Source: Streptococcus infantis (lineage in GTDB: Bacteria; Bacillota; Bacilli; Lactobacillales; Streptococcaceae). Taken from it: a stretch of DNA of 64,000 nucleotides. The stretch is from the NCBI RefSeq assembly GCF_000960085.1, contig NZ_JYGT01000004.1:1-64000 (forward strand), in the 5' to 3' direction. Under the pieces are notes generated by a model. That model ran no database searches and was not told the origin of the DNA. It saw only the letters and a program-made list of their open reading frames with translations. A program made the translations under genes and the position numbers. Shown here in pieces: positions 1 to 64,000 of this stretch; position 1 is the first letter of the stretch, and every line of letters begins with the position of its first letter.

Positions 1-2
1 CG

Positions 3-308
3 ACCCCAAGCGAAAGTTCTGGTATTAAAGAATGGATTTTGGGAATTGGCCTCGTTATTGAAGTGATTGTATTTGGTTTTTTCTGTTTGAAAAATGTCAA
101 GGAAACTCCGGACGAACGCTTTTATGCTAATTTAGCAAAGGCAGCAAGCTTAATGTTTGTTTTTATACTAGGCGCACTGATGATTCTAGCAGTTATCATT
201 GGGTATATGGGGTCTCTCACTCTTTACATGGGCCAGATCTTTATTAGCATAGCTGCCTTGATTTTCATCTTTGCGGTTGTCTATCTTATCTTGGAACGGA
301 GAGGATAA
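3..308 (+). CDS. Small multi-pass membrane protein, 5' end outside the window
   Basis: The reading frame is open from base 3, so the gene starts before the window; an internal TTG at 39 is a poor start with no Shine-Dalgarno sequence. The visible part has about three hydrophobic helices (around WILGIGLVIEVIVFG, then two near the C-terminus) and ends in a charged ERRG tail. The stop lies two bases before a small HTH regulator gene, so the two are surely one operon. Paired small membrane protein plus XRE regulator genes are common in Firmicutes and the membrane partner usually has no known activity. I do not recognise a specific family and infer no function beyond membrane location. Confidence 0.7.
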   Translation, partial: TPSESSGIKEWILGIGLVIEVIVFGFFCLKNVKETPDERFYANLAKAASLMFVFILGALMILAVIIGYMGSLTLYMGQIFISIAALIFIFAVVYLILERRG

Positions 309-310
309 GT

Positions 311-535
311 ATGTCCAAAGAAAGCAATATTATTACTAATCTCAAATCTGTTCGTGAGTCCACAGGCATGACCCAGCAGGAGTTAGCCGACCTCATCGGC
401 ATGCGACGCGAGACAATTCTTCACTTGGAAAATAACCGTTACAATCCTTCGCTGGAAATGGCTCTTAAAATTGCTCAAGTTTTTAATCTGAAAGTAGAAG
501 ACCTCTTTGAACTCAGACAAAAAGAGGAAGCATAA
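311..535 (+). CDS. Small XRE-family HTH transcriptional regulator
   Basis: This 74-residue protein is essentially one helix-turn-helix domain of the Cro/CI (HTH_3) type: residues 8-70 contain the motif MTQQELADLIGMRRETILHLE followed by the typical NPSLEMALKIAQVFNL helix. There is no sensing or dimerisation domain after it, as in the short YozG/YgzD-like regulators. It starts two bases after the stop of the membrane protein gene and is probably translationally coupled to it. By analogy it represses its own operon, but no operator is visible because the promoter lies outside the window. Confidence 0.85.
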   Translation: MSKESNIITNLKSVRESTGMTQQELADLIGMRRETILHLENNRYNPSLEMALKIAQVFNLKVEDLFELRQKEEA

Positions 536-880
536 TTCTTTTCGAGACCTAGTATTAAGTTCATTGATTAATTAGGAATTGAAGTCAAAAGAAAAAATCC
601 TTTGAAAATGTGCTCTTTTAAAATATAGTAATTCTTTCGAATTAGCGTTTACTAATTGTGATGCTTTACGAGCTTTTTTCAAGCCTGGCTTTGGGTAACA
701 AAAATCAAATATCTGTAAAAGCCTATTAAATTAAGCAATCAAAATTCATTTTCGTTGGAAATAAACACTTATAACCTAATCTTACAAACAATGGATTATC
801 ATTAGATTACCAAAACTTCGTTTTCGGAGCTTATGTTATTGAGAAGTGAAGTAAGCATTCAATACGAATTGATATAGAAG
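536..880. other. Non-coding stretch, nothing recognised
   Basis: About 350 bases between the HTH gene and the first terminator hold no convincing reading frame, RNA gene or repeat that I can see. The sequence is A+T-rich and could be decayed coding DNA. Confidence 0.4.
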
Positions 881-915
881 AAAAACGCTCTAGTCCTATT
901 TTCTAGAGCGTTTTT
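881..915 (+). terminator. Intrinsic terminator, stem AACGCTCTAG / CTAGAGCGTT
   Basis: A stem of about ten base pairs with an 8-base loop is preceded by an A run and followed by TTTTTG. It probably ends transcription of the HTH operon, although it lies 350 bases after the stop codon. Confidence 0.85.
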
Positions 916-1040
916 GTGTTGTTTTGAAATTACATATCAATTTTATCAACTTGTTATTTATTTTTATGAGTGTACATTTGGCAGAGACAATATCACAGAC
1001 AATATAGATTCCAATTTTACTATTTTAAATATTTTAAAAT

Positions 1041-1077
1041 AAAAAAGGTAGTAAGAGAGTATCTTACTACCTTTTTT
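1041..1077 (-). terminator. Bidirectional terminator after the zinc-ribbon/ABC cassette
   Basis: Stem AAAGGTAGTAAGA / TCTTACTACCTTT with a short loop, an A run on one side and a T run on the other, so it can work on both strands. It lies 40 bases beyond the stop of the leftward ABC permease gene. Confidence 0.85.
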
Positions 1078-1116
1078 GATTTATAAACCTAGTTTACTAA
1101 ACTAATTCAATCAACA

Positions 1117-1929
1117 TTAACCTCTCGTATCTTTTTCGACAGATTTTAATAGTTTGCTTGCTAGATAGGCCAATAGGATAGAGAAAGCAACTAAAAGGAT
1201 CCATGCAACTATTAAATTTACTTGTACTTTTGTTGACGTACTGAAAAATGATCCTCCCTCTTTAAAACCCGCTAAGTCTAAAAGCCCATCAAAACTATAA
1301 CGACTAAGTGTGAAATAAGATAAGAACTGCAAAAAGCCATTTAAAGGTATATTTCCTGCAAAGAGAAATTGAAGGAGAATGACAAAGGGCATTACAGTCA
1401 TTGCTTTTTCAACATTTTTAACAATTGAAGAGACAAATAAACCTAAAGCATCTGCCGAATAAATGGTTAAAAATATAGTTAAGAAATAAGAAATGAATCG
1501 TAAACTGTCATTATCAAAGATAGTTTTAAATTCTGAAATTGAGTTGTGATAGAATAAGAATAAAATACTGGAGAAAATAATAGCTTGAATTAGAGAAACA
1601 AGGGCTTGGAATAGCATATGAGCGAACATATACGATGACAGGTTCATGCCTCCTCGGTATTCGTGCTTAATAATATCTCTTTCTTTACAAATCAATGTAA
1701 TAGAGTTAAAAACCCCTATCCAAATACAAGCACAAACAATAATGAATGAAGTGGATTTCACTTCTGCACCTAAGCCGGTTGAAAATCCGTCTTTTCCAGC
1801 AACAATACAAGTAATAAGGGCAATGATAGCAGTACTTATAAAAGAATACCATCCGTTAGAATTTAAAAAATTTCGTTTAAATTTACCCAAATAGATCAAA
1901 ATTTGTTCTTTATTCGATGCGTAGTTCAT
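1117..1929 (-). CDS. ABC-2-type transporter permease
   Basis: A 270-residue protein with about six hydrophobic helices (for example IIVCACIWIGVFNSITLI and FVILLQFLFAGNIPLNGFL), the layout of ABC-2 membrane domains of the ABCG-like kind. A short cytoplasmic N-terminus precedes the first helix. It starts one base after the stop of the zinc-ribbon/FHA/ABC ATPase gene on the same strand, so it is the membrane half of that transporter. The substrate is unknown. ABC-2 proteins of this sort export lipids, polysaccharides, peptides or drugs; nothing in the sequence chooses among these. Confidence 0.85.
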   Translation of the reverse strand: MNYASNKEQILIYLGKFKRNFLNSNGWYSFISTAIIALITCIVAGKDGFSTGLGAEVKSTSFIIVCACIWIGVFNSITLICKERDIIKHEYRGGMNLSSYMFAHMLFQALVSLIQAIIFSSILFLFYHNSISEFKTIFDNDSLRFISYFLTIFLTIYSADALGLFVSSIVKNVEKAMTVMPFVILLQFLFAGNIPLNGFLQFLSYFTLSRYSFDGLLDLAGFKEGGSFFSTSTKVQVNLIVAWILLVAFSILLAYLASKLLKSVEKDTRG

Positions 1930-1930
1930 T

Positions 1931-3523
1931 TTAATCTCCTTTATATTCTTTATATTTTTCGATGTAGTAATCTGGAGTTTGCTCTACTTCAGACACCACA
2001 AGTTCAAGTTGATTGACATTAAAGAATTCTAGGGTATCTTCTACAGAGCCATAAAAGGCCAGTTTACCGCACGATTCTTCCTCACTTTTAGCGAGAACTA
2101 ATACTTTATCAAATAATTCTGGTGTTCGATCTGGACTATGAGAAATAACAAAAACAATCTTATTGTCATCAGCGATACTTCTTAAGCTAGCCATAATTGA
2201 ACGAGCGTTACTGCCATCTACTCCAGAATCTGGTTCATCTAGAACGAATACAACCGGATCTGCGATATACTCAGTAGCAATACTCAATCTTTTTTTCTCT
2301 CCGCCGCTTAATTCAGATACCAAGGCCTCTTTTTTCTTTGTTAGTTTGACTGTTTCTAATACTTTTGAAATTTTTTCTTCTAATAAAGCAGAATCCTTGG
2401 TAAAGTCTCGTACGAGTTTCATCTCTGCGGCATTTTTTAGAGTCATATAAACACTATCTTTTTCACGATGAAGACTGAATTGGGGTACATTAGCAATCAT
2501 TCTTCGAACTTTGTCGAATTGATTATAGATGTTTATATTTCCTAATAAGATATCAGCATCCGCTTTTTCTATGCCCATGATTGCGTTAATCAGTGTGGTT
2601 TTTCCTGCTCCTGAACCACCTAAAATGAGCACGATTTGCCCAGAGGATACTTGAAAGTCAATCTCTGATAATAAAAGCTTCTCTCCTGCGAGACGTTTTC
2701 GAATTCGAACAGATAACTGTGTATCTTGTTCAATTCTATTGATATTATCTGCGAGACTCTTTCCTTGACTTTCAGTTAATTCATGTTGAAAAACTAAACA
2801 ATTATTATAAACAACGAAAAGTCGATGATTTATGGATACTAAATCATAGTTATTTAGGTATGTTTTATCCTTAATTAGATGATTATTCAAATAAACCATG
2901 TCCCCTAGGGGGTGGACATATATATTCCCATTATCTAGGACTTCAAAATGCTTGTCCACTTTCTCCTCTAGACTTGTGTTGATTTCCTCTTGCTTCCATT
3001 CAATATCCTTCTGGTTCATGAGACTAAAAATATAAATAGTATCATCAACACGGAGGTTATCTCGATTATTTAGGTAGTGTTTTTTACCAATATCAATTTT
3101 TCTATTGTTTATATAGATGACATCCGTATTACTCTGTAAATAGTAACCAGTATGATCTTTTTCTAATGGAAAATTCTCATCATCATTCAAAATTTCAGTG
3201 ATTTCTTTGGTAACAACGATAGCTTCTTTGAGAACAAAGGTAAATAAGGAAATTGTATGATCTTGAACTTCCTCTCCTTTGTCTAATTTTTCAGAGATAG
3301 TTTCTTTTATCCTATCGCCTACATTTTTGAGAGTTGATGGCTTTTTGAAAGGAATATTTTTATTTTCTTGACCGTTGTCTCTATAAATTTTATCGACATA
3401 CTTTAAGTCCACTTTAGGTTTTGTATTATCAACATACTCTCCACAAAAAGGACAGAATTTCCAACCGATTCCAATATTTTTGAAACAGTTCGAACATTTT
3501 AGTTTTACAATATAATCCTTCAT
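1931..3523 (-). CDS. Zinc-ribbon / FHA-like / ABC ATPase fusion protein
   Basis: This 530-residue protein joins three parts. Residues 10-27 form a zinc ribbon (C10, C13, C24, C27). Residues about 125-170 and 190-240 are two FHA-like beta repeats with the recurring pattern 'V-Y-I/L-N-N ... L-N-N-x-D ... F'. Residues about 270-500 are an ABC ATPase with Walker A GGSGAGKT (302-309), signature LSGGEKKR (405-412) and Walker B VFVLDEP. ABC domains with FHA modules resemble ABCG-type exporters. It lies between a zinc-ribbon protein gene and the permease gene, with gaps of 7 and 1 bases. I infer a regulated exporter; FHA domains usually bind phosphothreonine, but the key FHA residues are not clear here. 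Confidence 0.85.
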   Translation of the reverse strand: MKDYIVKLKCSNCFKNIGIGWKFCPFCGEYVDNTKPKVDLKYVDKIYRDNGQENKNIPFKKPSTLKNVGDRIKETISEKLDKGEEVQDHTISLFTFVLKEAIVVTKEITEILNDDENFPLEKDHTGYYLQSNTDVIYINNRKIDIGKKHYLNNRDNLRVDDTIYIFSLMNQKDIEWKQEEINTSLEEKVDKHFEVLDNGNIYVHPLGDMVYLNNHLIKDKTYLNNYDLVSINHRLFVVYNNCLVFQHELTESQGKSLADNINRIEQDTQLSVRIRKRLAGEKLLLSEIDFQVSSGQIVLILGGSGAGKTTLINAIMGIEKADADILLGNINIYNQFDKVRRMIANVPQFSLHREKDSVYMTLKNAAEMKLVRDFTKDSALLEEKISKVLETVKLTKKKEALVSELSGGEKKRLSIATEYIADPVVFVLDEPDSGVDGSNARSIMASLRSIADDNKIVFVISHSPDRTPELFDKVLVLAKSEEESCGKLAFYGSVEDTLEFFNVNQLELVVSEVEQTPDYYIEKYKEYKGD

Positions 3524-3530
3524 TTCGACT

Positions 3531-3902
3531 CTACTTTACTACTTTTCCACAATTGATGCAAAATTCGAAGCTTTTTGATAGACTTGTTCCACAATGGGGA
3601 CAAGAAACTAGGTCTTGACCAGATGAATCAATAGATTTTTGAAGAGAAATCTGCTCTTGAAAGAGCTTAGTGATTTCAGCGATTTCAATTGAATAGAGAG
3701 GATTTTCCTTTATTTCTTCTAAATGTTCTTCAACAAATTTGATGCCTATTAATCTATACAAGTCATTGATTTGATTTTGTAGTACTTGAATTTCCTTTTT
3801 CTTGCGAAGGTTTTCTGCATTTTGCTTTCCTTCTGAAATAACAGTGCTTGTTGTCTCTTTGACAAGTCTAGCTCCATCTTTCAATTGATCTAAAAAAGCC
3901 AT
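3531..3902 (-). CDS. Small zinc-ribbon protein with coiled coil
   Basis: A 123-residue protein with a charged, helical N-terminal two-thirds (probable coiled coil around residues 25-90) and a C-terminal zinc ribbon with CPHC and CINC pairs in the last 25 residues. The cysteine spacing resembles the N-terminal ribbon of the ATPase encoded 7 bases downstream, so the two ribbons may pair or share a partner. It is the first gene of the three-gene leftward operon; the start is preceded by AAGGAGAAC. The function is unknown. It could be a cytosolic adaptor for the transporter. Confidence 0.75.
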   Translation of the reverse strand: MAFLDQLKDGARLVKETTSTVISEGKQNAENLRKKKEIQVLQNQINDLYRLIGIKFVEEHLEEIKENPLYSIEIAEITKLFQEQISLQKSIDSSGQDLVSCPHCGTSLSKSFEFCINCGKVVK

Positions 3903-4129
3903 CTGTTCTCCTTATCTATGATTATTGTAAGTATATATTTCACTTGATTCCAGTATAACACATATGATAATATTATCAAAATTTCCATATACCGTTTTAA
4001 AAGTTAATAGAAAATAGTTTGATATTGGGATTCATAAGTTCTAATCAAGCTTGTACTTAGAGAAGTGATGGTTGTAACGGACATAATTCCAATATAGCTT
4101 TTTTCTATTTATATTTACTGCTCCTATTT

Positions 4130-4156
4130 TTGAGAGCGCTTGAAATATGTTATAAT
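4130..4156 (+). promoter_or_regulatory. Extended -10 promoter for the DUF624/kinase operon
   Basis: TGTTATAAT (-10 TATAAT at 4151-4156 with the upstream TG) follows a weak TTGAGA at 4130-4135. The promoter overlaps an apparent upstream TTG start of the next frame, which is why GTG at 4187 is taken as the true start. Confidence 0.75.
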
Positions 4157-4186
4157 AAAACTAGATTAATTTATAGGAGGCAAACC

Positions 4187-4801
4187 GTGGGAAATTTCAT
4201 TGAGCTAGTCTTTCATCGTTTCTTTTTGGGGATGATTGCGACAGCTTATTTTTGGTTATTGACACTAGCAGGAGGAGTGGTCTTTGGTATAGCGCCCGCT
4301 AGTGCAACTCTCATGAGTTTATATGCAGAACACGGTTATTCTTATCGTGCTTATCGTTTTAAGGAAGCCTGGGCTTTGTTTAAGAGTAATTTTGTCAAAA
4401 GCAATCTCAGCTTTTATACCTTTATGGGAATTGACTTAATCTTGATTTACGGTTTGTATCTGATGATTCAATTGCCCAACCAGACCATTATCCACTTGGC
4501 AGCAACCTTTCTAAATATCTTTTTAGTAGCCTTGGTATTTCTAGGCTATGCAGTGTCTTTAAAACTGCAGGTTTACTTTGAATTATCCTATAAAAACACT
4601 CTAAAGCTTGCTTTTATCGGAATATTTATGAGCCTATCAGCCATGACCAAGGTTCTTCTTGGAAGTGTCTTGTTGATTATTATTGGTTTCTACATGCCAG
4701 CCCTCCTTATTTTTGTAGGCATTGGAATGTGGCACTTCTTTATTAGTGATTTATTGGAGCCTGTTTATGAGAGTATTCATGAAAAATTGGCCACAAAATA
4801 A
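4187..4801 (+). CDS. DUF624 (YesL-like) membrane protein
   Basis: A protein of about 204 residues with some five hydrophobic helices and the N-terminal pattern of the YesL/DUF624 family (F-x-x-x-T-x-x-GxxFGIAPA). GTG at 4187 follows AGGAGG at 4175-4180; the longer frame to 4130 would begin inside the promoter. DUF624 genes usually sit beside YesM/YesN two-component systems and sugar ABC transporters, as here: the kinase gene overlaps its 3' end by 35 bases. The molecular role is unknown; context suggests the carbohydrate-sensing system encoded downstream. Confidence 0.85.
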   Translation: MGNFIELVFHRFFLGMIATAYFWLLTLAGGVVFGIAPASATLMSLYAEHGYSYRAYRFKEAWALFKSNFVKSNLSFYTFMGIDLILIYGLYLMIQLPNQTIIHLAATFLNIFLVALVFLGYAVSLKLQVYFELSYKNTLKLAFIGIFMSLSAMTKVLLGSVLLIIIGFYMPALLIFVGIGMWHFFISDLLEPVYESIHEKLATK

Positions 4802-6452
4802 TACCAAACAGTTTCGTCTCCACTCACTTCTTAGACTCTATAGTCTGGTCATGATTGCTATCATCACTTGTTTTGCTCTCTTGCTTTCCTATGCCTACTG
4901 GGATATGCGTGAAAAGGAAGCAAGTCGAGTTAGTCAACGTGTCTTGGCTCGGACAGTCGATGAGGTTGAATACTATTACCGTGAATCCACTCGCTTGGCT
5001 CAAGGTTTGGTAGAAAATCAAGCTCGCATCGAAGGGATTTATAAGTATTTCAGTCTCAGTACACCAGACTATTTCTATTGGCAACTCGAACGAAAGGCGT
5101 CTCCTTATATTTCGGTCTCTATTTATGAAAATATCGATGATATCTACGTTCGAAATGATTTTGTGAGCGGTGTTGCGATTGTTCTGCAGGATTCAACCGA
5201 GGTTTTTGTTTCCAAGAGAGATAATCGAAGTGGACAGAAGGTTCCAGCTGAACACTTTAAACCAGATGCCAATAGTTTTGCCGTTCCAGTATCTGATCCA
5301 GTATCAGACCGGGCCCTAGGAGTTATTTATATCTCAGTGCCACCGGAAGTCCTCTATAAGGCGATTGATAACACTAGAGGAATCGTTCCAGTCACTGTTT
5401 CTGTCATCACGCCCTATGAAACAGATATGTTCGATTTGGGAGAAAAAAGGACTAGAGGTTCTTGGCTTGTAGGAACAACAGCGCACGGTTATCAGGTTCA
5501 AGTGGCCGTGCCTCAGAACTATGTTTTAAATAGTAGTTTAGCGAGTTCAGCTCTAATCATTGGTTTGAGTGCTCTCTTTATCATCATCTTATATGTCACC
5601 CTAAGAAGAACCTTTTTTGATTATCAACTTCAGGTTGTGGACTTGGTGGATTCGATTCAAGCCATTACTAAGGGAGAGCAAACCAAGAGGATCAATACCG
5701 ACAAAAAGGATCAAGAATTACTTTTGATTGCTGAGACGACAAACGATATGTTAGACCGGCTGGAAAGTAATATTCACGATATTTATCAACTGGAACTCAA
5801 TCAAAAAGATGCCAACATGCGTGCGCTACAGGCTCAAATTAATCCGCATTTCATGTATAATACTCTGGAGTTTTTGCGGATGTATGCTGTGATGGAGAAT
5901 CAAAATGAACTAGCAGATATCATCTATGAGTTCAGTAGTCTCCTACGCAATAATATTTCCGACGAGCGAGAAACGACACTCAAACAAGAAGTGGAGTTTT
6001 GTCGGAAGTACAGTTATCTCTGTATGGTTCGCTATCCAAAATCCATTGCATACGGATTTAAGATTGACCCTGAATTGGAAGAAATGCGTATTCCAAAGTT
6101 CACTCTCCAACCCTTGGTAGAAAATTATTTTGCCCATGGGGTTGACCACAGAAGAACAGATAATGTGATCAGTATCAAGGCTTTGAAAAAAGATGGCTAT
6201 GTCGAAATCTTGGTAACCGATAATGGCCGTGGGATGTCTGCTGAAAAACTAGCAGAAATCCAAGCTAAATTAACTCAAAGAACCTTTGAACACACAGCAG
6301 ATTATAGTGGGGAACGGCAGTCTATTGGGATTGTGAATATCCACGAACGCTTTGTGCTCTACTTTGGAGACCGCTATGACATTAGTGTAGAATCCGCTGA
6401 ACAAGAAGGAGTTCAATATAGAATCACCATTCAGGACGAAGAGAAAGGATAA
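4767..6452 (+). CDS. YesM-family sensor histidine kinase
   Basis: About 561 residues from ATG 4767, which has GGAG seven bases upstream; ATG 4779 is a fallback and a frame opening at 4722 lacks a ribosome site. One transmembrane helix near the N-terminus and another around residues 255-280 enclose an extracellular sensor domain; a HAMP-like linker follows. The His_kinase domain has INPHFMYN with phospho-acceptor H361, and the ATPase domain has NGRGMS and GIGIVN-type motifs. YesM kinases answer extracellular carbohydrates and signal to YesN regulators, here encoded two bases downstream. From memory it resembles pneumococcal TCS07, linked to host N-glycan use; that assignment is inference. Confidence 0.88.
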   Translation: MRVFMKNWPQNNTKQFRLHSLLRLYSLVMIAIITCFALLLSYAYWDMREKEASRVSQRVLARTVDEVEYYYRESTRLAQGLVENQARIEGIYKYFSLSTPDYFYWQLERKASPYISVSIYENIDDIYVRNDFVSGVAIVLQDSTEVFVSKRDNRSGQKVPAEHFKPDANSFAVPVSDPVSDRALGVIYISVPPEVLYKAIDNTRGIVPVTVSVITPYETDMFDLGEKRTRGSWLVGTTAHGYQVQVAVPQNYVLNSSLASSALIIGLSALFIIILYVTLRRTFFDYQLQVVDLVDSIQAITKGEQTKRINTDKKDQELLLIAETTNDMLDRLESNIHDIYQLELNQKDANMRALQAQINPHFMYNTLEFLRMYAVMENQNELADIIYEFSSLLRNNISDERETTLKQEVEFCRKYSYLCMVRYPKSIAYGFKIDPELEEMRIPKFTLQPLVENYFAHGVDHRRTDNVISIKALKKDGYVEILVTDNGRGMSAEKLAEIQAKLTQRTFEHTADYSGERQSIGIVNIHERFVLYFGDRYDISVESAEQEGVQYRITIQDEEKG

Positions 6453-6454
6453 AC

Positions 6455-7741
6455 ATGTATAAAGTACTATTAGTAGACGATGAGTACATGATTACAGAAG
6501 GGCTCAAGCGTTTGATTCCTTTTGAAAAATGGGATATGGAAGTCGTCGCAACAGCCAATCATGCTGACGACGCTCTGGACTATGTTCGAGAGCATCCTGT
6601 AGATGTCGTCATTTCTGATGTCAACATGCCTGACAAGACAGGTCTTGAAATGATTGGGGAGATGAAGGAATTGTTGCCAGATGCATATTATATCCTTCTC
6701 TCGGGTTATCAAGAATTTGACTATGTCAAAAAAGCTATGAACCTCAATGTTGTAGACTATCTTGTCAAACCAGTTGATAAGGTCGAGCTAGAGCATTTAC
6801 TTGAGAAAATCCTCGGTCAGCTTCGTGAGAAAGTGCATGAACCAGAAATGTTAAGCCAAAAATTAGATGAAGAAGCATTTAAGGCGCATCTCTCTCAAAA
6901 AGAAAACTGGTGGATTGGACTTTCCCAGGAAAAACAAGGGGATTTTGTCATTCCTTACTACGTCCTAGGTCAAGACTGGCAAATTGTGATTGCAGACCAG
7001 AAATTCGACGGTTTACTCGTTCTGCCTTTTGAGGCACCTTATCAGGCCAACTTTGAAAAATGGAAGTTTGATGCTGAAAAAGCACTTTTCTATGGAACGG
7101 TAAATCTAGATCAGTCTGAAAGTCTCTTCTCATATTATGAACCCATCTATCGAGTTATCATCCAGGGAAATCTTCAGCAGATTATCGATGAGTTAAACCT
7201 ACTCGAGAAGATTGTGCTAGAAAATACACCTAGAGTATCCATCACCAAGCAACTCTTTACTCAGTTTGTTATGGATGTCTTTCATCTCTTCGAGCATCTG
7301 AAAGCAGATGATATGACAGATATCGTCAAGAATATTCAAGCCATCACATACTTTGAGGACTTAGTCGCTTATACAAAAGAAACCTTAACTTCCTTCTTTG
7401 GTCAATACCGCATGAATGAAAATGTCGTCAGTGTTCTCGAAGTTATTGGTAGAGATTACAAAAAAGAGTTATCTCTCAAGGATATCAGTAAGGACCTCTT
7501 TATCAACCCTGTGTATTTAGGGCAGTTAATCAAGAAGGAAACCAATTCAACCTTTGCGGAACTTCTCAATAAGCAACGCATCAAGGCTGCCCAGCAACTC
7601 TTGCTCTCTACAAACGATAGTATTGAGGATATCTGCTATACGGTTGGGTATAGTAATGTAGGGTACTTCTACAAGGTTTTTCGAAAACTATGTGGAAAGT
7701 CTCCTAAGGCCTACCGCAAGCAGATTGATGTAACCCTCTAA
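6455..7741 (+). CDS. YesN-like response regulator with AraC DNA-binding domain
   Basis: A 428-residue regulator. The receiver domain (residues 1-120) has the acidic pair D8-D9, phospho-acceptor D55 in VVISDVNMPD and the conserved lysine in YLVKPVDK. A middle region of about 200 residues is followed by an AraC-type double HTH (about 330-428) ending KVFRKLCGKSPKAYRKQ. It begins two bases after the kinase stop and clearly takes phosphate from it. The length equals that remembered for pneumococcal RR07. Likely targets are glycan transport and hydrolysis genes, which are not in this window. Confidence 0.9.
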   Translation: MYKVLLVDDEYMITEGLKRLIPFEKWDMEVVATANHADDALDYVREHPVDVVISDVNMPDKTGLEMIGEMKELLPDAYYILLSGYQEFDYVKKAMNLNVVDYLVKPVDKVELEHLLEKILGQLREKVHEPEMLSQKLDEEAFKAHLSQKENWWIGLSQEKQGDFVIPYYVLGQDWQIVIADQKFDGLLVLPFEAPYQANFEKWKFDAEKALFYGTVNLDQSESLFSYYEPIYRVIIQGNLQQIIDELNLLEKIVLENTPRVSITKQLFTQFVMDVFHLFEHLKADDMTDIVKNIQAITYFEDLVAYTKETLTSFFGQYRMNENVVSVLEVIGRDYKKELSLKDISKDLFINPVYLGQLIKKETNSTFAELLNKQRIKAAQQLLLSTNDSIEDICYTVGYSNVGYFYKVFRKLCGKSPKAYRKQIDVTL

Positions 7742-7744
7742 CTT

Positions 7745-7773
7745 TTGTTATCCATTTTAAAATATGCTATAAT
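7745..7773 (+). promoter_or_regulatory. Sigma-A promoter, TTGTTA-N17-TATAAT with extended -10
   Basis: TTGTTA at 7745-7750 and TGCTATAAT ending at 7773 lie just after the response-regulator gene and 30 bases before the next start, which has GAGGAGG. The following gene is therefore a separate unit. Confidence 0.75.
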
Positions 7774-7803
7774 AAGTTTAAAAAATATGAGGAGGTTACT
7801 TTT

Positions 7804-8334
7804 ATGAAAAAGAAACCAATCTATCTATGGGTATTACTGATTTTTTCAGCCTTACTCTCAGCAATGTCGCTATTTGGAATCATATCTCCAGTACCTACTG
7901 CGGAGGGTATGAGCAATTTAGAAACATCAGCATCAGGTGTTAATGCCACTTATGCTAAGGAGCTCGTTGATTATACGATTAAGGTATCGGAGCATGGTCA
8001 TTCTGTCTTCAGTATTCTCTTGGTTGTCTTATCTGTTATTCTAGTTGTTGTGGCTTTGTTTTTCCTTGTTCGTAAAAACATCCAATTGGCTAACTACACT
8101 TATCTTGGTTATGTCTTCGTTGCCATCGTTGGTTCTATCTACAACTTTATCGGCGTTCAGGATGCGGTTTCACTTTTTACAGATCCTAACATCCGTATGG
8201 GAGCGGAGCTTGGTGCCAAAGGTTCAGCCATTTTTGGGATCGTACTCAATGTTATCTTCCTAGCAATCGTCTTCTATAAAATGTGGCGTCAGCAAAAAGA
8301 ATTAACAGAATCTCAAGAGGAAGAACTCGCCTAA
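7804..8334 (+). CDS. Hypothetical four-helix membrane protein
   Basis: A 176-residue protein with four hydrophobic helices: one N-terminal (IYLWVLLIFSALLSAMSLFG), then a roughly 55-residue extracytoplasmic loop, then three more, ending in a highly acidic tail. Start ATG 7804 follows GAGGAGG. It is transcribed from its own promoter and ended by a strong terminator at 8347-8384. I do not recognise a named family; it is conserved next to nrdI in mitis-group genomes as far as I recall. No catalytic motif is visible. Confidence 0.8.
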   Translation: MKKKPIYLWVLLIFSALLSAMSLFGIISPVPTAEGMSNLETSASGVNATYAKELVDYTIKVSEHGHSVFSILLVVLSVILVVVALFFLVRKNIQLANYTYLGYVFVAIVGSIYNFIGVQDAVSLFTDPNIRMGAELGAKGSAIFGIVLNVIFLAIVFYKMWRQQKELTESQEEELA

Positions 8335-8346
8335 GAGTTGACAAAG

Positions 8347-8384
8347 AATAACTATCAAGATACAATCTTGGTAGTTATTTTTTT
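8347..8384 (+). terminator. Intrinsic terminator with a 15-bp perfect stem
   Basis: AATAACTATCAAGAT pairs with ATCTTGGTAGTTATT (one G-T wobble) around a three-base loop, followed by six T. It lies 25 bases upstream of the nrdI start and rules out the longer nrdI frame beginning at 8338. Confidence 0.9.
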
Positions 8385-8409
8385 GGATTCGAGAAAGAGG
8401 GAGGAAAAG

Positions 8410-8877
8410 ATGAAAAAAATTTCCTTGGTCTATATAAGTTTGAGTGGCAATACGGAAAGTTTCGTAACCCGGCTAAAAGCATATTTGTTGGAGCAGTATG
8501 AGAACATTGAAGTAGAAAAGATTCATATTAAAGACTTGGTCAAAGATGGAGAAGACTTCTTTGAGATGACTAATCCATATGTGGCTTTTCTACCAACCTA
8601 TCTAGAAGGCGGTAATGGTGTTGACAATGGAGACGTGGAAATTTTGACCACTCCAGTAGGTGACTTTATCGCCTATGGTGACAATGCCAGTAAGTGTTTT
8701 GGTGTTGTAGGATCAGGTAACCGCAATTTTAACAATCAATACTGTTTGACAGCTAAGCAATACAGCCAACGTTTTGGTTTCCCTGTTTTAGCTGATTTTG
8801 AGATGCGTGGCATGCTGGGAGACATCAAAAAGGTTGCAGCTATTATTGCAGAACTTTATGAACTTGAATCCTTGTAA
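8410..8877 (+). CDS. nrdI: NrdI flavodoxin-like protein for class Ib ribonucleotide reductase
   Basis: A 155-residue protein with the NrdI FMN-phosphate loop near the N-terminus ([11 protein letters not shown]) and the family motifs FLPTYLEGG and [10 protein letters not shown]. NrdI supplies the oxidant that builds the Mn(III)2-tyrosyl radical cofactor of NrdF. The start at 8410 has GGGAGGAAAAG just upstream; an upstream in-frame opening lies inside the preceding terminator. No nrdE/nrdF genes are nearby, as is usual for this orphan copy in streptococci. Confidence 0.92.
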
Positions 8878-8898
8878 GAGGACAGATTTTTTGTCGAA

Positions 8899-9108
8899 AT
8901 GAGTAAATTCCTTAGATTTTTCTATCATAAGAAAGGTAAACCAAGCTTTAAAAATATTATGCTATGTAGTGCCTTGCTGCTCTTGGCAATTAGTCTGATA
9001 CTGTTCTCTGAGAAATTTCTTGATGAAAGTTTGTCAACTTACGGAACCATGGCATCACTAGGAATTGTTATTTTGGTGGGAATCTTAGTTGTAAGAAAAA
9101 ATAAATAA
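8899..9108 (+). CDS. Small two-helix membrane protein
   Basis: A 69-residue frame with a basic N-terminus (YHKKGKPSFK) and two hydrophobic helices, about residues 20-38 and 50-66, ending RKNK. It follows nrdI by 21 bases and is ended by the terminator at 9110-9142. The ribosome site is weak (AGAGGAC about 15 bases upstream). Codon use and topology look real, but no family is recognised. Confidence 0.55.
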   Translation: MSKFLRFFYHKKGKPSFKNIMLCSALLLLAISLILFSEKFLDESLSTYGTMASLGIVILVGILVVRKNK

Positions 9109-9109
9109 A

Positions 9110-9142
9110 AAAGACTCGAGAATTTTTATCTCGAGCTTTTTT
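9110..9142. terminator. Bidirectional terminator, CTCGAG / CTCGAG stem
   Basis: The palindromic arms CTCGAG (9115-9120 and 9130-9135) are extended by A runs and T runs. It separates the rightward nrdI unit from the leftward 82-aa gene. Confidence 0.85.
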
Positions 9143-9143
9143 G

Positions 9144-9392
9144 TTAGTTGCGAATTTCGTCAACGATTTCTTTTGAAATGGGAATTCCTAAACGGTAACC
9201 TTTATTGATGTAGTCGATGACATCATTGATGTTTTCTATCGTTTGGATTTTCTCTTTGATAGCTGCACGAAAAGCTTGGTCTTTCAATAGCTGGTCCTGA
9301 AGCAGTCTTTGAAGTTTTTCTTTTTCGTATTTATTGACAAGAAAGAGGAAAAGAAGACTGATAACAACTAAGATATAAGCATACTGGCTCAT
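9144..9392 (-). CDS. Small single-span membrane protein
   Basis: 82 residues from ATG 9392, preceded by AGGGAG seven bases upstream; the longer frame to 9539 would overlap the hairpins of the argS trailer. Residues 3-21 are one hydrophobic helix (YAYILVVISLLFLFLV). The rest is charged and helical and ends with ISKEIVDEIRN. It lies downstream of argS on the same strand. No family is recognised; a small membrane-anchored coiled coil is all that can be said. Confidence 0.7.
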   Translation of the reverse strand: MSQYAYILVVISLLFLFLVNKYEKEKLQRLLQDQLLKDQAFRAAIKEKIQTIENINDVIDYINKGYRLGIPISKEIVDEIRN

Positions 9393-9431
9393 AAAAATTC
9401 TCCCTAAGTGATAAAGAAGTAGGTGGTAAGA

Positions 9432-9616
9432 GAAAAGCGAAACTTCTTCGCTTTTCGACTGATGATACTGTAAAGCATTTAGGCAAGTCGCCTCATTTAC
9501 GACGTCGTAGCCCCTAAATCGATTATATTTAGGAACCACGACTAGTGAAGCAGTTAGCTAGTCCGCATAAAAGTGGCTAGCGTCCAACAATTAGGAACTT
9601 TAGTTCCAATTGTTGG
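9432..9616 (-). other. Structured 3' trailer of argS with three strong hairpins
   Basis: Read on the minus strand, after argS come: CCAACAATTGGAACT / AGTTCCTAATTGTTGG (9584-9616); GTCGTGGTTCCTAAAT / ATTTAGGGGCTACGAC (9504-9542), a 16-bp stem with three G-U wobbles that are A-C mismatches on the plus strand; a small AGGC/GCCT hairpin near 9481-9493; and GAAAAGCGAA / TTCGCTTTTC (9432-9456). The wobble bias says the structure works as RNA from the argS strand. Only the last stem looks terminator-like. It may be a 3'-UTR-derived small RNA or a small repeat element. Confidence 0.6.
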
Positions 9617-9623
9617 TACTGAA

Positions 9624-11315
9624 TCACATCTTCTCTGGCGCCTCTACACCCAGCAAACGAAGGGCTTCTTTGAGGACGACTGCAGTTGCGTAGCTGAGGG
9701 CTAGACGACTGTCACGTTCTGGACTTTCATCCAAGATACGAGTGTGGGCATAGTATTTGTTAAAGGCTTGGGCCAAGCTAATCGCAAATTTAGCGATGAT
9801 AGAAGGCTCGTAGTTGTCAGCTGCACGTTTAATAATACGTGGGAAGTCTTGGATTAGCTTGATGATTTCCCAGCTTTCAGCATCGTTCAAGCTATAGTTG
9901 GCACCTGCTTCAGGTTTGAAATCGGCTTTACGCAAGATGGATTGGATACGAGCATAAGCGTATTGAACATAAGGACCAGTCTCACCTTCAAAGGATACCA
10001 TAGCTTCGAGGTCGAAGTCGTAGCCGTTTGTACGGTCGGTTTTAAGGTCATAGAATTTAATAGCCCCAACTCCAACAGCATGAGCGACTTGGTCTTTGTT
10101 TTCAAGTTCAGGATTTTTGGCTTCGATCTGCGCTTTTGCACGGCTGATGGCTTCTGCAACAGTTGGCTCTAACAAGATAACATTCCCTTTACGAGTAGAA
10201 AGTTTCTTTCCTTCTTTTGTAACCAATCCAAACGGAACATGGACAATATCTTGACTCCAATCGTAGCCCATCTCTTGTAGTACTGCCTTGAGTTGTTTAA
10301 AGTGAGCAGATTGCTCTTGACCAACGACATAGATAGATTTGGCAAATTGATATTCGTTTTTACGGTAGAGAGCCGCAGCCAAGTCACGTGTGATGTAGAG
10401 AGTTGCACCGTCAGATTTCTTGATAAGAGCTGGGTGTTCAATTCCGTATTTTTCAAGATTCACAACTTGAGCACCTTCTGATTCGACCAAAAGTCCTTTT
10501 TCGGCGAGGATATCTACAACTGCATCCATTTTATCGTTGTAGAAGGCTTCTCCGTTGTAGCTATCAAATTCAACTTGTAACTCATTGTATAGACGGTTAA
10601 ATTCTACCAAGCTTTCATCGCGGAACCATTGCCAAAGAGCAAGAGCTTCCTCATCGCCGCTTTCAAGTTTGCGGAACCATTCACGTGCTTCCTCATCCAA
10701 GCTTGGATCGTTCTCAGCTTCAGCATTGATACGGACGTAGAGCTTGAGAAGTTCATCGATTGGATGAGCTTTGACAGCTTCTTCGTTACCCCATTTCTTG
10801 TAGGCAACAATCAACATCCCAAACTGTTTCCCCCAGTCTCCCAAGTGGTTGACCTTGACAGTTTGATAGCCGATTTTTTGGAAGATTTGTGACAAGCTGT
10901 CACCGATAACTGTTGAACGAAGGTGGCCGATAGAAAATGGTTTAGCGATATTAGGACTAGACATGTCGATAACGATATTTTCTTGGTTACCAATTGTTTG
11001 GTCAGCGTAGTGATTTTTTTCAGTAACGACGTTCTGTAACACTTGACTAGAAATGGCAGCCTTATCAAGGAAGAAGTTGACGTAAGGACCTGTTGCTACA
11101 ACCTTTTCAAAAGCTTGACTATTGATCTTTTCAGCGATGTCAGCAGCAATCATTTGGGGAGCTTTGCGTTCAACCTTTGCTAATGAAAAGACAGGGAAGG
11201 CGATGTCTCCCATATCTGAGTTTTTAGGTGTTTCTAGTAAATTTAAAATAGCCTCTTGATCCAGGCTATCAATGACGCTAGCCAACTCGCCAGCAATCAA
11301 TTCTTTTGTATTCAT
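9624..11315 (-). CDS. argS: Arginyl-tRNA synthetase
   Basis: A 563-residue class I synthetase that charges tRNA-Arg. The HIGH-type signature reads SIGHLRS following NIAKPF, and the KMSKS-type loop reads KKLSTRKGN. The N-terminal additive domain 1 (residues about 1-85) and the C-terminal anticodon-binding DALR domain (about 445-563, ending [14 protein letters not shown]) are typical of ArgRS. It diverges from argR across 153 bases, a common streptococcal arrangement. The ATG at 11313-11315 is preceded by an AGGAG-type site. Confidence 0.97.
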
Positions 11316-11410
11316 TTAGGGCTCCTTTAGGGCTTTTCTACTATTTTAACACAATTTACTACATTTTTTTGGAAAGAAGAGAATTTTTTTGAAATATCCA
11401 GTTTTTTTGA

Positions 11411-11416
11411 TATAAT
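11411..11416 (+). promoter_or_regulatory. -10 box (TATAAT) of the argR/mutS unit
   Basis: TATAAT lies 53 bases before the argR start inside the argS-argR divergent gap; a second TATAAA-like box follows about 30 bases later. No ARG-box consensus could be assigned with confidence. Confidence 0.5.
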
Positions 11417-11468
11417 GTTCTTACTAAAAAAATGTAAAATGTTATAAATATGCACTCGAGAGGAACAT

Positions 11469-11915
11469 ATGAGAAAAAGAGAACGTCATCAGCTTATTAA
11501 GCGAATGATTACAGAAGAAAAATTAGGAACTCAAAAAGAAATCCAGGATCGTTTGGAAGCTTGTAATGTCTTTGTGACACAGACAACTTTATCTCGTGAT
11601 TTGCGAGAGCTTGGCTTAACCAAAGTTAAGAAAAACGATGTTGTCTATTATGTATTAGCAAATGAGACAGAAAAGATTGATTTGGTCGAATTTCTTTCAC
11701 ATCACTTAGAAGGTGTTGCAAGAGCTGAGTTTACCTTAGTTTTGCACACTAAATTGGGTGAAGCCGCGGTTTTAGCCAATGTTGTTGATGACAACAAGGA
11801 TGAATGGATTTTAGGAACAGTTGCAGGAGCAAATACCTTGTTAGTCATCTGTAAAGATCAACATGCTGCTAAAGTGATGGAAGAACGCCTGCTAGAGTTA
11901 ATGGAAGATAGATAA
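11469..11915 (+). CDS. argR: ArgR-family arginine repressor
   Basis: A 148-residue regulator with an N-terminal winged helix (residues 1-70, including TQTTLSRDLRELGLTKVK) and a C-terminal hexamerisation/arginine-binding domain with the GTVAGANTLLVIC segment near residues 118-130. Family members bind ARG boxes as arginine-loaded hexamers and control arginine synthesis and deiminase genes. AGAGGA lies upstream of ATG 11469. It is placed between argS and mutS; streptococci carry several ArgR paralogues, so which regulon this one governs is not settled here. Confidence 0.93.
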   Translation: MRKRERHQLIKRMITEEKLGTQKEIQDRLEACNVFVTQTTLSRDLRELGLTKVKKNDVVYYVLANETEKIDLVEFLSHHLEGVARAEFTLVLHTKLGEAAVLANVVDDNKDEWILGTVAGANTLLVICKDQHAAKVMEERLLELMEDR

Positions 11916-11961
11916 GGTCTTGAGAGCTTCTCTCAGGACTGTTTTTACAAGGAGAGAATGA

Positions 11962-14496
11962 ATGACTACTGAAAAATTATCACCGGGTATGCAACAGTAT
12001 GTGGATATCAAAAAGCAATATCCAGATGCTTTTTTGCTTTTTCGTATGGGTGATTTTTATGAGTTGTTTTATGAGGATGCAGTTAATGCTGCCCAGATAC
12101 TAGAAATCTCACTGACCAGTCGTAATAAAAATGCTGAAAATCCTATTCCCATGGCTGGTGTTCCTTACCACTCTGCCCAACAATATATCGATGTTCTAGT
12201 GGAGCGTGGCTACAAGGTTGCTATAGCTGAACAGATGGAAGATCCTAAACAGGCTGTCGGTGTGGTCAAGCGTGAAGTTGTCCAGGTTATTACACCAGGG
12301 ACGGTCGTTGATAGTAGCAAGCCGGATAGTCAAAACAACTTTTTGGTAGCTATTGATCGTGATGGGTCTCAATATGGTTTAGCCTACATGGACCTAGTAA
12401 CAGGTGATTTTTATGTAACGGGGCTATCAGATTTTTCTCTAGTCTGTGGTGAAATCCGCAATCTCAAAGCGAGAGAAGTGGTGATTGGTTATGACTTGCC
12501 TGAAGTAGAAGAGCAGATTCTCAGTCGTCAAATGAATCTAGTTCTTTCCTACGAACAGGGAACTTATGAAGACCTACATCTATTAGATTCAGGATTGGCT
12601 CCTGTTGAGCAAGCAGCTAGCAGTAAACTACTCCAATATGTTCATCGGACTCAGATGAGAGAGTTGAATCACTTAAAACATGTTATCCGCTATGAAATCA
12701 AGGATTTCTTGCAGATGGATTATGCGACCAAGGCTAGTCTGGATCTGGTTGAAAATGCTCGCTCAGGTAAGAAACAAGGCAGTCTTTTCTGGTTGTTAGA
12801 TGAAACCAAGACTGCCATGGGGATGCGTCTTCTACGTTCTTGGATTCAAAGTCCTTTGATTGATAAGGAACGTATCCTTGAACGTCAGGAAGTTGTGCAA
12901 GTGTTTCTGGATTATTTCTTTGAGCGCAGTGATTTGACAGAAAGCCTCAAGGGAGTCTACGATATCGAGCGTTTGGCTAGCCGTGTTTCTTTTGGGAAAA
13001 GCAACCCCAAAGATCTCTTGCAGCTAGCGACTACTCTAGCCAGTGTTCCTCGGATTCGAGCGATTTTGGAGGGAATGGAGCAACCGGCTCTAGCCTATCT
13101 AATTGAACAGCTGGACGCTATTCCTGAGTTGGAGAGTCTTATAAGCGCAGCCATTGCTCCGGAAGCTCCTCATGTCATTACCGAGGGTGGCATTATTCGA
13201 ACTGGCTTTGACGAGACCTTGGACAAATACCGTCGTGTTCTCAGAGAAGGGACTAGTTGGATTGCTGAGATTGAGGCCAAGGAAAGAGAAAATTCTGGTA
13301 TCCATACGCTCAAGATTGATTACAATAAAAAGGACGGCTACTATTTCCATGTGACCAATTCGCAGCTAGGTAATGTTCCAGCCCACTTTTTCCGCAAGGC
13401 TACGCTGAAAAACTCTGAGCGTTTTGGAACAGAGGAGTTGGCGCGTATCGAGGGTGAAATGCTAGAGGCGCGTGAGAAATCAGCAAATCTAGAGTACGAA
13501 ATCTTTATGCGTATTCGTGAGGAGGTTGGCAAGTATATCCAACGTCTACAGGCTCTGGCTCAAGGAATTGCGACTGTCGATGTCTTGCAAGGCTTGGCAG
13601 TAGTTGCAGAAAAACAACACCTGATTCGACCAGAGTTTGGGCAAGAGTCGCGGATTGATATCCAGAATGGTCGTCACGCAGTTGTTGAAAAGGTCATGGG
13701 AGCTCAAACCTATATCCCAAATAGTATCCAAATGGATGAAGATACTAGCATTCAACTAATTACAGGGCCGAACATGAGCGGTAAGTCAACCTACATGCGC
13801 CAACTAGCCATTACAGCGGTTATGGCGCAGATGGGATCTTATGTCCCTGCAGAAAGTGCTCGTTTGCCAATCTTTGATGCAATTTTTACCCGTATCGGGG
13901 CGGCAGATGACTTGGTTTCTGGTCAATCAACATTTATGGTAGAGATGATGGAAGCTAACAATGCTATTAGTCATGCGACAAAGGATTCATTGATTCTCTT
14001 TGATGAGCTTGGTCGTGGAACCGCAACTTATGACGGGATGGCTTTAGCCCAGTCTATTATCGAGTACATCCATGAGCATATTGGAGCCAAGACTCTCTTT
14101 GCGACCCACTACCATGAATTAACCAGTCTGGAGGCTAGTCTTGAACATCTAGTAAATGTTCACGTGGCTACGCTAGAGCAGAATGGTCAAGTTACTTTCC
14201 TTCATAAGATTGAACCAGGTCCAGCAGACAAATCATACGGTATTCACGTTGCCAAGATTGCAGGCTTGCCAGCAGACTTACTAGCAAGAGCTGATACTAT
14301 TTTAGCTCAGCTAGAGAGTCAAGGTCAGGGTAATCCACTTTCTATCAATCAAAGGAACGTTGTCAATGAGCAAATGTCTCTCTTTGATGAAAAAGAAGAA
14401 AGTCCTATCCTAGCAGAGTTGGCTGAAGTAGATGTTTACAATATGACACCTATGCAAGCCATGAACCTCTTGCTAGAATGGAAGCAAAAACTATAA
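11962..14496 (+). CDS. mutS: DNA mismatch repair protein MutS (HexA)
   Basis: An 844-residue MutS. The N-terminal mismatch-binding domain has [11 protein letters not shown] with the conserved Phe-x-Glu reading head. The clamp and lever domains follow, then the ATPase with Walker [10 protein letters not shown], Walker [17 protein letters not shown] and the THYHEL switch. It recognises mismatches and recruits MutL; the pneumococcal form (HexA) also rejects mismatched transforming DNA. It follows argR by 46 bases and is probably co-transcribed. The length is normal and the domains are complete. Confidence 0.97.
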
Positions 14497-14498
14497 TC

Positions 14499-14530
14499 AA
14501 AAACCCACTCAGTCCTGTGAGTGGGTTTTT
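14499..14530. terminator. Terminator between mutS and the DUF3021 gene
   Basis: AAAACCCACTCA / TGTGAGTGGGTTTT around a four-base loop with T run; it can act on both converging transcripts. Confidence 0.9.
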
Positions 14531-14535
14531 AGCTA

Positions 14536-14994
14536 TTATTTTTTATGAGCCAATAGTTGATTGATGTCTGCAACTTTTTTAGATTCTCTCTTGTAGAGAA
14601 CAATCCAGATGATGAGGTAGACGATTGCAAACTCTGGGATGAGCTGAAGGATGAAAGTCCAGTGAAGCGGGAACCAACCAGCTAAGATTGCTAGAGGGAC
14701 GAAACCTAGCAACATAAGGAAGAAGTGAGTGACAGTAGCTCGAAGGAGACTCCAGTCTTGGGCAAAGAGACGACCGCCAAAACTAAAGAGGACTCCAATT
14801 GCTGCCCAAATAAGCAGACAGTAAAGTAGGACGAGTGACCCATGAACCTGATGTTGGGTCATGAATTGACCGATCAAAGAGTTGGGGCTGAGAGGTGCGT
14901 AGTTACTTGGTGAGTGGATAAACGAAAAGATAATAGATAGGATGAGGCCGATGAGGATACCAGTTGTGGCATCGTGAAATACTTGTTTTTTCAT
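14536..14994 (-). CDS. DUF3021 family membrane protein, partner of LytTR regulator
   Basis: A 152-residue protein with four hydrophobic helices and the DUF3021 layout (short basic N-terminus, helices near 12-28, 55-73, 87-106 and 112-130, cytoplasmic tail). It overlaps the upstream LytTR regulator gene by four bases (ATGA). In streptococcal LytTR regulatory systems the membrane protein holds its cognate LytTR activator inactive; HdrM and BrsM of S. mutans are the studied cases. By context this is such an inhibitor; the inducing signal is unknown. Confidence 0.82.
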   Translation of the reverse strand: MKKQVFHDATTGILIGLILSIIFSFIHSPSNYAPLSPNSLIGQFMTQHQVHGSLVLLYCLLIWAAIGVLFSFGGRLFAQDWSLLRATVTHFFLMLLGFVPLAILAGWFPLHWTFILQLIPEFAIVYLIIWIVLYKRESKKVADINQLLAHKK

Positions 14995-15431
14995 AGTTCT
15001 AATTTCTCCTTAATAGCTTTGAGGTAACGGCGAGATGAGTAGGTAAAACTGTCGTTTTTGAGATAAATTTCAATCAAGCCGTTAGAGGTTAGTTTAAGAT
15101 GACTGATAGCATCAATGTTGACAATTTCCGATTGGGAAATTTGGATAAAGGAAGCAGGTAAAATTTCAACTGCTTGGTAGAGACGAATGTCGAGTGCATA
15201 GGTTCGATTACCCGTTTCAGCTATCACTTTACGGTTTTCAATGTAAATCCGTTGAATCTTTTGAATTTCGATAAGAAAAACCTGATCTTGAAATTTTCCT
15301 TTAAGAGTTTCTTTTTGATCCAGCGATTGAACAAAGTCTTTAACTTTTTGAACTCTTGGAGACAAGGTTGGTGCCTCTATGAAGATTTGTTCTTCGGCAT
15401 ATTGTTTATCAATGTCAAGTCTGACTTTCAT
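14991..15431 (-). CDS. LytTR-domain DNA-binding regulator
   Basis: 146 residues from ATG 15431 (GGAG site upstream); an earlier in-frame ATG at 15491 has none. The C-terminal 100 residues form a LytTR domain, with IYIENRKVIAETGNRTYALDIR and the terminal SSRRYLKAIKEKL typical of the family. There is no receiver domain, so activity must be set by another route, most likely the DUF3021 membrane protein whose gene overlaps its stop. Such pairs control competence- or bacteriocin-related genes in other streptococci, and often themselves. Confidence 0.85.
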   Translation of the reverse strand: MKVRLDIDKQYAEEQIFIEAPTLSPRVQKVKDFVQSLDQKETLKGKFQDQVFLIEIQKIQRIYIENRKVIAETGNRTYALDIRLYQAVEILPASFIQISQSEIVNIDAISHLKLTSNGLIEIYLKNDSFTYSSRRYLKAIKEKLEL

Positions 15432-15596
15432 AATTTCTCCTTTATCAAGTTGTAATAGAGATCTCTTACTTACAAATCTATTAAACACCATTTTCTAGAC
15501 AATTACAAGGTGATTTGACTATATGGTCGGATACAGAGTCTATGTGGTTTGTAATAAAACAAAGATGAAGGAAGTCGAAAAATAAGAAGAAATGTA

Positions 15597-15626
15597 TTGA
15601 CAAAGATAGAAAAATCGTGGTACAAT
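15597..15626 (+). promoter_or_regulatory. str operon promoter, TTGACA-N18-TACAAT
   Basis: A consensus -35 at 15597-15602 and -10 at 15621-15626 give a leader of about 130 bases before rpsL. Confidence 0.85.
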
Positions 15627-15634
15627 AATAGACG

Positions 15635-15731
15635 GTACTTTTTACTTTTGGTCTCTCAAAAGTGTACAGGGACGTGCTGACAAATGTTGCAAAAGTACAC
15701 ACAGATGATAGCTGTCACCAAGTGTATCATC
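15635..15731 (+). other. Structured leader of rpsL with two hairpins
   Basis: Stem 1 pairs GTAC and ACTTTTG with CAAAAGT and GTAC (15635-15666). Stem 2 pairs GATGATA with TATCATC (15704-15731) just before the ribosome site. The arrangement suits autogenous control of the str operon by a ribosomal protein, but no such site is established for this leader. Confidence 0.45.
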
Positions 15732-15762
15732 ACCAAAAATAAAAAAACACAGGAGAATGTAG

Positions 15763-16176
15763 ATGCCTACAATTAACCAATTGGTTCGCAAACCGCGTAA
15801 ATCAAAAGTAGAAAAATCTAAATCACCAGCTTTGAACGTTGGTTACAACAGTCATAAAAAAGTTCAAACAAACGTTTCTTCACCACAAAAACGTGGTGTA
15901 GCAACTCGTGTTGGAACTATGACACCTAAAAAACCTAACTCTGCCCTTCGTAAATTTGCTCGTGTACGTTTGAGCAACCTTATCGAAGTTACTGCCTACA
16001 TCCCAGGTATCGGACACAACTTGCAAGAGCACAGCGTGGTACTTCTTCGCGGTGGACGTGTAAAAGACCTTCCAGGGGTACGTTACCATATCGTCCGTGG
16101 TGCACTTGATACTGCAGGTGTTAACGATCGTAAACAAGGCCGTTCTAAATACGGTACTAAACGTCCAAAAGCATAA
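15763..16176 (+). CDS. rpsL: 30S ribosomal protein S12
   Basis: The 137-residue S12 contains the decoding-centre loops [11 protein letters not shown] and [15 protein letters not shown]. The lysine of PKKPNS is the classic streptomycin-resistance position, and lysine is the sensitive (wild-type) residue. AGGAG precedes ATG 15763. It is the first gene of the str operon with rpsG 19 bases downstream. Confidence 0.98.
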
Positions 16177-16195
16177 GGAAAGGGGATAAAGAGAA

Positions 16196-16666
16196 ATGAG
16201 TCGTAAAAATAGAGCTCCAAAACGTGACGTATTGCCAGATCCGCTTTACAATTCACAATTAGTTACTCGTCTTATCAACCGCGTTATGCTTGATGGTAAA
16301 CGTGGTACAGCTGCTTCAATCGTTTACGGTGCTTTTGAGCAAATCAAAGAAGCTACTGGTAACGATGCACTTGAAGTATTTGAAACAGCTATGGAAAACA
16401 TCATGCCTGTACTTGAAGTACGTGCACGTCGTGTTGGTGGATCTAACTACCAAGTCCCAGTTGAAGTTCGTCCAGAACGTCGTACAACACTTGGACTTCG
16501 TTGGTTGGTAACAATCGCTCGCCTTCGTGGTGAACACACAATGCAAGACCGTCTTGCAAAAGAAATCTTGGATGCTGCTAACAACACTGGTGCAGCAGTT
16601 AAGAAACGTGAAGACACTCACCGTATGGCTGAAGCTAACCGTGCCTTCGCACACTTCCGTTGGTAA
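16196..16666 (+). CDS. rpsG: 30S ribosomal protein S7
   Basis: The 156-residue S7 has the expected N-terminus ([16 protein letters not shown]) and the conserved [17 protein letters not shown] segment; it nucleates the 30S head domain on 16S rRNA. Codon use is strongly biased, as in other highly expressed genes. The last 30 residues ([19 protein letters not shown]) are complete. It is followed by a 392-base untranslated region rather than directly by fusA. Confidence 0.98.
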
Positions 16667-16680
16667 TATAGGATGCGAAA

Positions 16681-16769
16681 GCGTTAAGAAAGTCCCAGAG
16701 AAAATAGGGAATCAAAGCAGGTTGCGATTGCAACCAATGAGATTCATCTTTTTCTCCAGACTTTTAGCT
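16681..16769 (+). other. Hairpin element, copy 1, in the rpsG-fusA gap
   Basis: A long imperfect stem pairs AAAGTC...AGAGAAAATAGGGAATC (16689-16713) with GATTCATCTTTTTCTCCAGACTTT (arms 16741-16764). The apex contains a smaller GGTTGC/GCAACC hairpin. Its architecture matches copy 2 at 16795-16886, so this looks like a repeated structural unit rather than chance folding. Confidence 0.6.
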
Positions 16770-16794
16770 TGAGCTCAACTAGATCATGATGCTA

Positions 16795-16886
16795 GGAACG
16801 GTAAGGATGCAAGGTGAAAATAGGAAACTGACGCAGTATTCGACGAATACAAGGAAGTTTATCTTTTTCACACAGCATCCCGTTCC
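16795..16886 (+). other. Hairpin element, copy 2, in the rpsG-fusA gap
   Basis: GGAACG and GGATGC pair with GCATCC and CGTTCC at the base. Then GTGAAAATAGGAAACT pairs with AGTTTATCTTTTTCAC, and a GTATTCG/CGAATAC hairpin caps the structure. It shares GAAAATAGG on the left arm, a GCAG-led apex and ATCTTTTTC on the right arm with copy 1. Confidence 0.65.
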
Positions 16887-16976
16887 GGCTCAAATCGGCT
16901 AATTAACTTTAGCCCGAGTTCAATTCAACTTCCCATCTCACAAGTTGAAACCAACTAAACAAGATAAACATTGAGA

Positions 16977-17005
16977 ACGGGTGGGTCCTGCCTATCCGTT
17001 TTTAT
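16977..17005 (+). terminator. Terminator or attenuator upstream of fusA
   Basis: ACGGGTGGG pairs with CCTATCCGT with two G-U wobbles that only form in plus-strand RNA, followed by a T run. It ends the rpsL-rpsG transcript before the fusA promoter. Confidence 0.75.
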
Positions 17006-17012
17006 TAAATCG

Positions 17013-17021
17013 TGTTATAAT
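17013..17021 (+). promoter_or_regulatory. fusA promoter, extended -10 TGTTATAAT
   Basis: A perfect extended -10 box lies 38 bases before ATG 17059, directly after the terminator, so fusA can be expressed separately from rpsL-rpsG. Confidence 0.8.
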
Positions 17022-17058
17022 AGAATAGAAATAAAAAATAATAGGAGAAACAAACCTC

Positions 17059-19140
17059 ATGGCACGCGAATTTTCACTTGAAAAAACTCGTAATATCGGT
17101 ATCATGGCTCACGTCGATGCCGGTAAAACAACTACAACTGAGCGTATTCTTTACTACACTGGTAAAATCCACAAAATCGGTGAAACTCACGAAGGTGCGT
17201 CACAAATGGACTGGATGGAGCAAGAGCAAGAACGTGGTATCACTATCACATCTGCTGCGACAACAGCTCAATGGAACAACCACCGCGTAAACATCATCGA
17301 CACACCAGGACACGTGGACTTCACAATCGAAGTACAGCGTTCTCTTCGTGTATTGGACGGTGCGGTTACAGTTCTTGACTCACAATCAGGTGTTGAGCCT
17401 CAAACTGAAACAGTTTGGCGTCAAGCAACTGAGTACGGAGTTCCACGTATCGTATTTGCCAACAAAATGGACAAAATCGGTGCTGACTTCCTTTACTCAG
17501 TAAGCACACTTCACGATCGTCTTCAAGCGAACGCACACCCAATTCAATTGCCAATCGGATCTGAAGATGACTTCCGTGGTATCATCGACTTGATCAAGAT
17601 GAAAGCTGAAATCTATACTAACGACCTTGGTACAGATATCCTTGAAGAAGATATTCCAGCTGAATACCTTGACCAAGCTCAAGAATACCGTGAAAAATTG
17701 GTTGAAGCAGTTGCTGAAACTGATGAAGAATTGATGATGAAATACCTTGAAGGTGAAGAAATCACTAACGAAGAATTGAAAGCTGCTATCCGTAAAGCAA
17801 CTATCAACGTTGAATTCTTCCCAGTATTGTGTGGTTCTGCCTTCAAGAACAAAGGTGTTCAATTGATGCTTGATGCAGTTATCGACTACCTTCCAAGCCC
17901 ACTTGATATCCCAGCAATCAAAGGTATCAACCCAGATACAGATGAAGAAGAAACTCGTCCTGCATCTGACGAAGAGCCATTTGCAGCTCTTGCCTTCAAG
18001 ATCATGACTGACCCATTCGTAGGTCGTTTGACATTCTTCCGTGTTTACTCAGGTGTACTTCAATCAGGTTCTTACGTATTGAACACTTCTAAAGGTAAAC
18101 GTGAACGTATCGGACGTATCCTTCAAATGCACGCTAACAGCCGTCAAGAAATCGACACTGTTTACTCAGGTGATATCGCTGCTGCCGTTGGTTTGAAAGA
18201 TACTACAACTGGTGACTCATTGACAGATGAAAAAGCGAAAATCATCCTTGAGTCAATCAACGTTCCAGAACCAGTTATCCAATTGATGGTTGAGCCAAAA
18301 TCTAAAGCGGACCAAGACAAGATGGGTATCGCCCTTCAAAAATTGGCTGAAGAAGATCCAACATTCCGCGTTGAAACTAACGTTGAAACTGGTGAAACAG
18401 TTATCTCTGGTATGGGTGAGCTTCACCTTGACGTCCTTGTTGACCGTATGCGTCGTGAGTTCAAAGTTGAAGCTAACGTAGGTGCTCCTCAAGTATCTTA
18501 CCGTGAAACATTCCGCGCTTCTACTCAAGCACGTGGATTCTTCAAACGTCAGTCTGGTGGTAAAGGTCAATTCGGTGATGTATGGATTGAATTTACTCCA
18601 AACGAAGAAGGTAAAGGATTCGAATTCGAAAACGCAATCGTCGGTGGTGTGGTTCCTCGTGAATTTATCCCAGCGGTTGAAAAAGGTTTGGTAGAATCTA
18701 TGGCAAACGGTGTTCTTGCTGGTTACCCAATGGTTGACGTTAAAGCTAAGCTTTACGATGGTTCATACCACGATGTCGACTCATCTGAAACTGCCTTCAA
18801 GATCGCTGCATCTCTTGCACTTAAAGAAGCTGCTAAGACTGCACAACCAGCTATCCTTGAACCAATGATGCTTGTAACAATCACTGTTCCAGAAGAAAAC
18901 CTTGGTGATGTTATGGGTCACGTAACTGCTCGTCGTGGACGTGTAGATGGTATGGAAGCACACGGTAACAGCCAAATCGTTCGTGCTTATGTTCCACTTG
19001 CTGAAATGTTCGGTTACGCAACAGTTCTTCGTTCTGCATCACAAGGACGTGGTACATTCATGATGGTATTCGACCACTACGAAGATGTACCTAAGTCAGT
19101 ACAAGAAGAAATCATTAAGAAAAACAAAGGTGAAGAATAA
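17059..19140 (+). CDS. fusA: Elongation factor G
   Basis: A 693-residue translational GTPase that drives ribosomal translocation and recycling. The G1 loop AHVDAGKTT lies near residue 17, G3 DTPGHVDF near residue 82, and G4 NKMD near residue 136. Domains II-V follow with the domain IV segment [20 protein letters not shown] precedes ATG 17059. Coding bias is extreme, as expected for one of the most abundant proteins. It has its own promoter and is followed by a terminator. Confidence 0.99.
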
Positions 19141-19154
19141 TTCACCGTCACTTT

Positions 19155-19184
19155 AAAAGAAGTCATTTTGTGGCTTCTTTTTCT
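19155..19184 (+). terminator. fusA terminator
   Basis: GAAGTCA pairs with TGGCTTC (one wobble), followed by TTTTTC. Confidence 0.6.
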
Positions 19185-19253
19185 GTTTGGTAGAAATAGC
19201 TAAAATAGCCTCAAATATGGTAAAATAGAAGGAGTATATTGTGAGGAAAATGG

Positions 19254-22200
19254 ATGTCAACCACTTTTGAAATTTTAATGAATCAGTTGGGAATCCCCGC
19301 TGAGATAAGAAATCATGAAGCCTTCTCCCAGGCAGAAATTGAACAAGTTATTGTACACAAGCAAAGTAAAATTTGGGAGTTTCGTTTTGTCTTTGAGAAT
19401 ATCCTCCCCTTTGAACTCTTTTTAGCATTGAAGAAGGGATTGAAAGAAGAATTTTCAAAAACAGGAAATCAAGCGACTTTCGAGATTAAAACGAAAAATA
19501 AAGATTTTTCAAGAGAGCTTCTACAAGCCTACTATCAAGAGGCTTTTTCAGATGGACCTTGTGCTAGTCAAGGTTTTCGTTCCGTGTATCAGGGATTTCA
19601 GGTTCGAGTTGAAAATGATCAGTTGATTATTGAGGCTTCTGAAGCAGCAGATACAGAACATTTTAGAAAAAACCACCTACCAAATCTCAGTAAACAGCTG
19701 GAACTTTTTGGCTTTCCTAAATTCACTTGTGTTTTAGAGAAAAATGAAGATTTGACCAAGGAGGAGCAAGAAGCTTTCCATTCGGAAAATCAAATGATTG
19801 TTCAGGCTGCCAATGAAGAAACACTTCGGGCTATGGAACAATTGGAACAGATGGCGCCGCCTCCTCCAGCTGAGGATAAGCCTGTCTTTGATTTCCAATC
19901 CAAGAAAGTAGCTGCTAAGCCTAAACTTGACAAGGCAGAGATTACTCCTATGATTGAGGTTAATAATGAGGAAAATCGTCTGGTTTTTGAAGGAGTTGTC
20001 TTTGATGTCGAGCAGAAGGTGACTAGAACAGGTCGTGTTTTGATTAACTTCAAGATGACAGACTACACTTCTAGCTTCTCCATGCAAAAATGGGTCAAAA
20101 ACGAAGAAGAAGCTCAGAAGTTTGACATGATCAAGAAAAATTCTTGGCTCCGTGTTCGTGGGAATGTTGAGGTCAATAATTTCACGCGTGATTTGACCAT
20201 GAATGTGCAAGATGTGCAGGAAGTTGTCCACTATGAACGGAAAGACTTGATGCCAGAGGGAGAACGTCGTGTTGAGTTCCATGCGCACACCAATATGTCG
20301 ACCATGGATGCTCTACCTGAAGTTGAAGAACTCGTTGCGAAAGCAGCTAAATGGGGACACAAGGCAGTAGCAATCACGGACCACGGAAATGTTCAATCCT
20401 TCCCTCATGGCTATAAGGCAGCTAAGAAAGCTGGCATCCAGCTAATCTATGGGATGGAAGCCAATATCGTAGAAGACCGTGTTCCTATCGTCTATAACGA
20501 AGTTGAGATGGATCTTTCTGAAGCTACATATGTGGTCTTTGACGTTGAAACGACTGGTCTATCTGCTATCTATAATGATTTGATTCAGGTGGCGGCTTCC
20601 AAGATGTATAAGGGTAATATCGTCGCAGAATTTGATGAATTTATCAATCCTGGGCATCCTTTGTCAGCTTTTACAACTGAATTGACAGGAATTACGGATG
20701 ACCATGTAAAAAATGCCAAACCCTTGGTTCAAGTTTTAAAAGAGTTCCAAGAATTTTGTAAGGATACCATTCTTGTAGCCCACAATGCAACCTTTGACGT
20801 TGGCTTTATGAATGCCAATTATGAACGTCATGGCTTGCCAAAAATCACTCAACCTGTCATCGATACGCTAGAATTCGCAAGAAATCTTTATCCTGAGTAT
20901 AAACGCCACGGTCTAGGGCCTTTGACTAAACGTTTTGGTGTTGCCTTAGAACACCACCATATGGCCAACTATGATGCGGAAGCAACTGGCCGTCTGCTCT
21001 TTATCTTTATTAAAGAAGTAGCAGAAAAACACGGTGTTACTAACTTGGCACGATTAAACCTTGATTTAATCAGTCCAGATTCATATAAAAAAGCTCGTGT
21101 CAAGCATGCGACAATCTATGTGAAAAATCAAGTGGGCTTGAAAAATATCTTTAAGCTGGTTTCCCTCTCTAATACCCAGTATTTTGAAGGAGTTCCACGG
21201 ATTCCACGTACGGTGCTAGATGCCCATCGAGAAGGCTTAATCTTAGGTTCTGCTTGTACAGAAGGAGAAGTCTTTGATGCAGTCGTATCACAGGGTGTAG
21301 ATGCAGCAGTTGAAGTCGCTAAATATTATGACTTTATCGAGGTGATGCCTCCAGCTATCTATGCACCTCTGATTGCCAAAGAGCAGGTCAAGGACATGGA
21401 AGAACTCCAAATCATCATCAAGAGCTTGATAGAGGTTGGAGATCGCCTTGGGAAACCCGTTCTTGCGACAGGAAATGTCCACTATCTCGAACCTGAGGAC
21501 GAAATCTATCGTGAAATCATCGTGCGAAGTCTAGGTCAGGGAGCTATGATTAACCGAACGATCGGCCATGGAGAAGCTGCCCAACCAGCTCCGCTACCAA
21601 AGGCGCATTTTAGAACAACCAATGAAATGTTGGATGAGTTTGCCTTTCTAGGGGAAGACTTGGCTCGCAAGATTGTTATTGAAAATACCAATGCCTTGGC
21701 AGAAATCTTTGAACCTGTGGAGGTTGTAAAGGGTGATTTATACACGCCTTTCATTGACAAATCTGAAGAAACAGTTGCCGAGTTAACCTATAAAAAATCC
21801 TTTGAAATCTATGGAAACCCACTGCCTGATATCGTTGATCTACGGATTGAAAAGGAATTGACCTCTATCTTGGGGAATGGTTTCGCCGTAATTTATCTGG
21901 CTTCACAGATGCTAGTGCATCGTTCCAACGAACGAGGTTACTTGGTTGGTTCCCGTGGGTCTGTTGGATCTAGTTTCGTTGCGACCATGATTGGAATTAC
22001 CGAGGTTAATCCGCTATCGCCTCACTATGTCTGTGGTCAGTGTCAGTACAGTGAGTTTATCACAGATGGTTCTTACGGTTCAGGATTTGATATGCCAGAT
22101 AAAGACTGTCCAAACTGTGGGCACAAGCTCAGCAAAAATGGACAGGACATTCCTTTCGAGACCTTCCTTGGTTTTGATGGGGATAAGGTACCTGATATCG

Positions 22201-23648
22201 ATTTGAACTTTTCGGGTGAGGATCAGCCGAGTGCCCACTTGGATGTTCGTGATATCTTTGGGGAAGAATACGCCTTCCGTGCAGGAACGGTTGGTACGGT
22301 GGCTGCTAAAACAGCCTATGGATTTGTCAAAGGTTACGAGCGTGACTATGGTAAGTTCTACCGTGAAGCCGAAGTAGAGCGCCTAGCCCAAGGAGCTGCT
22401 GGTGTTAAACGGACGACCGGTCAGCACCCAGGGGGAATCGTTGTTATTCCTAACTATATGGATGTCTATGACTTTACTCCAGTGCAATACCCCGCTGATG
22501 ATGTAACTGCTGAATGGCAGACTACTCACTTTAACTTCCACGATATCGATGAGAACGTCCTCAAACTCGATGTTCTTGGTCATGATGATCCGACCATGAT
22601 TCGAAAACTCCAGGACTTGTCAGGCATTGATCCAAACGATATTCCGATGGATGACCCTGGTGTTATGGCCCTCTTCTCAGGAACCGATATCCTGGGAGTG
22701 ACGCCTGATCAAATCGGTACCTCAACCGGCATGCTTGGAATTCCAGAATTTGGAACTAACTTTGTTCGAGGGATGGTTGATGAAACCCATCCGACGACCT
22801 TTGCCGAGTTGCTTCAGCTTTCTGGTCTGTCTCATGGTACCGACGTTTGGTTGGGAAATGCCCAAGACTTGATTAAGGCTGGAATTGCGGACCTATCAAC
22901 CGTTATCGGTTGTCGGGATGACATCATGGTTTACCTCATGCATGCAGGTTTAGAACCTAAGATGGCCTTTACTATTATGGAGCGAGTGCGTAAGGGATTG
23001 TGGCTTAAAATCTCAGAAGAAGAGCGCAATGGTTATATCGAAGCTATGAAGGCTAACAATGTACCTGAGTGGTATATTGAATCTTGTGGAAAAATTAAGT
23101 ACATGTTCCCTAAAGCCCATGCGGCAGCCTACGTTATGATGGCCCTTCGCGTGGCCTACTTCAAGGTTCACCATCCGATTTATTATTACTGTGCTTACTT
23201 CTCCATCCGTGCCAAGGCCTTTGATATCAAGACCATGGGTGCAGGCTTGGAAGCTATCAAACGCAAGATGCAAGAAATTGCTGAAAAGCGCAAGAACAAT
23301 GAGGCTTCCAACGTAGAAATCGATCTCTACACAACACTTGAAATCGTTAATGAGATGTGGGAACGTGGCTTCAAATTTGGCAAGTTGGACCTCTATCGCA
23401 GTGATGCAACTGAGTTTATTATCGATGGAGATACCCTCATCCCACCGTTTGTCGCTATGGATGGTCTAGGCGAGAACGTTGCCAAGCAATTGGTGCGAGC
23501 TCGTCAAGAAGGGGAGTTCCTCTCTAAAACAGAACTCCGCAAGCGTGGTGGACTCTCATCAACCTTGGTTGAAAAGATGGATGAAATGGGCATTCTCGGC
23601 AATATGCCAGAGGACAACCAGTTGAGTCTGTTTGATGATTTGTTTTAA
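19254..23648 (+). CDS. polC: DNA polymerase III PolC, Gram-positive replicase
   Basis: A 1464-residue PolC. In order: an N-terminal domain, an OB fold (about 230-320), a PHP domain beginning [17 protein letters not shown], the inserted 3'-5' exonuclease with FDVETTGL and later HNATFDVGF, a PHP remainder, then the polymerase palm with [12 protein letters not shown], the zinc-binding CGQCQYSEF...CPNCGHK module and the C-terminal fingers. It is the leading-strand replicase of Firmicutes. It ends with a beta-clamp-binding motif, [10 protein letters not shown]. The length is normal and no lesion is seen. Confidence 0.99.
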
Positions 23649-23685
23649 GAGCTTGAAATGTCTTATGTAGGTTTGAGGGTGGTTA

Positions 23686-24363
23686 ATGATGATAAAGAAA
23701 AATAGAGCAACGCCCTGGAAATCAGGGAAAGTCATTTCTATATGTTTACGAAATGGCGTTTATATCTTAGCGCAAATGGTGCGAGAACCTTATCTAGTTT
23801 TTTTCAACCATTTTAACGAAGAAAATAACTGGAAGGGAGTGACCTTGAAAGAGGAGGATATCCTCTTTTGTAAAGCAGTTACTCGTCAGTTTCTACGCTA
23901 TAGTCCTGTATCGATTGTCAAAGAAATTACCCCCCTGTTAGATTATGAACTGCCTAAAGAATGGATTTATAGTCATATTGGAGGGCATCCTATTACTGTT
24001 TCGGTAAAGGGACGGGAGCGCCAAGTAGCTGGTTTTGGTCGACGCTGTTCTTTGGTTCTAGCGGATAAGGACAGTGGTCAACCGGAGGATAATCCACTTA
24101 TGGGCCTCTTCCAAGCTTATATCATACCAGTTATCAAAGAACAGGATTGGGAACGAGTAGGTCAGGCTGAACACATGTCCATTGAAGTATTTCCAACACT
24201 CAATGAGCGTCTCTACCTTTGCTATCTTTATGGGAAAAATATAAATCCAGAACAAGATATCTCTTTGGGAAAGCCCCTACTTGATGACTATGAAACCTAT
24301 GTAGATATCCTCACGAATAGCCCAGAGGCTCAACGTCTCTATCTAGGAGAGTACGAAGAATAA
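23686..24363 (+). CDS. Hypothetical protein, possibly Imm26-like
   Basis: A 225-residue soluble protein with no signal or membrane segment. The N-terminus (WKSGKVISICLRNGVYILAQMV) has the beta-rich pattern of the Imm26 family, in which 'K-x-GD-x-x-x-I-x-L-x-x-G-x-Y-x-x-A-x-V' opens the domain. That likeness is weak and Imm26 function is itself inferred. It is 37 bases downstream of polC, with GAGGGTGG before ATG 23686. A toxin gene is not present nearby, so an immunity role is not supported by context. Confidence 0.7.
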   Translation: MMIKKNRATPWKSGKVISICLRNGVYILAQMVREPYLVFFNHFNEENNWKGVTLKEEDILFCKAVTRQFLRYSPVSIVKEITPLLDYELPKEWIYSHIGGHPITVSVKGRERQVAGFGRRCSLVLADKDSGQPEDNPLMGLFQAYIIPVIKEQDWERVGQAEHMSIEVFPTLNERLYLCYLYGKNINPEQDISLGKPLLDDYETYVDILTNSPEAQRLYLGEYEE

Positions 24364-24376
24364 GAAAGGACATTTG

Positions 24377-24529
24377 ATGAAACTCAGAATTTTTGCGGAA
24401 GACAAACCAGCTCAAAAGGTTTTTGAATATCAGTTAGAACAATCTGATCGTACGATTCTTCTATCGGTGGCAATGGTGTCTACTGCCATTGCTTTAGCAG
24501 GATTATTGTCTGCTTTGAAAGAAAAATAA
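24377..24529 (+). CDS. Small single-span membrane protein, 50 aa
   Basis: A short frame from ATG 24377 (AAGGA eight bases upstream) to TAA 24529. The first half is charged (MKLRIFAEDKPAQKVFEYQ). The second half is one hydrophobic helix (TILLSVAMVSTAIALAGLLSA) ending KEK. It is 13 bases after the preceding stop and 20 bases before pepS, so it is probably part of the same transcript. The function is unknown. Confidence 0.65.
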   Translation: MKLRIFAEDKPAQKVFEYQLEQSDRTILLSVAMVSTAIALAGLLSALKEK

Positions 24530-24549
24530 AAATAGAAAAGAGAAACAAC

Positions 24550-25791
24550 ATGGTTTTACCAAATTTTAAAGAAAATCTAGAAAAATACGCTAAGCTTTTG
24601 GTTGCAAACGGTGTGAATGTGCAACCTGGTCACACCTTGGCTCTCTCTATTGATGTAGAGCAACGTGAGTTGGCTCACTTAATCGTCAAAGAAGCCTATG
24701 CACTTGGAGCCCACGAAGTTATCGTTCAATGGGCAGATGACTTTGTAAACCGTGAGAAATTCCTTCACGCGCCGATGGAGCGTTTGGACAATGTACCAGA
24801 ATACAAGATTGCTGAGATGAACTACCTTCTTGAAAACAAAGCTAGTCGTCTCGGTGTCCGTTCTTCTGACCCAGGTGCCTTGAACGGAGTGGATGCTGAA
24901 AAACTCTCAGCTTCTGCTAAAACTATGGGAATTGCTATGAAGCCAATGCGTATCGCAACTCAATCTAACAAGGTTAGCTGGACTGTAGCAGCTGCTGCTG
25001 GACTAGAGTGGGCTAAGAAGGTCTTTCCAAATGCGGCAAGCGACGAAGAAGCAGTGGACCTCCTTTGGGATCAAATCTTTAAGACTTGCCGTGTCTACGA
25101 AGAAGATCCAGTTAAAGCTTGGGAAGAACATGCAGCTATCTTGAAGAGCAAGGCTCAAATGCTCAACAAAGAGCAATTCTCAGCCCTTCACTATACAGCC
25201 CCTGGAACAGACTTGACACTTGGCTTACCGAAGAACCACGTTTGGGAATCTGCCGGAGCGATCAACGCTCAAGGCGAAGGATTCCTGCCAAATATGCCAA
25301 CAGAAGAGGTCTTTACAGCCCCTGACTTCCGTCGTGCAGATGGTTATGTCACTTCTACAAAACCTCTTAGCTACAATGGGAATATCATCGAAGGCATCAA
25401 AGTGACCTTTGAAAATGGTCAAATCGTTGATATCACAGCTGAAAAGGGTGATCAAGTAATGAAGGACCTCGTCTTTAAGAATGCTGGTGCGCGTGCCTTG
25501 GGTGAATGTGCCTTGGTACCAGATCCAAGCCCAATTTCTCAGTCAGGCATTACCTTCTTTAACACCCTTTTCGATGAGAATGCTTCTAACCACTTAGCTA
25601 TCGGTGCCGCTTATGCAACGAGCGTTGTTGGTGGAGCAGAGATGAGCGAAGAAGAGCTGGAAGCTGCAGGACTTAACCGTTCAGATGTTCACGTTGACTT
25701 TATGATTGGTTCTAATCAAATGGATATTGATGGTATCCGTGAGGATGGAACACGCGTACCACTCTTCCGCAATGGAGATTGGGCAATTTAA
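24550..25791 (+). CDS. pepS: Aminopeptidase PepS, M29 family
   Basis: A 413-residue cytosolic metallo-aminopeptidase of the M29 (thermophilic) family. The N-terminal domain has the family opening ENLEKYAKLLVANGVNVQPG. The C-terminal half carries the metal-ligand region, with glutamates around GECALVPDPSP, a histidine in ASNHLAIGAAY and HVDFMIGS near the end. Streptococcal PepS releases N-terminal residues, with a preference for Arg and aromatic residues, in peptide nutrition. AGAGAAAC precedes ATG 24550. Confidence 0.94.
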   Translation: MVLPNFKENLEKYAKLLVANGVNVQPGHTLALSIDVEQRELAHLIVKEAYALGAHEVIVQWADDFVNREKFLHAPMERLDNVPEYKIAEMNYLLENKASRLGVRSSDPGALNGVDAEKLSASAKTMGIAMKPMRIATQSNKVSWTVAAAAGLEWAKKVFPNAASDEEAVDLLWDQIFKTCRVYEEDPVKAWEEHAAILKSKAQMLNKEQFSALHYTAPGTDLTLGLPKNHVWESAGAINAQGEGFLPNMPTEEVFTAPDFRRADGYVTSTKPLSYNGNIIEGIKVTFENGQIVDITAEKGDQVMKDLVFKNAGARALGECALVPDPSPISQSGITFFNTLFDENASNHLAIGAAYATSVVGGAEMSEEELEAAGLNRSDVHVDFMIGSNQMDIDGIREDGTRVPLFRNGDWAI

Positions 25792-25800
25792 GGAGAAACT

Positions 25801-26031
25801 ATGATTGGAAGTATGTTTGTCGGTCTTTTGATCGGACTATTAGCAGGAGCTCTCACCAATCGTGGCGAACGTATGGGATGCTTCGGGAAAATGTTTCTGG
25901 GTTGGATTGGTGCTTTCCTGGGTCAAATGCTTTTTGGAACTTGGGGGCCTATTTTAGCTGATACGGCTATTATCCCATCAGTTTTAGGAGCCATGATTTT
26001 ATTAGCCATCTTTTGGAAAAAAGACAGCTAG
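25801..26031 (+). CDS. GlsB/YeaQ/YmgE-type small membrane protein
   Basis: A 76-residue protein with three hydrophobic helices and glycine-rich turns (SMFVGLLIGLLAGALTNRGERMGCFGKMFLGWIGAFLG, given in part). This is the pattern of transglycosylase-associated proteins, an annotation with no demonstrated enzymatic basis; members are often stress-related. It starts nine bases after pepS with GGAGAAACT and ends before a terminator. Confidence 0.75.
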   Translation: MIGSMFVGLLIGLLAGALTNRGERMGCFGKMFLGWIGAFLGQMLFGTWGPILADTAIIPSVLGAMILLAIFWKKDS

Positions 26032-26054
26032 TTTTAACTTGCTAGAACAGATAG

Positions 26055-26084
26055 AGAGGTTGGAAATCTTCCAACCTCTTTTTT
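26055..26084 (+). terminator. Terminator after the pepS unit
   Basis: AGAGGTTGGAA pairs with TTCCAACCTCT around a three-base loop, followed by a T run. Confidence 0.92.
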
Positions 26085-26174
26085 ATGAGCTGCAAAAAAA
26101 GACTGATATGCGCCTAGCTTCGCTTTCAGTGACTGGTCCTTTTTATATTGCCTCAAGTATGGTACAATAAAAGC

Positions 26175-27083
26175 ATGAGAATTCAACAATTACACTATAT
26201 TATCAAAATCGTAGAGACTGGTTCCATGAATGAGGCTGCCAAGCAACTCTTTATTACACAACCCAGTCTATCAAATGCAGTTCGTGACTTAGAAAATGAG
26301 ATGGGAATTGAGATTTTTATCCGAAATCCTAAAGGAATCACCCTCACACGTGATGGGATGGAGTTTCTATCCTATGCCCGTCAGGTTGTCGAACAAACCC
26401 AACTCCTAGAAGAACGTTATAAGAACCCAATCGCTCATCGCGAGCTTTTTAGTGTGTCTTCGCAGCACTATGCCTTTGTAGTTAATGCCTTTGTTTCCTT
26501 GCTCAAGAAAAGTGATATGGAAAAGTACGAGCTTTTTTTGCGTGAAACCAGAACTTGGGAAATCATTGATGATGTCAAGAACTTCCGCAGTGAAGTAGGA
26601 GTCCTCTTTTTAAATAGCTATAACCGAGACGTCCTTTCAAAGATGTTGGATGATAACCATCTGGTTGCCCACCATCTCTTTACAGCCCAACCCCATATCT
26701 TTGTCAGCAAATCCAATCCACTTGCTAAAAGAGACAAGGTGCAGTTATCAGACCTGGAAGACTTCCCATACTTGAGCTATGACCAAGGGACCCATAATTC
26801 CTTCTACTTTTCAGAAGAGATTTTGTCACAGGAACACCACAAGAAATCCATCGTGGTTAGTGACCGTGCGACCTTGTTCAATCTCTTGATTGGTTTGGAT
26901 GGCTATACCATCGCGACTGGTATTCTCAATAGTAATCTTAACGGAGACAATATCGTCTCAATTCCACTTGATATTGATGATCCCATTGAGTTAGTTTATA
27001 TCCAGCATGAAAAGACAAGCTTGTCTAAGATGGGTGAACGTTTCATCGAGTACCTACTTGAGGAAGTTCGCTTTGATAAGTAA
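26175..27083 (+). CDS. LysR-family regulator, CpsY/MtaR-like
   Basis: 302 residues from ATG 26175, a start chosen because the family begins MRIQQLHYIIKIVETGSMNEAA; the longer frame adds a non-homologous stretch. Residues 1-65 form the winged HTH (QLFITQPSLSNAVRDLE); residues 90-300 form the periplasmic-binding-like effector domain. The N-terminal sequence closely resembles, from memory, CpsY of pneumococcus and MtaR of S. agalactiae, linked to methionine uptake and cell-surface traits. It is upstream of queA with 28 bases between. Confidence 0.85.
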   Translation: MRIQQLHYIIKIVETGSMNEAAKQLFITQPSLSNAVRDLENEMGIEIFIRNPKGITLTRDGMEFLSYARQVVEQTQLLEERYKNPIAHRELFSVSSQHYAFVVNAFVSLLKKSDMEKYELFLRETRTWEIIDDVKNFRSEVGVLFLNSYNRDVLSKMLDDNHLVAHHLFTAQPHIFVSKSNPLAKRDKVQLSDLEDFPYLSYDQGTHNSFYFSEEILSQEHHKKSIVVSDRATLFNLLIGLDGYTIATGILNSNLNGDNIVSIPLDIDDPIELVYIQHEKTSLSKMGERFIEYLLEEVRFDK

Positions 27084-27111
27084 TTTGAGTAAATGAGAAG
27101 AGAAAAGAAGA

Positions 27112-28149
27112 ATGACGACATTAAATACAAATGATTTTGATTTTCACTTACCTGAGGAGTTGATTGCACAAACACCTCTGGAAAAGCGCGATGCCTCTAA
27201 ACTCTTGATGGTCAATCGCAAAACAGGTGAATTTCAAGATCGCCACTTTCACTCCATTATCGAAATGTTAGAGCCAGGTGATGCCCTGGTTATGAATGAT
27301 ACCCGCGTTTTGCCAGCTCGACTTCATGGTCAAAAAGAAGAAACAGGGGGCCATGTTGAACTCTTGCTTTTGAAAAATACAGCAGGAGACGAATGGGAAG
27401 TCTTGGCAAAACCTGCCAAACGTCTCAAGGTCGGCACCCGAGTTATTTTTGGTGATGGTCGACTTAGCGCAGTCGTGACTGAGGAATTAACCCATGGCGG
27501 TCGTATTGTCCGTTTTGAGTATGAAGGAATTTTCCTAGAAGTACTTGAAAGTCTTGGAGAAATGCCTTTGCCTCCTTATATTCACGAAAAATTGGATGAC
27601 CGTGAACGTTACCAGACAGTCTATGCCAAGGAGAGTGGATCAGCAGCAGCCCCAACTGCAGGTTTGCATTTTACCAAGGAATTACTGGAAGAAATCCAGC
27701 AAAAAGGCGTTCACCTAGTCTACCTGACCTTGCACGTTGGGCTTGGAACCTTTAGACCTGTTTCAGTAGATAATCTGGATGAGCACGAGATGCACTCAGA
27801 GTTTTATCAATTGTCTGAGGAAGCAGCAGCGACCTTGCGTCAGGTCAAAGAAAATGGTGGCCGCGTGATTGCTGTAGGAACAACCTCTATCCGTACGCTA
27901 GAGACTATCGGAAGTAAGTTTGATGGGCAAATCCAGGCCGATTCTGGCTGGACCAATATCTTTATCAAACCGGGCTATGATTGGAAAGTGGTGGATGCTT
28001 TTTCTACTAATTTCCATTTGCCGAAGTCTACCTTGGTCATGCTTGTCTCAGCTTTTGCAGGCCGTGAATTGGTCCTTGAAGCCTACCAACATGCTATCGA
28101 CCAAAAATACCGTTTCTTTAGCTTTGGCGATGCCATGTTTATCTACTAA
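27112..28149 (+). CDS. queA: S-adenosylmethionine:tRNA ribosyltransferase-isomerase
   Basis: A 345-residue QueA, which transfers the ribosyl part of SAM to preQ1 at tRNA position 34 to give epoxyqueuosine. Recognisable family segments include [42 protein letters not shown] and [22 protein letters not shown] precedes ATG 27112. The gene is complete and followed by a terminator. In pneumococcus it lies beside nagB; here a lipoprotein gene and then an integrative element follow. Confidence 0.96.
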
Positions 28150-28179
28150 AAAACGAGCAAATCAAAACTAGAAATAAAA

Positions 28180-28209
28180 GAGCTAATTCCTACTTGGATT
28201 AGCCTTTTT
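28180..28209 (+). terminator. queA terminator
   Basis: GCTAATTCC pairs with GGATTAGC around a short loop, then TTTTTT. Confidence 0.85.
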
Positions 28210-28225
28210 TGATATCAGATAGCTA

Positions 28226-28254
28226 TTGAATTATATGGAAATAAATGATACACT
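28226..28254 (+). promoter_or_regulatory. Lipoprotein promoter, TTGAAT-N17-TACACT with TG extension
   Basis: The boxes lie 80 bases before the lipoprotein start, which has AAGGAG at 28323-28328. Confidence 0.6.
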
Positions 28255-28334
28255 GAAGACTACAAGACAGCCGTCAAATATATGCAAAATCTGACGAGCT
28301 ACTTTTATCTGTATCTATTTCAAAGGAGATTTTT

Positions 28335-28895
28335 ATGAAAAACAAAACATTGCGCTATACGAGCCTATCAGTCCTGACCTTATTGGCTGCCTTGACTTTG
28401 GCTGCCTGTGGTGGAAAAACTGACAAGAATACGTCATCTTCAAGCCAAAAGGAAACAACAAGCAAGGTGACTACAGAGTCCGCAAGTAAAACAGAAGCTA
28501 GTCAAAAAGAGGAGCAGAAATCTGAGACGAGCTCATCAAGTTCAGTAAGCACTCAAACGGATAAGAAGGAAGAGAAGAAAAAATCGCCAGAAGCTTACGC
28601 AAAATTTCTTGGAACTTGGGAAAACTATGCTGGAACAACTGCTACAGTCACAGCTGATGGAATTGTGACCATTCAAAGTTCAAAAGGAACCTTCCAGTAT
28701 GAAATGGGCCAAGTAGAGGAAAAAGATGGCTACTACTCAACAGGAATCCATCTTGTCGATGGTGGAGAAGGTGCACGCCTCATCTTTACACCAGCAGGTG
28801 TAGCAAATGAATTGACAGGTACAGACGGTAGCCAAGACGTCTTGTCTATCGGTCAATCTGTAAGCGACAAAGATAACCAATTTTACCGTAATTAA
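28335..28895 (+). CDS. Secreted lipoprotein of unknown function
   Basis: A 186-residue lipoprotein. The signal peptide ends in the lipobox LAAC with the lipidated cysteine at residue 25. A Ser/Thr/Lys/Glu-rich linker (about 30-95) precedes a globular domain of about 90 residues (FLGTWENYAGTTATVTADG onward) with a beta-rich pattern. It has its own promoter. It is the last chromosomal gene before attL of the integrative element. No enzymatic motif is seen; similar streptococcal lipoproteins lack assigned roles. Confidence 0.85.
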   Translation: MKNKTLRYTSLSVLTLLAALTLAACGGKTDKNTSSSSQKETTSKVTTESASKTEASQKEEQKSETSSSSSVSTQTDKKEEKKKSPEAYAKFLGTWENYAGTTATVTADGIVTIQSSKGTFQYEMGQVEEKDGYYSTGIHLVDGGEGARLIFTPAGVANELTGTDGSQDVLSIGQSVSDKDNQFYRN

Positions 28896-28975
28896 GCATG
28901 AAAAAGAAGAGGTGGGCTAAACCGATGGCTCACTTTTTATATGGTGAAAAGTTTGAATAAGATTTTTTGACATCA

Positions 28976-29028
28976 AAAAAAGCCTTATAAATCAAGGCTT
29001 TTTCCTGTTGATTTAGATGCCCCCTGCA
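28976..29028. repeat. attL, left direct repeat
   Basis: It contains the tRNA terminator hairpin (GCCTT/AAGGC) and the last bases of the tRNA (GATGCCCCCTGCA on the plus strand). It differs from attR at two positions (28988 A/G and 29001 T/C). Confidence 0.9.
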
Positions 29029-29130
29029 TGGATTTGTAAGAAATCTTTATATTGAAAGTAATCAAAAATGTTGAAATATAGCTGATTTTAGGGAAGTACT
29101 TTTAGGTATTTTCAATGACATGATTTAAAA

Positions 29131-29152
29131 GTGGGGCAAAAATGGGGCAAAA
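29131..29152 (+). repeat. Tandem TGGGGCAAA, left arm-site candidates
   Basis: GTGGGGCAAA and ATGGGGCAAA occur side by side 100 bases inside attL. The same pair occurs just inside attR at 38735-38757, which is the pattern of integrase arm-binding sites. Confidence 0.65.
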
Positions 29153-29277
29153 ACGAATGACTCATAAAGGTTTCTAATTTGGTTTGAAAAACCTATAATA
29201 CCTAATGATTATGCCATACTAGATATATAGTGTTGTTATAAATAAAAATCAGTATGAAACCAAATCCTCAAATAAAA

Positions 29278-29307
29278 ATTGAGTGTACTCAATGGTTATG
29301 GTATAAT
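29278..29307 (+). promoter_or_regulatory. Promoter TTGAGT-N17-TATAAT with operator palindrome over the -35
   Basis: ATTGAGT-GT-ACTCAAT (29278-29293) overlaps the -35 at 29279-29284; the -10 is 29302-29307. It would drive the HTH-regulator-kinase genes. A protein bound to the palindrome would block or modulate polymerase. Confidence 0.7.
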
Positions 29308-29345
29308 ACACATAAAAATTATATCTAAAGAAAAGAGGAAACGGC

Positions 29346-29558
29346 ATAGCATTAAATTATAAACCCTTGTGGATACAACTCGCCAAAAAGGGATTAAAGA
29401 AAACAGAAGTTATTGTTATTGCACAGATTACAACTAATGTCATGGCACAGATGGGAAAAAACAAGCCAATCACACTTAAAAATTTGGAAAAAATATGTAA
29501 TGCATTGGAATGTACTCCAAATGATGTATTTAGTTTTAAGGGGGGTGGAAATGAATGA
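29346..29558 (+). CDS. Small XRE-family HTH regulator with apparent ATA start
   Basis: The family (short Cro/CI HTH proteins, pattern LNYKPLWIQLAKKGLKKTEV...ITLKNLEKICNALECTPNDVF) normally begins two residues before LNYK. Here that codon is ATA at 29346, six bases after AGAGGAAA, while the next permitted start, TTG 29367, removes LNYKP and has no ribosome site. So either a rare ATA start is used or the gene is crippled. Read from 29346 it is 70 residues. The stop overlaps the start of the response regulator by four bases. It probably regulates this operon. Confidence 0.7.
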   Translation: MALNYKPLWIQLAKKGLKKTEVIVIAQITTNVMAQMGKNKPITLKNLEKICNALECTPNDVFSFKGGGNE

Positions 29559-30253
29559 CTGAAATGAAAATAATGCTTGTAGAAGATGATATTAACTTAG
29601 CAGAGCTTATTAAGATATATTTAATATCAGAGAATTGGAAAATCAGCATTTTTCATACTGGAAAAGAGGCGTTAGAGGAATTTGAAAAAAATAAATATGA
29701 CTTGATATTATTGGATATTTTACTTCCTGATATAAATGGATTTGAAATATGCAAAAAGATAAGAGAAACGTCCACTATGCCAATCATTATGCTTACTGCC
29801 TTAGAAGATTCTTTTCATAGAGTGCAAGGATTGAATATAGGTGCAGATGACTATATCGTAAAACCGTTTGAACCATCTGAATTGATTGCGAGAATTAATT
29901 CTCATTTTAGAAGAAGTTATGTATTTACAAAAAATATTGTAAATACAATTAATTGTGATAGAGAAGTTAATAATTTAAAGATTAGCATTAAAACACATAA
30001 AGTTTACTATGGTAATATAGAGATTGAACTAACACCAAAAGAATTTGATATTTTATGGTTGCTTATGGAAGAACCTGGTAAAGTGTATAATATGGATGAT
30101 ATACACTATAAAATATGGGGTGAAAAGGTGTTAGAAAATGAAGTTAATCCAGTTATGGTTCATGTAAGAAGAATTAGAAGTAAGTTTGAAAAGATTGGGT
30201 TAAAATCAGTCATAGTAACCGTTTGGGGAGTGGGGTATAAAATCAATGGGTAA
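29555..30253 (+). CDS. OmpR/PhoB-family response regulator of the element
   Basis: A 232-residue regulator. The receiver domain (1-120) has acidic D11-D12, phospho-acceptor D54 in LILLDILLPD and the lysine of IVKPFEPSE. The C-terminal winged helix (about 135-230) contains ELTPKEFDILWLLMEEPG and VHVRRIRSKFE. It overlaps the HTH gene by four and the kinase gene by eight bases. It most plausibly controls the bacteriocin-type locus downstream. Codon use is A+T-rich compared with the core genome. Confidence 0.92.
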   Translation: MTEMKIMLVEDDINLAELIKIYLISENWKISIFHTGKEALEEFEKNKYDLILLDILLPDINGFEICKKIRETSTMPIIMLTALEDSFHRVQGLNIGADDYIVKPFEPSELIARINSHFRRSYVFTKNIVNTINCDREVNNLKISIKTHKVYYGNIEIELTPKEFDILWLLMEEPGKVYNMDDIHYKIWGEKVLENEVNPVMVHVRRIRSKFEKIGLKSVIVTVWGVGYKING

Positions 30254-31331
30254 GCAAAAAAGTTTTTTTGTGGAAGGTATTATTTATCAAATACTATGGA
30301 TATTTTTAAGTACGATCCTATTTTTCATTATTTACAAAATAATGGATAATTTTTTTGTTGACAGTGTAAATCCAGAATTGCCATTAGATAAATTTGCTTC
30401 CTTTTATTTTGAAATAGGTAAATATATAATACTTTTACTAGGGGCGCTTACTATATTGATAGGAACATTTATAATACAGAAAAAAAGGTTTTATGTATAT
30501 AATCAATATTTTGAGTCTGGACTGAATTATCTTAGAAGTGAAGATAAAGATTTAATACCATTTCATGAGTCATTATCAAAGGAACGAGATTTGTTTATAG
30601 AACTTCATAATTACCAAAAAGAACTTGAAAAGGAGTATGAACTGGTATATAAAGAAAAAACAGATCTGCTAACGTATTTAGCTCATGATATAAAAACTCC
30701 TCTTGCGAATATGATAGGTTATATAACACTATTAAAAGACGAAAAAAATCTTTCTGAAGAACAAAAAAACAAGTTTGTTGATGTTATATATGAGAACATA
30801 AAATATTTAAATCGTTTATGTGAAGATTTTTTTTCATATTTAAAATTCAATTTAAATGAAATTCCACTAAATTTAATGGATGTAGATATAAAAATTTTTT
30901 TTAGCCAGTGGGAAGAAGAAAAAAGTTTATCTATAAAAGATCATCTTTTAATTTTGGAGTTTTTAAATTTGGAAAACAGTAAGATTAAAACGGAACCACA
31001 ACTTTTACTTAGAATAATGGAGAATCTGATTACAAATGCAGTTAATTATTCTTTGAAAGGAACAAGCATAAATATAAAGGTTGAGGAAATTAATGGAATG
31101 TTAAAAATAAGTGTTATAAACGATGTTTCTCCAAATTTAAATGTGAATTGGAATATGGTTACTTCAAAGTTTTATAGGGGAAATTTATCAAGACGAATAA
31201 GCAATAATGGATCGGGACTTGGACTTACAATTGTAAGTGACATTGTAAAACACTTGGGTGGAAATTTTGAAATTGGAGAGGAGAATAAAAGAGTTTGTGC
31301 TAAAGTAATACTTCCATATAGATTAAATTAA
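30246..31331 (+). CDS. Sensor histidine kinase of the element
   Basis: 361 residues. Two transmembrane helices (about 13-32 and 59-78) enclose only some 26 extracellular residues, which suggests intramembrane or partner-mediated sensing, as in kinases that detect antimicrobial peptides. The HisKA domain has H147 in YLAHDIKTPLANM. The ATPase domain has the N box ENLITNAVNYS and the G box GSGLGLTIV. It is coupled to the regulator upstream and followed by a terminator. Confidence 0.92.
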   Translation: MGKQKSFFVEGIIYQILWIFLSTILFFIIYKIMDNFFVDSVNPELPLDKFASFYFEIGKYIILLLGALTILIGTFIIQKKRFYVYNQYFESGLNYLRSEDKDLIPFHESLSKERDLFIELHNYQKELEKEYELVYKEKTDLLTYLAHDIKTPLANMIGYITLLKDEKNLSEEQKNKFVDVIYENIKYLNRLCEDFFSYLKFNLNEIPLNLMDVDIKIFFSQWEEEKSLSIKDHLLILEFLNLENSKIKTEPQLLLRIMENLITNAVNYSLKGTSINIKVEEINGMLKISVINDVSPNLNVNWNMVTSKFYRGNLSRRISNNGSGLGLTIVSDIVKHLGGNFEIGEENKRVCAKVILPYRLN

Positions 31332-31382
31332 ATCGCAAAGAAAACGCAAGAATTATTCAAAGATACCGTTAAGTATAAAGCA

Positions 31383-31423
31383 AAGAGCTATTCTATAATA
31401 TAAGTAAGGATAGCTCTTTTATA
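31383..31423 (+). terminator. Terminator after the kinase gene
   Basis: AGAGCTAT pairs with ATAGCTCT around an 18-base loop, followed by TTTTATATTT. Confidence 0.7.
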
Positions 31424-31491
31424 TTTGAATGGAATTATTAATTTGAATCATCATCTGTGATTATAAATATATAAAATAGAGGTGGAGTTTT

Positions 31492-31848
31492 ATGAATTAC
31501 AATAATCCTCATAGGTATAGGAACGGAGATTGAGTAGAGTTTTTGACAACTTTATTCGGAAGAAAAATTTTACAAAAAGTTAAAGTATTTGAAGAAGATT
31601 ATACTCAGCCAAGGTTGTTCAGTTATGATAGCGGATGGAAAAGTTTTTTAGGTGGAAAATGGAGACATGGTGTAGGTAGTCGATATGTTTGGTATAAATA
31701 CGATCACAATAATAAAACACATAAAACTACAGTACAAGGTGCTAGTGGTCAATTCTCTTATTCGGGTTGTACAAGCTCTGGAAGTAGAGCAGAAGCTTCT
31801 TGGGAAAAAGCTTTAAGTGGTAATAGGGCTTGGGCTGATGTTAAATAA
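31492..31848 (+). pseudogene. Lactococcin-972-family bacteriocin precursor with disrupted 5' end
   Basis: The C-terminal two-thirds (from GGKWRHGVGSRYVWYKYDHN to SWEKALSGNRAW) match the lactococcin 972 family, which blocks septum formation by binding lipid II. The only good start, ATG 31492 with AGAGGTGGAG just upstream, meets in-frame TGA at codon 14 (31531). A hydrophobic signal-like stretch (ITIILIGIGT) is present, but in another frame that closes at TAG 31534. Two small indels would therefore rebuild a normal signal peptide. The alternative start, TTG 31543, has no ribosome site and no secretion signal. The DUF1430 and ABC genes that follow define the locus. Confidence 0.7.
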
Positions 31849-31955
31849 CAATAAATAAAAAATAGTTGAATGAGTTTGAGCGTTGCCACGTTGTTATTTT
31901 AGCATTATGGCATTACTCATACTCGCTATTTTTATAAAGTTGGAGATGATGCAGA

Positions 31956-34124
31956 ATGAAAAAAACAGTGGGTATATTGGTAATTTTACTAATTATAGTG
32001 ATTGGTATCGGAAAGTTTTTCTATTCAGACGGCATGTTTTTAAATATATTCATAAAAGAGTTTAATACTACTGTAAACATTGTAACAAAGCCAGAAATAG
32101 CTGATAAAACAATAATTGAATTGCAGAAAATAGCCAATAAAAATGATTTAAGCTTCATAAAGGAAGAATATATTCCTAAGAATAGTAGATTTGATAAACA
32201 AAAAATAAAGATTTACATTCATCTAAATGATTCTGAATGGTTCAAGAAATCTTTTAGAAATATATCTATTGCTGATAGCAAAGACAAATTGAATGATTTT
32301 GAGAATGTAAAATCAATGAGTTTGCTCACGTCAAAAGATATAAGCTTAATTCCTTTTGAAAACGTCAGCAAGGAAAAAGTTAATGGGGATTATCATGTAA
32401 GAGGTACGGAAGTAAATATTAATAAGTTTATTGAAGAAATAAATCAAAATGAAAAATTAAAAACAGAAGTCGTGGTTAATCCGGATTTTATTGTTTCTAG
32501 TCAATTCACAAAGAAACAAGCATATCTATATATTCTTACGATTTTTATTATATTTGTAGCTACTGTCTTTTGTCTAATTATTTATAATGGGATGCTTTCA
32601 AAGGAATTATCGATATCCATTTTACTAGGATACGACAAATTAACTTTAGCTATTGCTAAGGTTTTAAATATTCTTGCAATACCAGCAATAGTGGGACTTG
32701 TACTGACGATTGGAATTATAGAATATTTAGTTGCTCCTAGTGATATTTTAGGATTTATGATATCAATGAAAACAATACTTATTTTAGTTGCTTTTATAAT
32801 AGGGGGGCTAATATCAATAGAGTTTATATTGATTTATCTCAAATTAAAAGGAATTAATGTTATTGCCTCATTGAAAGGTTATAGAAGAAGTTATCATAGA
32901 AGTTCTTTTTTTATAAAAACAGGGTCGATTGTTATGGTTCTTTATTTAGCAATTGTAAGTATTTTAGGACTCGCTGATTACTTGAGTATGAAACAATACA
33001 TTCCAACTTGGGAACGCTCAAAGAATTATGCAAATATTGCTTGTGCATGGTCTTGGAGTTATGCAAAAGATGATGATAAGTTCCATGAAATTGTTATTCC
33101 AAAGCTGAATAACTTATGGAATAGTTTGGACGATAGTGGAGCAATATTATTTAATGCCCCAAACGTTAGAAAAGAGGGAAAGAATGATGATGAGGAGTAT
33201 CTAAATCAACAACCGTTTCAAGGCAATTATGCTTATGTAAATAAAAATTATTTACATATTGCTAATCTCTTAGATAAAGATACGAATAAAATAGAACAAT
33301 ATAAAATACATGAAAATGAGTGGATTGTTTTTGTTCCAGAAGATGTTAAAATTACTGAATTTGACAAAGAAAAAATTCACGAAGATCATATTTTTCAAAA
33401 TATAAAAAAACAAGGTACAATTACAGAAACATATGTAAGGCTGAAAGATAATCAAAGTGTATTTTCTTTTGATAGTGGCAAAAGAATTGATGAAGCAGAC
33501 TTGAAAAATTATGTTTTGGTAGCAGTAAATGGGAAAGAATTACTCCCAGATTACGGAATCAAACTATCATCTTTAGTAAATGGTCAGCTACATCCATATG
33601 TTAAAGAGCCTAGTAGAGGATACGAGAGTTTGAAGGACATAATTGAAGAAACAGAATCTGAGCCGTTTATACTCTATATCAGCTCAGTCTACGATGATAT
33701 AGTTTCAAGAATAGACGAATATAAGATGGAGGCAAGTATATATGTTATTGATCTTGTCTTATCTATTATTATTTTAGCAACGTTATTAAAAATAGATAAA
33801 GAAACATATTTTTATAATCATGGACAACGAATAGATGTTTCTAGGTTGTTGGGATATGGATTTTTTGATATACATCATAAGAAAATTATTGAAAATATCG
33901 TTGGTTATATCATAAGTATTATTACTTTATTTATGGTTATTATGGTAACAGGAGTAACAAGTTATGTTGGACAGTTTATACCTAGTGATGGTTGGAGTAT
34001 GTCTAAACTTTTGATTAGTTTAATAATAGGTATTTGTGGAAGCTTTATATGTTTTGGCATAGAAATTTTACAACTAAAGAAAAGTGAAAGAAACATTGTA
34101 CTTAGGTTAAAGGAGGGGTGTTAA
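31956..34124 (+). CDS. Bacteriocin-associated DUF1430-type integral membrane protein
   Basis: A 722-residue protein with an N-terminal helix (about 4-24), an extracellular domain, a group of three helices around 190-300, one near 330, a second large extracellular region and three C-terminal helices. This seven-helix, FtsX-like plan is that of the bacteriocin-associated membrane protein family found beside lactococcin-972-type genes, where it acts as export or immunity permease. Start ATG 31956 has GGAG upstream. The ABC ATPase begins immediately after its stop. Confidence 0.88.
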   Translation: MKKTVGILVILLIIVIGIGKFFYSDGMFLNIFIKEFNTTVNIVTKPEIADKTIIELQKIANKNDLSFIKEEYIPKNSRFDKQKIKIYIHLNDSEWFKKSFRNISIADSKDKLNDFENVKSMSLLTSKDISLIPFENVSKEKVNGDYHVRGTEVNINKFIEEINQNEKLKTEVVVNPDFIVSSQFTKKQAYLYILTIFIIFVATVFCLIIYNGMLSKELSISILLGYDKLTLAIAKVLNILAIPAIVGLVLTIGIIEYLVAPSDILGFMISMKTILILVAFIIGGLISIEFILIYLKLKGINVIASLKGYRRSYHRSSFFIKTGSIVMVLYLAIVSILGLADYLSMKQYIPTWERSKNYANIACAWSWSYAKDDDKFHEIVIPKLNNLWNSLDDSGAILFNAPNVRKEGKNDDEEYLNQQPFQGNYAYVNKNYLHIANLLDKDTNKIEQYKIHENEWIVFVPEDVKITEFDKEKIHEDHIFQNIKKQGTITETYVRLKDNQSVFSFDSGKRIDEADLKNYVLVAVNGKELLPDYGIKLSSLVNGQLHPYVKEPSRGYESLKDIIEETESEPFILYISSVYDDIVSRIDEYKMEASIYVIDLVLSIIILATLLKIDKETYFYNHGQRIDVSRLLGYGFFDIHHKKIIENIVGYIISIITLFMVIMVTGVTSYVGQFIPSDGWSMSKLLISLIIGICGSFICFGIEILQLKKSERNIVLRLKEGC

Positions 34125-34799
34125 ATGCAAAAAGAAAAGGAATTGCAAATAACCTTAAGAAATGTCTCTAAGAAATATGGGGAACACAGTATTTTGGAAA
34201 ATATTAGTTTGGATATTTATAAAGGAGATTTTGTTTGTATCTTTGGGAAAAGTGGAGGAGGAAAAACAACACTTTTGAATATAATTGGGACATTAGAAAA
34301 TTATGATAGTGGTAGTGTAACCTGTTTTTCAAATCGAGACCCTATAAAAGATCCTAAAGTAGGAGAGCTATTACGCAGAGAAAAAATTGCTTATTTATTT
34401 CAAAATTTTGCTTTGGTGGAAAAAATGACGGTTGAGGAAAATATGATGCTTGCTGCCAAATACAATCAAGAAAAAAATAAGAAAAATCTTATAGAAGCTG
34501 CCTTGAATAAAATGGGCATTTCAGACAAATTAAAATCGAAGGTTTATGAACTTTCAGGTGGAGAACAGCAAAGGGTAGCCCTTGCAAGAAATATGATAAA
34601 ACCGTTTGAAATTATGTTGGCGGATGAACCGACAGGTTCTCTTGATTATGAGAATAAAAAAATTGTAATCGATACACTTATTAGATTAAATGATGAAGGT
34701 AAGACGATCGTAGTTGTAAGTCATGATAAGGACTTTGAAAAAGTAGCACATAAGAATTATATTATTGAAAAGTCAGCTATAAGGGAGGTGTTAAGATGA
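34125..34799 (+). CDS. ABC transporter ATPase, lactococcin-972 group
   Basis: A 224-residue ATPase with Walker A GKSGGGKTT (about 41-49), Q-loop YLFQNFALVE, signature LSGGEQQRV and Walker B IMLADEPTGSLD followed by VVVSHD. It is closest in style to the LolD/MacB-like ATPases that partner FtsX-type permeases, and to the subgroup named for lactococcin 972 export. It begins directly after the DUF1430 gene and overlaps the next gene by four bases. It presumably powers that membrane protein for bacteriocin export or self-protection. Confidence 0.92.
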   Translation: MQKEKELQITLRNVSKKYGEHSILENISLDIYKGDFVCIFGKSGGGKTTLLNIIGTLENYDSGSVTCFSNRDPIKDPKVGELLRREKIAYLFQNFALVEKMTVEENMMLAAKYNQEKNKKNLIEAALNKMGISDKLKSKVYELSGGEQQRVALARNMIKPFEIMLADEPTGSLDYENKKIVIDTLIRLNDEGKTIVVVSHDKDFEKVAHKNYIIEKSAIREVLR

Positions 34800-35392
34800 A
34801 AAAGAAGATTGCTTTATTAGTACCGGTTATAGCACTGTGCATTTGTGGTTTATTCTTTTACATGAACAGAAATAGTGATGATATTGATGTTGCATTTACA
34901 GTAAAAAATGAAACAAAAGAAAAAATAGATACAGTGGGTATTGCGATGGGGAAAAAATGTATTTTGAATAGAACAAATGGAGAAAAATTTTATTTTCCAA
35001 AAGATCTAGTCAAAGAAAAACAAGACAAAGCTATTGTTTTTGTAGTATCTAAAGATGGAATCATAGCAAAGTCAGGGGAAATAGATTTAAAAGAGAATAA
35101 AGAAGTAAGTATAAGGGAAATTAAAGAAGGAGAAATATCATTGGATATAGTTGCTCAAAAAACAGATATAAAAATTAGTATTCCTAGATTAGATGCTTGG
35201 AAAGTTAGTACAGATGAAAAATTCATCAAGGGTTCTTATGAAGCAAATACTGATTCGCAATATACATTATATTTATTAGGAAAAGGCGGAAAATTAGGCA
35301 TTTCCAGTACAGAAATGAAAGGAATACGTGTTATTGCAAGTTGGGAAAAACCAAAAGATAAAATAGATAGTTGGCTTATATTTAATGATTAA
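34796..35392 (+). CDS. Membrane-anchored accessory protein of the bacteriocin locus
   Basis: A 198-residue protein with one N-terminal helix (ALLVPVIALCICGLFFYM) and a Lys/Glu-rich extracytoplasmic part predicted to be beta-rich. There is no lipobox, although cysteines lie within the helix. The four-base overlap with the ATPase gene puts it in the same operon, with a terminator straight after. It is not a known family; an immunity or export accessory role is inferred only from position. Confidence 0.7.
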   Translation: MKKKIALLVPVIALCICGLFFYMNRNSDDIDVAFTVKNETKEKIDTVGIAMGKKCILNRTNGEKFYFPKDLVKEKQDKAIVFVVSKDGIIAKSGEIDLKENKEVSIREIKEGEISLDIVAQKTDIKISIPRLDAWKVSTDEKFIKGSYEANTDSQYTLYLLGKGGKLGISSTEMKGIRVIASWEKPKDKIDSWLIFND

Positions 35393-35395
35393 AAA

Positions 35396-35434
35396 CACCC
35401 CAAAAGTTAGATTTTTTCTGTCTAACTTTTGGGG
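35396..35434. terminator. Strong terminator ending the bacteriocin operon
   Basis: CACCCCAAAAGTTAGA pairs with TCTAACTTTTGGGGTG around a short T-rich loop; there are A residues before it. It also lies beyond the end of the leftward repressor gene. Confidence 0.85.
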
Positions 35435-35461
35435 TGCAGTTCATATCCTCGCTATTTTTAT

Positions 35462-35971
35462 TTAATCTAATAGGTCCTTATTTTCAATTAAGAGTTCTAG
35501 TGGGGATTTATCTCTTGCTACAATAAAACCAGGTTCATATTGGTTATGAAATGTTCTTTTCGGAGAAGTTGGATCCATATACAACTCTTCTCCATCTTCT
35601 GTGTATAGTTGGTTGCCTCTTGTTAGGTAAAGTAAATCCTCTAAGTACTGTCCATCAGTTTCTAGAAAATGTTCGATGTATTTGACAGCCTTTAAGATCT
35701 CACTTACTTTATCAGAGTATTCATTCGATTCAAGAACACTCTTTTCTAATTCAATCTCCTTACTCGTTCCAAAAAGTTGAGTTGGAGTTGCATTAAAATA
35801 TTCTGCTATCTTATCTAAATTTGCAAAGGTAGGATAGCTTTTTTGTTTTTCGTAGTCAGAGATGGATTGTTTACCGATTCCTAAATCTTCAGCTAGTTGA
35901 GTTTGACTTACTCCTTTTTCTATGCGTAGTCGTGCCAAATTGGGTCCAAAATTTTGAATAATAAAGGTCAT
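35462..35971 (-). CDS. CI-like phage/element repressor (XRE family)
   Basis: A 169-residue protein with an N-terminal HTH (LARLRIEKGVSQTQLAEDLGIGKQSISDYEKQ, given in part, residues 10-65). The roughly 100-residue C-terminal region lacks the Ser/Lys pair of a LexA-type autoprotease, so release of repression is probably by another route such as an antirepressor or ImmA-type protease. It is transcribed away from the rep-xis-int genes across a gap full of repeated AAACTTA/TAAGTTT half-sites, as expected for the master repressor of the element. Confidence 0.88.
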   Translation of the reverse strand: MTFIIQNFGPNLARLRIEKGVSQTQLAEDLGIGKQSISDYEKQKSYPTFANLDKIAEYFNATPTQLFGTSKEIELEKSVLESNEYSDKVSEILKAVKYIEHFLETDGQYLEDLLYLTRGNQLYTEDGEELYMDPTSPKRTFHNQYEPGFIVARDKSPLELLIENKDLLD

Positions 35972-35993
35972 GATAAACTCCTATGTTGTATTT

Positions 35994-36124
35994 TAAACTT
36001 ATTTTATCACCTATAAACTTACAAATCAAGTTTTTAGTTGACTGTTTAAAATATTTTTTATAAAATATATTTATAACTTATAAATAAGTTATAAATAATA
36101 CAAAAAATAGCTCGTAAGTTTAGG
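35994..36124 (+). promoter_or_regulatory. Operator region: rep promoter with several TAAGTTT-type sites
   Basis: A promoter TTGACT-N17-TAAAAT (36038-36066) is followed by a perfect palindrome TTATAACTTAT-AA-ATAAGTTATAA (36071-36094). Related sites are CCTATAAACTTAC (36010-36022), GTAAGTTTAGG (36114-36124, inverted relative to the former) and TTTTAAACTTATTTTA near 35991-36006. The CI-like repressor is the obvious ligand. Confidence 0.7.
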
Positions 36125-36180
36125 ATTGGTGAGTGAGGAAGAAGTTGAGGACGAGACTATGACTTATGACTATTCGAAGC

Positions 36181-36330
36181 CTTGGAGCTAGAAATTGTGT
36201 GGACAAGGACAAGGGCGAGCCTGACGGGAAGTCAGGCGAAGTCCCGAAGACTGCCGTCCAGACAATTTCTAGCCAAGCAAAAGCTGGCTATTCTAACAGC
36301 CAGCAAAAAGGTACACTTAGGGCAACGCCC
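36181..36330 (+). other. Cruciform-rich putative replication or transfer origin
   Basis: Long arms 36181-36204 and 36256-36277 (CTTGG..CTAGAAATTGT..TGGAC and its complement) enclose a CCTGAC/GTCAGG hairpin (36220-36236) flanked by GGGC...GTCCC. Next come GCTGGCT/AGCCAGC (36283-36304) and GGGC-AAC-GCCC (36320-36330). The region is G+C-richer than the rest of the element and lies directly before the rep gene. Single- or double-strand origins, or oriT, of Rep_trans elements look like this. A frame over 36166-36363 is not believed to be a gene. Confidence 0.6.
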
Positions 36331-36409
36331 AAAGAACGACGGAACGAGCAAACGTTGATTTGACGGTGTTTCTGAGACCTAAAAAATCAAAAAGAAGGGG
36401 GGGACAATT

Positions 36410-37387
36410 TTGTTGGTTTCTATACAAGATTTAAGAAGCATTCAAGAACAATGTGATGTAGGAGAATTAGTACAGCGACTAGATGTCAGTATTGATAGAT
36501 TAACGGTTCTCTGGGATACAGACACTGGTTCCCTAAGACGAATTTTCAAAAATCTGAAACAGGCAATAAGTACAAGAGTTGACGCATTTGAAATACATGA
36601 TAACGTGCGAGATGATGTCTTTACTTTAGCTAAGGATCTTAATGAGTATGATTCAATCAATATTATATTTTTTCAATTATCCACTTATGGAGGTGAACAA
36701 TTGATTCGGATTGATTTCAATCCTAACACTTTAAAAGAATTTGATGGAATGAAAGTATGGAGGCAATTAATGTACTTTGCCAGATTGAATTCATTGACGG
36801 TACGTTTGTCTCGTTTTGATTTGGCATTTGACATTTTCAACAGGCCTGAAATCGTTAATTTGCAACATATTAAAGGTGGTGTTACACATAAGGTCTTCTA
36901 TGGTCGAGGGGGCGAATTAGAGACGAAATATTGGGGTTCTAGCGGTAGTAATGTACAAGTTAGGTTATATGATAAGAATAAAGAAATCATTGCTCACAAG
37001 CGAGAAGAGAAGCTAGATTTGGATGTGAATCCGTTTTGGTGGAGACTAGAGTTCCAACTCAGAACCAAAGCGATTGGTGAGGAGATGGTCCAAGATATTA
37101 TGAGTAGACTTGATAATTTCGGGTTTTATAAGCTAGATCATATTCGAGTGGATCAAAGAGCCTTTACAATTATCTTTCTCAACAATCCTGAACTGTTATC
37201 ATTAGCTTTTCCAAATTTAAAATCTGACAGCATCAAAAAGAAAAAAACAAGAGTCCGCAAACTATTGAGAGAAGAAACGAACCAATTTGCGGAAGAATTA
37301 AAAGAAGTATTAATACAGAATCTCCCTAAATTAAATACAGAATTAAAACTACTTGTAGGCGAGTTTCTGAATTTAGAAAATAATTAA
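36410..37387 (+). CDS. Rep_trans-family replication initiator or MobT-like relaxase
   Basis: A 325-residue protein of the replication-initiation-factor family (Tn916 Orf20 / pT181-type Rep). Visible family features are an N-terminal HTH-like part and the core IRIDFNPNTLKEF, SRFDLAFDIFN, VRLYDKNKE and WWRLEFQLR. The start is TTG 36410 with AAGGGGGGG seven bases upstream. Such proteins nick at an origin through a tyrosine and start rolling-circle replication or transfer. It is followed 11 bases later by the DUF3173 gene. Whether it serves replication, mobilisation or both is open. Confidence 0.85.
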   Translation: MLVSIQDLRSIQEQCDVGELVQRLDVSIDRLTVLWDTDTGSLRRIFKNLKQAISTRVDAFEIHDNVRDDVFTLAKDLNEYDSINIIFFQLSTYGGEQLIRIDFNPNTLKEFDGMKVWRQLMYFARLNSLTVRLSRFDLAFDIFNRPEIVNLQHIKGGVTHKVFYGRGGELETKYWGSSGSNVQVRLYDKNKEIIAHKREEKLDLDVNPFWWRLEFQLRTKAIGEEMVQDIMSRLDNFGFYKLDHIRVDQRAFTIIFLNNPELLSLAFPNLKSDSIKKKKTRVRKLLREETNQFAEELKEVLIQNLPKLNTELKLLVGEFLNLENN

Positions 37388-37398
37388 GGAGGATAACT

Positions 37399-37587
37399 AT
37401 GGATAATAATTTAATTAGCAACAAAGAATTAATTGAAATGGGCTATCGCCCTCATACAGCGAATGATATCATTCATCAGGCAAGAGAATTACTTGTATCA
37501 CGAGGCTATACATTTTATAATCGCAAACGTTTGATGGTTGTTCCAAAAAGTGTTGTAAATGAGATTCTAGGAACAGAGGTGGCGTAA
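37399..37587 (+). CDS. DUF3173 protein, probable excisionase
   Basis: A 62-residue basic protein with a helix-turn-helix-like core (NKELIEMGYRPHTANDIIHQAR) and the motif RGYTFYNRKRLMVVPKSVV. DUF3173 genes sit immediately upstream of tyrosine integrases in many streptococcal integrative elements and are thought to be recombination directionality factors. AAGGAGG precedes ATG 37399, and the integrase starts one base after its stop. Confidence 0.85.
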   Translation: MDNNLISNKELIEMGYRPHTANDIIHQARELLVSRGYTFYNRKRLMVVPKSVVNEILGTEVA

Positions 37588-37588
37588 T

Positions 37589-38728
37589 ATGGCAAGTGTT
37601 CGTTATCGAAAGCGAGGAGATAGTAACTTATGGACCTATGAAATTCGTAACGAAGGAAAAACTGTTGCTCATAATAGCGGTTTTAAAACAAAAAAACTTG
37701 CAGAGTCAGAAGCTGAACCGATTCTGCAAGAACTTCGTTTAGGGAAAAGAATTTCTAGAGATATTTCTCTTGTCGATCTATATCAAGAATGGCTTGAACT
37801 AAAAATTCTACCGAGTAGTAGGTCGGAAGAGACAAAGAAAAAATATCTTCTCCGTAAAAACACAATTGAAAGATTATTTGGAAATAAAAAAGTCACTCAA
37901 ATTCGTGCGAGTGAATACCAAAGAATAATGAATAAGTATGGGCAAACAGTTGGTAGAAATTTTCTTGGTAGATTAAATACTGGAATTCATCAGAGCATCC
38001 AAATGGCAATTGCAGACAAAGTTCTAATAGATGATTTTACACAACATGTCGAGTTATTTTCATCCAAAGAACAACAGATGACAGAAGAGAAATATTTACA
38101 TACAGAAAAGGACTATCTGGATTTACTTTTAGCAGTAAAGAGAAAATTTGATTACCAACGTTCAATTGTTCCTTATATCGTCTATTTTCTATTAAAAACA
38201 GGCATGAGGTTTGGAGAGTTAATAGCGTTAACTTGGAATGAAGTTGATTTTGACAGAGGACTGCTAAAAACATATAGGAGGTTTAATACCCTTTCTCATA
38301 AATTTGTCCCTCCAAAAAACAAAACGTCTATTCGGATGGTACCGATAGACGAAGAATGTATTAAGATATTACAAGTCCTAAAAATTGAACAGGAGAAGGC
38401 TAATAAAGAGCTAGGAATCAAGAATAGGTATAAATTGATTTTTCAGCATTATGGATATATTCACTTGGTACCAGACATTGCAAGTGTCAATAAAGCTTTG
38501 AGTGTTCTTTTAAATGAATTAGATATTTATCCAATTATCACGACAAAAGGAGCACGTCATACCTATGGAAGCTACCTCTGGCACAAAGGTTTTGACCTTG
38601 GAGTTATTGCAAAAATTCTAGGGCATAGAGATATTTCAATGTTAGTAGAAGTATATGGACACACTTTAGAGGAGAAAATTTTTGAGGAATTTAATCAAAT
38701 CAGAGATGTCTGGAAAGATTGCTCATAA
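37589..38728 (+). CDS. Tyrosine-type integrase
   Basis: A 379-residue site-specific recombinase. The N-terminal arm-binding domain (about 1-50, RYRKRGDSNLWTYEIR) and the core-binding domain (60-160) precede the catalytic domain. Catalytic residues are R207 in TGMRFGEL, K319 at the usual box-II His position, R322 in ARHTYGS, H346 in LGHRD and nucleophile Y356 in VYGHT. It ends 45 bases before attR, the usual place. It would catalyse exchange between the tRNA-Lys attachment sites. Confidence 0.95.
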   Translation: MASVRYRKRGDSNLWTYEIRNEGKTVAHNSGFKTKKLAESEAEPILQELRLGKRISRDISLVDLYQEWLELKILPSSRSEETKKKYLLRKNTIERLFGNKKVTQIRASEYQRIMNKYGQTVGRNFLGRLNTGIHQSIQMAIADKVLIDDFTQHVELFSSKEQQMTEEKYLHTEKDYLDLLLAVKRKFDYQRSIVPYIVYFLLKTGMRFGELIALTWNEVDFDRGLLKTYRRFNTLSHKFVPPKNKTSIRMVPIDEECIKILQVLKIEQEKANKELGIKNRYKLIFQHYGYIHLVPDIASVNKALSVLLNELDIYPIITTKGARHTYGSYLWHKGFDLGVIAKILGHRDISMLVEVYGHTLEEKIFEEFNQIRDVWKDCS

Positions 38729-38734
38729 AAAAAT

Positions 38735-38757
38735 GTGGGGCAAATGATGGGGCAAAT
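38735..38757 (+). repeat. Tandem TGGGGCAAA, right arm-site candidates
   Basis: GTGGGGCAAATGATGGGGCAAA lies between the integrase stop and attR, in the same direct orientation as the pair at 29131-29152 near attL. Confidence 0.65.
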
Positions 38758-38772
38758 CAGTTATAGACAAGC

Positions 38773-38825
38773 AAAAAAGCCTTGTAAATCAAGGCTTCTT
38801 CCTGTTGATTTAGATGCCCCCTGCA
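38773..38825. repeat. attR, right direct repeat
   Basis: It includes the tRNA-Lys terminator (minus strand AAGCCTTG/CAAGGCTT then TTTTTT) and the last 11 bases of the tRNA gene. The element copy restores an intact tRNA 3' end. Confidence 0.9.
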
Positions 38826-38887
38826 GGGCTCGAACCTGCGACCCATAGATTAAGAGTCTACTGCTCTACCAACTGAGCTAAGGAGGC
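38815..38887 (-). tRNA. tRNA-Lys (anticodon CTT)
   Basis: The 73-nt cloverleaf is complete: acceptor GCCTCCT pairs with AGGGGGC, the D arm is GCTC..GAGC, the anticodon stem GTAGA/TCTAT carries loop CTCTTAA, and the T arm is GCAGG-TTCGAGC-CCTGC. The discriminator is A and CCA is not encoded. It starts about eight bases after the probable 6S RNA and serves as the integration site of the element. Confidence 0.97.
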
Positions 38888-38892
38888 AAATA

Positions 38893-39083
38893 AAAAGCTG
38901 TATTGGTGCCGAAACTTCACGGTTTGTATTGAACCCGCGCAACTAAGCAGGTGGGCAACTCGCTCTAACTGAAGCTGTTTCCGTGTGAGACGGCCTACAT
39001 GCTGTTAGAAGTCTTTTGTTTCCCTAAAAATACAAAAAATAGTCGGTCAACACTTGAATGTGAAGTCGTACACCACAGCGTTT
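38893..39083 (-). ncRNA. ssrS: Probable 6S RNA
   Basis: On the minus strand a promoter (TTGATT-N16-TATCAT, about 39092-39124) precedes an RNA of about 190 nt. Its ends pair in a long closing stem: GCTGT, GGTG and ACTTCAC on the 5' side (from 39079) with GTGAAGT, CACC and ACAGC on the 3' side (to 38897). A large internal bubble and a terminal stem follow (CACGG/CCGTG; GCCC/GGGT). Size, fold and position next to rarA fit 6S RNA, which binds sigma-A polymerase holoenzyme by mimicking an open promoter. The identification is by fold and context, not by alignment. Confidence 0.7.
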
Positions 39084-39150
39084 CTATGTTTATATGATAC
39101 CACTTTTTCAAAAAAAATCAAGGGGGAAATGCAACTTTTTGAAAAGGATT

Positions 39151-40440
39151 TCACAAGTTTCGTAATTTATCAATGGTTTCCTTGCGTTGAGCCAGGGCCC
39201 GTTCGTATTTTCCACTATCTTCTGGAGAAAAGTAGCTATGGTCACGGATTTTTTCTGGTAGGTATTCTTGTTTGACCCAGTGACCTGGATAGTTATGAGG
39301 ATAGAGGTAGTCTTGGGCGTTTCCAAGCTCCTTACTTCCACTATAGTGACCATCTCGTAGGTGTCTTGGAATCGGCAGGTGCCCCGATGTTTTGAGGTCA
39401 GCCAGAGCCTTATCCATAGCCACATAGGCTGAGTTGGACTTAGGCGAGAGTGCCAGATCGATGACGACATTGGCAATGAGAATGCGAGCCTCTGGAAAAC
39501 CAATCCTCTGCGCCGCATCCAGAGCAGTGACAGTGTGAATCTGGGCATCGGGATTAGCCAAGCCAATATCCTCATAAGCAATCACAGTCAAACGACGTGC
39601 CAGGCTAGGTAGGTCACCAGCCTCTATCAAGCGAGCAGCATAGTGAAGACTGGCATCGACATCTGAACCTCGAATGGATTTCTGTAGAGCAGAGAGAACA
39701 TCATAGTGCCCATCCCCATCCTTGTCCATAGTAATGTAGCTTCTCTGGAGACTATTTTCCATGATATCGAGAGTGATATGGCGGATACCTTTATCATTTG
39801 CCGGAGTCGAAAGAACTGCTAAGTCCAGCGAGTTAAAGGCAGAACGGAGATCTCCATTGGTAGATGTTGCGATAAAATCAAGGGCATCATCATCTAACTC
39901 AACTGGGAAATCAAAACCTCTTTCAGGGTCGGTCAGGGCGATTTGAATGGCTTCTTTGACATCTTGGTTAGACAGGGGTTCCAATTCAAAAATCTGAACA
40001 CGACTGCGGATGGCTGGAGTGACAGAAAAGAAAGGATTTTCAGTTGTCGCTCCAATCATGATGACAAGTCCACTTTCCAAGAGAGGAAGGAGAAAGTCTT
40101 GTTTGGTCTTGTCTAAGCGGTGGATCTCGTCTAGGAGTAGTACAAGACCACCTGAAAACTTGGCTTCTTCGGCGATTTCTTGGAGACGTTTTTTACTATC
40201 AACTGTCGCATTAAAGGTTCGAAAGGCATACTTGGTCGTTCCAGCGATGGCCGAAGCGATACTGGTTTTTCCGATGCCCGGAGGTCCATAGAGAATCATG
40301 GATGATAGACGGTTAGCCTCCACCATGCGACGGATGATTTTTCCTGGTCCGACCAGATGTTCCTGACCGATGACCTGATCGATGGTTTTAGGGCGCATAC
40401 GAAGTGCGAGATTGTCTGGCATAGCAGTCCTTTCTAACAT
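39151..40440 (-). CDS. rarA: Replication-associated recombination protein A (AAA+ ATPase)
   Basis: A 429-residue RarA/MgsA clamp-loader-like ATPase that acts at stalled replication forks. Walker A GPPGIGKTS lies near residue 54, Walker B LVLLLDEIHRLDK near 100, and sensor 1 GATTENP near 133. The C-terminal tetramerisation region contains SDVDASLHYAARLIEAGD and YEDIGLANP. The ATG at 40438-40440 is preceded by a GGA-type site. 6S RNA and tRNA-Lys lie downstream on the same strand. Confidence 0.95.
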   Translation of the reverse strand: MLERTAMPDNLALRMRPKTIDQVIGQEHLVGPGKIIRRMVEANRLSSMILYGPPGIGKTSIASAIAGTTKYAFRTFNATVDSKKRLQEIAEEAKFSGGLVLLLDEIHRLDKTKQDFLLPLLESGLVIMIGATTENPFFSVTPAIRSRVQIFELEPLSNQDVKEAIQIALTDPERGFDFPVELDDDALDFIATSTNGDLRSAFNSLDLAVLSTPANDKGIRHITLDIMENSLQRSYITMDKDGDGHYDVLSALQKSIRGSDVDASLHYAARLIEAGDLPSLARRLTVIAYEDIGLANPDAQIHTVTALDAAQRIGFPEARILIANVVIDLALSPKSNSAYVAMDKALADLKTSGHLPIPRHLRDGHYSGSKELGNAQDYLYPHNYPGHWVKQEYLPEKIRDHSYFSPEDSGKYERALAQRKETIDKLRNL

Positions 40441-40537
40441 GGATTTTCTGATACTAATGTGGTAATATGGTAGTATCTATTTTAGCATATTTCCGAGTAT
40501 TCGGGGCGATTAAAGAGTCGTATAGAAAGAGGACAAA

Positions 40538-41008
40538 ATGGCAACATACGGATTTTTAGATGTTTTACAGGAAGAGTTGGACAAGAACTTTCCTTTTGAC
40601 TATGAGATTAGCTGGGATAAGCGCAATCATGCGGTTGAAGTGAGTTTTCTATTAGAGGCACAAAATGCTGCAGGAGTGGAGATGCTGGATGAGGACGGAG
40701 AGGTGTCATCAGACGATATCCTCTTTGAAGAAGCGGTGCTTTTTTACAACCCTGCCAAGTCAACAGTTAATGCAGAAGACTATCTCACAGTCATCCCTTA
40801 CCTGCCGAAGAAAGGTTTTTCTCGTGAATTCTTAGCTTATTTTGCCCTATTTCTCAAAGATACTGCAGAGGTTGGGCTAGATGCCCTCATGGACTTTTTG
40901 GAAGATCCAGAAGCAGAAGAATTTGTCATGGAATGGAACCAAGAAGTCTTTGAAGAAGGAAAAGTAGGCTTGGAAGAGGGAGAATTTTACCCTTATCCGA
41001 GATATTAG
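40538..41008 (+). CDS. DUF3013 family protein
   Basis: A 156-residue, strongly acidic cytosolic protein with the DUF3013 opening (YGFLDVLQEELDKNFPFDYEISWDKRNHAVEVSF, given in part). Members are restricted to lactic acid bacteria and have no known function. GAGGAC precedes ATG 40538. It is the first of a rightward run of small genes leading to prmA and rsmE. Confidence 0.8.
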   Translation: MATYGFLDVLQEELDKNFPFDYEISWDKRNHAVEVSFLLEAQNAAGVEMLDEDGEVSSDDILFEEAVLFYNPAKSTVNAEDYLTVIPYLPKKGFSREFLAYFALFLKDTAEVGLDALMDFLEDPEAEEFVMEWNQEVFEEGKVGLEEGEFYPYPRY

Positions 41009-41063
41009 AAAAGATTCTAAGTGGACATTTTTAAATAATGAATTCAAGGAGAAGGGGGAGACT

Positions 41064-41606
41064 ATGCTAGAAAAAGTCAAACAGTTTTTCAGGAGAAGGT
41101 CAGCTAAAACTGAGCCGTCAGTTGATATTCTTCCCCGCAATCGCTTTGCGGATTTAGATTTCGAGCGAGTATTGAAGTCAGGAACTCGTTGTTGTGTTGA
41201 TGAAGATGGGCACTATGTTGAGGATGGTAAAATCACATTATTTGAATTTTCTATAGACTTTGCAGAATTTGAGTTCATAGGTGATTTCAAAATTGAGGAG
41301 GAGGATCAGTTTAAGCAACTATTAGCTCGTTTGAATAGTTTTGACAATGCCATTCAGTCCCATTTGGAAAGCGAGTTGCAACAACCTATCCCTCAGTTTG
41401 CCAAGAATCTCGGCTATACTCAGAAAAGGTGGGAGAAAACCTTTTACTTCCATCCTTGGATATTAAGTTTTGATGAAAATCCTCCTAATCTTCGCTATGT
41501 TGCAGATTATGTCAATGATGAGTTTACGGTTTATTTTGCTAAAAAACATGGCAGATGGCAGGCGTACTGGGATGCAGAGTGCCAAAAGGTGATTGAAGAA
41601 AGCTAG
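41064..41606 (+). CDS. Hypothetical protein
   Basis: A 180-residue soluble protein with a basic N-terminus (VKQFFRRRSAK) and a Trp/Tyr-rich C-terminal half (KRWEKTFYFHPWILSF...YVNDEFTVYFAKKHGRWQAYW). GGAGAAGGGGG precedes ATG 41064. I recognise no family. The C-terminal pattern recalls DUF6985-like or immunity-type proteins of polymorphic toxin loci, but there is no toxin gene nearby and the likeness is weak. Confidence 0.7.
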   Translation: MLEKVKQFFRRRSAKTEPSVDILPRNRFADLDFERVLKSGTRCCVDEDGHYVEDGKITLFEFSIDFAEFEFIGDFKIEEEDQFKQLLARLNSFDNAIQSHLESELQQPIPQFAKNLGYTQKRWEKTFYFHPWILSFDENPPNLRYVADYVNDEFTVYFAKKHGRWQAYWDAECQKVIEES

Positions 41607-41655
41607 TTCGGTCTTTTACAGAGTCTAGTTGTTATCATAGGAAAGAGTAAACATC

Positions 41656-42087
41656 ATGGAATTATTGGATAAACACTTGGATTTTACGGGTTGTAAAATT
41701 GCCCTCTTTTGTGGGGAAGAGATACTGACCATCTTGCGTGATGACAAGGACAATATCCCTTGGCCCAATATGTGGGAGTTGCCAGGTGGTGGTCGTGAAG
41801 GGGACGAAAGTCCTTTCGAGTGTGCAGCGCGTGAAGTTTATGAGGAACTAGGAATTCATCTGACAGAAGAGTGCCTGATCTGGAGCAAGGTTTATCCCAG
41901 CATGCTCTATGAAGGTCGGCAGTCTGTCTTTATGGTCGGTCAGCTCAGTCAGGATCAGTTTGACAAGATCAACTTTGGAGATGAAGGACAGGCTTACAAA
42001 CTGATGAGCATTGAGGAATTTCTCAATTCTAAACAGGCAGTGCCTCAGCTACAGGGGAGATTGAGGGATTATTTGGAGGAAGAATAA
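41656..42087 (+). CDS. NUDIX hydrolase
   Basis: A 143-residue protein with an intact Nudix box from residue 46 onward, matching G-x5-E-x7-RE-U-x-EE-x-G-U: GGREGDE, then REVYEELGI. It hydrolyses nucleoside diphosphate derivatives; the substrate cannot be told from sequence (MutT-like cleaning of oxidised nucleotides is possible). The stop overlaps the next start by one base (TAATGA). Confidence 0.9.
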   Translation: MELLDKHLDFTGCKIALFCGEEILTILRDDKDNIPWPNMWELPGGGREGDESPFECAAREVYEELGIHLTEECLIWSKVYPSMLYEGRQSVFMVGQLSQDQFDKINFGDEGQAYKLMSIEEFLNSKQAVPQLQGRLRDYLEEE

Positions 42088-42488
42088 TGATTTTTGCGAT
42101 TGCAACAACCACGTTGAATAAGGAAGTTAAGCGTAAGCTAGAAACTGGACAATATTCTAGAGAAGAAGCTAAATTTATTTATATGGAATATTTAAAATTA
42201 AAGAAGCAGAGAGAAAGTGGTACGAAAGTAGCTGGGATCTCTATGGCTGTTATTTGGGGATTAATGCTTGTTTTACCCTTACTGAGTGGTAGAGGTCTCG
42301 TACTGCCCCTTTCAGTACATTTTTTATTTTTGCTACTGCTTGCAGGAATTGTTCTATTTGTTTATTATCTGATGTTTGGTATTTTTAAACAGCAGATTCA
42401 TAGCGCAATGAAAGAACACTATACAGATTTGATTGAAGAATTTAAGAAGAATAAGGATAATACAAAATGGAAACATGGCAAGAGTTAA
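42087..42488 (+). CDS. Hypothetical two-helix membrane protein
   Basis: A 133-residue protein: a charged N-terminal 45 residues, two hydrophobic helices (about 48-66 and 74-95) and a charged C-terminus ending KWKHGKS. It overlaps the NUDIX stop by one base and the prmA start by 22 bases, so it is translated within the prmA operon. No family is recognised. Confidence 0.7.
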
Positions 42489-43417
42489 AAGTTACAGTGA
42501 AGCGTCAGGGAGAGGAGCTGGTCTCTAATCTATTGATTGAGTTAGGTGCCCAAGGGGTAGCAATCGAAGACAGCATGGACTATGTGGGAAATGTGAACCG
42601 CTTCGGTGAAATTTTCCCAGAGGTCGAGCAACAAGAAGATATCGTGGTGACTGCCTACTATCCTGAAACGGTTGATGTAGCAGCGGTTGAAGCGGATTTG
42701 CAGGCTCGCTTGGCAGAATTGACAGATTTTATGGATCTAGGAGAAGTCAAGATTGGCAAGACTGCCTTGGCTGAGGAAGACTGGGCTGACAACTGGAAGA
42801 AATACTATGAACCAGCTCGTATCACTCATGACTTGACTATCGTGCCGTCTTGGACAGAATATGAAGCAACAGCGGGAGAAAAGATTATCAAGCTGGATCC
42901 TGGTATGGCCTTTGGAACAGGAACCCACCCAACGACCAAGATGAGCCTTTTTGCCTTGGAGCAGGTCCTTCGTGGAGGAGAATCAGTGCTAGATGTAGGG
43001 ACTGGTTCAGGGGTTCTTTCTATTGCTAGCTCCCTTCTAGGTGCCAAGGAAATCTTTGCTTATGACTTGGATGACGTAGCGGTTCGCGTCGCTCAGGAAA
43101 ATATTGAGCTCAACCCAGGCATGGAAAATATCCATGTAGCCCCAGGCGATTTGCTGAAAGGGGTGGAGATTGAGGCAGATGTCATCGTGGCCAACATCCT
43201 AGCGGATATCCTTATCCATCTGACAGAGGATGCTTATCGTTTGGTCAAGGATGAAGGCTACCTGATCATGAGTGGCATTATCAAGGACAAGTGGGACATG
43301 GTGCGTGAGTCGGCTGAGTCAGCTGGATTTTTCCTCGAAACCCATATGATTCAAGGGGAATGGAATGCCTGTGTCTTCAAGAAGACTAAGGATGTCTCCG
43401 GTGTGATTGGGGGCTAG
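42467..43417 (+). CDS. prmA: Ribosomal protein L11 methyltransferase
   Basis: A 316-residue PrmA. The N-terminal L11-recognition domain ([21 protein letters not shown] opening, in part) is followed by a class I SAM methyltransferase domain with [15 protein letters not shown], motif [15 protein letters not shown] and motif [12 protein letters not shown]. It trimethylates L11. It overlaps the previous gene by 22 bases, and rsmE starts just after its stop. Confidence 0.96.
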
Positions 43418-43418
43418 T

Positions 43419-44162
43419 ATGCAGCAATATTTTGTTAAAGGCAGTGCAATCTCTCCTGTCACCATCGAGGATAAGGAAACCAGCAAGCACATGTTTCAGG
43501 TCATGCGCTTAAAAGAAGATGATGAGGTGACTTTAGTTTTTGATGATGGGATTAAGCGCTTGGCGCGCGTGGTAAATGTGGAAGCACGTCGACTGGAGCT
43601 GGTTGAGGAATTGGCTGACAATGTGGAACTGCCTATTCATGTGACCATTGCCTCTGGTTTTCCAAAAGGAGACAAGCTGGAGTTCATCACCCAGAAAGTA
43701 ACTGAACTTGGCGCTAGCCAGATTTGGGCCTTCCCTGCTGACTGGTCTGTTGCCAAGTGGGATGGAAAGAAATTGGGTAAAAAGGTTGAAAAACTAGAAA
43801 AAATCGCCCTTGGAGCAGCCGAGCAAAGCAAGCGGAATTTGATCCCAAACATCACCCTTTTTGAAAAAAAAGCAGATTTTCTATCTCAGCTGGACCAGTT
43901 TGACTCTATCGTGGTAGCCTATGAAGAGTCAGCCAAAGAAGGTGAATCAGCAGCGCTTATCCAAGCAGTCACTGAGCTTGAAAAAGGGGCTAAACTGCTC
44001 TTTATCTTTGGTCCAGAAGGTGGTCTTTCACCCGCAGAAATTGAAAGTTTTGAAGCCAAAGGAGCAGTCCTTGCAGGACTTGGGCCTCGCATCCTACGAG
44101 CAGAAACAGCGCCGCTCTATGCTTTATCTGCTATCAGTGTTTTGCTTGAATTGGAAAAATAA
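43419..44162 (+). CDS. rsmE: 16S rRNA m3U1498 methyltransferase RsmE
   Basis: 247 residues from ATG 43419 (GGGGG site upstream; a TTG at 43407 is less likely). The N-terminal PUA-like domain is followed by a SPOUT methyltransferase domain with the knotted C-terminal motifs FGPEGGLSPAEI and LGPRILRAETAPLYALS. It methylates U1498 of 16S rRNA. It is usually coupled to prmA, as here, with one base between. Confidence 0.95.
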   Translation: MQQYFVKGSAISPVTIEDKETSKHMFQVMRLKEDDEVTLVFDDGIKRLARVVNVEARRLELVEELADNVELPIHVTIASGFPKGDKLEFITQKVTELGASQIWAFPADWSVAKWDGKKLGKKVEKLEKIALGAAEQSKRNLIPNITLFEKKADFLSQLDQFDSIVVAYEESAKEGESAALIQAVTELEKGAKLLFIFGPEGGLSPAEIESFEAKGAVLAGLGPRILRAETAPLYALSAISVLLELEK

Positions 44163-44205
44163 GAAAAGCAAAAGGGTGCTTATTAATGTTAATAAAAGCC
44201 TTATC

Positions 44206-44232
44206 TAAAGCCATCTTCGGATGGCTTATTTA
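44206..44232 (+). terminator. rsmE terminator
   Basis: AAGCCATC-TTCG-GATGGCTT, a stem with a UUCG tetraloop, followed by a T-rich stretch. Confidence 0.8.
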
Positions 44233-44351
44233 TGTAAACAACCCCCCTAAAAGCTTGATTTTGTTTCCTGGTATATTTTCTAAGCACATTTCTTGAAACC
44301 CTTTCCTTCTTCTGATAGACTAATACATAGTTTGAAAAAAGGAGACTTAAC

Positions 44352-45020
44352 ATGAAAAAATTTGTTGCTGAATTAATCGGTACTTTTATGCTTGTGTTCA
44401 TCGGAACAGGAGCGGTTGTTTTTGGAAATGGTGTTGAAGGACTTGGACACCTTGGAATTGCTCTTGCCTTTGGTTTGGCAATCGTAGTCGCAGCCTTCTC
44501 AATTGGAACTGTTTCAGGTGCTCACTTGAATCCTGCTGTTTCTATCGCTATGTTTGTGAACAAACGTTTGTCATCTTCAGAACTTGTAAACTACATCCTT
44601 GGTCAAGTAGTTGGTGCTTTCCTTGCATCTGGAGCTGTATTCTTCCTCTTGGCAAATTCAGGTATGTCAACTGCAAGTCTTGGTGAAAATGCCTTGGCAA
44701 ATGGTGTAACTGTCTTTGGTGGTTTCTTGTTTGAAACAATTGCAACTTTCTTGTTTGTTTTGGTGATCATGACTGTAACTTCAGCAAGTAAAGGTAATGG
44801 GGCAATTGCTGGTTTGGTGATTGGTTTGTCATTGACTGCTTTGATCCTTGTTGGATTGAATATTACTGGTCTTTCAGTAAACCCAGCTCGTAGCTTGGCT
44901 CCTGCTGTATTGGTAGGTGGCGCAGCCCTTCAACAAGTTTGGATTTTCATCCTTGCACCAATCGTTGGTGGAGTTCTTGCAGCTCTTGTTGCTAAAAACT
45001 TCCTTGGAACTGAAGAATAA
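44352..45020 (+). CDS. Aquaporin-family channel (water or glycerol)
   Basis: A 222-residue MIP-family protein with six helices and both pore motifs, HLNPAVS in the first half and SVNPARS in the second. The short loop lengths and size are nearer AqpZ-type water channels than the longer GlpF glycerol facilitators, but several streptococcal members conduct both. AAAGGAGAC precedes ATG 44352. It is a single-gene unit between two terminators. Confidence 0.92.
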   Translation: MKKFVAELIGTFMLVFIGTGAVVFGNGVEGLGHLGIALAFGLAIVVAAFSIGTVSGAHLNPAVSIAMFVNKRLSSSELVNYILGQVVGAFLASGAVFFLLANSGMSTASLGENALANGVTVFGGFLFETIATFLFVLVIMTVTSASKGNGAIAGLVIGLSLTALILVGLNITGLSVNPARSLAPAVLVGGAALQQVWIFILAPIVGGVLAALVAKNFLGTEE

Positions 45021-45036
45021 TTGAAACGCAAAAAGC

Positions 45037-45066
45037 CTACTCTTCACATTGGAGAGTAGTTTTTTT
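45037..45066 (+). terminator. Aquaporin gene terminator
   Basis: CTACTCT pairs with AGAGTAG, followed by seven T. Confidence 0.85.
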
Positions 45067-45073
45067 GTATATT

Positions 45074-45105
45074 AAAATCCCCCACGATAAGAGGTGAGGG
45101 ATTTT
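45074..45105 (-). terminator. trxA terminator
   Basis: AAAATCCC/GGGATTTT arms, with an inner CCAC/GGTG, lie five bases beyond the trxA stop on the minus strand. Confidence 0.75.
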
Positions 45106-45109
45106 ATAA

Positions 45110-45424
45110 TTAACTCAATTCAGCAACGATTGCTTTGATTTGTTCTGCAGTGTGGACACCTGCAACTTGTTTGACGACTTGTCCATCTTTCTTGAAGAGT
45201 AGAGTAGGGATAGACATGATTCCAAATGCACGAGCTGTGTTTGGATTTTCATCAACGTCCATTTTAACGATTTTCAAAACATCTTCTGAAAGTTCTTCAG
45301 ACAATTTGTCCAAGATTGGACCTTGCATACGACATGGACCACACCAAGTTGCCCAGAAGTCTACCAAGACCAATCCGTCTTTAGTTTCTTGTTCAAATGT
45401 TGCATCTGTAATTGCTTTTGCCAT
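45110..45424 (-). CDS. trxA: Thioredoxin
   Basis: A 104-residue thioredoxin with active site WCGPC (residues about 29-33), VDFWATWCGPC context and the cis-proline region MSIPTLLFKKDG. It reduces protein disulfides and donates electrons to reductases. AGGAG precedes the ATG at 45422-45424. It shares a promoter with the DUF4649 gene upstream. Confidence 0.96.
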   Translation of the reverse strand: MAKAITDATFEQETKDGLVLVDFWATWCGPCRMQGPILDKLSEELSEDVLKIVKMDVDENPNTARAFGIMSIPTLLFKKDGQVVKQVAGVHTAEQIKAIVAELS

Positions 45425-45437
45425 AGTATTTCTCCTT

Positions 45438-45659
45438 TTAGTTATATTGGCTTAAATCTTGTTTCATGAGATAGAAGAAAACATCCCCATAAGTCCCATG
45501 GTAGTCCAGAACATGACCATTGTAAGTTAGTTTTTGGACAGGGTAATAGTCTGCGACACCAATCAGGCAGGCATGTTGAGAACGTTCAAATTCTTCATAT
45601 GACTCGAAGGTCATTGTTCTCTCTTGCTTGCTGGCATCTAGATAAGTGATTTCAATCAT
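45438..45659 (-). CDS. DUF4649 family protein
   Basis: A 73-residue protein with the pattern MIEITYLDASKQERTMTF...YPVQKLTYNGHVLDYHG (in part), which I assign to DUF4649, a streptococcal family of unknown function. GGAG precedes the start. trxA follows after 13 bases, so a redox- or stress-linked role is possible but unproven. Confidence 0.75.
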   Translation of the reverse strand: MIEITYLDASKQERTMTFESYEEFERSQHACLIGVADYYPVQKLTYNGHVLDYHGTYGDVFFYLMKQDLSQYN

Positions 45660-45688
45660 AGGATTCTCCTTTGCTAAATCATGTCTTC

Positions 45689-45717
45689 ATTTTACTCCTT
45701 GGAAAAAGGAATGTCAA
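45689..45717 (-). promoter_or_regulatory. Promoter of DUF4649-trxA, TTGACA-N17-TAAAAT
   Basis: The -35 is at 45712-45717 and the -10 at 45689-45694 on the minus strand. The palindrome TTGCGCACGCAA (45727-45738) lies ten bases upstream of the -35. Confidence 0.8.
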
Positions 45718-45726
45718 GAAAATTGA

Positions 45727-45738
45727 TTGCGCACGCAA
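45727..45738. promoter_or_regulatory. Palindrome TTGCGCACGCAA downstream of marR
   Basis: It is identical to the 12-mer at 46189-46200 upstream of the MarR gene. It lies between the marR stop and the trxA-unit promoter. Confidence 0.55.
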
Positions 45739-45753
45739 GTTTTTTGAAAAACT

Positions 45754-46134
45754 TTAAGATAACCAACTTGCTTTTGTTTCAAGACTTTCTTCGACTGCTT
45801 TTTGTAGATAAGCAAGAGTGGTCTGGCCCTCCTTAGTGAGGCAGATAAAACTAGCTCGCTTGTCCTGATCGCAGCATCTCCGACTAAGTAAACCACAGTT
45901 TTTTTCTTCTAGGCGTGCCACCATCCGTGATACAGCGCTAGGGCTCAGATGAAGTTTGTCAGGCAAGTCAATCTGTCTCAAAGATTTTTCTTGAGCCTGA
46001 TTTAAAAAGTGCAAGAGATAGAATTCTTTGAGCGTTAGACTTTGGTCGCTCTGATCAGCGATCGTTTGCTCTAAAATAGCTTCTAGCTCTACTTGTCGGC
46101 GGTTGAAGTCAAACCATTTTTCTAAGTAAGTCAT
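45754..46134 (-). CDS. MarR-family transcriptional regulator
   Basis: A 126-residue winged-helix regulator with the MarR core LRQIDLPDKLHLSPSAVSRMVARLEEKNCGLLSR (in part) and the wing DQKDRASFICLT-like segment (DQDKRASFICLT). Several cysteines (about residues 79, 86, 87 and 96) could allow oxidation sensing. GGAG precedes the ATG. Two copies of a 12-bp palindrome flank the gene, suggesting control of itself and of the trxA unit. It is divergent from the LrgAB-like genes. Confidence 0.88.
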   Translation of the reverse strand: MTYLEKWFDFNRRQVELEAILEQTIADQSDQSLTLKEFYLLHFLNQAQEKSLRQIDLPDKLHLSPSAVSRMVARLEEKNCGLLSRRCCDQDKRASFICLTKEGQTTLAYLQKAVEESLETKASWLS

Positions 46135-46176
46135 ATCAATCTCCTTTCCTCTATAATAGTTGTAAATGGATTTTTA

Positions 46177-46222
46177 CATCTAAGATGCTTGCGCACGCAA
46201 TTAGTATACAACTTTTTAGATG
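46177..46222. promoter_or_regulatory. Nested inverted repeats in the marR / lrgA-like gap
   Basis: CATCTAA (46177-46183) and TTAGATG (46216-46222) enclose TTGCGCACGCAA (46189-46200). This is a likely operator for the MarR protein controlling one or both divergent units. Confidence 0.55.
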
Positions 46223-46315
46223 AGATAGCAAGAAGGAGGTTTCTTGTGTATTTCCTTGAAATTTTCTGAAAAAGGAGTAAACTGGTATGCAGAAAGTCTA
46301 TTTGTGGAGTAAACG

Positions 46316-46690
46316 ATGAAGTTATATGTTCAGTTAATGATTCTCTTTGTGATTTCGCTGATTGGTGAAGGAATCTCTAGCTTTTTCCATTTGCCTATCC
46401 CTGGAAGCATTATCGGTTTGATTATTTTATTTTTAGCCTTGCAGTTCAAGTGGTTGCGGATACGTCATGTCAACATGGTTGGGAATTTTCTCCTAGCTAA
46501 TATGACTATTCTATTTTTGCCTCCTGCAGTTGGGATTATGGAGAAATTTGATGTGATTGCTCCCTATTTATTGCCCATTGTCTTGATTGTCTTTTTTGCA
46601 GCAGTCATCAATATTATCTTGATTGCGCTGGTCGTTCAGTTTATCAAAAAGCGTTATGAAGGTGATTACGAAGAAAGAGGTGCCAAATGA
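46316..46690 (+). CDS. LrgA/CidA-family membrane protein
   Basis: A 124-residue protein with four hydrophobic helices and the family motif FFHLPIPGSIIGLIILFLAL (residues about 22-41). LrgA/CidA proteins are holin-like and are linked to autolysis control and pyruvate uptake. It overlaps the LrgB-like gene by four bases. Which of the two paralogous systems it is cannot be told from sequence. Confidence 0.88.
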   Translation: MKLYVQLMILFVISLIGEGISSFFHLPIPGSIIGLIILFLALQFKWLRIRHVNMVGNFLLANMTILFLPPAVGIMEKFDVIAPYLLPIVLIVFFAAVINIILIALVVQFIKKRYEGDYEERGAK

Positions 46691-47382
46691 GCGAATTTGT
46701 ATCCAATCCACTTTTTGGGATAGCCTTGTCAATCCTAGCTTATCTAGGAGGGATGATTATCTTTAGACGCTACCCTCATCCTCTGACAACTCCTTTGCTA
46801 CTAGCGACCTTATTTATCATTGCATTTCTGAAATTGACGGGTATTTCTTACGCTGCCTATTATCAAGGTGGGGTCTACCTCAATAACTTGATTGTTCCCT
46901 CAACAGTAGCTTTAGGAATTCCTCTTTATAAGAGTTTTCACCTCATGAAACACCATGTTAGAAGTATTCTACTCAGTAGTTTCCTTGCTGTTGTTGTAAA
47001 TACAGGTTTTACAGCTTTAGTTGCAAAATTTTTCGGTATGGATTTCTTCTTGGCGATTTCACTTTTTCCAAAGTCTGTAACGACGGCCATGGCAGTTGGA
47101 ATTACGGATAAGCTACAAGGGATAGCGACGATCACTTTGGTAGTTGTGGTAGCAACTGGCATTTTGACTAGCGTTATTGGACCAACACTTTTAAAATGGC
47201 TAAAAATAGACGACCCAGTAGCTGTTGGTCTTGCTCTTGGAGGAACTGGTCACGCAGTTGGGACTGGGACAGCTTTTCGCTATGGAGCTGTTGCGGGGGC
47301 TATGGGTGGCCTGGCTATCGGTGTCACCGGTATTCTCTATGTATTTGTCAGTCCCATCGTAGCAGGTTTGATATTGAGTTAA
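46687..47382 (+). CDS. LrgB/CidB-family membrane protein
   Basis: A 231-residue protein with about seven helices and the family motifs PLYKSFHLMKHH, FPKSVTTAMAVGI and GGTGHAVGTGTAFRYGAVAGAMGGLA (in part). It is the partner of the preceding LrgA-like protein. It ends before a bidirectional terminator. Confidence 0.92.
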   Translation: MSEFVSNPLFGIALSILAYLGGMIIFRRYPHPLTTPLLLATLFIIAFLKLTGISYAAYYQGGVYLNNLIVPSTVALGIPLYKSFHLMKHHVRSILLSSFLAVVVNTGFTALVAKFFGMDFFLAISLFPKSVTTAMAVGITDKLQGIATITLVVVVATGILTSVIGPTLLKWLKIDDPVAVGLALGGTGHAVGTGTAFRYGAVAGAMGGLAIGVTGILYVFVSPIVAGLILS

Positions 47383-47415
47383 AAAATAAGAATTTTATAT
47401 TTCTTTGTGTAAAAA

Positions 47416-47446
47416 GAAGCCCCTAGCTTTATTTGCTAGGGGCTTC
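47416..47446. terminator. Bidirectional terminator
   Basis: A perfect 12-bp stem GAAGCCCCTAGC / GCTAGGGGCTTC with a seven-base loop, between converging genes. Confidence 0.92.
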
Positions 47447-47451
47447 ATTCA

Positions 47452-48183
47452 TTATTGTAAGTTTACCTTGTTCTTTAAGATATAGTAGGTTCCGAGATAG
47501 AAGCCGACGCTAAGGATTAAGTCTTTGAAAATTTCAAAGGATAATACCCAATTGTAGTCGAAATCGATGCGAAGATTTAGGGTGATAAAACCAAGGACTA
47601 TTTGGATAGCGATGTAGGCGACAACCGCAAGAGCTGTACGGTATTCATTAAAGAGTTGACCGATAGAGATAGAAAAGTAGATACAAAGGATACTTGCAAG
47701 AGTGTTAACGATATAGGAAATCAAGGCTAACCAGAAATCATCTGTATAATTTTTTAGCATATACTCGGCAAAGTTGGATATGAAGGCGTCTGGTTGAATC
47801 ATAGCAATGATAATGTAAAGACTCAAAAGAAAGACTACTGTACTTGATAAAGACCAGACAAAAGCTCCAAGGAGTTTAGAGGAGAGAATCTGGTGCTCAG
47901 ATACTGGCAGGGTGAGGGTTAGATAGCCACGACGATCATAAACGCTTCCTTTAAATCGTTGAATAATCAAAATCAAGGTTGAGATGCCCAAAGTAATAAC
48001 CAGACCCCCAAAAACCAGAGATAGAAAGACTAACATGACAACGCCCTTGTCTTGATAATAGGTGCTTGAGAGGGTGCTGCCCTGAATTCCTATTATGACA
48101 GATAGGGAGAGTACAGCAGCATAGAGGGCTAAAAACCATTTGTTGACATTTTTAAATTCATAACGAACTAAATTCCAAAACAT
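47452..48183 (-). CDS. ABC transporter permease of the GntR-regulated operon
   Basis: A 243-residue protein with six hydrophobic helices and an ABC-2-like layout (MFWNLVRYEFKNVNKWFLALYAA opening, in part). It follows the ATPase gene by 15 bases and ends at the shared terminator. YtrA-type GntR/ATPase/permease operons respond to cell-wall-active antibiotics in several Gram-positives; the substrate here is unknown. Confidence 0.85.
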   Translation of the reverse strand: MFWNLVRYEFKNVNKWFLALYAAVLSLSVIIGIQGSTLSSTYYQDKGVVMLVFLSLVFGGLVITLGISTLILIIQRFKGSVYDRRGYLTLTLPVSEHQILSSKLLGAFVWSLSSTVVFLLSLYIIIAMIQPDAFISNFAEYMLKNYTDDFWLALISYIVNTLASILCIYFSISIGQLFNEYRTALAVVAYIAIQIVLGFITLNLRIDFDYNWVLSFEIFKDLILSVGFYLGTYYILKNKVNLQ

Positions 48184-48198
48184 AAGAATCTCCTTTAA

Positions 48199-48894
48199 CT
48201 AGGCTTTGAATTCGTGACGGAAGAGCTGGTCGATAGACTCTCCTGATTCGTAGCGAATATCATCCACATTTCCTTGACGGACGACTTTTCCATCCTTGAG
48301 GAAGACAATCTCATCCAAGATTGGTTCGATGTCTGAAATCAAGTGAGTTGAAATCAAGACAGTCGAAGTTGGAGAGTAGTTGTTGATGATGGTGTTCAAG
48401 ATATAGTCACGAGCTGCAGGATCGACACCACCGATTGGTTCATCAAGGACGTATAGACGAGCATCACGACTCATGACAAGGATCAACTGAACTTTTTCTT
48501 TATTCCCTTTTGAGAGTTTCTTGAAACGGCTATTCTCATCGATACCAAGGTCACGAAGAAGACCTTGAGCACGTTCGAGATTGAAATCTTTATAGAAGGT
48601 CTTGAAAAAGGTAAGAGCTTCTTTGACTTTCATCTGTTCGTTGAGATAGGTCGTATCAGGTAGATAAGAAACGATAGCCTTAGTTGCTGGGCTTGGTTCC
48701 ATGCCATTGATGAGGATACGCCCTTGCTCTGGTTGGAGTAAACCGTTGATTAATTTAATCAAGGTTGTCTTTCCAGAACCGTTTGGGCCAAGGAGACCCA
48801 CAATCTTTCCTGCCGGGATTTCAAGGGAAACATTTTGAAGAGCAGGGCTTGCTCCATAGAATTTTGAAACATTTTCAAACGTTAACAAGGTCAT
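48199..48894 (-). CDS. ABC transporter ATPase of the GntR-regulated operon
   Basis: A 231-residue ATPase: Walker A GPNGSGKTT (about 36-44), a degenerate signature LSKGNKEKV, Walker B LYVLDEPIGGVD and the H-loop STHL. It starts three bases after the GntR stop. The combination with a YtrA-type regulator and an ABC-2 permease marks an efflux or envelope-stress transporter. Confidence 0.93.
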   Translation of the reverse strand: MTLLTFENVSKFYGASPALQNVSLEIPAGKIVGLLGPNGSGKTTLIKLINGLLQPEQGRILINGMEPSPATKAIVSYLPDTTYLNEQMKVKEALTFFKTFYKDFNLERAQGLLRDLGIDENSRFKKLSKGNKEKVQLILVMSRDARLYVLDEPIGGVDPAARDYILNTIINNYSPTSTVLISTHLISDIEPILDEIVFLKDGKVVRQGNVDDIRYESGESIDQLFRHEFKA

Positions 48895-48897
48895 AGT

Positions 48898-49266
48898 CTA
48901 AACTCCTTCAATATAATCTCTCAAAACAGTTGGTAGTTCTTCTTTTTCATAGCCAAATTCTACCATGCCTGTCACAAATTGCTGCAACTGTTCTTCTGAT
49001 AGTTGCTTCCGGGATTGGAGGATTAAGTCCAAGTCCTCGGTGACAAAACGCCCTGCAGTCCGCTTGGTGTAAACGAAGCCTTCTCTTTCTAGATCTGATA
49101 GGGCACGTTGGATGGTATTAGGATTGACGCCAGCCTCGCTAGCCAGTTCTCTGACAGTTGGCAGTTGTTGGTTGGGTTCTAGTTTATGGGAAACGATTTG
49201 CAGTTTGATTTTATCCATTATCTGCAAATAAATGGGTTTGTTGTTATCAAATGTCCAGGACATCAC
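48898..49266 (-). CDS. GntR-family regulator, YtrA subfamily
   Basis: A 122-residue protein that is almost only the GntR winged helix (residues 8-76: PIYLQIMDKIKLQIVSHKL, TVRELASEAGVNPNTIQRAL) with a short C-terminal helix and no ligand domain, the mark of YtrA regulators. It is the first gene of the operon with the ABC ATPase and permease, which it presumably represses. GGAG precedes the ATG. Confidence 0.9.
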   Translation of the reverse strand: MMSWTFDNNKPIYLQIMDKIKLQIVSHKLEPNQQLPTVRELASEAGVNPNTIQRALSDLEREGFVYTKRTAGRFVTEDLDLILQSRKQLSEEQLQQFVTGMVEFGYEKEELPTVLRDYIEGV

Positions 49267-49404
49267 AGTCTCCTTTCTACATTTCTTTTTGTACCACTTA
49301 AATAATACAACTAAACAAAAAACTTGTCAAGCTAAAAGGAGAATTATTTTGGGAATTGTTCAAAAAATGGTATAATGAAAAGAAAACGACAAGGAGGGGA
49401 AGGC

Positions 49405-49878
49405 ATGCGTTGTCCAAAATGTGGCGCTACTAAATCAAGTGTTATCGATAGCCGTCAGGCTGAAGAAGGAAATACGATTAGAAGAAGACGTGAGTGTGAA
49501 GAATGTCAGCATCGTTTTACGACCTATGAACGTGTAGAAGAAAGAACGCTGGTTGTAGTCAAAAAGGATGGCACACGGGAGCAGTTCTCCAGAGACAAAA
49601 TCTTTAACGGGATTATTCGTTCGGCTCAAAAACGTCCGGTGTCTAGTGATGAGATTGGCATGGTGGTCAATCGTATCGAACAAAAACTCCTCAGTCGCAA
49701 TGATAATGAAATTCAAAGTGAAGATATTGGTTCGCTTGTAATGGAAGAGCTAGCAGAACTTGACGAAATCACATATGTTCGTTTCGCTAGTGTCTATCGT
49801 AGTTTTAAAGACGTGAGTGAGCTCGAGAATCTTCTCAAACAAATTACGCAATCTTCAAAGAAGAAAAAGGAAAAATAA
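49405..49878 (+). CDS. nrdR: NrdR, ribonucleotide reductase repressor
   Basis: 157 residues from ATG 49405, which follows AAGGAGGGG and gives the universal MRCPKCG start. The zinc ribbon (CPKC ... CEEC) and the NrdR-specific R-rich segment [20 protein letters not shown] precede an ATP-cone domain (about 49-139). NrdR binds NrdR boxes upstream of nrd genes when loaded with dATP. dnaB starts immediately after its stop. Confidence 0.96.
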
Positions 49879-51048
49879 ATGAAGCCTAATGATCGTTTTT
49901 CTTTTCTAAAGAATAATCGGGTGTCGCAAGATCCCACAACTTTGGTGCAGTGCTACCTCCCGATTATCGGTCAGGATGCTCTGAGTCTTTATCTTTACAC
50001 CCTAGCCTTTTGGGATAATGGGCAAAAAGAACACCTTTTTGCAGCTATTCTCAATCATCTCAATTTTGGGATGGATAGGCTTTTAAAGGCTTTTAAAATC
50101 TTATCAGCCTTCAATTTGGTTACCCTCTATCAAAAGGGTGACGTTTATGAGCTTGCTATTCATCCAACGCTTTCTAGTTCGGATTTCTTGCGTCATACGG
50201 TTTATCGTACCTTATTGGAGAAAAAAATCGGTGAGCCAGCAGTTTCTGATTTGCGCCAAGAACAGGCAGATGGAGAGCCTTTGGCCGTTTCTTTGAGTCA
50301 GGCCTTTCCAGAGATAGAAGATATGGCTAACACTGAGGAAACACTCGGAAAAGCTAATTTTTCAAATGATTTTGATTTGGAGCATTTCCGTCAACTTATG
50401 GCTAGAGACGACCTACGTTTCCAAGATGAACAGTCAGATGTCTTAGAGCTGTTTAAAATTGCTGACGAGAAAAAATGGACCTGGTTTGAGACCTATCAAT
50501 TGGCCAAGGCGACAGCTGTTTCTCAAGTTATCTCTGTTAAGCGTATGCGTGAAAAATCAGCGCAAAAATCTGTTTCGTCGGATTTCAGTCCCCAAGAAGC
50601 GACTATTATCAGGGAAGCTAAAAGCAAAACTGCCCTACAGTTTTTAGCGGGAATCAAACAAACACGAAATGCAGGAATTATCCAAGCTGAACGCGATTTG
50701 TTAAAACAGATGGCAGACTTGGGATTGCTTGATGAGGTTATCAACATTGTTATCCTCTTGACCTTCAATAAGGTTGATTCTGCCAACCTCAATGAAAAAT
50801 ATGCCATGAAAGTGGCTAATGATTACTCTTATAACAAAGTCAGATCTGCTGAAGAAGCTGTACTTCGAATCAGAGAGAAGAATCAAAAGGGACAGGAGCA
50901 AAAAGTAGCTAAGACTAATCAAGCCAAAACCAATGTCCCAAAATGGAGTAATCCAGAATATAAAAATGAAACCAGTGAAGAAACTCGCTTGGAATTAGAA
51001 CGCAAGAAAAAAGAAATGTTAGACCGATTAGGAAAAGGAGGAGACTAG
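49879..51048 (+). CDS. dnaB: Replication initiation and membrane attachment protein DnaB
   Basis: A 389-residue Gram-positive DnaB (not the helicase). Two DnaB_2-type domains are visible (about 1-140 and 205-330, the latter with LAGIKQTRNAGIIQAERDLL), followed by a Lys/Glu-rich tail. With DnaD and DnaI it loads the replicative helicase DnaC at origins and restart sites. It has no gap to nrdR or dnaI, so the three genes are translationally coupled. Confidence 0.92.
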   Translation: MKPNDRFSFLKNNRVSQDPTTLVQCYLPIIGQDALSLYLYTLAFWDNGQKEHLFAAILNHLNFGMDRLLKAFKILSAFNLVTLYQKGDVYELAIHPTLSSSDFLRHTVYRTLLEKKIGEPAVSDLRQEQADGEPLAVSLSQAFPEIEDMANTEETLGKANFSNDFDLEHFRQLMARDDLRFQDEQSDVLELFKIADEKKWTWFETYQLAKATAVSQVISVKRMREKSAQKSVSSDFSPQEATIIREAKSKTALQFLAGIKQTRNAGIIQAERDLLKQMADLGLLDEVINIVILLTFNKVDSANLNEKYAMKVANDYSYNKVRSAEEAVLRIREKNQKGQEQKVAKTNQAKTNVPKWSNPEYKNETSEETRLELERKKKEMLDRLGKGGD

Positions 51049-51945
51049 ATGGAAAGTGTAGGAGATGTGCTTAAAGATCATCCCAGCCGTTTTCAATACC
51101 AAGACCTGGTTCAGCAGATTGTAAAAGATCCTGATGTTGCGGCTTTTATCCAGAAGGAATCTCTTAGTCAAGAGGAATTGAATCGTAGTATCTCTAAGTT
51201 TAATCAATACATCACCGAACGTGATAAGTTTCTTCGCGGAGATACCGACTATATTGCTCGAGGTTATAAGCCGATTTTAGTCATGAATCATGGTTACGCA
51301 GATGTATCCTATGAGGAAACTCCGGAACTGATTGCAGCTGAGAAGGAAGCGGCTATCAAGAATCGTCTCAGACTGATCAATCTTCCAGCTAGTCTTAAAA
51401 AAGCTAGTTTGGCTCAAGTTGATTTGGATGACTTGGGACGCATGCCAGTTTTTGAAAAGCTCTTTACTTTTGTTGAGCAATATCCAGAAGTCCGTAAAGG
51501 TCTCTATCTCTATGGAGACTTTGGAGTTGGGAAGAGCTTTATGGTGGCTGCCCTAGCCCATGATTTGTCTGAAAAACGTGGTGTTTCATCTACCCTTCTT
51601 CATTATCCAAGCTTTGTCATTGATGTCAAAAATGCTATCGGTGATGGAAATGTCAAGAGTTTGGTGGATGAAATCAAGCAGGCTGAAGTCTTGATTTTTG
51701 ATGATATTGGTGCGGAGCAATCAACGCCTTGGGTGCGTGATGAAGTCTTGCAAGTCATTCTCCAATATCGTATGCAGGAAGATTTGCCAACCTTCTTTAC
51801 CTCGAATTTCAATTTTGAAGATTTGGAAAAACATTTTGCCAAAGGCAAGAATGGAAATGATGAAACCTGGGAAGCTAGACGTGTGATGGAGCGTATCCGT
51901 TATTTAGCAGCGGAAACACGACTAGAAGGAGAAAACCGCCGATGA
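51049..51945 (+). CDS. dnaI: Primosomal protein DnaI, helicase loader
   Basis: A 298-residue AAA+ helicase loader. The N-terminal DnaI domain (about 1-95) binds the helicase; the ATPase has Walker A GDFGVGKSF, Walker B VLIFDDIGAE and sensor 1 TFFTSNF. It begins directly after dnaB, and the next gene overlaps its stop by four bases. Confidence 0.96.
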   Translation: MESVGDVLKDHPSRFQYQDLVQQIVKDPDVAAFIQKESLSQEELNRSISKFNQYITERDKFLRGDTDYIARGYKPILVMNHGYADVSYEETPELIAAEKEAAIKNRLRLINLPASLKKASLAQVDLDDLGRMPVFEKLFTFVEQYPEVRKGLYLYGDFGVGKSFMVAALAHDLSEKRGVSSTLLHYPSFVIDVKNAIGDGNVKSLVDEIKQAEVLIFDDIGAEQSTPWVRDEVLQVILQYRMQEDLPTFFTSNFNFEDLEKHFAKGKNGNDETWEARRVMERIRYLAAETRLEGENRR

Positions 51946-52655
51946 GTGAAACAATCACATTAATGAAATCTCATACTTCGGTTCGCAGATTTAAAGAAGA
52001 AGCAATCCCTCAAGAAGATTTAAATACTATTTTGTCTGCAGGACAAATGGCTTCTTCTTGGAAAAATTTCCAATCTTATTCTGTGATTGTAGTCAGAAGT
52101 CAAGGAAAGAAAGATGCCTTGTATGAGTTAGTTCCTCAGGAAGCGATTCGTCAGTCTGCTGCCTTTCTCCTCTTTGTGGGTGATTTAAATCGTGCAGAGA
52201 AAGGAGCTCGCCTCCATACAGATACTTTCCAACCTCAAGGAGTTGAAGGGCTCCTCATCACTTCAGTAGATGCTGCATTAGCTGGGCAAAACACCTTGCT
52301 TGCGGCAGAAAGCCTTGGCTATGGTGGAGTGATTATCGGTTTAGTGCGTTACAAATCTGTTGAATTAGCAGAATTGTTCAAGCTACCTGACTACACCTAT
52401 CCAGTTTTTGGGATTGCACTAGGTGTACCAAATCAACAACACGATGTAAAACCAAGATTGCCTCTCGATAATGTTGTTTTTGAGGAAGAATACCAAGAAC
52501 AAACAACTGAGGCTATTGAAGCCTATGACCGTGTGCAGACTGAATACGCAGGAGCGCGTGCGACCACCACTTGGAGTCAGCGTCTTGCGGAGCAATTCGG
52601 TCAGCCTGAACCAAGCTCAACTAGAGAAAATCTTGAACAAAAGAACTTATTGTAG
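51942..52655 (+). CDS. NADPH-dependent FMN nitroreductase (NfsA/NfrA-like)
   Basis: A 237-residue flavoprotein with the nitroreductase opening HTSVRRFKEEAIPQEDLNTIL and the NfsA-like FMN-binding pieces ASSWKNFQSY, ESLGYGGVIIG and FGIALGVPNQ. The C-terminal extension (about 190-237) belongs to the NfsA/NfrA group. It reduces nitro and quinone compounds with NAD(P)H. Overlap with dnaI is four bases; der follows 13 bases later. Confidence 0.92.
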   Translation: MSETITLMKSHTSVRRFKEEAIPQEDLNTILSAGQMASSWKNFQSYSVIVVRSQGKKDALYELVPQEAIRQSAAFLLFVGDLNRAEKGARLHTDTFQPQGVEGLLITSVDAALAGQNTLLAAESLGYGGVIIGLVRYKSVELAELFKLPDYTYPVFGIALGVPNQQHDVKPRLPLDNVVFEEEYQEQTTEAIEAYDRVQTEYAGARATTTWSQRLAEQFGQPEPSSTRENLEQKNLL

Positions 52656-52668
52656 AAAGTGAGAAAAC

Positions 52669-53979
52669 ATGGCCTTACCAACTGTTGCCATCGTAGGACG
52701 TCCCAATGTTGGGAAATCAACCCTGTTTAACCGTATTGCAGGGGAACGCATTTCAATCGTAGAAGATATCGAAGGAGTGACACGAGACCGTATCTATGCG
52801 ACTGGTGAATGGCTCAATCGTTCTTTTAGTATGATTGATACTGGAGGGATTGACGATGTCGATGCTCCGTTTATGGAACAAATCAAGCACCAGGCAGAAA
52901 TTGCCATGGAAGAGGCAGACGTCATCGTCTTTGTGGTTTCTGGTAAAGAAGGAATCACAGATGCAGACGAATACGTAGCTCGTAAACTCTATAAAACCCA
53001 TAAACCGGTCATCCTTGCAGTCAACAAGGTGGACAATCCTGAGATGCGAAATGATATCTATGATTTTTATGCACTAGGTTTGGGTGAACCGCTGCCAATT
53101 TCATCTGTTCACGGGATTGGTACAGGGGATGTGTTGGATGCTATCGTCGAAAATCTCCCACACGAAGTCGAAGATGAAAATCCAGATGTCATCAAATTCA
53201 GTTTGATTGGTCGTCCAAATGTCGGAAAATCTAGCTTGATCAATGCCATTTTGGGAGAAGACCGCGTGATTGCCAGTCCCGTAGCTGGTACAACTCGTGA
53301 TGCTATTGATACGCATTTTACAGATGCTGATGGACAAGAGTTCACCATGATTGATACAGCTGGTATGCGTAAGTCTGGTAAAGTCTATGAAAATACAGAG
53401 AAATACTCAGTTATGCGTGCCATGCGTGCTATTGACCGTTCGGATGTAGTCTTGATGGTGCTCAATGCCGAAGAAGGCATCCGTGAGTACGACAAGCGTA
53501 TCGCAGGATTTGCCCACGAAGCTGGTAAAGGGATGATCATCGTGGTCAATAAGTGGGATACGCTTGAAAAAGATAATCACACCATGAAAAACTGGGAAGA
53601 GGATATCCGTGAGCAGTTCCAATACTTGCCTTACGCACCGATTATCTTTGTGTCAGCTTTGACCAAGCAGCGTCTTCATAAATTACCAGAGATGATTAAG
53701 CAAATCAGCGAGAGCCAAAATACCCGTATCCCATCAGCTGTCTTGAATGATGTGATTATGGATGCTATTGCCATCAACCCGACACCGACAGACAAAGGGA
53801 AACGCCTCAAAATCTTCTATGCGACTCAAGTTGCAACCAAACCACCGACCTTTGTTATCTTTGTAAACGAAGAAGAACTGATGCACTTCTCTTACTTGCG
53901 TTTCTTGGAAAATCAAATCCGCAAGGCCTTTGTCTTTGAAGGAACACCAATCCATCTGATTGCAAGAAAACGGAAATAA
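52669..53979 (+). CDS. der: Ribosome assembly GTPase Der (EngA)
   Basis: A 436-residue tandem GTPase: G1 GRPNVGKST (about 10-17) with DTGG, and a second G1 GRPNVGKSS (about 182) with DTAGMR, NKWD and a C-terminal KH-like domain. It is needed for 50S subunit maturation. GTGAG precedes ATG 52669. The gene ends 35 bases before a terminator; the anti-phage insertion begins just beyond. Confidence 0.98.
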
Positions 53980-54013
53980 ACCTTGCTTATTTTCCAATAA
54001 GAATAAGTTAAAG

Positions 54014-54045
54014 AACCTGAGAACTATTTTGTCTCAGGTTTTTTT
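54014..54045 (+). terminator. der terminator
   Basis: AACCTGAGA pairs with TCTCAGGTT around an 11-base loop, followed by seven T. Confidence 0.9.
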
Positions 54046-54102
54046 GTTTATTTTGATTTTCAGAATAGGTTTGAAATGAAAAAGAATAGTTTTTGTTCGT
54101 TT

Positions 54103-54123
54103 AGGTACCAAAAGGTTACCAAA
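54103..54123 (+). repeat. Tandem AGGTaCCAAA repeats, possible integrase arm-site relic
   Basis: AGGTACCAAA is followed directly by AGGTTACCAAA, 58 bases past the der terminator. It has the style of tandem integrase arm sites at ends of streptococcal elements, but there is no integrase here. Confidence 0.35.
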
Positions 54124-54205
54124 GACATAATCTTCCACAAATAAATAATTTCAATATGCTAGCGTTAGGTAAAGTTTTAACATTGTTTTTCATCTTGGAA
54201 TCATG

Positions 54206-56290
54206 TTAGTAATCATTAAAAGAATAACTTTTTCTGTCAGTAGCTTTCTTTTTAATTTGTAATTTTTTAAAATCGTGTTCTTGTAAATTCCAGTTAAAGT
54301 AAGATTGATTCATCAATTCTTTAAAAATTAAATAATTGGTACAATTTCTTCCTAGTTTATTTAATTCTTCATTTTTCAAATCCTCTAAGACGTTTGTTGC
54401 AAATCGTCTTCCTATTTTTAAGTTTTGAAATTCTGGATAATAAAGAAAATCATTTAAAATATAAAAATACTTAGCATCTTCTAATAAACTATCCGTATGT
54501 GTTTGGTAATTTTTTACAAAATTCATTATCGATTTAAATAAATAATTTAAGACGACCTTATATCTACTTTCATATCCAATTATATAATAACCAATAGCGC
54601 AAAGTGTATAGTAATCTTCTGGATTTTCGTCTAGTAGTTGACATAAAAACTGCGAGCTCAACTTCTTATCAAAAAATTTCAAATATACAATTAGATCAGA
54701 AATATTATTGATTCTATTTGAGTTACTCTTCAATATCCGATAGATATTTTCAAATATCCTATTTTCAATATCTAATAAATAATTTTCACTATTTGTTATA
54801 AAGTTTTCATTATCATTGTTATTATTGATTGTTGTTCTTAATTTAGATATTGAAGCTCTGAATTCCATTAAAGTATAAATGTATGACTTTGTTGTATCAG
54901 AATCAGGATGAATTGAATAAATATTATTTATTTGATCTAAAGCAGTATTTATTCTACGAAGGTATTTGAAAAAGTTTTTACGATATGCTGTTTCTTGATT
55001 AATAAAAATTGGTTCATAAATTTCTAAAGAGATAGCATTTAAAAAGTATAGAACGACCCGCCTTTTAGAACTGGGTGTATTGCTAATTATATTCCTTGTT
55101 GTATCATATAGATGATTCCAAGTAGGTTCCTTAAGAATTATCTTGCCTATTGAAATTTTATACTCATTAGAGTGTCTATTAAGAAGTTGTTTATACTTTT
55201 CAATAGCATGAGGATTCTGTGACAATTTCAGAAGCTTTAGTTCTCTCCTGTTATTGAAACTATTAAGAAGTTGCTTTAATTGTATGATAGATGTATCAGC
55301 TAATGAGAAAGGCTGCTCCTTAATTTGATGTTTTTCAAGATTGAGTTTTAAATTGAAATTAGATAGTTCCCTAGAAATTTCATGCTCAATAATTTCTAGT
55401 ATTTCGTGAGTTGAGGAAAAGATGTAATAATCATCAATGAAGCGATAAATTTTATAATTTTTATTGAAGTATATATTTTGCTTATTTAAGTTCTTCTCAA
55501 TATTAAAATCACAGTGTGTTAGAATAATATCAGCAATTATTCTATTTATTTCTGGTCCGATTATAATACCATTAGTTTCGTTATCATTGCTTTTTTGTTG
55601 AATTATGTCAGATTGAGCAGCAAAAGTATTTTTCAATGAACGATGAGAATACTCCTTACCTAGATGTTTATCTCCAACAATTGCCCATGTGATTGAGTGT
55701 GTATATACACTTCCAAAAAAGTTTTGGATATCAAGTTTAGAAAAAAATCTATATCGTAAACTATCTCTATTAAAACTAGGAGAATTCAGAATGTTAGATA
55801 ATTTATGATGTTTATTATAGGTGAAATATTTTTTAAAGAAAGGGTCCAATTCTTCATTTGTAATAGAATTATTTCCTTCGATACCAAAATCTTGTTCTAT
55901 TTTTAACAGTTCTTTTTCTAAAGCTTTACTTTCTGAATATGTTATAGTGTTTGCTTTTTGAACTTTACGAACATTAAATTTAGACTTTTGAAGAAAGTTA
56001 ATTAATAGATATTCGTATTTCATATTATAAAGTAAAAACTTTAACTGTGAAGCAGGATGCATCAACGAAATTGTCCTATAAGCACCATTATTTTTAGGTA
56101 TTTCGTAGCGAAGAGGTATGGTATATTTCTCATTGAATTTTTTGTTAAATTTTTTATTATCAGTTGGAACTAGATTAATCAAATTTTCTAAATTATCTTT
56201 TATTGGTGAATTTGAGAAAAATGTTGGCACCTCCGAAGGGAGAACTTCTGTTGTTAAAAACCATTCTTGTTTAAGATATTGTTTATCCAT
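54206..56290 (-). CDS. drt3b: Anti-phage reverse transcriptase, Drt3b-like (UG8-type)
   Basis: 694 residues from ATG 56290 (AAGGA ten bases upstream); an ATG at 56332 is rejected because the -10 box lies within that extension. RT motifs: 'R-T-I-S-L-M-H' near residue 72, motif A SKLDIQNFF with D187, motif B NGIIIGPEINR (about 240-250), motif C FIDDYY with D286-D287, and motif D LNLEKH. All fall in the first 330 residues. The remaining 370 are helical with no nuclease, maturase or HNH motif. The size, the second RT gene and the ACACAC RNA fit Drt3b, reported to make the poly(AC) strand without a nucleic-acid template. Assignment is by context and motif, without a search. Confidence 0.82.
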   Translation of the reverse strand: MDKQYLKQEWFLTTEVLPSEVPTFFSNSPIKDNLENLINLVPTDNKKFNKKFNEKYTIPLRYEIPKNNGAYRTISLMHPASQLKFLLYNMKYEYLLINFLQKSKFNVRKVQKANTITYSESKALEKELLKIEQDFGIEGNNSITNEELDPFFKKYFTYNKHHKLSNILNSPSFNRDSLRYRFFSKLDIQNFFGSVYTHSITWAIVGDKHLGKEYSHRSLKNTFAAQSDIIQQKSNDNETNGIIIGPEINRIIADIILTHCDFNIEKNLNKQNIYFNKNYKIYRFIDDYYIFSSTHEILEIIEHEISRELSNFNLKLNLEKHQIKEQPFSLADTSIIQLKQLLNSFNNRRELKLLKLSQNPHAIEKYKQLLNRHSNEYKISIGKIILKEPTWNHLYDTTRNIISNTPSSKRRVVLYFLNAISLEIYEPIFINQETAYRKNFFKYLRRINTALDQINNIYSIHPDSDTTKSYIYTLMEFRASISKLRTTINNNNDNENFITNSENYLLDIENRIFENIYRILKSNSNRINNISDLIVYLKFFDKKLSSQFLCQLLDENPEDYYTLCAIGYYIIGYESRYKVVLNYLFKSIMNFVKNYQTHTDSLLEDAKYFYILNDFLYYPEFQNLKIGRRFATNVLEDLKNEELNKLGRNCTNYLIFKELMNQSYFNWNLQEHDFKKLQIKKKATDRKSYSFNDY

Positions 56291-56303
56291 AACTAAATTA
56301 TCC

Positions 56304-56332
56304 TTGATTTTTTGTCTCTTATATTGTACCAT
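56304..56332 (+). promoter_or_regulatory. Overlapping divergent promoters of the DRT3-like locus
   Basis: On the plus strand TTGATT (56304-56309) N17 TACCAT (56327-56332) would start RNA near 56339, exactly where the RNA fold begins. On the minus strand an extended -10, TGGTACAAT (56323-56331), would drive the leftward RT gene. The two cannot be occupied at once. Confidence 0.6.
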
Positions 56333-56339
56333 ATAAAGC

Positions 56340-56509
56340 GTAGGCTTGAGAATACTAAATATTTTAATTCTTGTTAAAACAAGTTTAAGTTCTCATACAC
56401 ACAAAAAGATTATTTCAAGTGTTACTTAAAAAGCACATAGATTTGCTAGTTATTCTGTGCTGATTATCTCGGGTGGAGCATAAATATTTGTTCCACTCAG
56501 TCTGCCTAC
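56340..56509 (+). ncRNA. DRT3-type non-coding RNA with ACACAC template candidate
   Basis: GTAGGC (56340-56345) and GCCTAC (56504-56509) close a fold of 170 nt. Inside are hairpin 1 (GAGAA...TTCTC, 56348-56394, with inner CTTGTT/AACAAG), then single-stranded ATACACACAAAAAG with ACACACA at 56397-56403, hairpin 2 AGCACA/TGTGCT (56432-56461) and hairpin 3 GGGTGGA/TCCACTC (56471-56498). Published DRT3 work, as I recall it, describes an ncRNA whose ACACAC is copied by Drt3a into poly(GT). The RNA lies 19 bases before the 410-aa RT gene. Confidence 0.75.
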
Positions 56510-56528
56510 AATTTTAGGAGTATATATT

Positions 56529-57761
56529 ATGAAATTTAACTCAATGTTTATAGAAATTAAACGAGGTGATAGACACGTTTACAAATTAAGGGATGAATCA
56601 CTACGTTGTGAATTAGAAGCTTTAAACATTGAGATTATTAATAAATTTAATCTAAGTGTTCCAAACAGGAATGCTATTATTAAATCATTGATTCAATTTT
56701 TAAGTCAAGGGAATATTTATTGTAATCAATCTGATTTAACTGCAACACCTCAGAAGTTTTATATTATAAAATCAGATATTAAAAACTTCTTTCCATCCAT
56801 CAATAAGCACAAGCTATATAAAAAAATAGTTAAATCATCTTTGTTAAAAGACTATAGTATCGAAATTATTAAAAAGTTTATTTTTAATGGTAGCATTTCA
56901 GGTATTCCTTTGGGGATGCCATTTTCTAATGCACTTTCTGAAGTATACTTAGAAGATTTTGATGATGCAATAAGGAGGGAGTTTGCTCCAATTTTTTATG
57001 TTAGATATGTAGATGACATATTAATGATAAAAAGTTATCCTAAAAATATGACTATTGATAAAGATAGTGAGAAAAATTTATTATTTAGTTTATTGAAACA
57101 AATTGATTTATCGGCTAATGAGAGTAAAACAGAGATATATGAATACACACCATCTATAGAGACTCTAAACTTTGAGTATCTTGGATATAATTTTAATATA
57201 TCCGATCAAAAGGTACATATTGACATTGCTAAAAAAAAGTATGACAAAAAAGTATTAAATAGACTTACGAGATATTTTAAATATTATAAATCTTCCTCTC
57301 ATACTGATGAAGATTTCTGGGTTCTTTATTATAGATTAAAAAATTTAATTTATGGTGTAACATCGAGCGGGGAAAAAGGTACTGATCATAAGTTAAAATT
57401 TGGAATTGGTTTTAATTATAAGTTTATTAATTCCGACCACAGATTAAAAGATTTATTGAAGGCATTTCATTATTTTAGAACTAAATATTCAAATTATTTT
57501 ACCTCGGAACAAACCGCACGCCTATTTAGTCTGATTACTGTTGATTCCGGGGTAAATGGAAGAATAATTCTTAACCAATTTTCTGACACCAATGATATTT
57601 TACTTTTACTCAAGAAGAGAATAACTTATACTAAGTATTCAACAATAAAGTTAGAAGAAATTGCACAGCAAATTGGTTGTCCATCAATTGTCAGAAGTAA
57701 CGATAGCTTGTATCGATATAATCTACAAATACAGATAATGAAAAAATTACGAATTCGTTGA
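56529..57761 (+). CDS. drt3a: Anti-phage reverse transcriptase, Drt3a-like (UG3-type)
   Basis: A 410-residue RT starting at ATG 56529 with TTAGGAG upstream. Motif A is KSDIKNFFPSI with D83, motif B GIPLGMPFSNALSE (about 125-138), motif C RYVDDILMI with D162-D163, motif D ANESKTEIYE near 196-205, and motif E FEYLGYNF. A C-terminal helical thumb region of about 180 residues follows. There is no maturase, primase or protease domain, and no retron msr-msd fold was found. The divergent 694-aa RT, the size and the preceding ACACAC RNA fit Drt3a. Confidence 0.83.
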   Translation: MKFNSMFIEIKRGDRHVYKLRDESLRCELEALNIEIINKFNLSVPNRNAIIKSLIQFLSQGNIYCNQSDLTATPQKFYIIKSDIKNFFPSINKHKLYKKIVKSSLLKDYSIEIIKKFIFNGSISGIPLGMPFSNALSEVYLEDFDDAIRREFAPIFYVRYVDDILMIKSYPKNMTIDKDSEKNLLFSLLKQIDLSANESKTEIYEYTPSIETLNFEYLGYNFNISDQKVHIDIAKKKYDKKVLNRLTRYFKYYKSSSHTDEDFWVLYYRLKNLIYGVTSSGEKGTDHKLKFGIGFNYKFINSDHRLKDLLKAFHYFRTKYSNYFTSEQTARLFSLITVDSGVNGRIILNQFSDTNDILLLLKKRITYTKYSTIKLEEIAQQIGCPSIVRSNDSLYRYNLQIQIMKKLRIR

Positions 57762-57766
57762 TTTAA

Positions 57767-57790
57767 CTGAGAGCTCAGGCTCTCTTTTTT
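57767..57790 (+). terminator. Terminator of the Drt3a-like gene
   Basis: GAGAGC-TCAG-GCTCTC followed by six T, eight bases after the stop codon. Confidence 0.92.
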
Positions 57791-57955
57791 CTTCCCCTCC
57801 CCTCTTGACTATGAAGTAGTCATTTTCCTAATTATTCCTTGTTGATCTTGGAGGTGGGATAGATGTAGATCTAAACTTGTCATCAAATTAACATGTTTTC
57901 CTGGTTCGTGTCATGGTTTTGTAATGGAAACGTACTTTCTTTGTAAGATTCAAAA

Positions 57956-57964
57956 TGCTATAAT
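57956..57964 (+). promoter_or_regulatory. Extended -10 promoter TGCTATAAT of the TPM gene
   Basis: It lies 36 bases before ATG 58000. The stretch 57791-57955 holds nothing else that I recognise. Confidence 0.7.
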
Positions 57965-57999
57965 GCTCTAAACAATTTTCCTTGCATAAGGAGGTTATT

Positions 58000-58842
58000 A
58001 TGAAAAAAGATAGATTGTTAAAGAATCCATTCTTGGTGCGTCTACTTGGATTGCTGATGGCATTTTTCTTCCTATCAGCATTCACTGCACCTGAAAAACC
58101 AGACTACGGTATTTATGACCCAAATCATTATTTGACAGAGGAAGTAGTTACTCAGATTCGTGATTTGAATGAAGCCAATAGTCAAAAGGCAGAAAAGCTT
58201 CAAATAGGTGTCTATATCGTAGACAGTCTGGAAGGTGAAAGCATTGAAACAGTAGCAAATGAAACCGCTAGGGCATGGAAGATTGGCTATTCAGGCGATA
58301 ATTTTGGAACTCTCATTGTAGTAGCTGTTCAAGACCGTAAATCAAGAATTGAAACCAGTAATAACACCGCCATTAGAATAACAGACTATCAAACCAAGCA
58401 GATCTTGTCAGCCAGTCGTACAGATTTTAAAACTGGTGACTATAGTAAAGGAATTCTAGCGATTGCCAAAGGCTTAGACAATCAGTTTTATAGAGGAACT
58501 GGGACCTTCTCGTCTGATGATGGCTCCTCTGATATCAAACGTTATTCCGAAAGTATCAGTGGGAAAAAATCTAATCGAGATAGAACTAGTTCATCAAACC
58601 GCCGTCAAAAAAATGACCCCATAAAAGATTTCTTTATGTTCCTGACGATAATATATTTTATTGGAGTCATTATTGCCATTATCAGAGGTAGAGGTGGCGG
58701 AGGGGGAGACTCCTCTGACGGCGGCTGGTGGTTTAGTGACTCATCCGATTCGGGTTCATCTTGGTCTGACTCAGGCTCAGATTCTTCTAGTAGCTGGGAC
58801 GGTGGTGGCTTTGATGGTGGTGGTTCATCTGATGATTGGTAA
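58000..58842 (+). CDS. TPM-domain membrane protein
   Basis: 280 residues from ATG 58000 (AAGGAGG just upstream). A signal-like helix (about 15-28) is followed by a TPM domain (about 30-165: DYGIYDPNHYLTEEV, QIGVYIVD, NFGTLIVVAVQDRKSRIETS, in part), a Ser/Arg/Lys linker, a second helix (FFMFLTIIYFIGVIIAII) and a low-complexity Gly/Ser/Asp/Trp tail. TPM proteins sit in the envelope; plant homologues act in photosystem II repair and bacterial roles are unclear. The LemA gene follows, a common pair. Confidence 0.88.
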   Translation: MKKDRLLKNPFLVRLLGLLMAFFFLSAFTAPEKPDYGIYDPNHYLTEEVVTQIRDLNEANSQKAEKLQIGVYIVDSLEGESIETVANETARAWKIGYSGDNFGTLIVVAVQDRKSRIETSNNTAIRITDYQTKQILSASRTDFKTGDYSKGILAIAKGLDNQFYRGTGTFSSDDGSSDIKRYSESISGKKSNRDRTSSSNRRQKNDPIKDFFMFLTIIYFIGVIIAIIRGRGGGGGDSSDGGWWFSDSSDSGSSWSDSGSDSSSSWDGGGFDGGGSSDDW

Positions 58843-58881
58843 TGTTCGTATGTAATTTAAAGAAATAAGTAGGTTTAAGAA

Positions 58882-59475
58882 ATGAAAAATAAAGGAATTA
58901 TTTATGTATTAAGTATTTTACTGGCTATTCTCTTGCTAGGTGGATGCTCAGTAGTAGGTACCTATAATGGTCTTGTATCAGAGCAAACCAAGGTTGAACA
59001 AGCACAGGCAGATGTAGCGACAGCCCTTCAACGTCGTTCGGATTTGATTGGAAATCTGGTAGAGTCTGTAAAAGGACAAATGAACCATGAAACAGAGGTC
59101 TTTACCCAAATCGCAGAAGCGCGAGCAAAAATTGGAACTGGCTCAGTCACCTCTAAAGAAAACCAAGAAGCTCAAGGAGAGTTGAGTTCAGCTATTTCAC
59201 GTTTGCTTGTGTTGACGGAGAACTATCCTGAGCTTAAGAGTAATCAAAATGTTGAACAACTCATGACGGAGTTGGCTGGAAGCGAAAATCGTATTTTTGT
59301 AGCCCGCAAGGATTACAACCAGGCAGCAACTGACTACAATCAAAAATTAAGAAGCTTTCCAACTGTTCTCTTTGCTAATATGATGAACTTTAAAGAAGCA
59401 GAAACCATCAAAGAAAACGAAGAAGCCAAGACAGCTCCAAAGGTTGATTTTGGCAATTCTACAACCAAAGAATAG
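58882..59475 (+). CDS. LemA family lipoprotein
   Basis: A 197-residue protein with a lipobox LGGC (lipidated C22) and the LemA helical domain: YNGLVSEQTKVEQAQADVATALQRRSDLIGNLVE (in part), ending NFKEAET. Family members form alpha-helical bundles outside the membrane; no activity is known. It is 39 bases after the TPM gene, and LemA/TPM gene pairs recur in many bacteria. Confidence 0.92.
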   Translation: MKNKGIIYVLSILLAILLLGGCSVVGTYNGLVSEQTKVEQAQADVATALQRRSDLIGNLVESVKGQMNHETEVFTQIAEARAKIGTGSVTSKENQEAQGELSSAISRLLVLTENYPELKSNQNVEQLMTELAGSENRIFVARKDYNQAATDYNQKLRSFPTVLFANMMNFKEAETIKENEEAKTAPKVDFGNSTTKE

Positions 59476-59527
59476 GCTTGAAATTTCTAAAAGAAAATTG
59501 ATGATTAGCAATTGTTTGATCATTTAC

Positions 59528-59555
59528 AAAAAAAGGCTCTAAATGAGCCTTTTTT
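59528..59555 (+). terminator. lemA terminator
   Basis: AAAAAAGGCTC pairs with GAGCCTTTTTT around a five-base loop. Confidence 0.92.
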
Positions 59556-59580
59556 ATCTTGTATAAACATGGATTCTTTC

Positions 59581-59609
59581 TTGAAAAAGTTGGTCAAATA
59601 TGCTACAAT
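59581..59609 (+). promoter_or_regulatory. secA promoter, TTGAAA-N17-TACAAT with extended -10
   Basis: The -35 is at 59581-59586 and TGCTACAAT ends at 59609. The longer secA frame opening at 59559 begins upstream of this promoter and is rejected. Confidence 0.8.
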
Positions 59610-59654
59610 AAAAAGAACATTCTAAAATATTCAGAATTTAAAGTAAGGAAAAAA

Positions 59655-62168
59655 ATGGCAAATTTATTAAAAACAATCATCGAAAATGATAAAGGGGAAC
59701 TTCGCCGCTTAGAAAAGATGGCTGATAAAGTCCTCAAATACGAAGATGAAATGGCTGCTTTGACAGACGAGCAGTTGCAAGCTAAGACAGAAGAATTTAA
59801 GCAACGTTATCAAAATGGTGAAACGCTTGATCAACTCTTGTACGAAGCCTTTGCGGTTGTACGTGAGGGAGCTAAGCGTATTCTTGGACTTTTCCCATAC
59901 AAGGTTCAGGTTATGGGTGGTATCGTTCTTCACCATGGTGACGTTCCAGAAATGCGTACCGGTGAAGGGAAGACCTTGACAGCGACCATGCCGGTATACC
60001 TCAATGCCCTTGCAGGCAAAGGGGTTCACGTAGTTACCGTCAACGAATACCTTACAGAACGTGACGCGACTGAGATGGGTGAGTTGTACTCATGGCTTGG
60101 TTTGTCAGTAGGGATCAACTTGGCAGCTAAATCTCCAATGGAGAAAAAAGAGGCTTACCTTTGCGATATTACCTACTCAACCAACTCAGAGATTGGTTTC
60201 GACTATCTTCGTGACAACATGGTTGTACGTGCAGAGAATATGGTTCAACGTCCACTCAACTATGCCTTGGTCGATGAGGTTGACTCTATCTTGATCGACG
60301 AGGCTCGTACACCATTGATTGTTTCAGGAGCGAATGCTGTTGAAACAAGCCAGCTCTACCACATGGCTGACCACTTTGTGAAGTCTTTAGATAAAGATGA
60401 CTATATCATTGATATTCAGTCTAAGACAATCGGGTTGTCTGATTCAGGTATTGACAAGGCTGAAAGCTTCTTCAAACTAGAAAATCTTTATGATATCGAA
60501 AATGTGGCGTTGACTCACTTTATCGATAACGCCCTTCGTGCCAACTACATCATGATTCTTGATATCGACTATGTGGTTAGCGAAGAGCAAGAAATCTTGA
60601 TTGTCGACCAATTTACAGGTCGTACAATGGAAGGTCGTCGTTACTCTGACGGATTGCACCAAGCGATTGAAGCCAAAGAAGGTGTACCAATCCAAGATGA
60701 AACGAAGACATCAGCATCGATTACCTACCAAAATCTTTTCCGTATGTATAAAAAATTGGCAGGTATGACTGGTACTGGTAAAACAGAAGAAGAAGAATTC
60801 CGCGAAATCTACAACATCCGTGTTATTCCAATTCCAACCAACCGTCCGATCCAACGTATCGACCATTCAGACCTTCTCTACGCTAGCCTCGATGCAAAAT
60901 TCAAGGCTGTCGTTGAAGATGTTAAGGCTCGTTACCAAAAAGGTCAACCAGTCTTGGTAGGTACTGTTGCCGTTGAAACCAGTGATTTTCTTTCTAAAAA
61001 ATTGGTTGAAGCAGGCGTACCTCACGAAGTATTGAATGCTAAGAACCACTACAGAGAAGCGCAAATCATCATGAATGCTGGTCAACGTGGTGCGATCACT
61101 ATCGCAACCAACATGGCCGGTCGTGGTACCGATATTAAGCTTGGTGAAGGAGTTCGTGAACTTGGTGGTCTCTGTGTCATCGGTACAGAACGTCATGAGA
61201 GCCGTCGTATCGATAACCAGCTTCGTGGACGTTCAGGTCGTCAAGGTGACCCAGGTGAATCACAATTCTACTTGTCACTTGAAGACGATTTGATGAAACG
61301 TTTTGGTTCAGAACGTTTGAAAGGTGTCTTTGAACGTCTTAATATGTCTGACGAAGCCATCGAATCTCGTATGTTGACACGTCAGGTCGAAGCAGCGCAA
61401 AAACGTGTTGAAGGAAATAACTATGATACTCGTAAACAAGTCCTCCAATATGATGACGTTATGCGTGAACAACGTGAGATCATCTACGCACAACGCTATG
61501 ATGTTATCACTGCAGAACGTGACTTGGCTCCTGAAATTCACGCCATGATTCGCCGTACGATTGGACGTATTGTAGATGGCCATGCTCGTTCTAAGCAAGA
61601 TGAAAAACTCGAAGCAATCTTGAACTTTGCCAAGTACAACTTGCTTCCAGAAGATTCAATTTCACTTTCAGACCTAGAAGGTTTGTCAGACCAAGCTATC
61701 AAGGATGAACTATACCAACGTGCGTTGAAAGTCTACGATAGTCAAGTTGCCAAGCTTCGTGACGAAGAAGCTGTGAAAGAATTCCAAAAAGTATTGATTC
61801 TACGTGTAGTTGACAACAAATGGACAGACCATATTGATGCCCTTGATCAGTTGAGAAATGCTGTTGGTCTTCGTGGTTATGCCCAAAACAACCCTGTTGT
61901 AGAGTATCAAGCAGAAGGCTTCCGTATGTTTAACGATATGATTGGATCCATTGAGTTTGATGTGACTCGCTTGATGATGAAAGCACAAATTCATGAACAA
62001 GAACGTCCACAAACAGAACACCATATCAGTACGACAGCAACTCGCAATATCGCTGCGCAACAAACAAATCTTCCAGCTGATTTGGATCTAAGTCAAGTAA
62101 AACGCAATGACTTGTGTCCATGTGGTTCTGGTAAGAAATTTAAAAACTGTCACGGTAAACGACGTTAA
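59655..62168 (+). CDS. secA: Preprotein translocase ATPase SecA
   Basis: 837 residues from ATG 59655 (AAGGAAAAAA upstream). The DEAD motor has Walker A MRTGEGKT and Walker [16 protein letters not shown]; the preprotein-crosslinking and helical scaffold domains follow. The C-terminus has the SEC-C zinc motif [14 protein letters not shown]. SecA drives export through SecYEG. This is the housekeeping SecA1; the accessory SecA2 of glycosylated adhesin loci is not nearby. Confidence 0.98.
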
Positions 62169-62186
62169 AATTGACTAATTTTCAGG

Positions 62187-62225
62187 CGGATGCCTAGTGA
62201 AAACTGAATTTTCGCTTGGCGTCCG
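62187..62225 (+). other. Strong hairpin between secA and the first DAHP synthase gene
   Basis: CGGATGCC pairs with GGCGTCCG (one wobble), with an inner GAAAA/TTTTC. There is no good T run, so it may be a weak terminator or an RNA-processing or attenuation stem 24 bases before the aro start. Confidence 0.5.
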
Positions 62226-62248
62226 TTTGCTTTATAAGGAGATGAATG

Positions 62249-63280
62249 ATGGTATTTACAGCAAAAAGCCCTAAAATTAATATTGAAGAAGTTCGTAGTT
62301 TGTCTAAATTAGAAGGACAAGCGCTGGCCAATAAACAGCAACGCGATCAAGAGCTTGAAGCGATTATTCGTGGTGAAGATCAGCGTATTTTGTTAGTGAT
62401 TGGTCCTTGTTCATCTGATAATGAAGAAGCAGTTCTCGAGTATGCCAAGCGATTGGCAAAACTGCAAGAAGAAGTCAAAGACCGCGTCTTTATGGTGATG
62501 CGTGTCTATACTGCTAAACCACGTACTAATGGTGATGGCTATAAGGGTTTGATTCACCAACCAAATGCCAAAGAAGCACCTAGCCTCATCAATGGGATCA
62601 AGGCAGTTCGTCATTTGCATTATCGTGTTATTTCTGAAACAGGAATGACGACAGCAGATGAAATGTTGTACCCAGAAAACCTTCCTTTGGTAGATGACTT
62701 GATTTCTTATATGGCAGTTGGAGCTCGTTCGGTTGAAGACCAACAACACCGTTTTGTAGCCAGTGGAGCAGATTTCCCAACAGGATTTAAAAATCCAACA
62801 TCAGGAAATCTCAATGTTATGTTCAACGGTATTTATGCGGCTCAAAATAAACAGAGTTTCCTTTTCCTAGGGAAAGAAGTCGAAACTACAGGGAACCCTC
62901 TAGCGCATGCTATTCTCCGTGGTGCCCTCAATGAATACGGGAAAAACATTCCGAACTATTACTACGATAATTTAATGGATACTATTGCCCAGTATGAAAA
63001 GATGGGACTTGAAAATCCATTTATCATCATTGATACCAACCATGATAACTCAGGGAAACAGTACATGGAACAAATTCGTATCGTACGTCAAACTTTGATT
63101 AACCGCGATTGGAATGAAAAGATTAAAAAACATGTTCGTGGCTTCATAATTGAGTCTTATCTAGAAGATGGTCGTCAAAATGAACCAGAGGTCTTTGGAA
63201 AATCTATCACTGACCCATGTCTTGGATGGGAAAATACTGAAGCTCTTGTTCGTGAAATCTACCAAAGACTAGGAGAATAA
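62249..63280 (+). CDS. 3-deoxy-7-phosphoheptulonate (DAHP) synthase, first copy
   Basis: 343 residues from ATG 62249 (AAGGAG seven bases upstream; the ATG three bases earlier is spaced too tightly). It is a type I AroFGH enzyme: GPCSSDN, MRVYTAKPRTNGDGYKG with the active-site arginine/lysine set, GARSVEDQQHR and DTNHDNSGK. It condenses phosphoenolpyruvate and erythrose-4-phosphate, the entry step to aromatic amino acids. A close paralogue starts two bases after its stop. Confidence 0.95.
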   Translation: MVFTAKSPKINIEEVRSLSKLEGQALANKQQRDQELEAIIRGEDQRILLVIGPCSSDNEEAVLEYAKRLAKLQEEVKDRVFMVMRVYTAKPRTNGDGYKGLIHQPNAKEAPSLINGIKAVRHLHYRVISETGMTTADEMLYPENLPLVDDLISYMAVGARSVEDQQHRFVASGADFPTGFKNPTSGNLNVMFNGIYAAQNKQSFLFLGKEVETTGNPLAHAILRGALNEYGKNIPNYYYDNLMDTIAQYEKMGLENPFIIIDTNHDNSGKQYMEQIRIVRQTLINRDWNEKIKKHVRGFIIESYLEDGRQNEPEVFGKSITDPCLGWENTEALVREIYQRLGE

Positions 63281-63281
63281 T

Positions 63282-64000
63282 ATGGCATTTATCGAGAAGG
63301 GTCAAGAAATCGATATTGAAGCGATTAAGGCGGAAACACAGCTATCTGCAGAAACATTGCAACATAAGGAAAGTCGTGACCAGGAACTAGCAGACATCCT
63401 TTCAGGAAAGGATGACCGCATCTTGTTGGTCATTGGGCCTTGTTCGTCTGATAATGAAGAAGCAGTGCTTGAATATGCTCGTCGTTTGGCAGACTTGCAG
63501 AAAAAAGTAGCCGATAAGATTTTCATGGTCATGCGTGTTTACACAGCTAAGCCACGAACCAATGGAGATGGCTACAAGGGCTTGGTTCATCAGCCAGATA
63601 CTTCGAAGGCTCCAAGCTTGATTAATGGTTTGCAGGCAGTTCGTCAACTTCATTATCGAGTGATTACAGAAACTGGATTGACCACAGCGGATGAAATGCT
63701 TTATCCGGCTAATCTCGTCTTAGTTGATGACTTGGTGAGTTACCATGCAGTGGGTGCGCGTTCAGTAGAAGACCAAGAGCACCGTTTTGTAGCTTCAGGA
63801 ATCGATGCACCAGTGGGAATGAAGAATCCAACCTCTGGAAATCTGTCTGTTATGTTTAATGCTATTTATGCTGCACAAAACAAACAAACCTTTCTCTTTC
63901 ACGGCCAAGAAGTTGAAACTTCAGGAAATCCCTTGGCTCACGTAATCTTACGTGGAGCTATGAATGAATATGGGAAGAATGAGCCAAACTTCTACTATGA
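63282..64000 (+). CDS. DAHP synthase, second copy, cut by the window edge
   Basis: An open frame from ATG 63282 (AGGAGAA upstream) runs off the right edge after about 239 codons. It shares most motifs with the first copy: GPCSSDNEEAVLEYARRL, MRVYTAKPRTNGDGYKG, GARSVEDQEHR. It differs at many surface positions, mainly the N-terminal 45 residues. Tandem DAHP synthase genes with different feedback sensitivity are common; which inhibitor each answers to cannot be read here. Confidence 0.95.
   Translation, partial: MAFIEKGQEIDIEAIKAETQLSAETLQHKESRDQELADILSGKDDRILLVIGPCSSDNEEAVLEYARRLADLQKKVADKIFMVMRVYTAKPRTNGDGYKGLVHQPDTSKAPSLINGLQAVRQLHYRVITETGLTTADEMLYPANLVLVDDLVSYHAVGARSVEDQEHRFVASGIDAPVGMKNPTSGNLSVMFNAIYAAQNKQTFLFHGQEVETSGNPLAHVILRGAMNEYGKNEPNFYY

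Follow-up and report, generated by a model that had tools for sequence, protein, structure and literature searches.

In DRT3 systems, one strand of the DNA product is copied from an RNA whereas the other is dictated by a protein, and the described work concerns the system of Escherichia coli. This system consists of two reverse transcriptases (RTs), Drt3a and Drt3b, and a non-coding RNA, with the two genes arranged in tandem, the template RNA placed downstream of drt3b, and the components assembled in a Drt3a-Drt3b-RNA complex at 6:6:6 (PMC13174585). E. coli Drt3b carries the gating residues E22 and R241, the priming tyrosine Y666, and the motif YVDD (PMC13174585). A distant Gram-positive clade offers an independent test of which DRT3 parts are important. 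Here, we describe a locus from the window, by which we mean the whole 64,000-nucleotide stretch of Streptococcus infantis DNA that was analysed, together with its relatives. With a probability of about 0.78, we regard it as a Bacillota-type DRT3 anti-phage system, in which the drt3a transcript would carry a predicted template RNA, encoded between the two divergent genes, as its 5' leader. In our literature search, which reached part of the key papers, the divergent order was not mentioned. The genes and borders of the locus are the following:

54206..56290, minus strand: drt3b, a UG8-type RT of 694 aa from its likely start; the ORF is open to 56332, which gives 708 aa
56529..57761, plus strand: drt3a, a UG3-type RT of 410 aa
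56515..56520, plus strand: drt3a ribosome-binding site TAGGAG, 5 bases past helix P1 (see below)
57769..57784, plus strand: terminator-like hairpin 3' of drt3a, kept in four streptococci
54016..57864, no strand: inserted cassette with both RT genes and the predicted gap RNA, from empty-site comparison

The ORFs confirm what the initial annotation had claimed, namely two intact RT genes lying back to back on opposite strands over 54206-57761. The catalytic aspartates are likewise where it had placed them: D83 and D162-D163 of the 410-aa plus-strand ORF, and D187 and D286-D287 of the minus-strand protein in 694-aa numbering, which are D201 and D300-D301 of the 708-aa ORF. The 694 aa and the 196-bp gap that it gave are each correct but do not belong together, since 196 bp fits the 708-aa ORF (start at 56332); with the likelier 694-aa start at 56290, which is preceded by AAGGAT, the gap is 238 bp. 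An A+T-rich insertion between der and a TPM-domain gene had also been described, and is upheld by G+C windows and by relatives with an empty site. The G+C content of the insertion is ~24-28% (500-base windows), with the surrounding windows mostly at 37-46% and one at 33%. In the relatives L125 and L126, the match to the window stops at 53980 and resumes at 57865, the two flanks being 55 bases apart; in L127, another relative without the insertion, it extends to 54015. The insert between der and the TPM-domain gene is therefore ~3.85-3.9 kb long. Of 284 Streptococcus genomes, four (counting that of the window) have a full drt3a/drt3b pair, and G132 and G249 have fragments. A protein search with Drt3b lists 27 close relatives, the query itself among them, at 65-100% identity and 98-100% coverage. 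No further copies were found in viral contigs, searched with a 23-base streptococcal pattern, or in plasmids and phages, searched with the gap DNA. Downstream of drt3b, a candidate small ORF in 54078-54205 was rejected, its frame differing between species.

By sequence, the two proteins are RTs of the DRT3 families, Drt3b being encoded on the minus strand and Drt3a on the plus strand, and the DRT3 reading of the initial annotation therefore holds. In the UG3/UG8 profile search that it had proposed, the minus-strand protein scores 410 bits with the PADLOC model of Drt3b (E 4e-123), its best, and 147 bits with Drt6 as the next family. The best model of the plus-strand protein is Drt3a, at 246 bits (E 2.4e-73), followed by the family UG17 at 106 bits. 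Membership in the AbiA/AbiK or retron clades, named there as the contrary outcome, was also looked at. The minus-strand protein reaches 73 bits with the AbiK model, the plus-strand protein reaches 40.5 bits with the sole retron model among its best 25 of 49 PADLOC matches, and no AbiA model appears among the PADLOC matches listed for either. Searches of PDB sequences agree: the minus-strand protein matches best 26cz_A, labelled a SUMO-fused RNA-directed DNA polymerase with a residue numbering that fits E. coli Drt3b, and then 9z6y_H, labelled Drt3b, while the best match of the plus-strand protein is 9z6y_A, labelled Drt3a. RVT_1 is the sole Pfam domain above cut-off in both proteins.

The curated NCBIfam cut-offs are not reached, neither for Drt3b (NF041748, 281 bits vs 350) nor for Drt3a (NF041747, 160 bits vs 200); the former is also failed by 8/8 other divergent Drt3b tested and passed by 2/2 tandem ones. 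The Drt3a alignment to the PADLOC profile begins at position 82, the N terminus being shorter. The key residues of Drt3b are present (E34, R86, D201, F206, R264, D300-D301, and Y708, in 708-aa numbering). From the alignment, E34 is the counterpart of the dATP gate E22, R264 that of the dCTP switch R241, and Y708, the final residue, that of the priming tyrosine Y666. A 26-row Drt3b alignment shows no variation at D201 and D300 and almost none at D301, and D83, D162, and D163 are invariant in a 16-row Drt3a alignment. Counterparts of E22, R71, D182, F187, R241, and D278-D279 are kept in 18/18 divergent loci and the C-terminal tyrosine in 15/18; L021 and L044 do not have it, and the Drt3b of L024 is cut by the contig end. 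The window Drt3b has FIDD; at the place of Y276, 12/18 divergent proteins have F, and all 84 tandem ones have Y.

The position of the motif ACACAC was compared in a capped sample of loci, for which the genome scan supplied the best 80 of 415, with duplicate loci removed for the motif counts. Of the sampled divergent loci, 16/18 carry the motif within the gap on the strand of drt3a (0.8 expected), 0/18 on the opposite strand of the gap, and 0/17 within 300 nt downstream of drt3b. In the sampled tandem loci, it lies downstream of drt3b in 73/82 (5.4 expected) and upstream of drt3a in 4/84 (4.0 expected). L021 and L024 have no ACACAC in the gap; one in L024 that falls inside drt3a was left uncounted. 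The comparison of gene orientation across homologues, also suggested by the initial annotation, found divergent loci in Bacillota alone, yet the locus of the Bacillota phage SE-1 of Erysipelothrix is tandem. In quick trees of all 18 divergent and 42 of the 84 tandem loci, with L044 flagged as a long branch, one branch splits divergent from tandem, both for Drt3b (SH-aLRT 91 on the divergent side, 86 on the tandem side) and for Drt3a (SH-aLRT 98). By these trees, there is one change between the tandem and divergent arrangements. The separating branch, together with the different placing of the predicted RNA, bears out the idea of a distinct subtype marked by the divergent order.

The initial annotation gave no location for the RNA. 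The predicted RNA and the elements around it are as follows:

56340..56509, plus strand: predicted template RNA of 170 nt in the gap, with P1 (GUAGGC/GCCUAC) as its closing helix
56340..56345, plus strand: P1, 5' strand GUAGGC, predicted from streptococcal covariation
56504..56509, plus strand: P1, 3' strand GCCUAC, predicted from streptococcal covariation
56347..56352, plus strand: P2, 5' strand UGAGAA, predicted from streptococcal covariation
56390..56395, plus strand: P2, 3' strand UUCUCA, one base 5' of the template; candidate 5' template boundary
56397..56403, plus strand: ACACACA, predicted Drt3a template, invariant in a 4-row streptococcal alignment
56417..56427, plus strand: P3 hairpin AAGU-GUU-ACUU, drawn by eye; AAGC/GCUU in L002 and L013
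56432..56461, plus strand: P4 hairpin AGCACA/UGUGCU, from the centroid fold
56471..56498, plus strand: P5 hairpin of 10 pairs, with two-sided changes
56304..56332, plus strand: candidate promoter for the RNA and drt3a (TTGATT, 17 nt, TACCAT), spacing kept in four streptococci
56323..56352, minus strand: candidate drt3b promoter (TTCTCA, 18 nt, TACAAT), ATTGTA invariant in four streptococci

The predicted RNA ends just short of the drt3a ribosome-binding site. The stretch 56337-56512 folds with a z of -4.24, equalled by 0/200 shuffles, a strength that depends on the borders, as a fixed 210-nt stretch gives -1.40 at the window locus. Among 14 loci, such fixed stretches have z <= -2 in 10 on the drt3a strand and in 8 on the opposite strand. 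P3 is absent from the minimum-energy fold of the window and from the RNAalifold consensus. By analogy with SL5 of DRT10, P2 may act as the template boundary. A helix immediately preceding the template occurs with 5 pairs in 12/14 divergent loci (8.1 expected) and 46/73 tandem ones (34.0 expected), and with 6 pairs in 4/14 (3.3 expected) and 23/73 (13.3 expected); for this count, as for the 210-nt fold test, stretches were set from gene starts placed by profile, not alignment, positions. The boundary helix as a general rule was rejected, its enrichment over background being weak. As for the promoters, the candidate on the plus strand has 8/12 consensus letters (by eye) and is absent from the list of a promoter scan whose 26 sites in total, vs 27.0 in shuffles, are at chance level. 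The second hexamer of the candidate drt3b promoter shares 2 bp with that of the plus-strand one.

Two-sided changes occur in 6/26 pairs of the four streptococcal RNAs, a number reached by 10/500 shuffles. In the RNAs of two Enterococcus, a Sedimentibacter, a Lysinibacillus, and a Planococcus locus they occur in 35/56 pairs, matched by 0/500 shuffles, with an alignment that had been fitted to the structure. A covariance model built from the two Enterococcus loci and Sedimentibacter picks up two loci from outside its sources, those of Lysinibacillus (E 5e-6) and Planococcus (E 0.0025), and the next model finds Terribacillus, also outside its building set, at E 1.4e-5, with no match to L021, L022, L024, L044, or L111. 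With the Enterococcus model, one hairpin is also hit on the opposite strand at E 0.005-0.006, near the Planococcus value. Against 43 of the 84 tandem loci, the Enterococcus/Bacillales model yields nothing beyond two weak hits, at E 0.053 and E 0.72. A single covariance model for all loci was rejected: the streptococcal model matches just its four source streptococci, in searches of 20 sources and then of 7, the latter with a single stray hit (E 0.95), and no model built elsewhere among the divergent loci recognises the streptococcal RNA, the window's included. The predicted streptococcal RNA is instead linked to those of the other divergent loci through position, motif, and layout. In Rfam, the two matches up to E 1 are both snoRNA families, far under their gathering scores.

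In the proposed mechanism, whose synthesis, priming, annealing, and nuclease-guard steps we infer from the E. coli system, Drt3a would bind the gap RNA and copy the ACACACA loop repeatedly to give poly(dTdG), and helix P2, which immediately precedes the loop, would serve as the boundary. Drt3b would prime on its own C-terminal tyrosine and, alternating dATP and dCTP via E34 and R264, would produce poly(dCdA) without a nucleic-acid template. Both products would anneal into a repeat double-stranded DNA, kept at a low level by RexAB, the counterpart of RecBCD. A phage blocking RexAB would allow this DNA to accumulate, and the growth of the infected cell would stop. Both addA/rexA and rexB are found in the host genome, which raises the question of whether RexAB replaces RecBCD as the guarded nuclease.

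Some of the above could be read differently. The homologues might yield altered products, either another repeat, given FIDD, the shortened N terminus of Drt3a, and the diverged RNA, or an untemplated Drt3b DNA as in DRT4. The replacement of Y276 in most divergent proteins and in no tandem one would fit this reading, as would the Drt3a alignment from profile position 82 onward and the NCBIfam scores under the equivalog cut-offs. However, the counterparts of E22 and R241 are kept in all 18 sampled divergent loci and the ACACAC motif in 16 of them, so both predicted product halves would stay complementary, and we consider altered products unlikely. Very unlikely, in our view, is a DRT3 that uses an RNA from downstream of drt3b, the E. 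coli position, with the ACACAC of the gap as incidental leader sequence. The ~128 bp downstream of drt3b (54078-54205) are 77% alike in L002 and L013, above the expectation for a plain spacer, but they fold no better than shuffles (z -0.14), have no ACACAC, and lose their likeness to L004 after ~45 bases, and the motif counts of the divergent loci are 16/18 for the gap and 0/17 for the 300 nt downstream of drt3b.

The rare and patchy occurrence in Streptococcus, with fragments in two genomes, could also suggest what is left of a mobile cassette that has decayed or fallen silent. Against this, both frames are open, the catalytic and gating residues are intact, and the predicted RNA structure and the ribosome-binding site are preserved, which leaves a remnant as the least probable reading of all. 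Within the preferred reading, a Bacillota-type DRT3 with a gap RNA, we tentatively suggest, without giving it even odds, that divergent DRT3 of Bacillota would form a separate leader-RNA subtype. The drt3a message would carry its template RNA at the start, and the promoter of RNA and drt3a would overlap the drt3b promoter head to head, so that a single switch sets the enzyme ratio. The RNA would have relocated, with ACACAC kept, either from the operon's 3' end to the 5' end of drt3a or in the reverse direction. An RNA in the gap would be missed by any search downstream of drt3b, and the existence of this clade would account for the NCBI label of such proteins on plasmids, which is RNA-directed DNA polymerase and no more. 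The motif and the gating residues appear fixed, whereas the location and most of the sequence of the RNA appear to vary.

Regarding other systems, the solved folds nearest to the Drt3a monomer model are retron, DRT9, and group II RTs, and those nearest to the Drt3b model are DRT4, DRT6, UG15, AbiP2, and AbiK, Class 1 UG RTs with far lower sequence scores. UG15, AbiP2, and AbiK are single-RT systems. DRT4 and DRT6 are described as such in the accessible part of PMC13213688. The accessible part of PMC12632851 presents DRT10 (RT, SLATT, ncRNA) with two likenesses to the window locus, a helix that abuts the template loop on its 5' side, proposed there to set the boundary, and an RNA upstream of an operon gene; however, the DRT10 it presents has one RT, a 9-nt repeat, a SLATT protein, and no Drt3b partner. 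With E. coli DRT3, the window locus shares RTs of the Drt3a and Drt3b families, ACACAC, the gating residues, the terminal tyrosine, and the catalytic aspartates. Unlike in E. coli, its genes are divergent rather than tandem, its predicted RNA lies between the genes, upstream of drt3a, rather than downstream of drt3b, its Drt3a has a shorter N terminus, and its Drt3b has FIDD instead of YVDD. As gene order and RNA place are traits of layout, the window locus is therefore classed as a variant of DRT3 rather than with the E. coli type.

The two reverse transcriptase (RT) genes, which the initial annotation had read as a DRT3 anti-phage system open to verification by profile search, are recognised as such by PADLOC, the minus-strand protein as Drt3b (E 4e-123) and the plus-strand protein as Drt3a (E 2.4e-73). 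Sequence searches of the PDB give 26cz_A and 9z6y_H as the top matches of the former, and 9z6y_A as a match of the latter. The locus comprises the following elements:

54078-54205, minus strand: stretch of about 128 bp directly after drt3b
54206..56290, minus strand: drt3b (UG8 RT)
56340..56509, plus strand: predicted template RNA
56397..56403, plus strand: ACACACA within this RNA
56529..57761, plus strand: drt3a (UG3 RT)

Both proteins fall below the NCBIfam equivalog cut-offs (281 of 350 bits for Drt3b, 160 of 200 for Drt3a), as does the Drt3b of every one of eight further divergent loci tested (267-311 bits); the two tandem Drt3b proteins tested both score 622 bits. The AlphaFold models of the two RTs have pLDDT values of 85 and 87. 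In structure searches, the Drt3b model resembles Class 1 UG RTs (DRT4, DRT6, UG15, AbiP2, and AbiK) and the Drt3a model resembles retron, DRT9, and group II RTs, with no Drt3 structure entry among the 50 matches listed per model in a library running through April 2026.

The host is a Streptococcus genome of 1.79 Mb in 11 contigs, and Streptococcus oralis is the closest named source of a Drt3a relative (94% identity). As originally described, the two RT genes lie back to back in an A+T-rich insert between der and a TPM-domain gene. Since the match to the window ends at 53980 and resumes at 57865 in two congeners (L125 and L126), and reaches 54015 in a third (L127), the cassette spans approximately 54016-57864. 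The insertion sites seem to differ between the window and the three other streptococci with a full pair, because in blastn the der and TPM flanks match only short stretches adjoining the two genes. The flank compared was about 4.5 and 6 kb for L013; for L002 and L004 it was about 1.5 kb next to drt3b and some 40 bases at the opposite end. Two further Streptococcus genomes carry broken drt3b and drt3a remnants (L005 in G132, L123 in G249), which suggests loss of the cassette as well as gain. The stretch at 54078-54205 is 77% alike across three species (window, L002, and L013), with no kept ORF, ACACAC, or fold in this comparison, and is possibly the cassette end or a 3' regulatory stretch.

The orientation of homologous pairs, a comparison that the initial annotation had proposed, was determined over 123 loci, among them those of a genome scan in which the best 80 of 415 were used. 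Both genes were recognised in 107 (16 were skipped), and the removal of five duplicates left 102 loci, with 84 tandem (drt3a then drt3b on one strand) and 18 divergent, all of the latter from Bacillota. These include Streptococcus (four), Enterococcus (three), Lentilactobacillus (two), and one each from Terribacillus, Planococcus, Lysinibacillus, Sedimentibacter, an uncultured Lactobacillus, and Gorillibacterium; the remaining three are near-identical and located on lactobacillus and pediococcus plasmids. By record title, no Bacillota appeared among the tandem loci within the best 80 of 415 of that scan; the viral contigs carry no host name. A strict rule is countered by Erysipelothrix phage SE-1 (L117, a skipped locus), which has drt3a and drt3b in tandem. 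The host of this phage belongs to Bacillota, its pair is annotated as hypothetical and DNA-binding protein, and TGTGTG lies on the plus strand 3' of drt3b, which places ACACAC there on the minus strand.

The suggestion of a distinct divergent subtype is in line with the RT phylogeny, where one branch separates divergent from tandem proteins in both quick trees, built from the 18 divergent and 42 of the 84 tandem loci. Its SH-aLRT support is 91 and 86 on its two sides for Drt3b, with three other RTs as outgroup, and 98 for Drt3a; L044 was flagged as a long branch in each tree. The plasmid loci (L111, L112, and L116), from Lactiplantibacillus and Pediococcus of fermented food, have RTs annotated merely as RNA-directed DNA polymerase, and IS30 transposase and recombinase genes adjoin two of them (L111 and L112).

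The place of the ACACAC motif changes with gene order. According to passages of PMC13174585, the E. coli DRT3 RNA lies 3' of drt3b and bears ACACAC. The motif was counted by one script in both groups against a Markov expectation, and its place tracks gene order, since it lies within 300 nt downstream of drt3b in 73/82 tandem loci (5.4 expected; two too-short loci dropped) versus in the gap, on the drt3a strand, in 16 of the 18 divergent ones (0.8 expected), or 13/15 without the near-identical L017, L112, and L116. Elsewhere, tandem loci carry it upstream of drt3a in 4/84 (4.0 expected) and on the opposite strand downstream of drt3b in 2/82 (4.5 expected). Divergent loci lack it on the other strand of the gap (0/18, 0.4 expected) and downstream of drt3b (0/17, 0.7 expected, L024 dropped), and carry it downstream of drt3a in 1/15 (L021; 0.8 expected, three too-short streptococcal loci dropped). 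The weight of this evidence is in the place of the motif and not in its rarity; over the whole window there are 10 matches against 18.8 expected, with no enrichment. The two divergent loci whose gap lacks the motif are L021 and L024. L021, from Lentilactobacillus hilgardii, has ACACAA in the gap and a Drt3b whose last residue is F in place of Y; chance alone would also yield one match such as that downstream of its drt3a.

The window segment 56337-56512 has a predicted folding energy of -44.5 kcal/mol (z -4.24). The predicted RNA is closed by helix P1 (GUAGGC/GCCUAC), P2 (UGAGAA/UUCUCA) ends one base 5' of the template, and the template is followed by hairpins P4 and P5, plus a short P3 drawn by eye. 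Among the four streptococci, 6/26 pairs have two-sided changes, a number reached by 10/500 shuffles, and the covariation score is reached by 2/500. The gaps of Enterococcus and Sedimentibacter show a comparable arrangement, with a closing stem, one additional hairpin, a helix that runs right up to the template, two hairpins 3' of it, and a final hairpin that abuts the closing stem's 3' strand. A first covariance model built from three of these RNAs matches Lysinibacillus at E 5e-6 and Planococcus at E 0.0025, each time within the gap and in the direction of drt3a; at E 0.005-0.006 it also gives matches to one hairpin on the opposite strand. The three RNAs and these two matches together, in an alignment fitted to, and hence biased towards, the structure, have two-sided changes in 35/56 pairs versus 13.9 in shuffles, with 0/500 as high. 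The next model matches Terribacillus (E 1.4e-5), with no match to L021, L022, L024, L044, or L111, and no convincing one among the 43 tandem loci given (best E 0.053). Because it does not find the streptococcal RNA either, the latter is tied to the other divergent RNAs by place, motif, and layout alone.

The RNA may act as a leader of drt3a, whose ribosome-binding site lies directly 3' of P1 in all four streptococci, with no terminator-like site found between the two in a scan of the window. Upstream of the RNA there is a candidate TTGAWT-17-TAYCAT box with a spacing fixed in four species, from which transcription would start near 56339; a minus-strand candidate TACAAT box adjoins the drt3b start and overlaps the plus-strand box by two bases. 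Both boxes are candidates and not evidence of function, since the plus-strand box has 8/12 consensus letters in the window and is absent from the promoter scan listing, and the scan itself is at chance level (26 sites against 27.0 in shuffles). At 56323-56332 the ATG of the 708-aa ORF falls within the candidate promoter of the RNA, in its second hexamer, which favours the 694-aa drt3b start at 56290.

In E. coli Drt3b, according to parts of PMC13174585, E22 selects dATP, R241 is the switch for dCTP, R71, D182, F187, and D278 are active-site residues, and priming starts from Y666. Their counterparts by alignment in the window are E34, R264, R86, D201, F206, D300, and Y708, respectively. The first six are conserved in 18/18 divergent loci and the priming tyrosine in 15/18, the exceptions being L021 (F at the end), L044 (without the residue), and L024 (cut off by the contig end). 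The 84 tandem proteins have R at the R241 site throughout, and E in 71 and D in 11 at the E22 site. Passages of PMC13213688 assign base selection to Glu26 and Arg253, which align with E34 and R264 as counted along the 9z6y_H alignment. The Y276 position marks a clade difference, with F in 12/18 divergent versus Y in 84/84 tandem proteins. The second aspartate of motif C is replaced by N in 6/84 tandem Drt3b, and likewise in protein P0072.

About 97% of UG3 RTs adjoin a UG8 RT, orientation not being given in the same passages (PMC8934634). Literature searches and term searches of PMC13314766 and PMC13174585 gave no mention of a divergent or a Streptococcus DRT3; the divergent order may nevertheless be described in other DRT papers.

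A helix directly 5' of the template was proposed to set its boundary in DRT10 (in part of PMC12632851). P2 would be the candidate boundary helix of the window RNA, and a helix at a P2-like place is weakly enriched across loci. AddAB/RexAB is the Gram-positive counterpart of RecBCD, and open addA/rexA and rexB genes are present in the window's genome. In E. coli, as outlined in sections of PMC13174585, Drt3a copies ACACAC into poly(dTdG), Drt3b makes poly(dCdA) primed by its own tyrosine, and RecBCD restrains the resulting duplex until the action of a phage inhibitor releases it; RexAB is predicted to restrain the DRT3 of the window.
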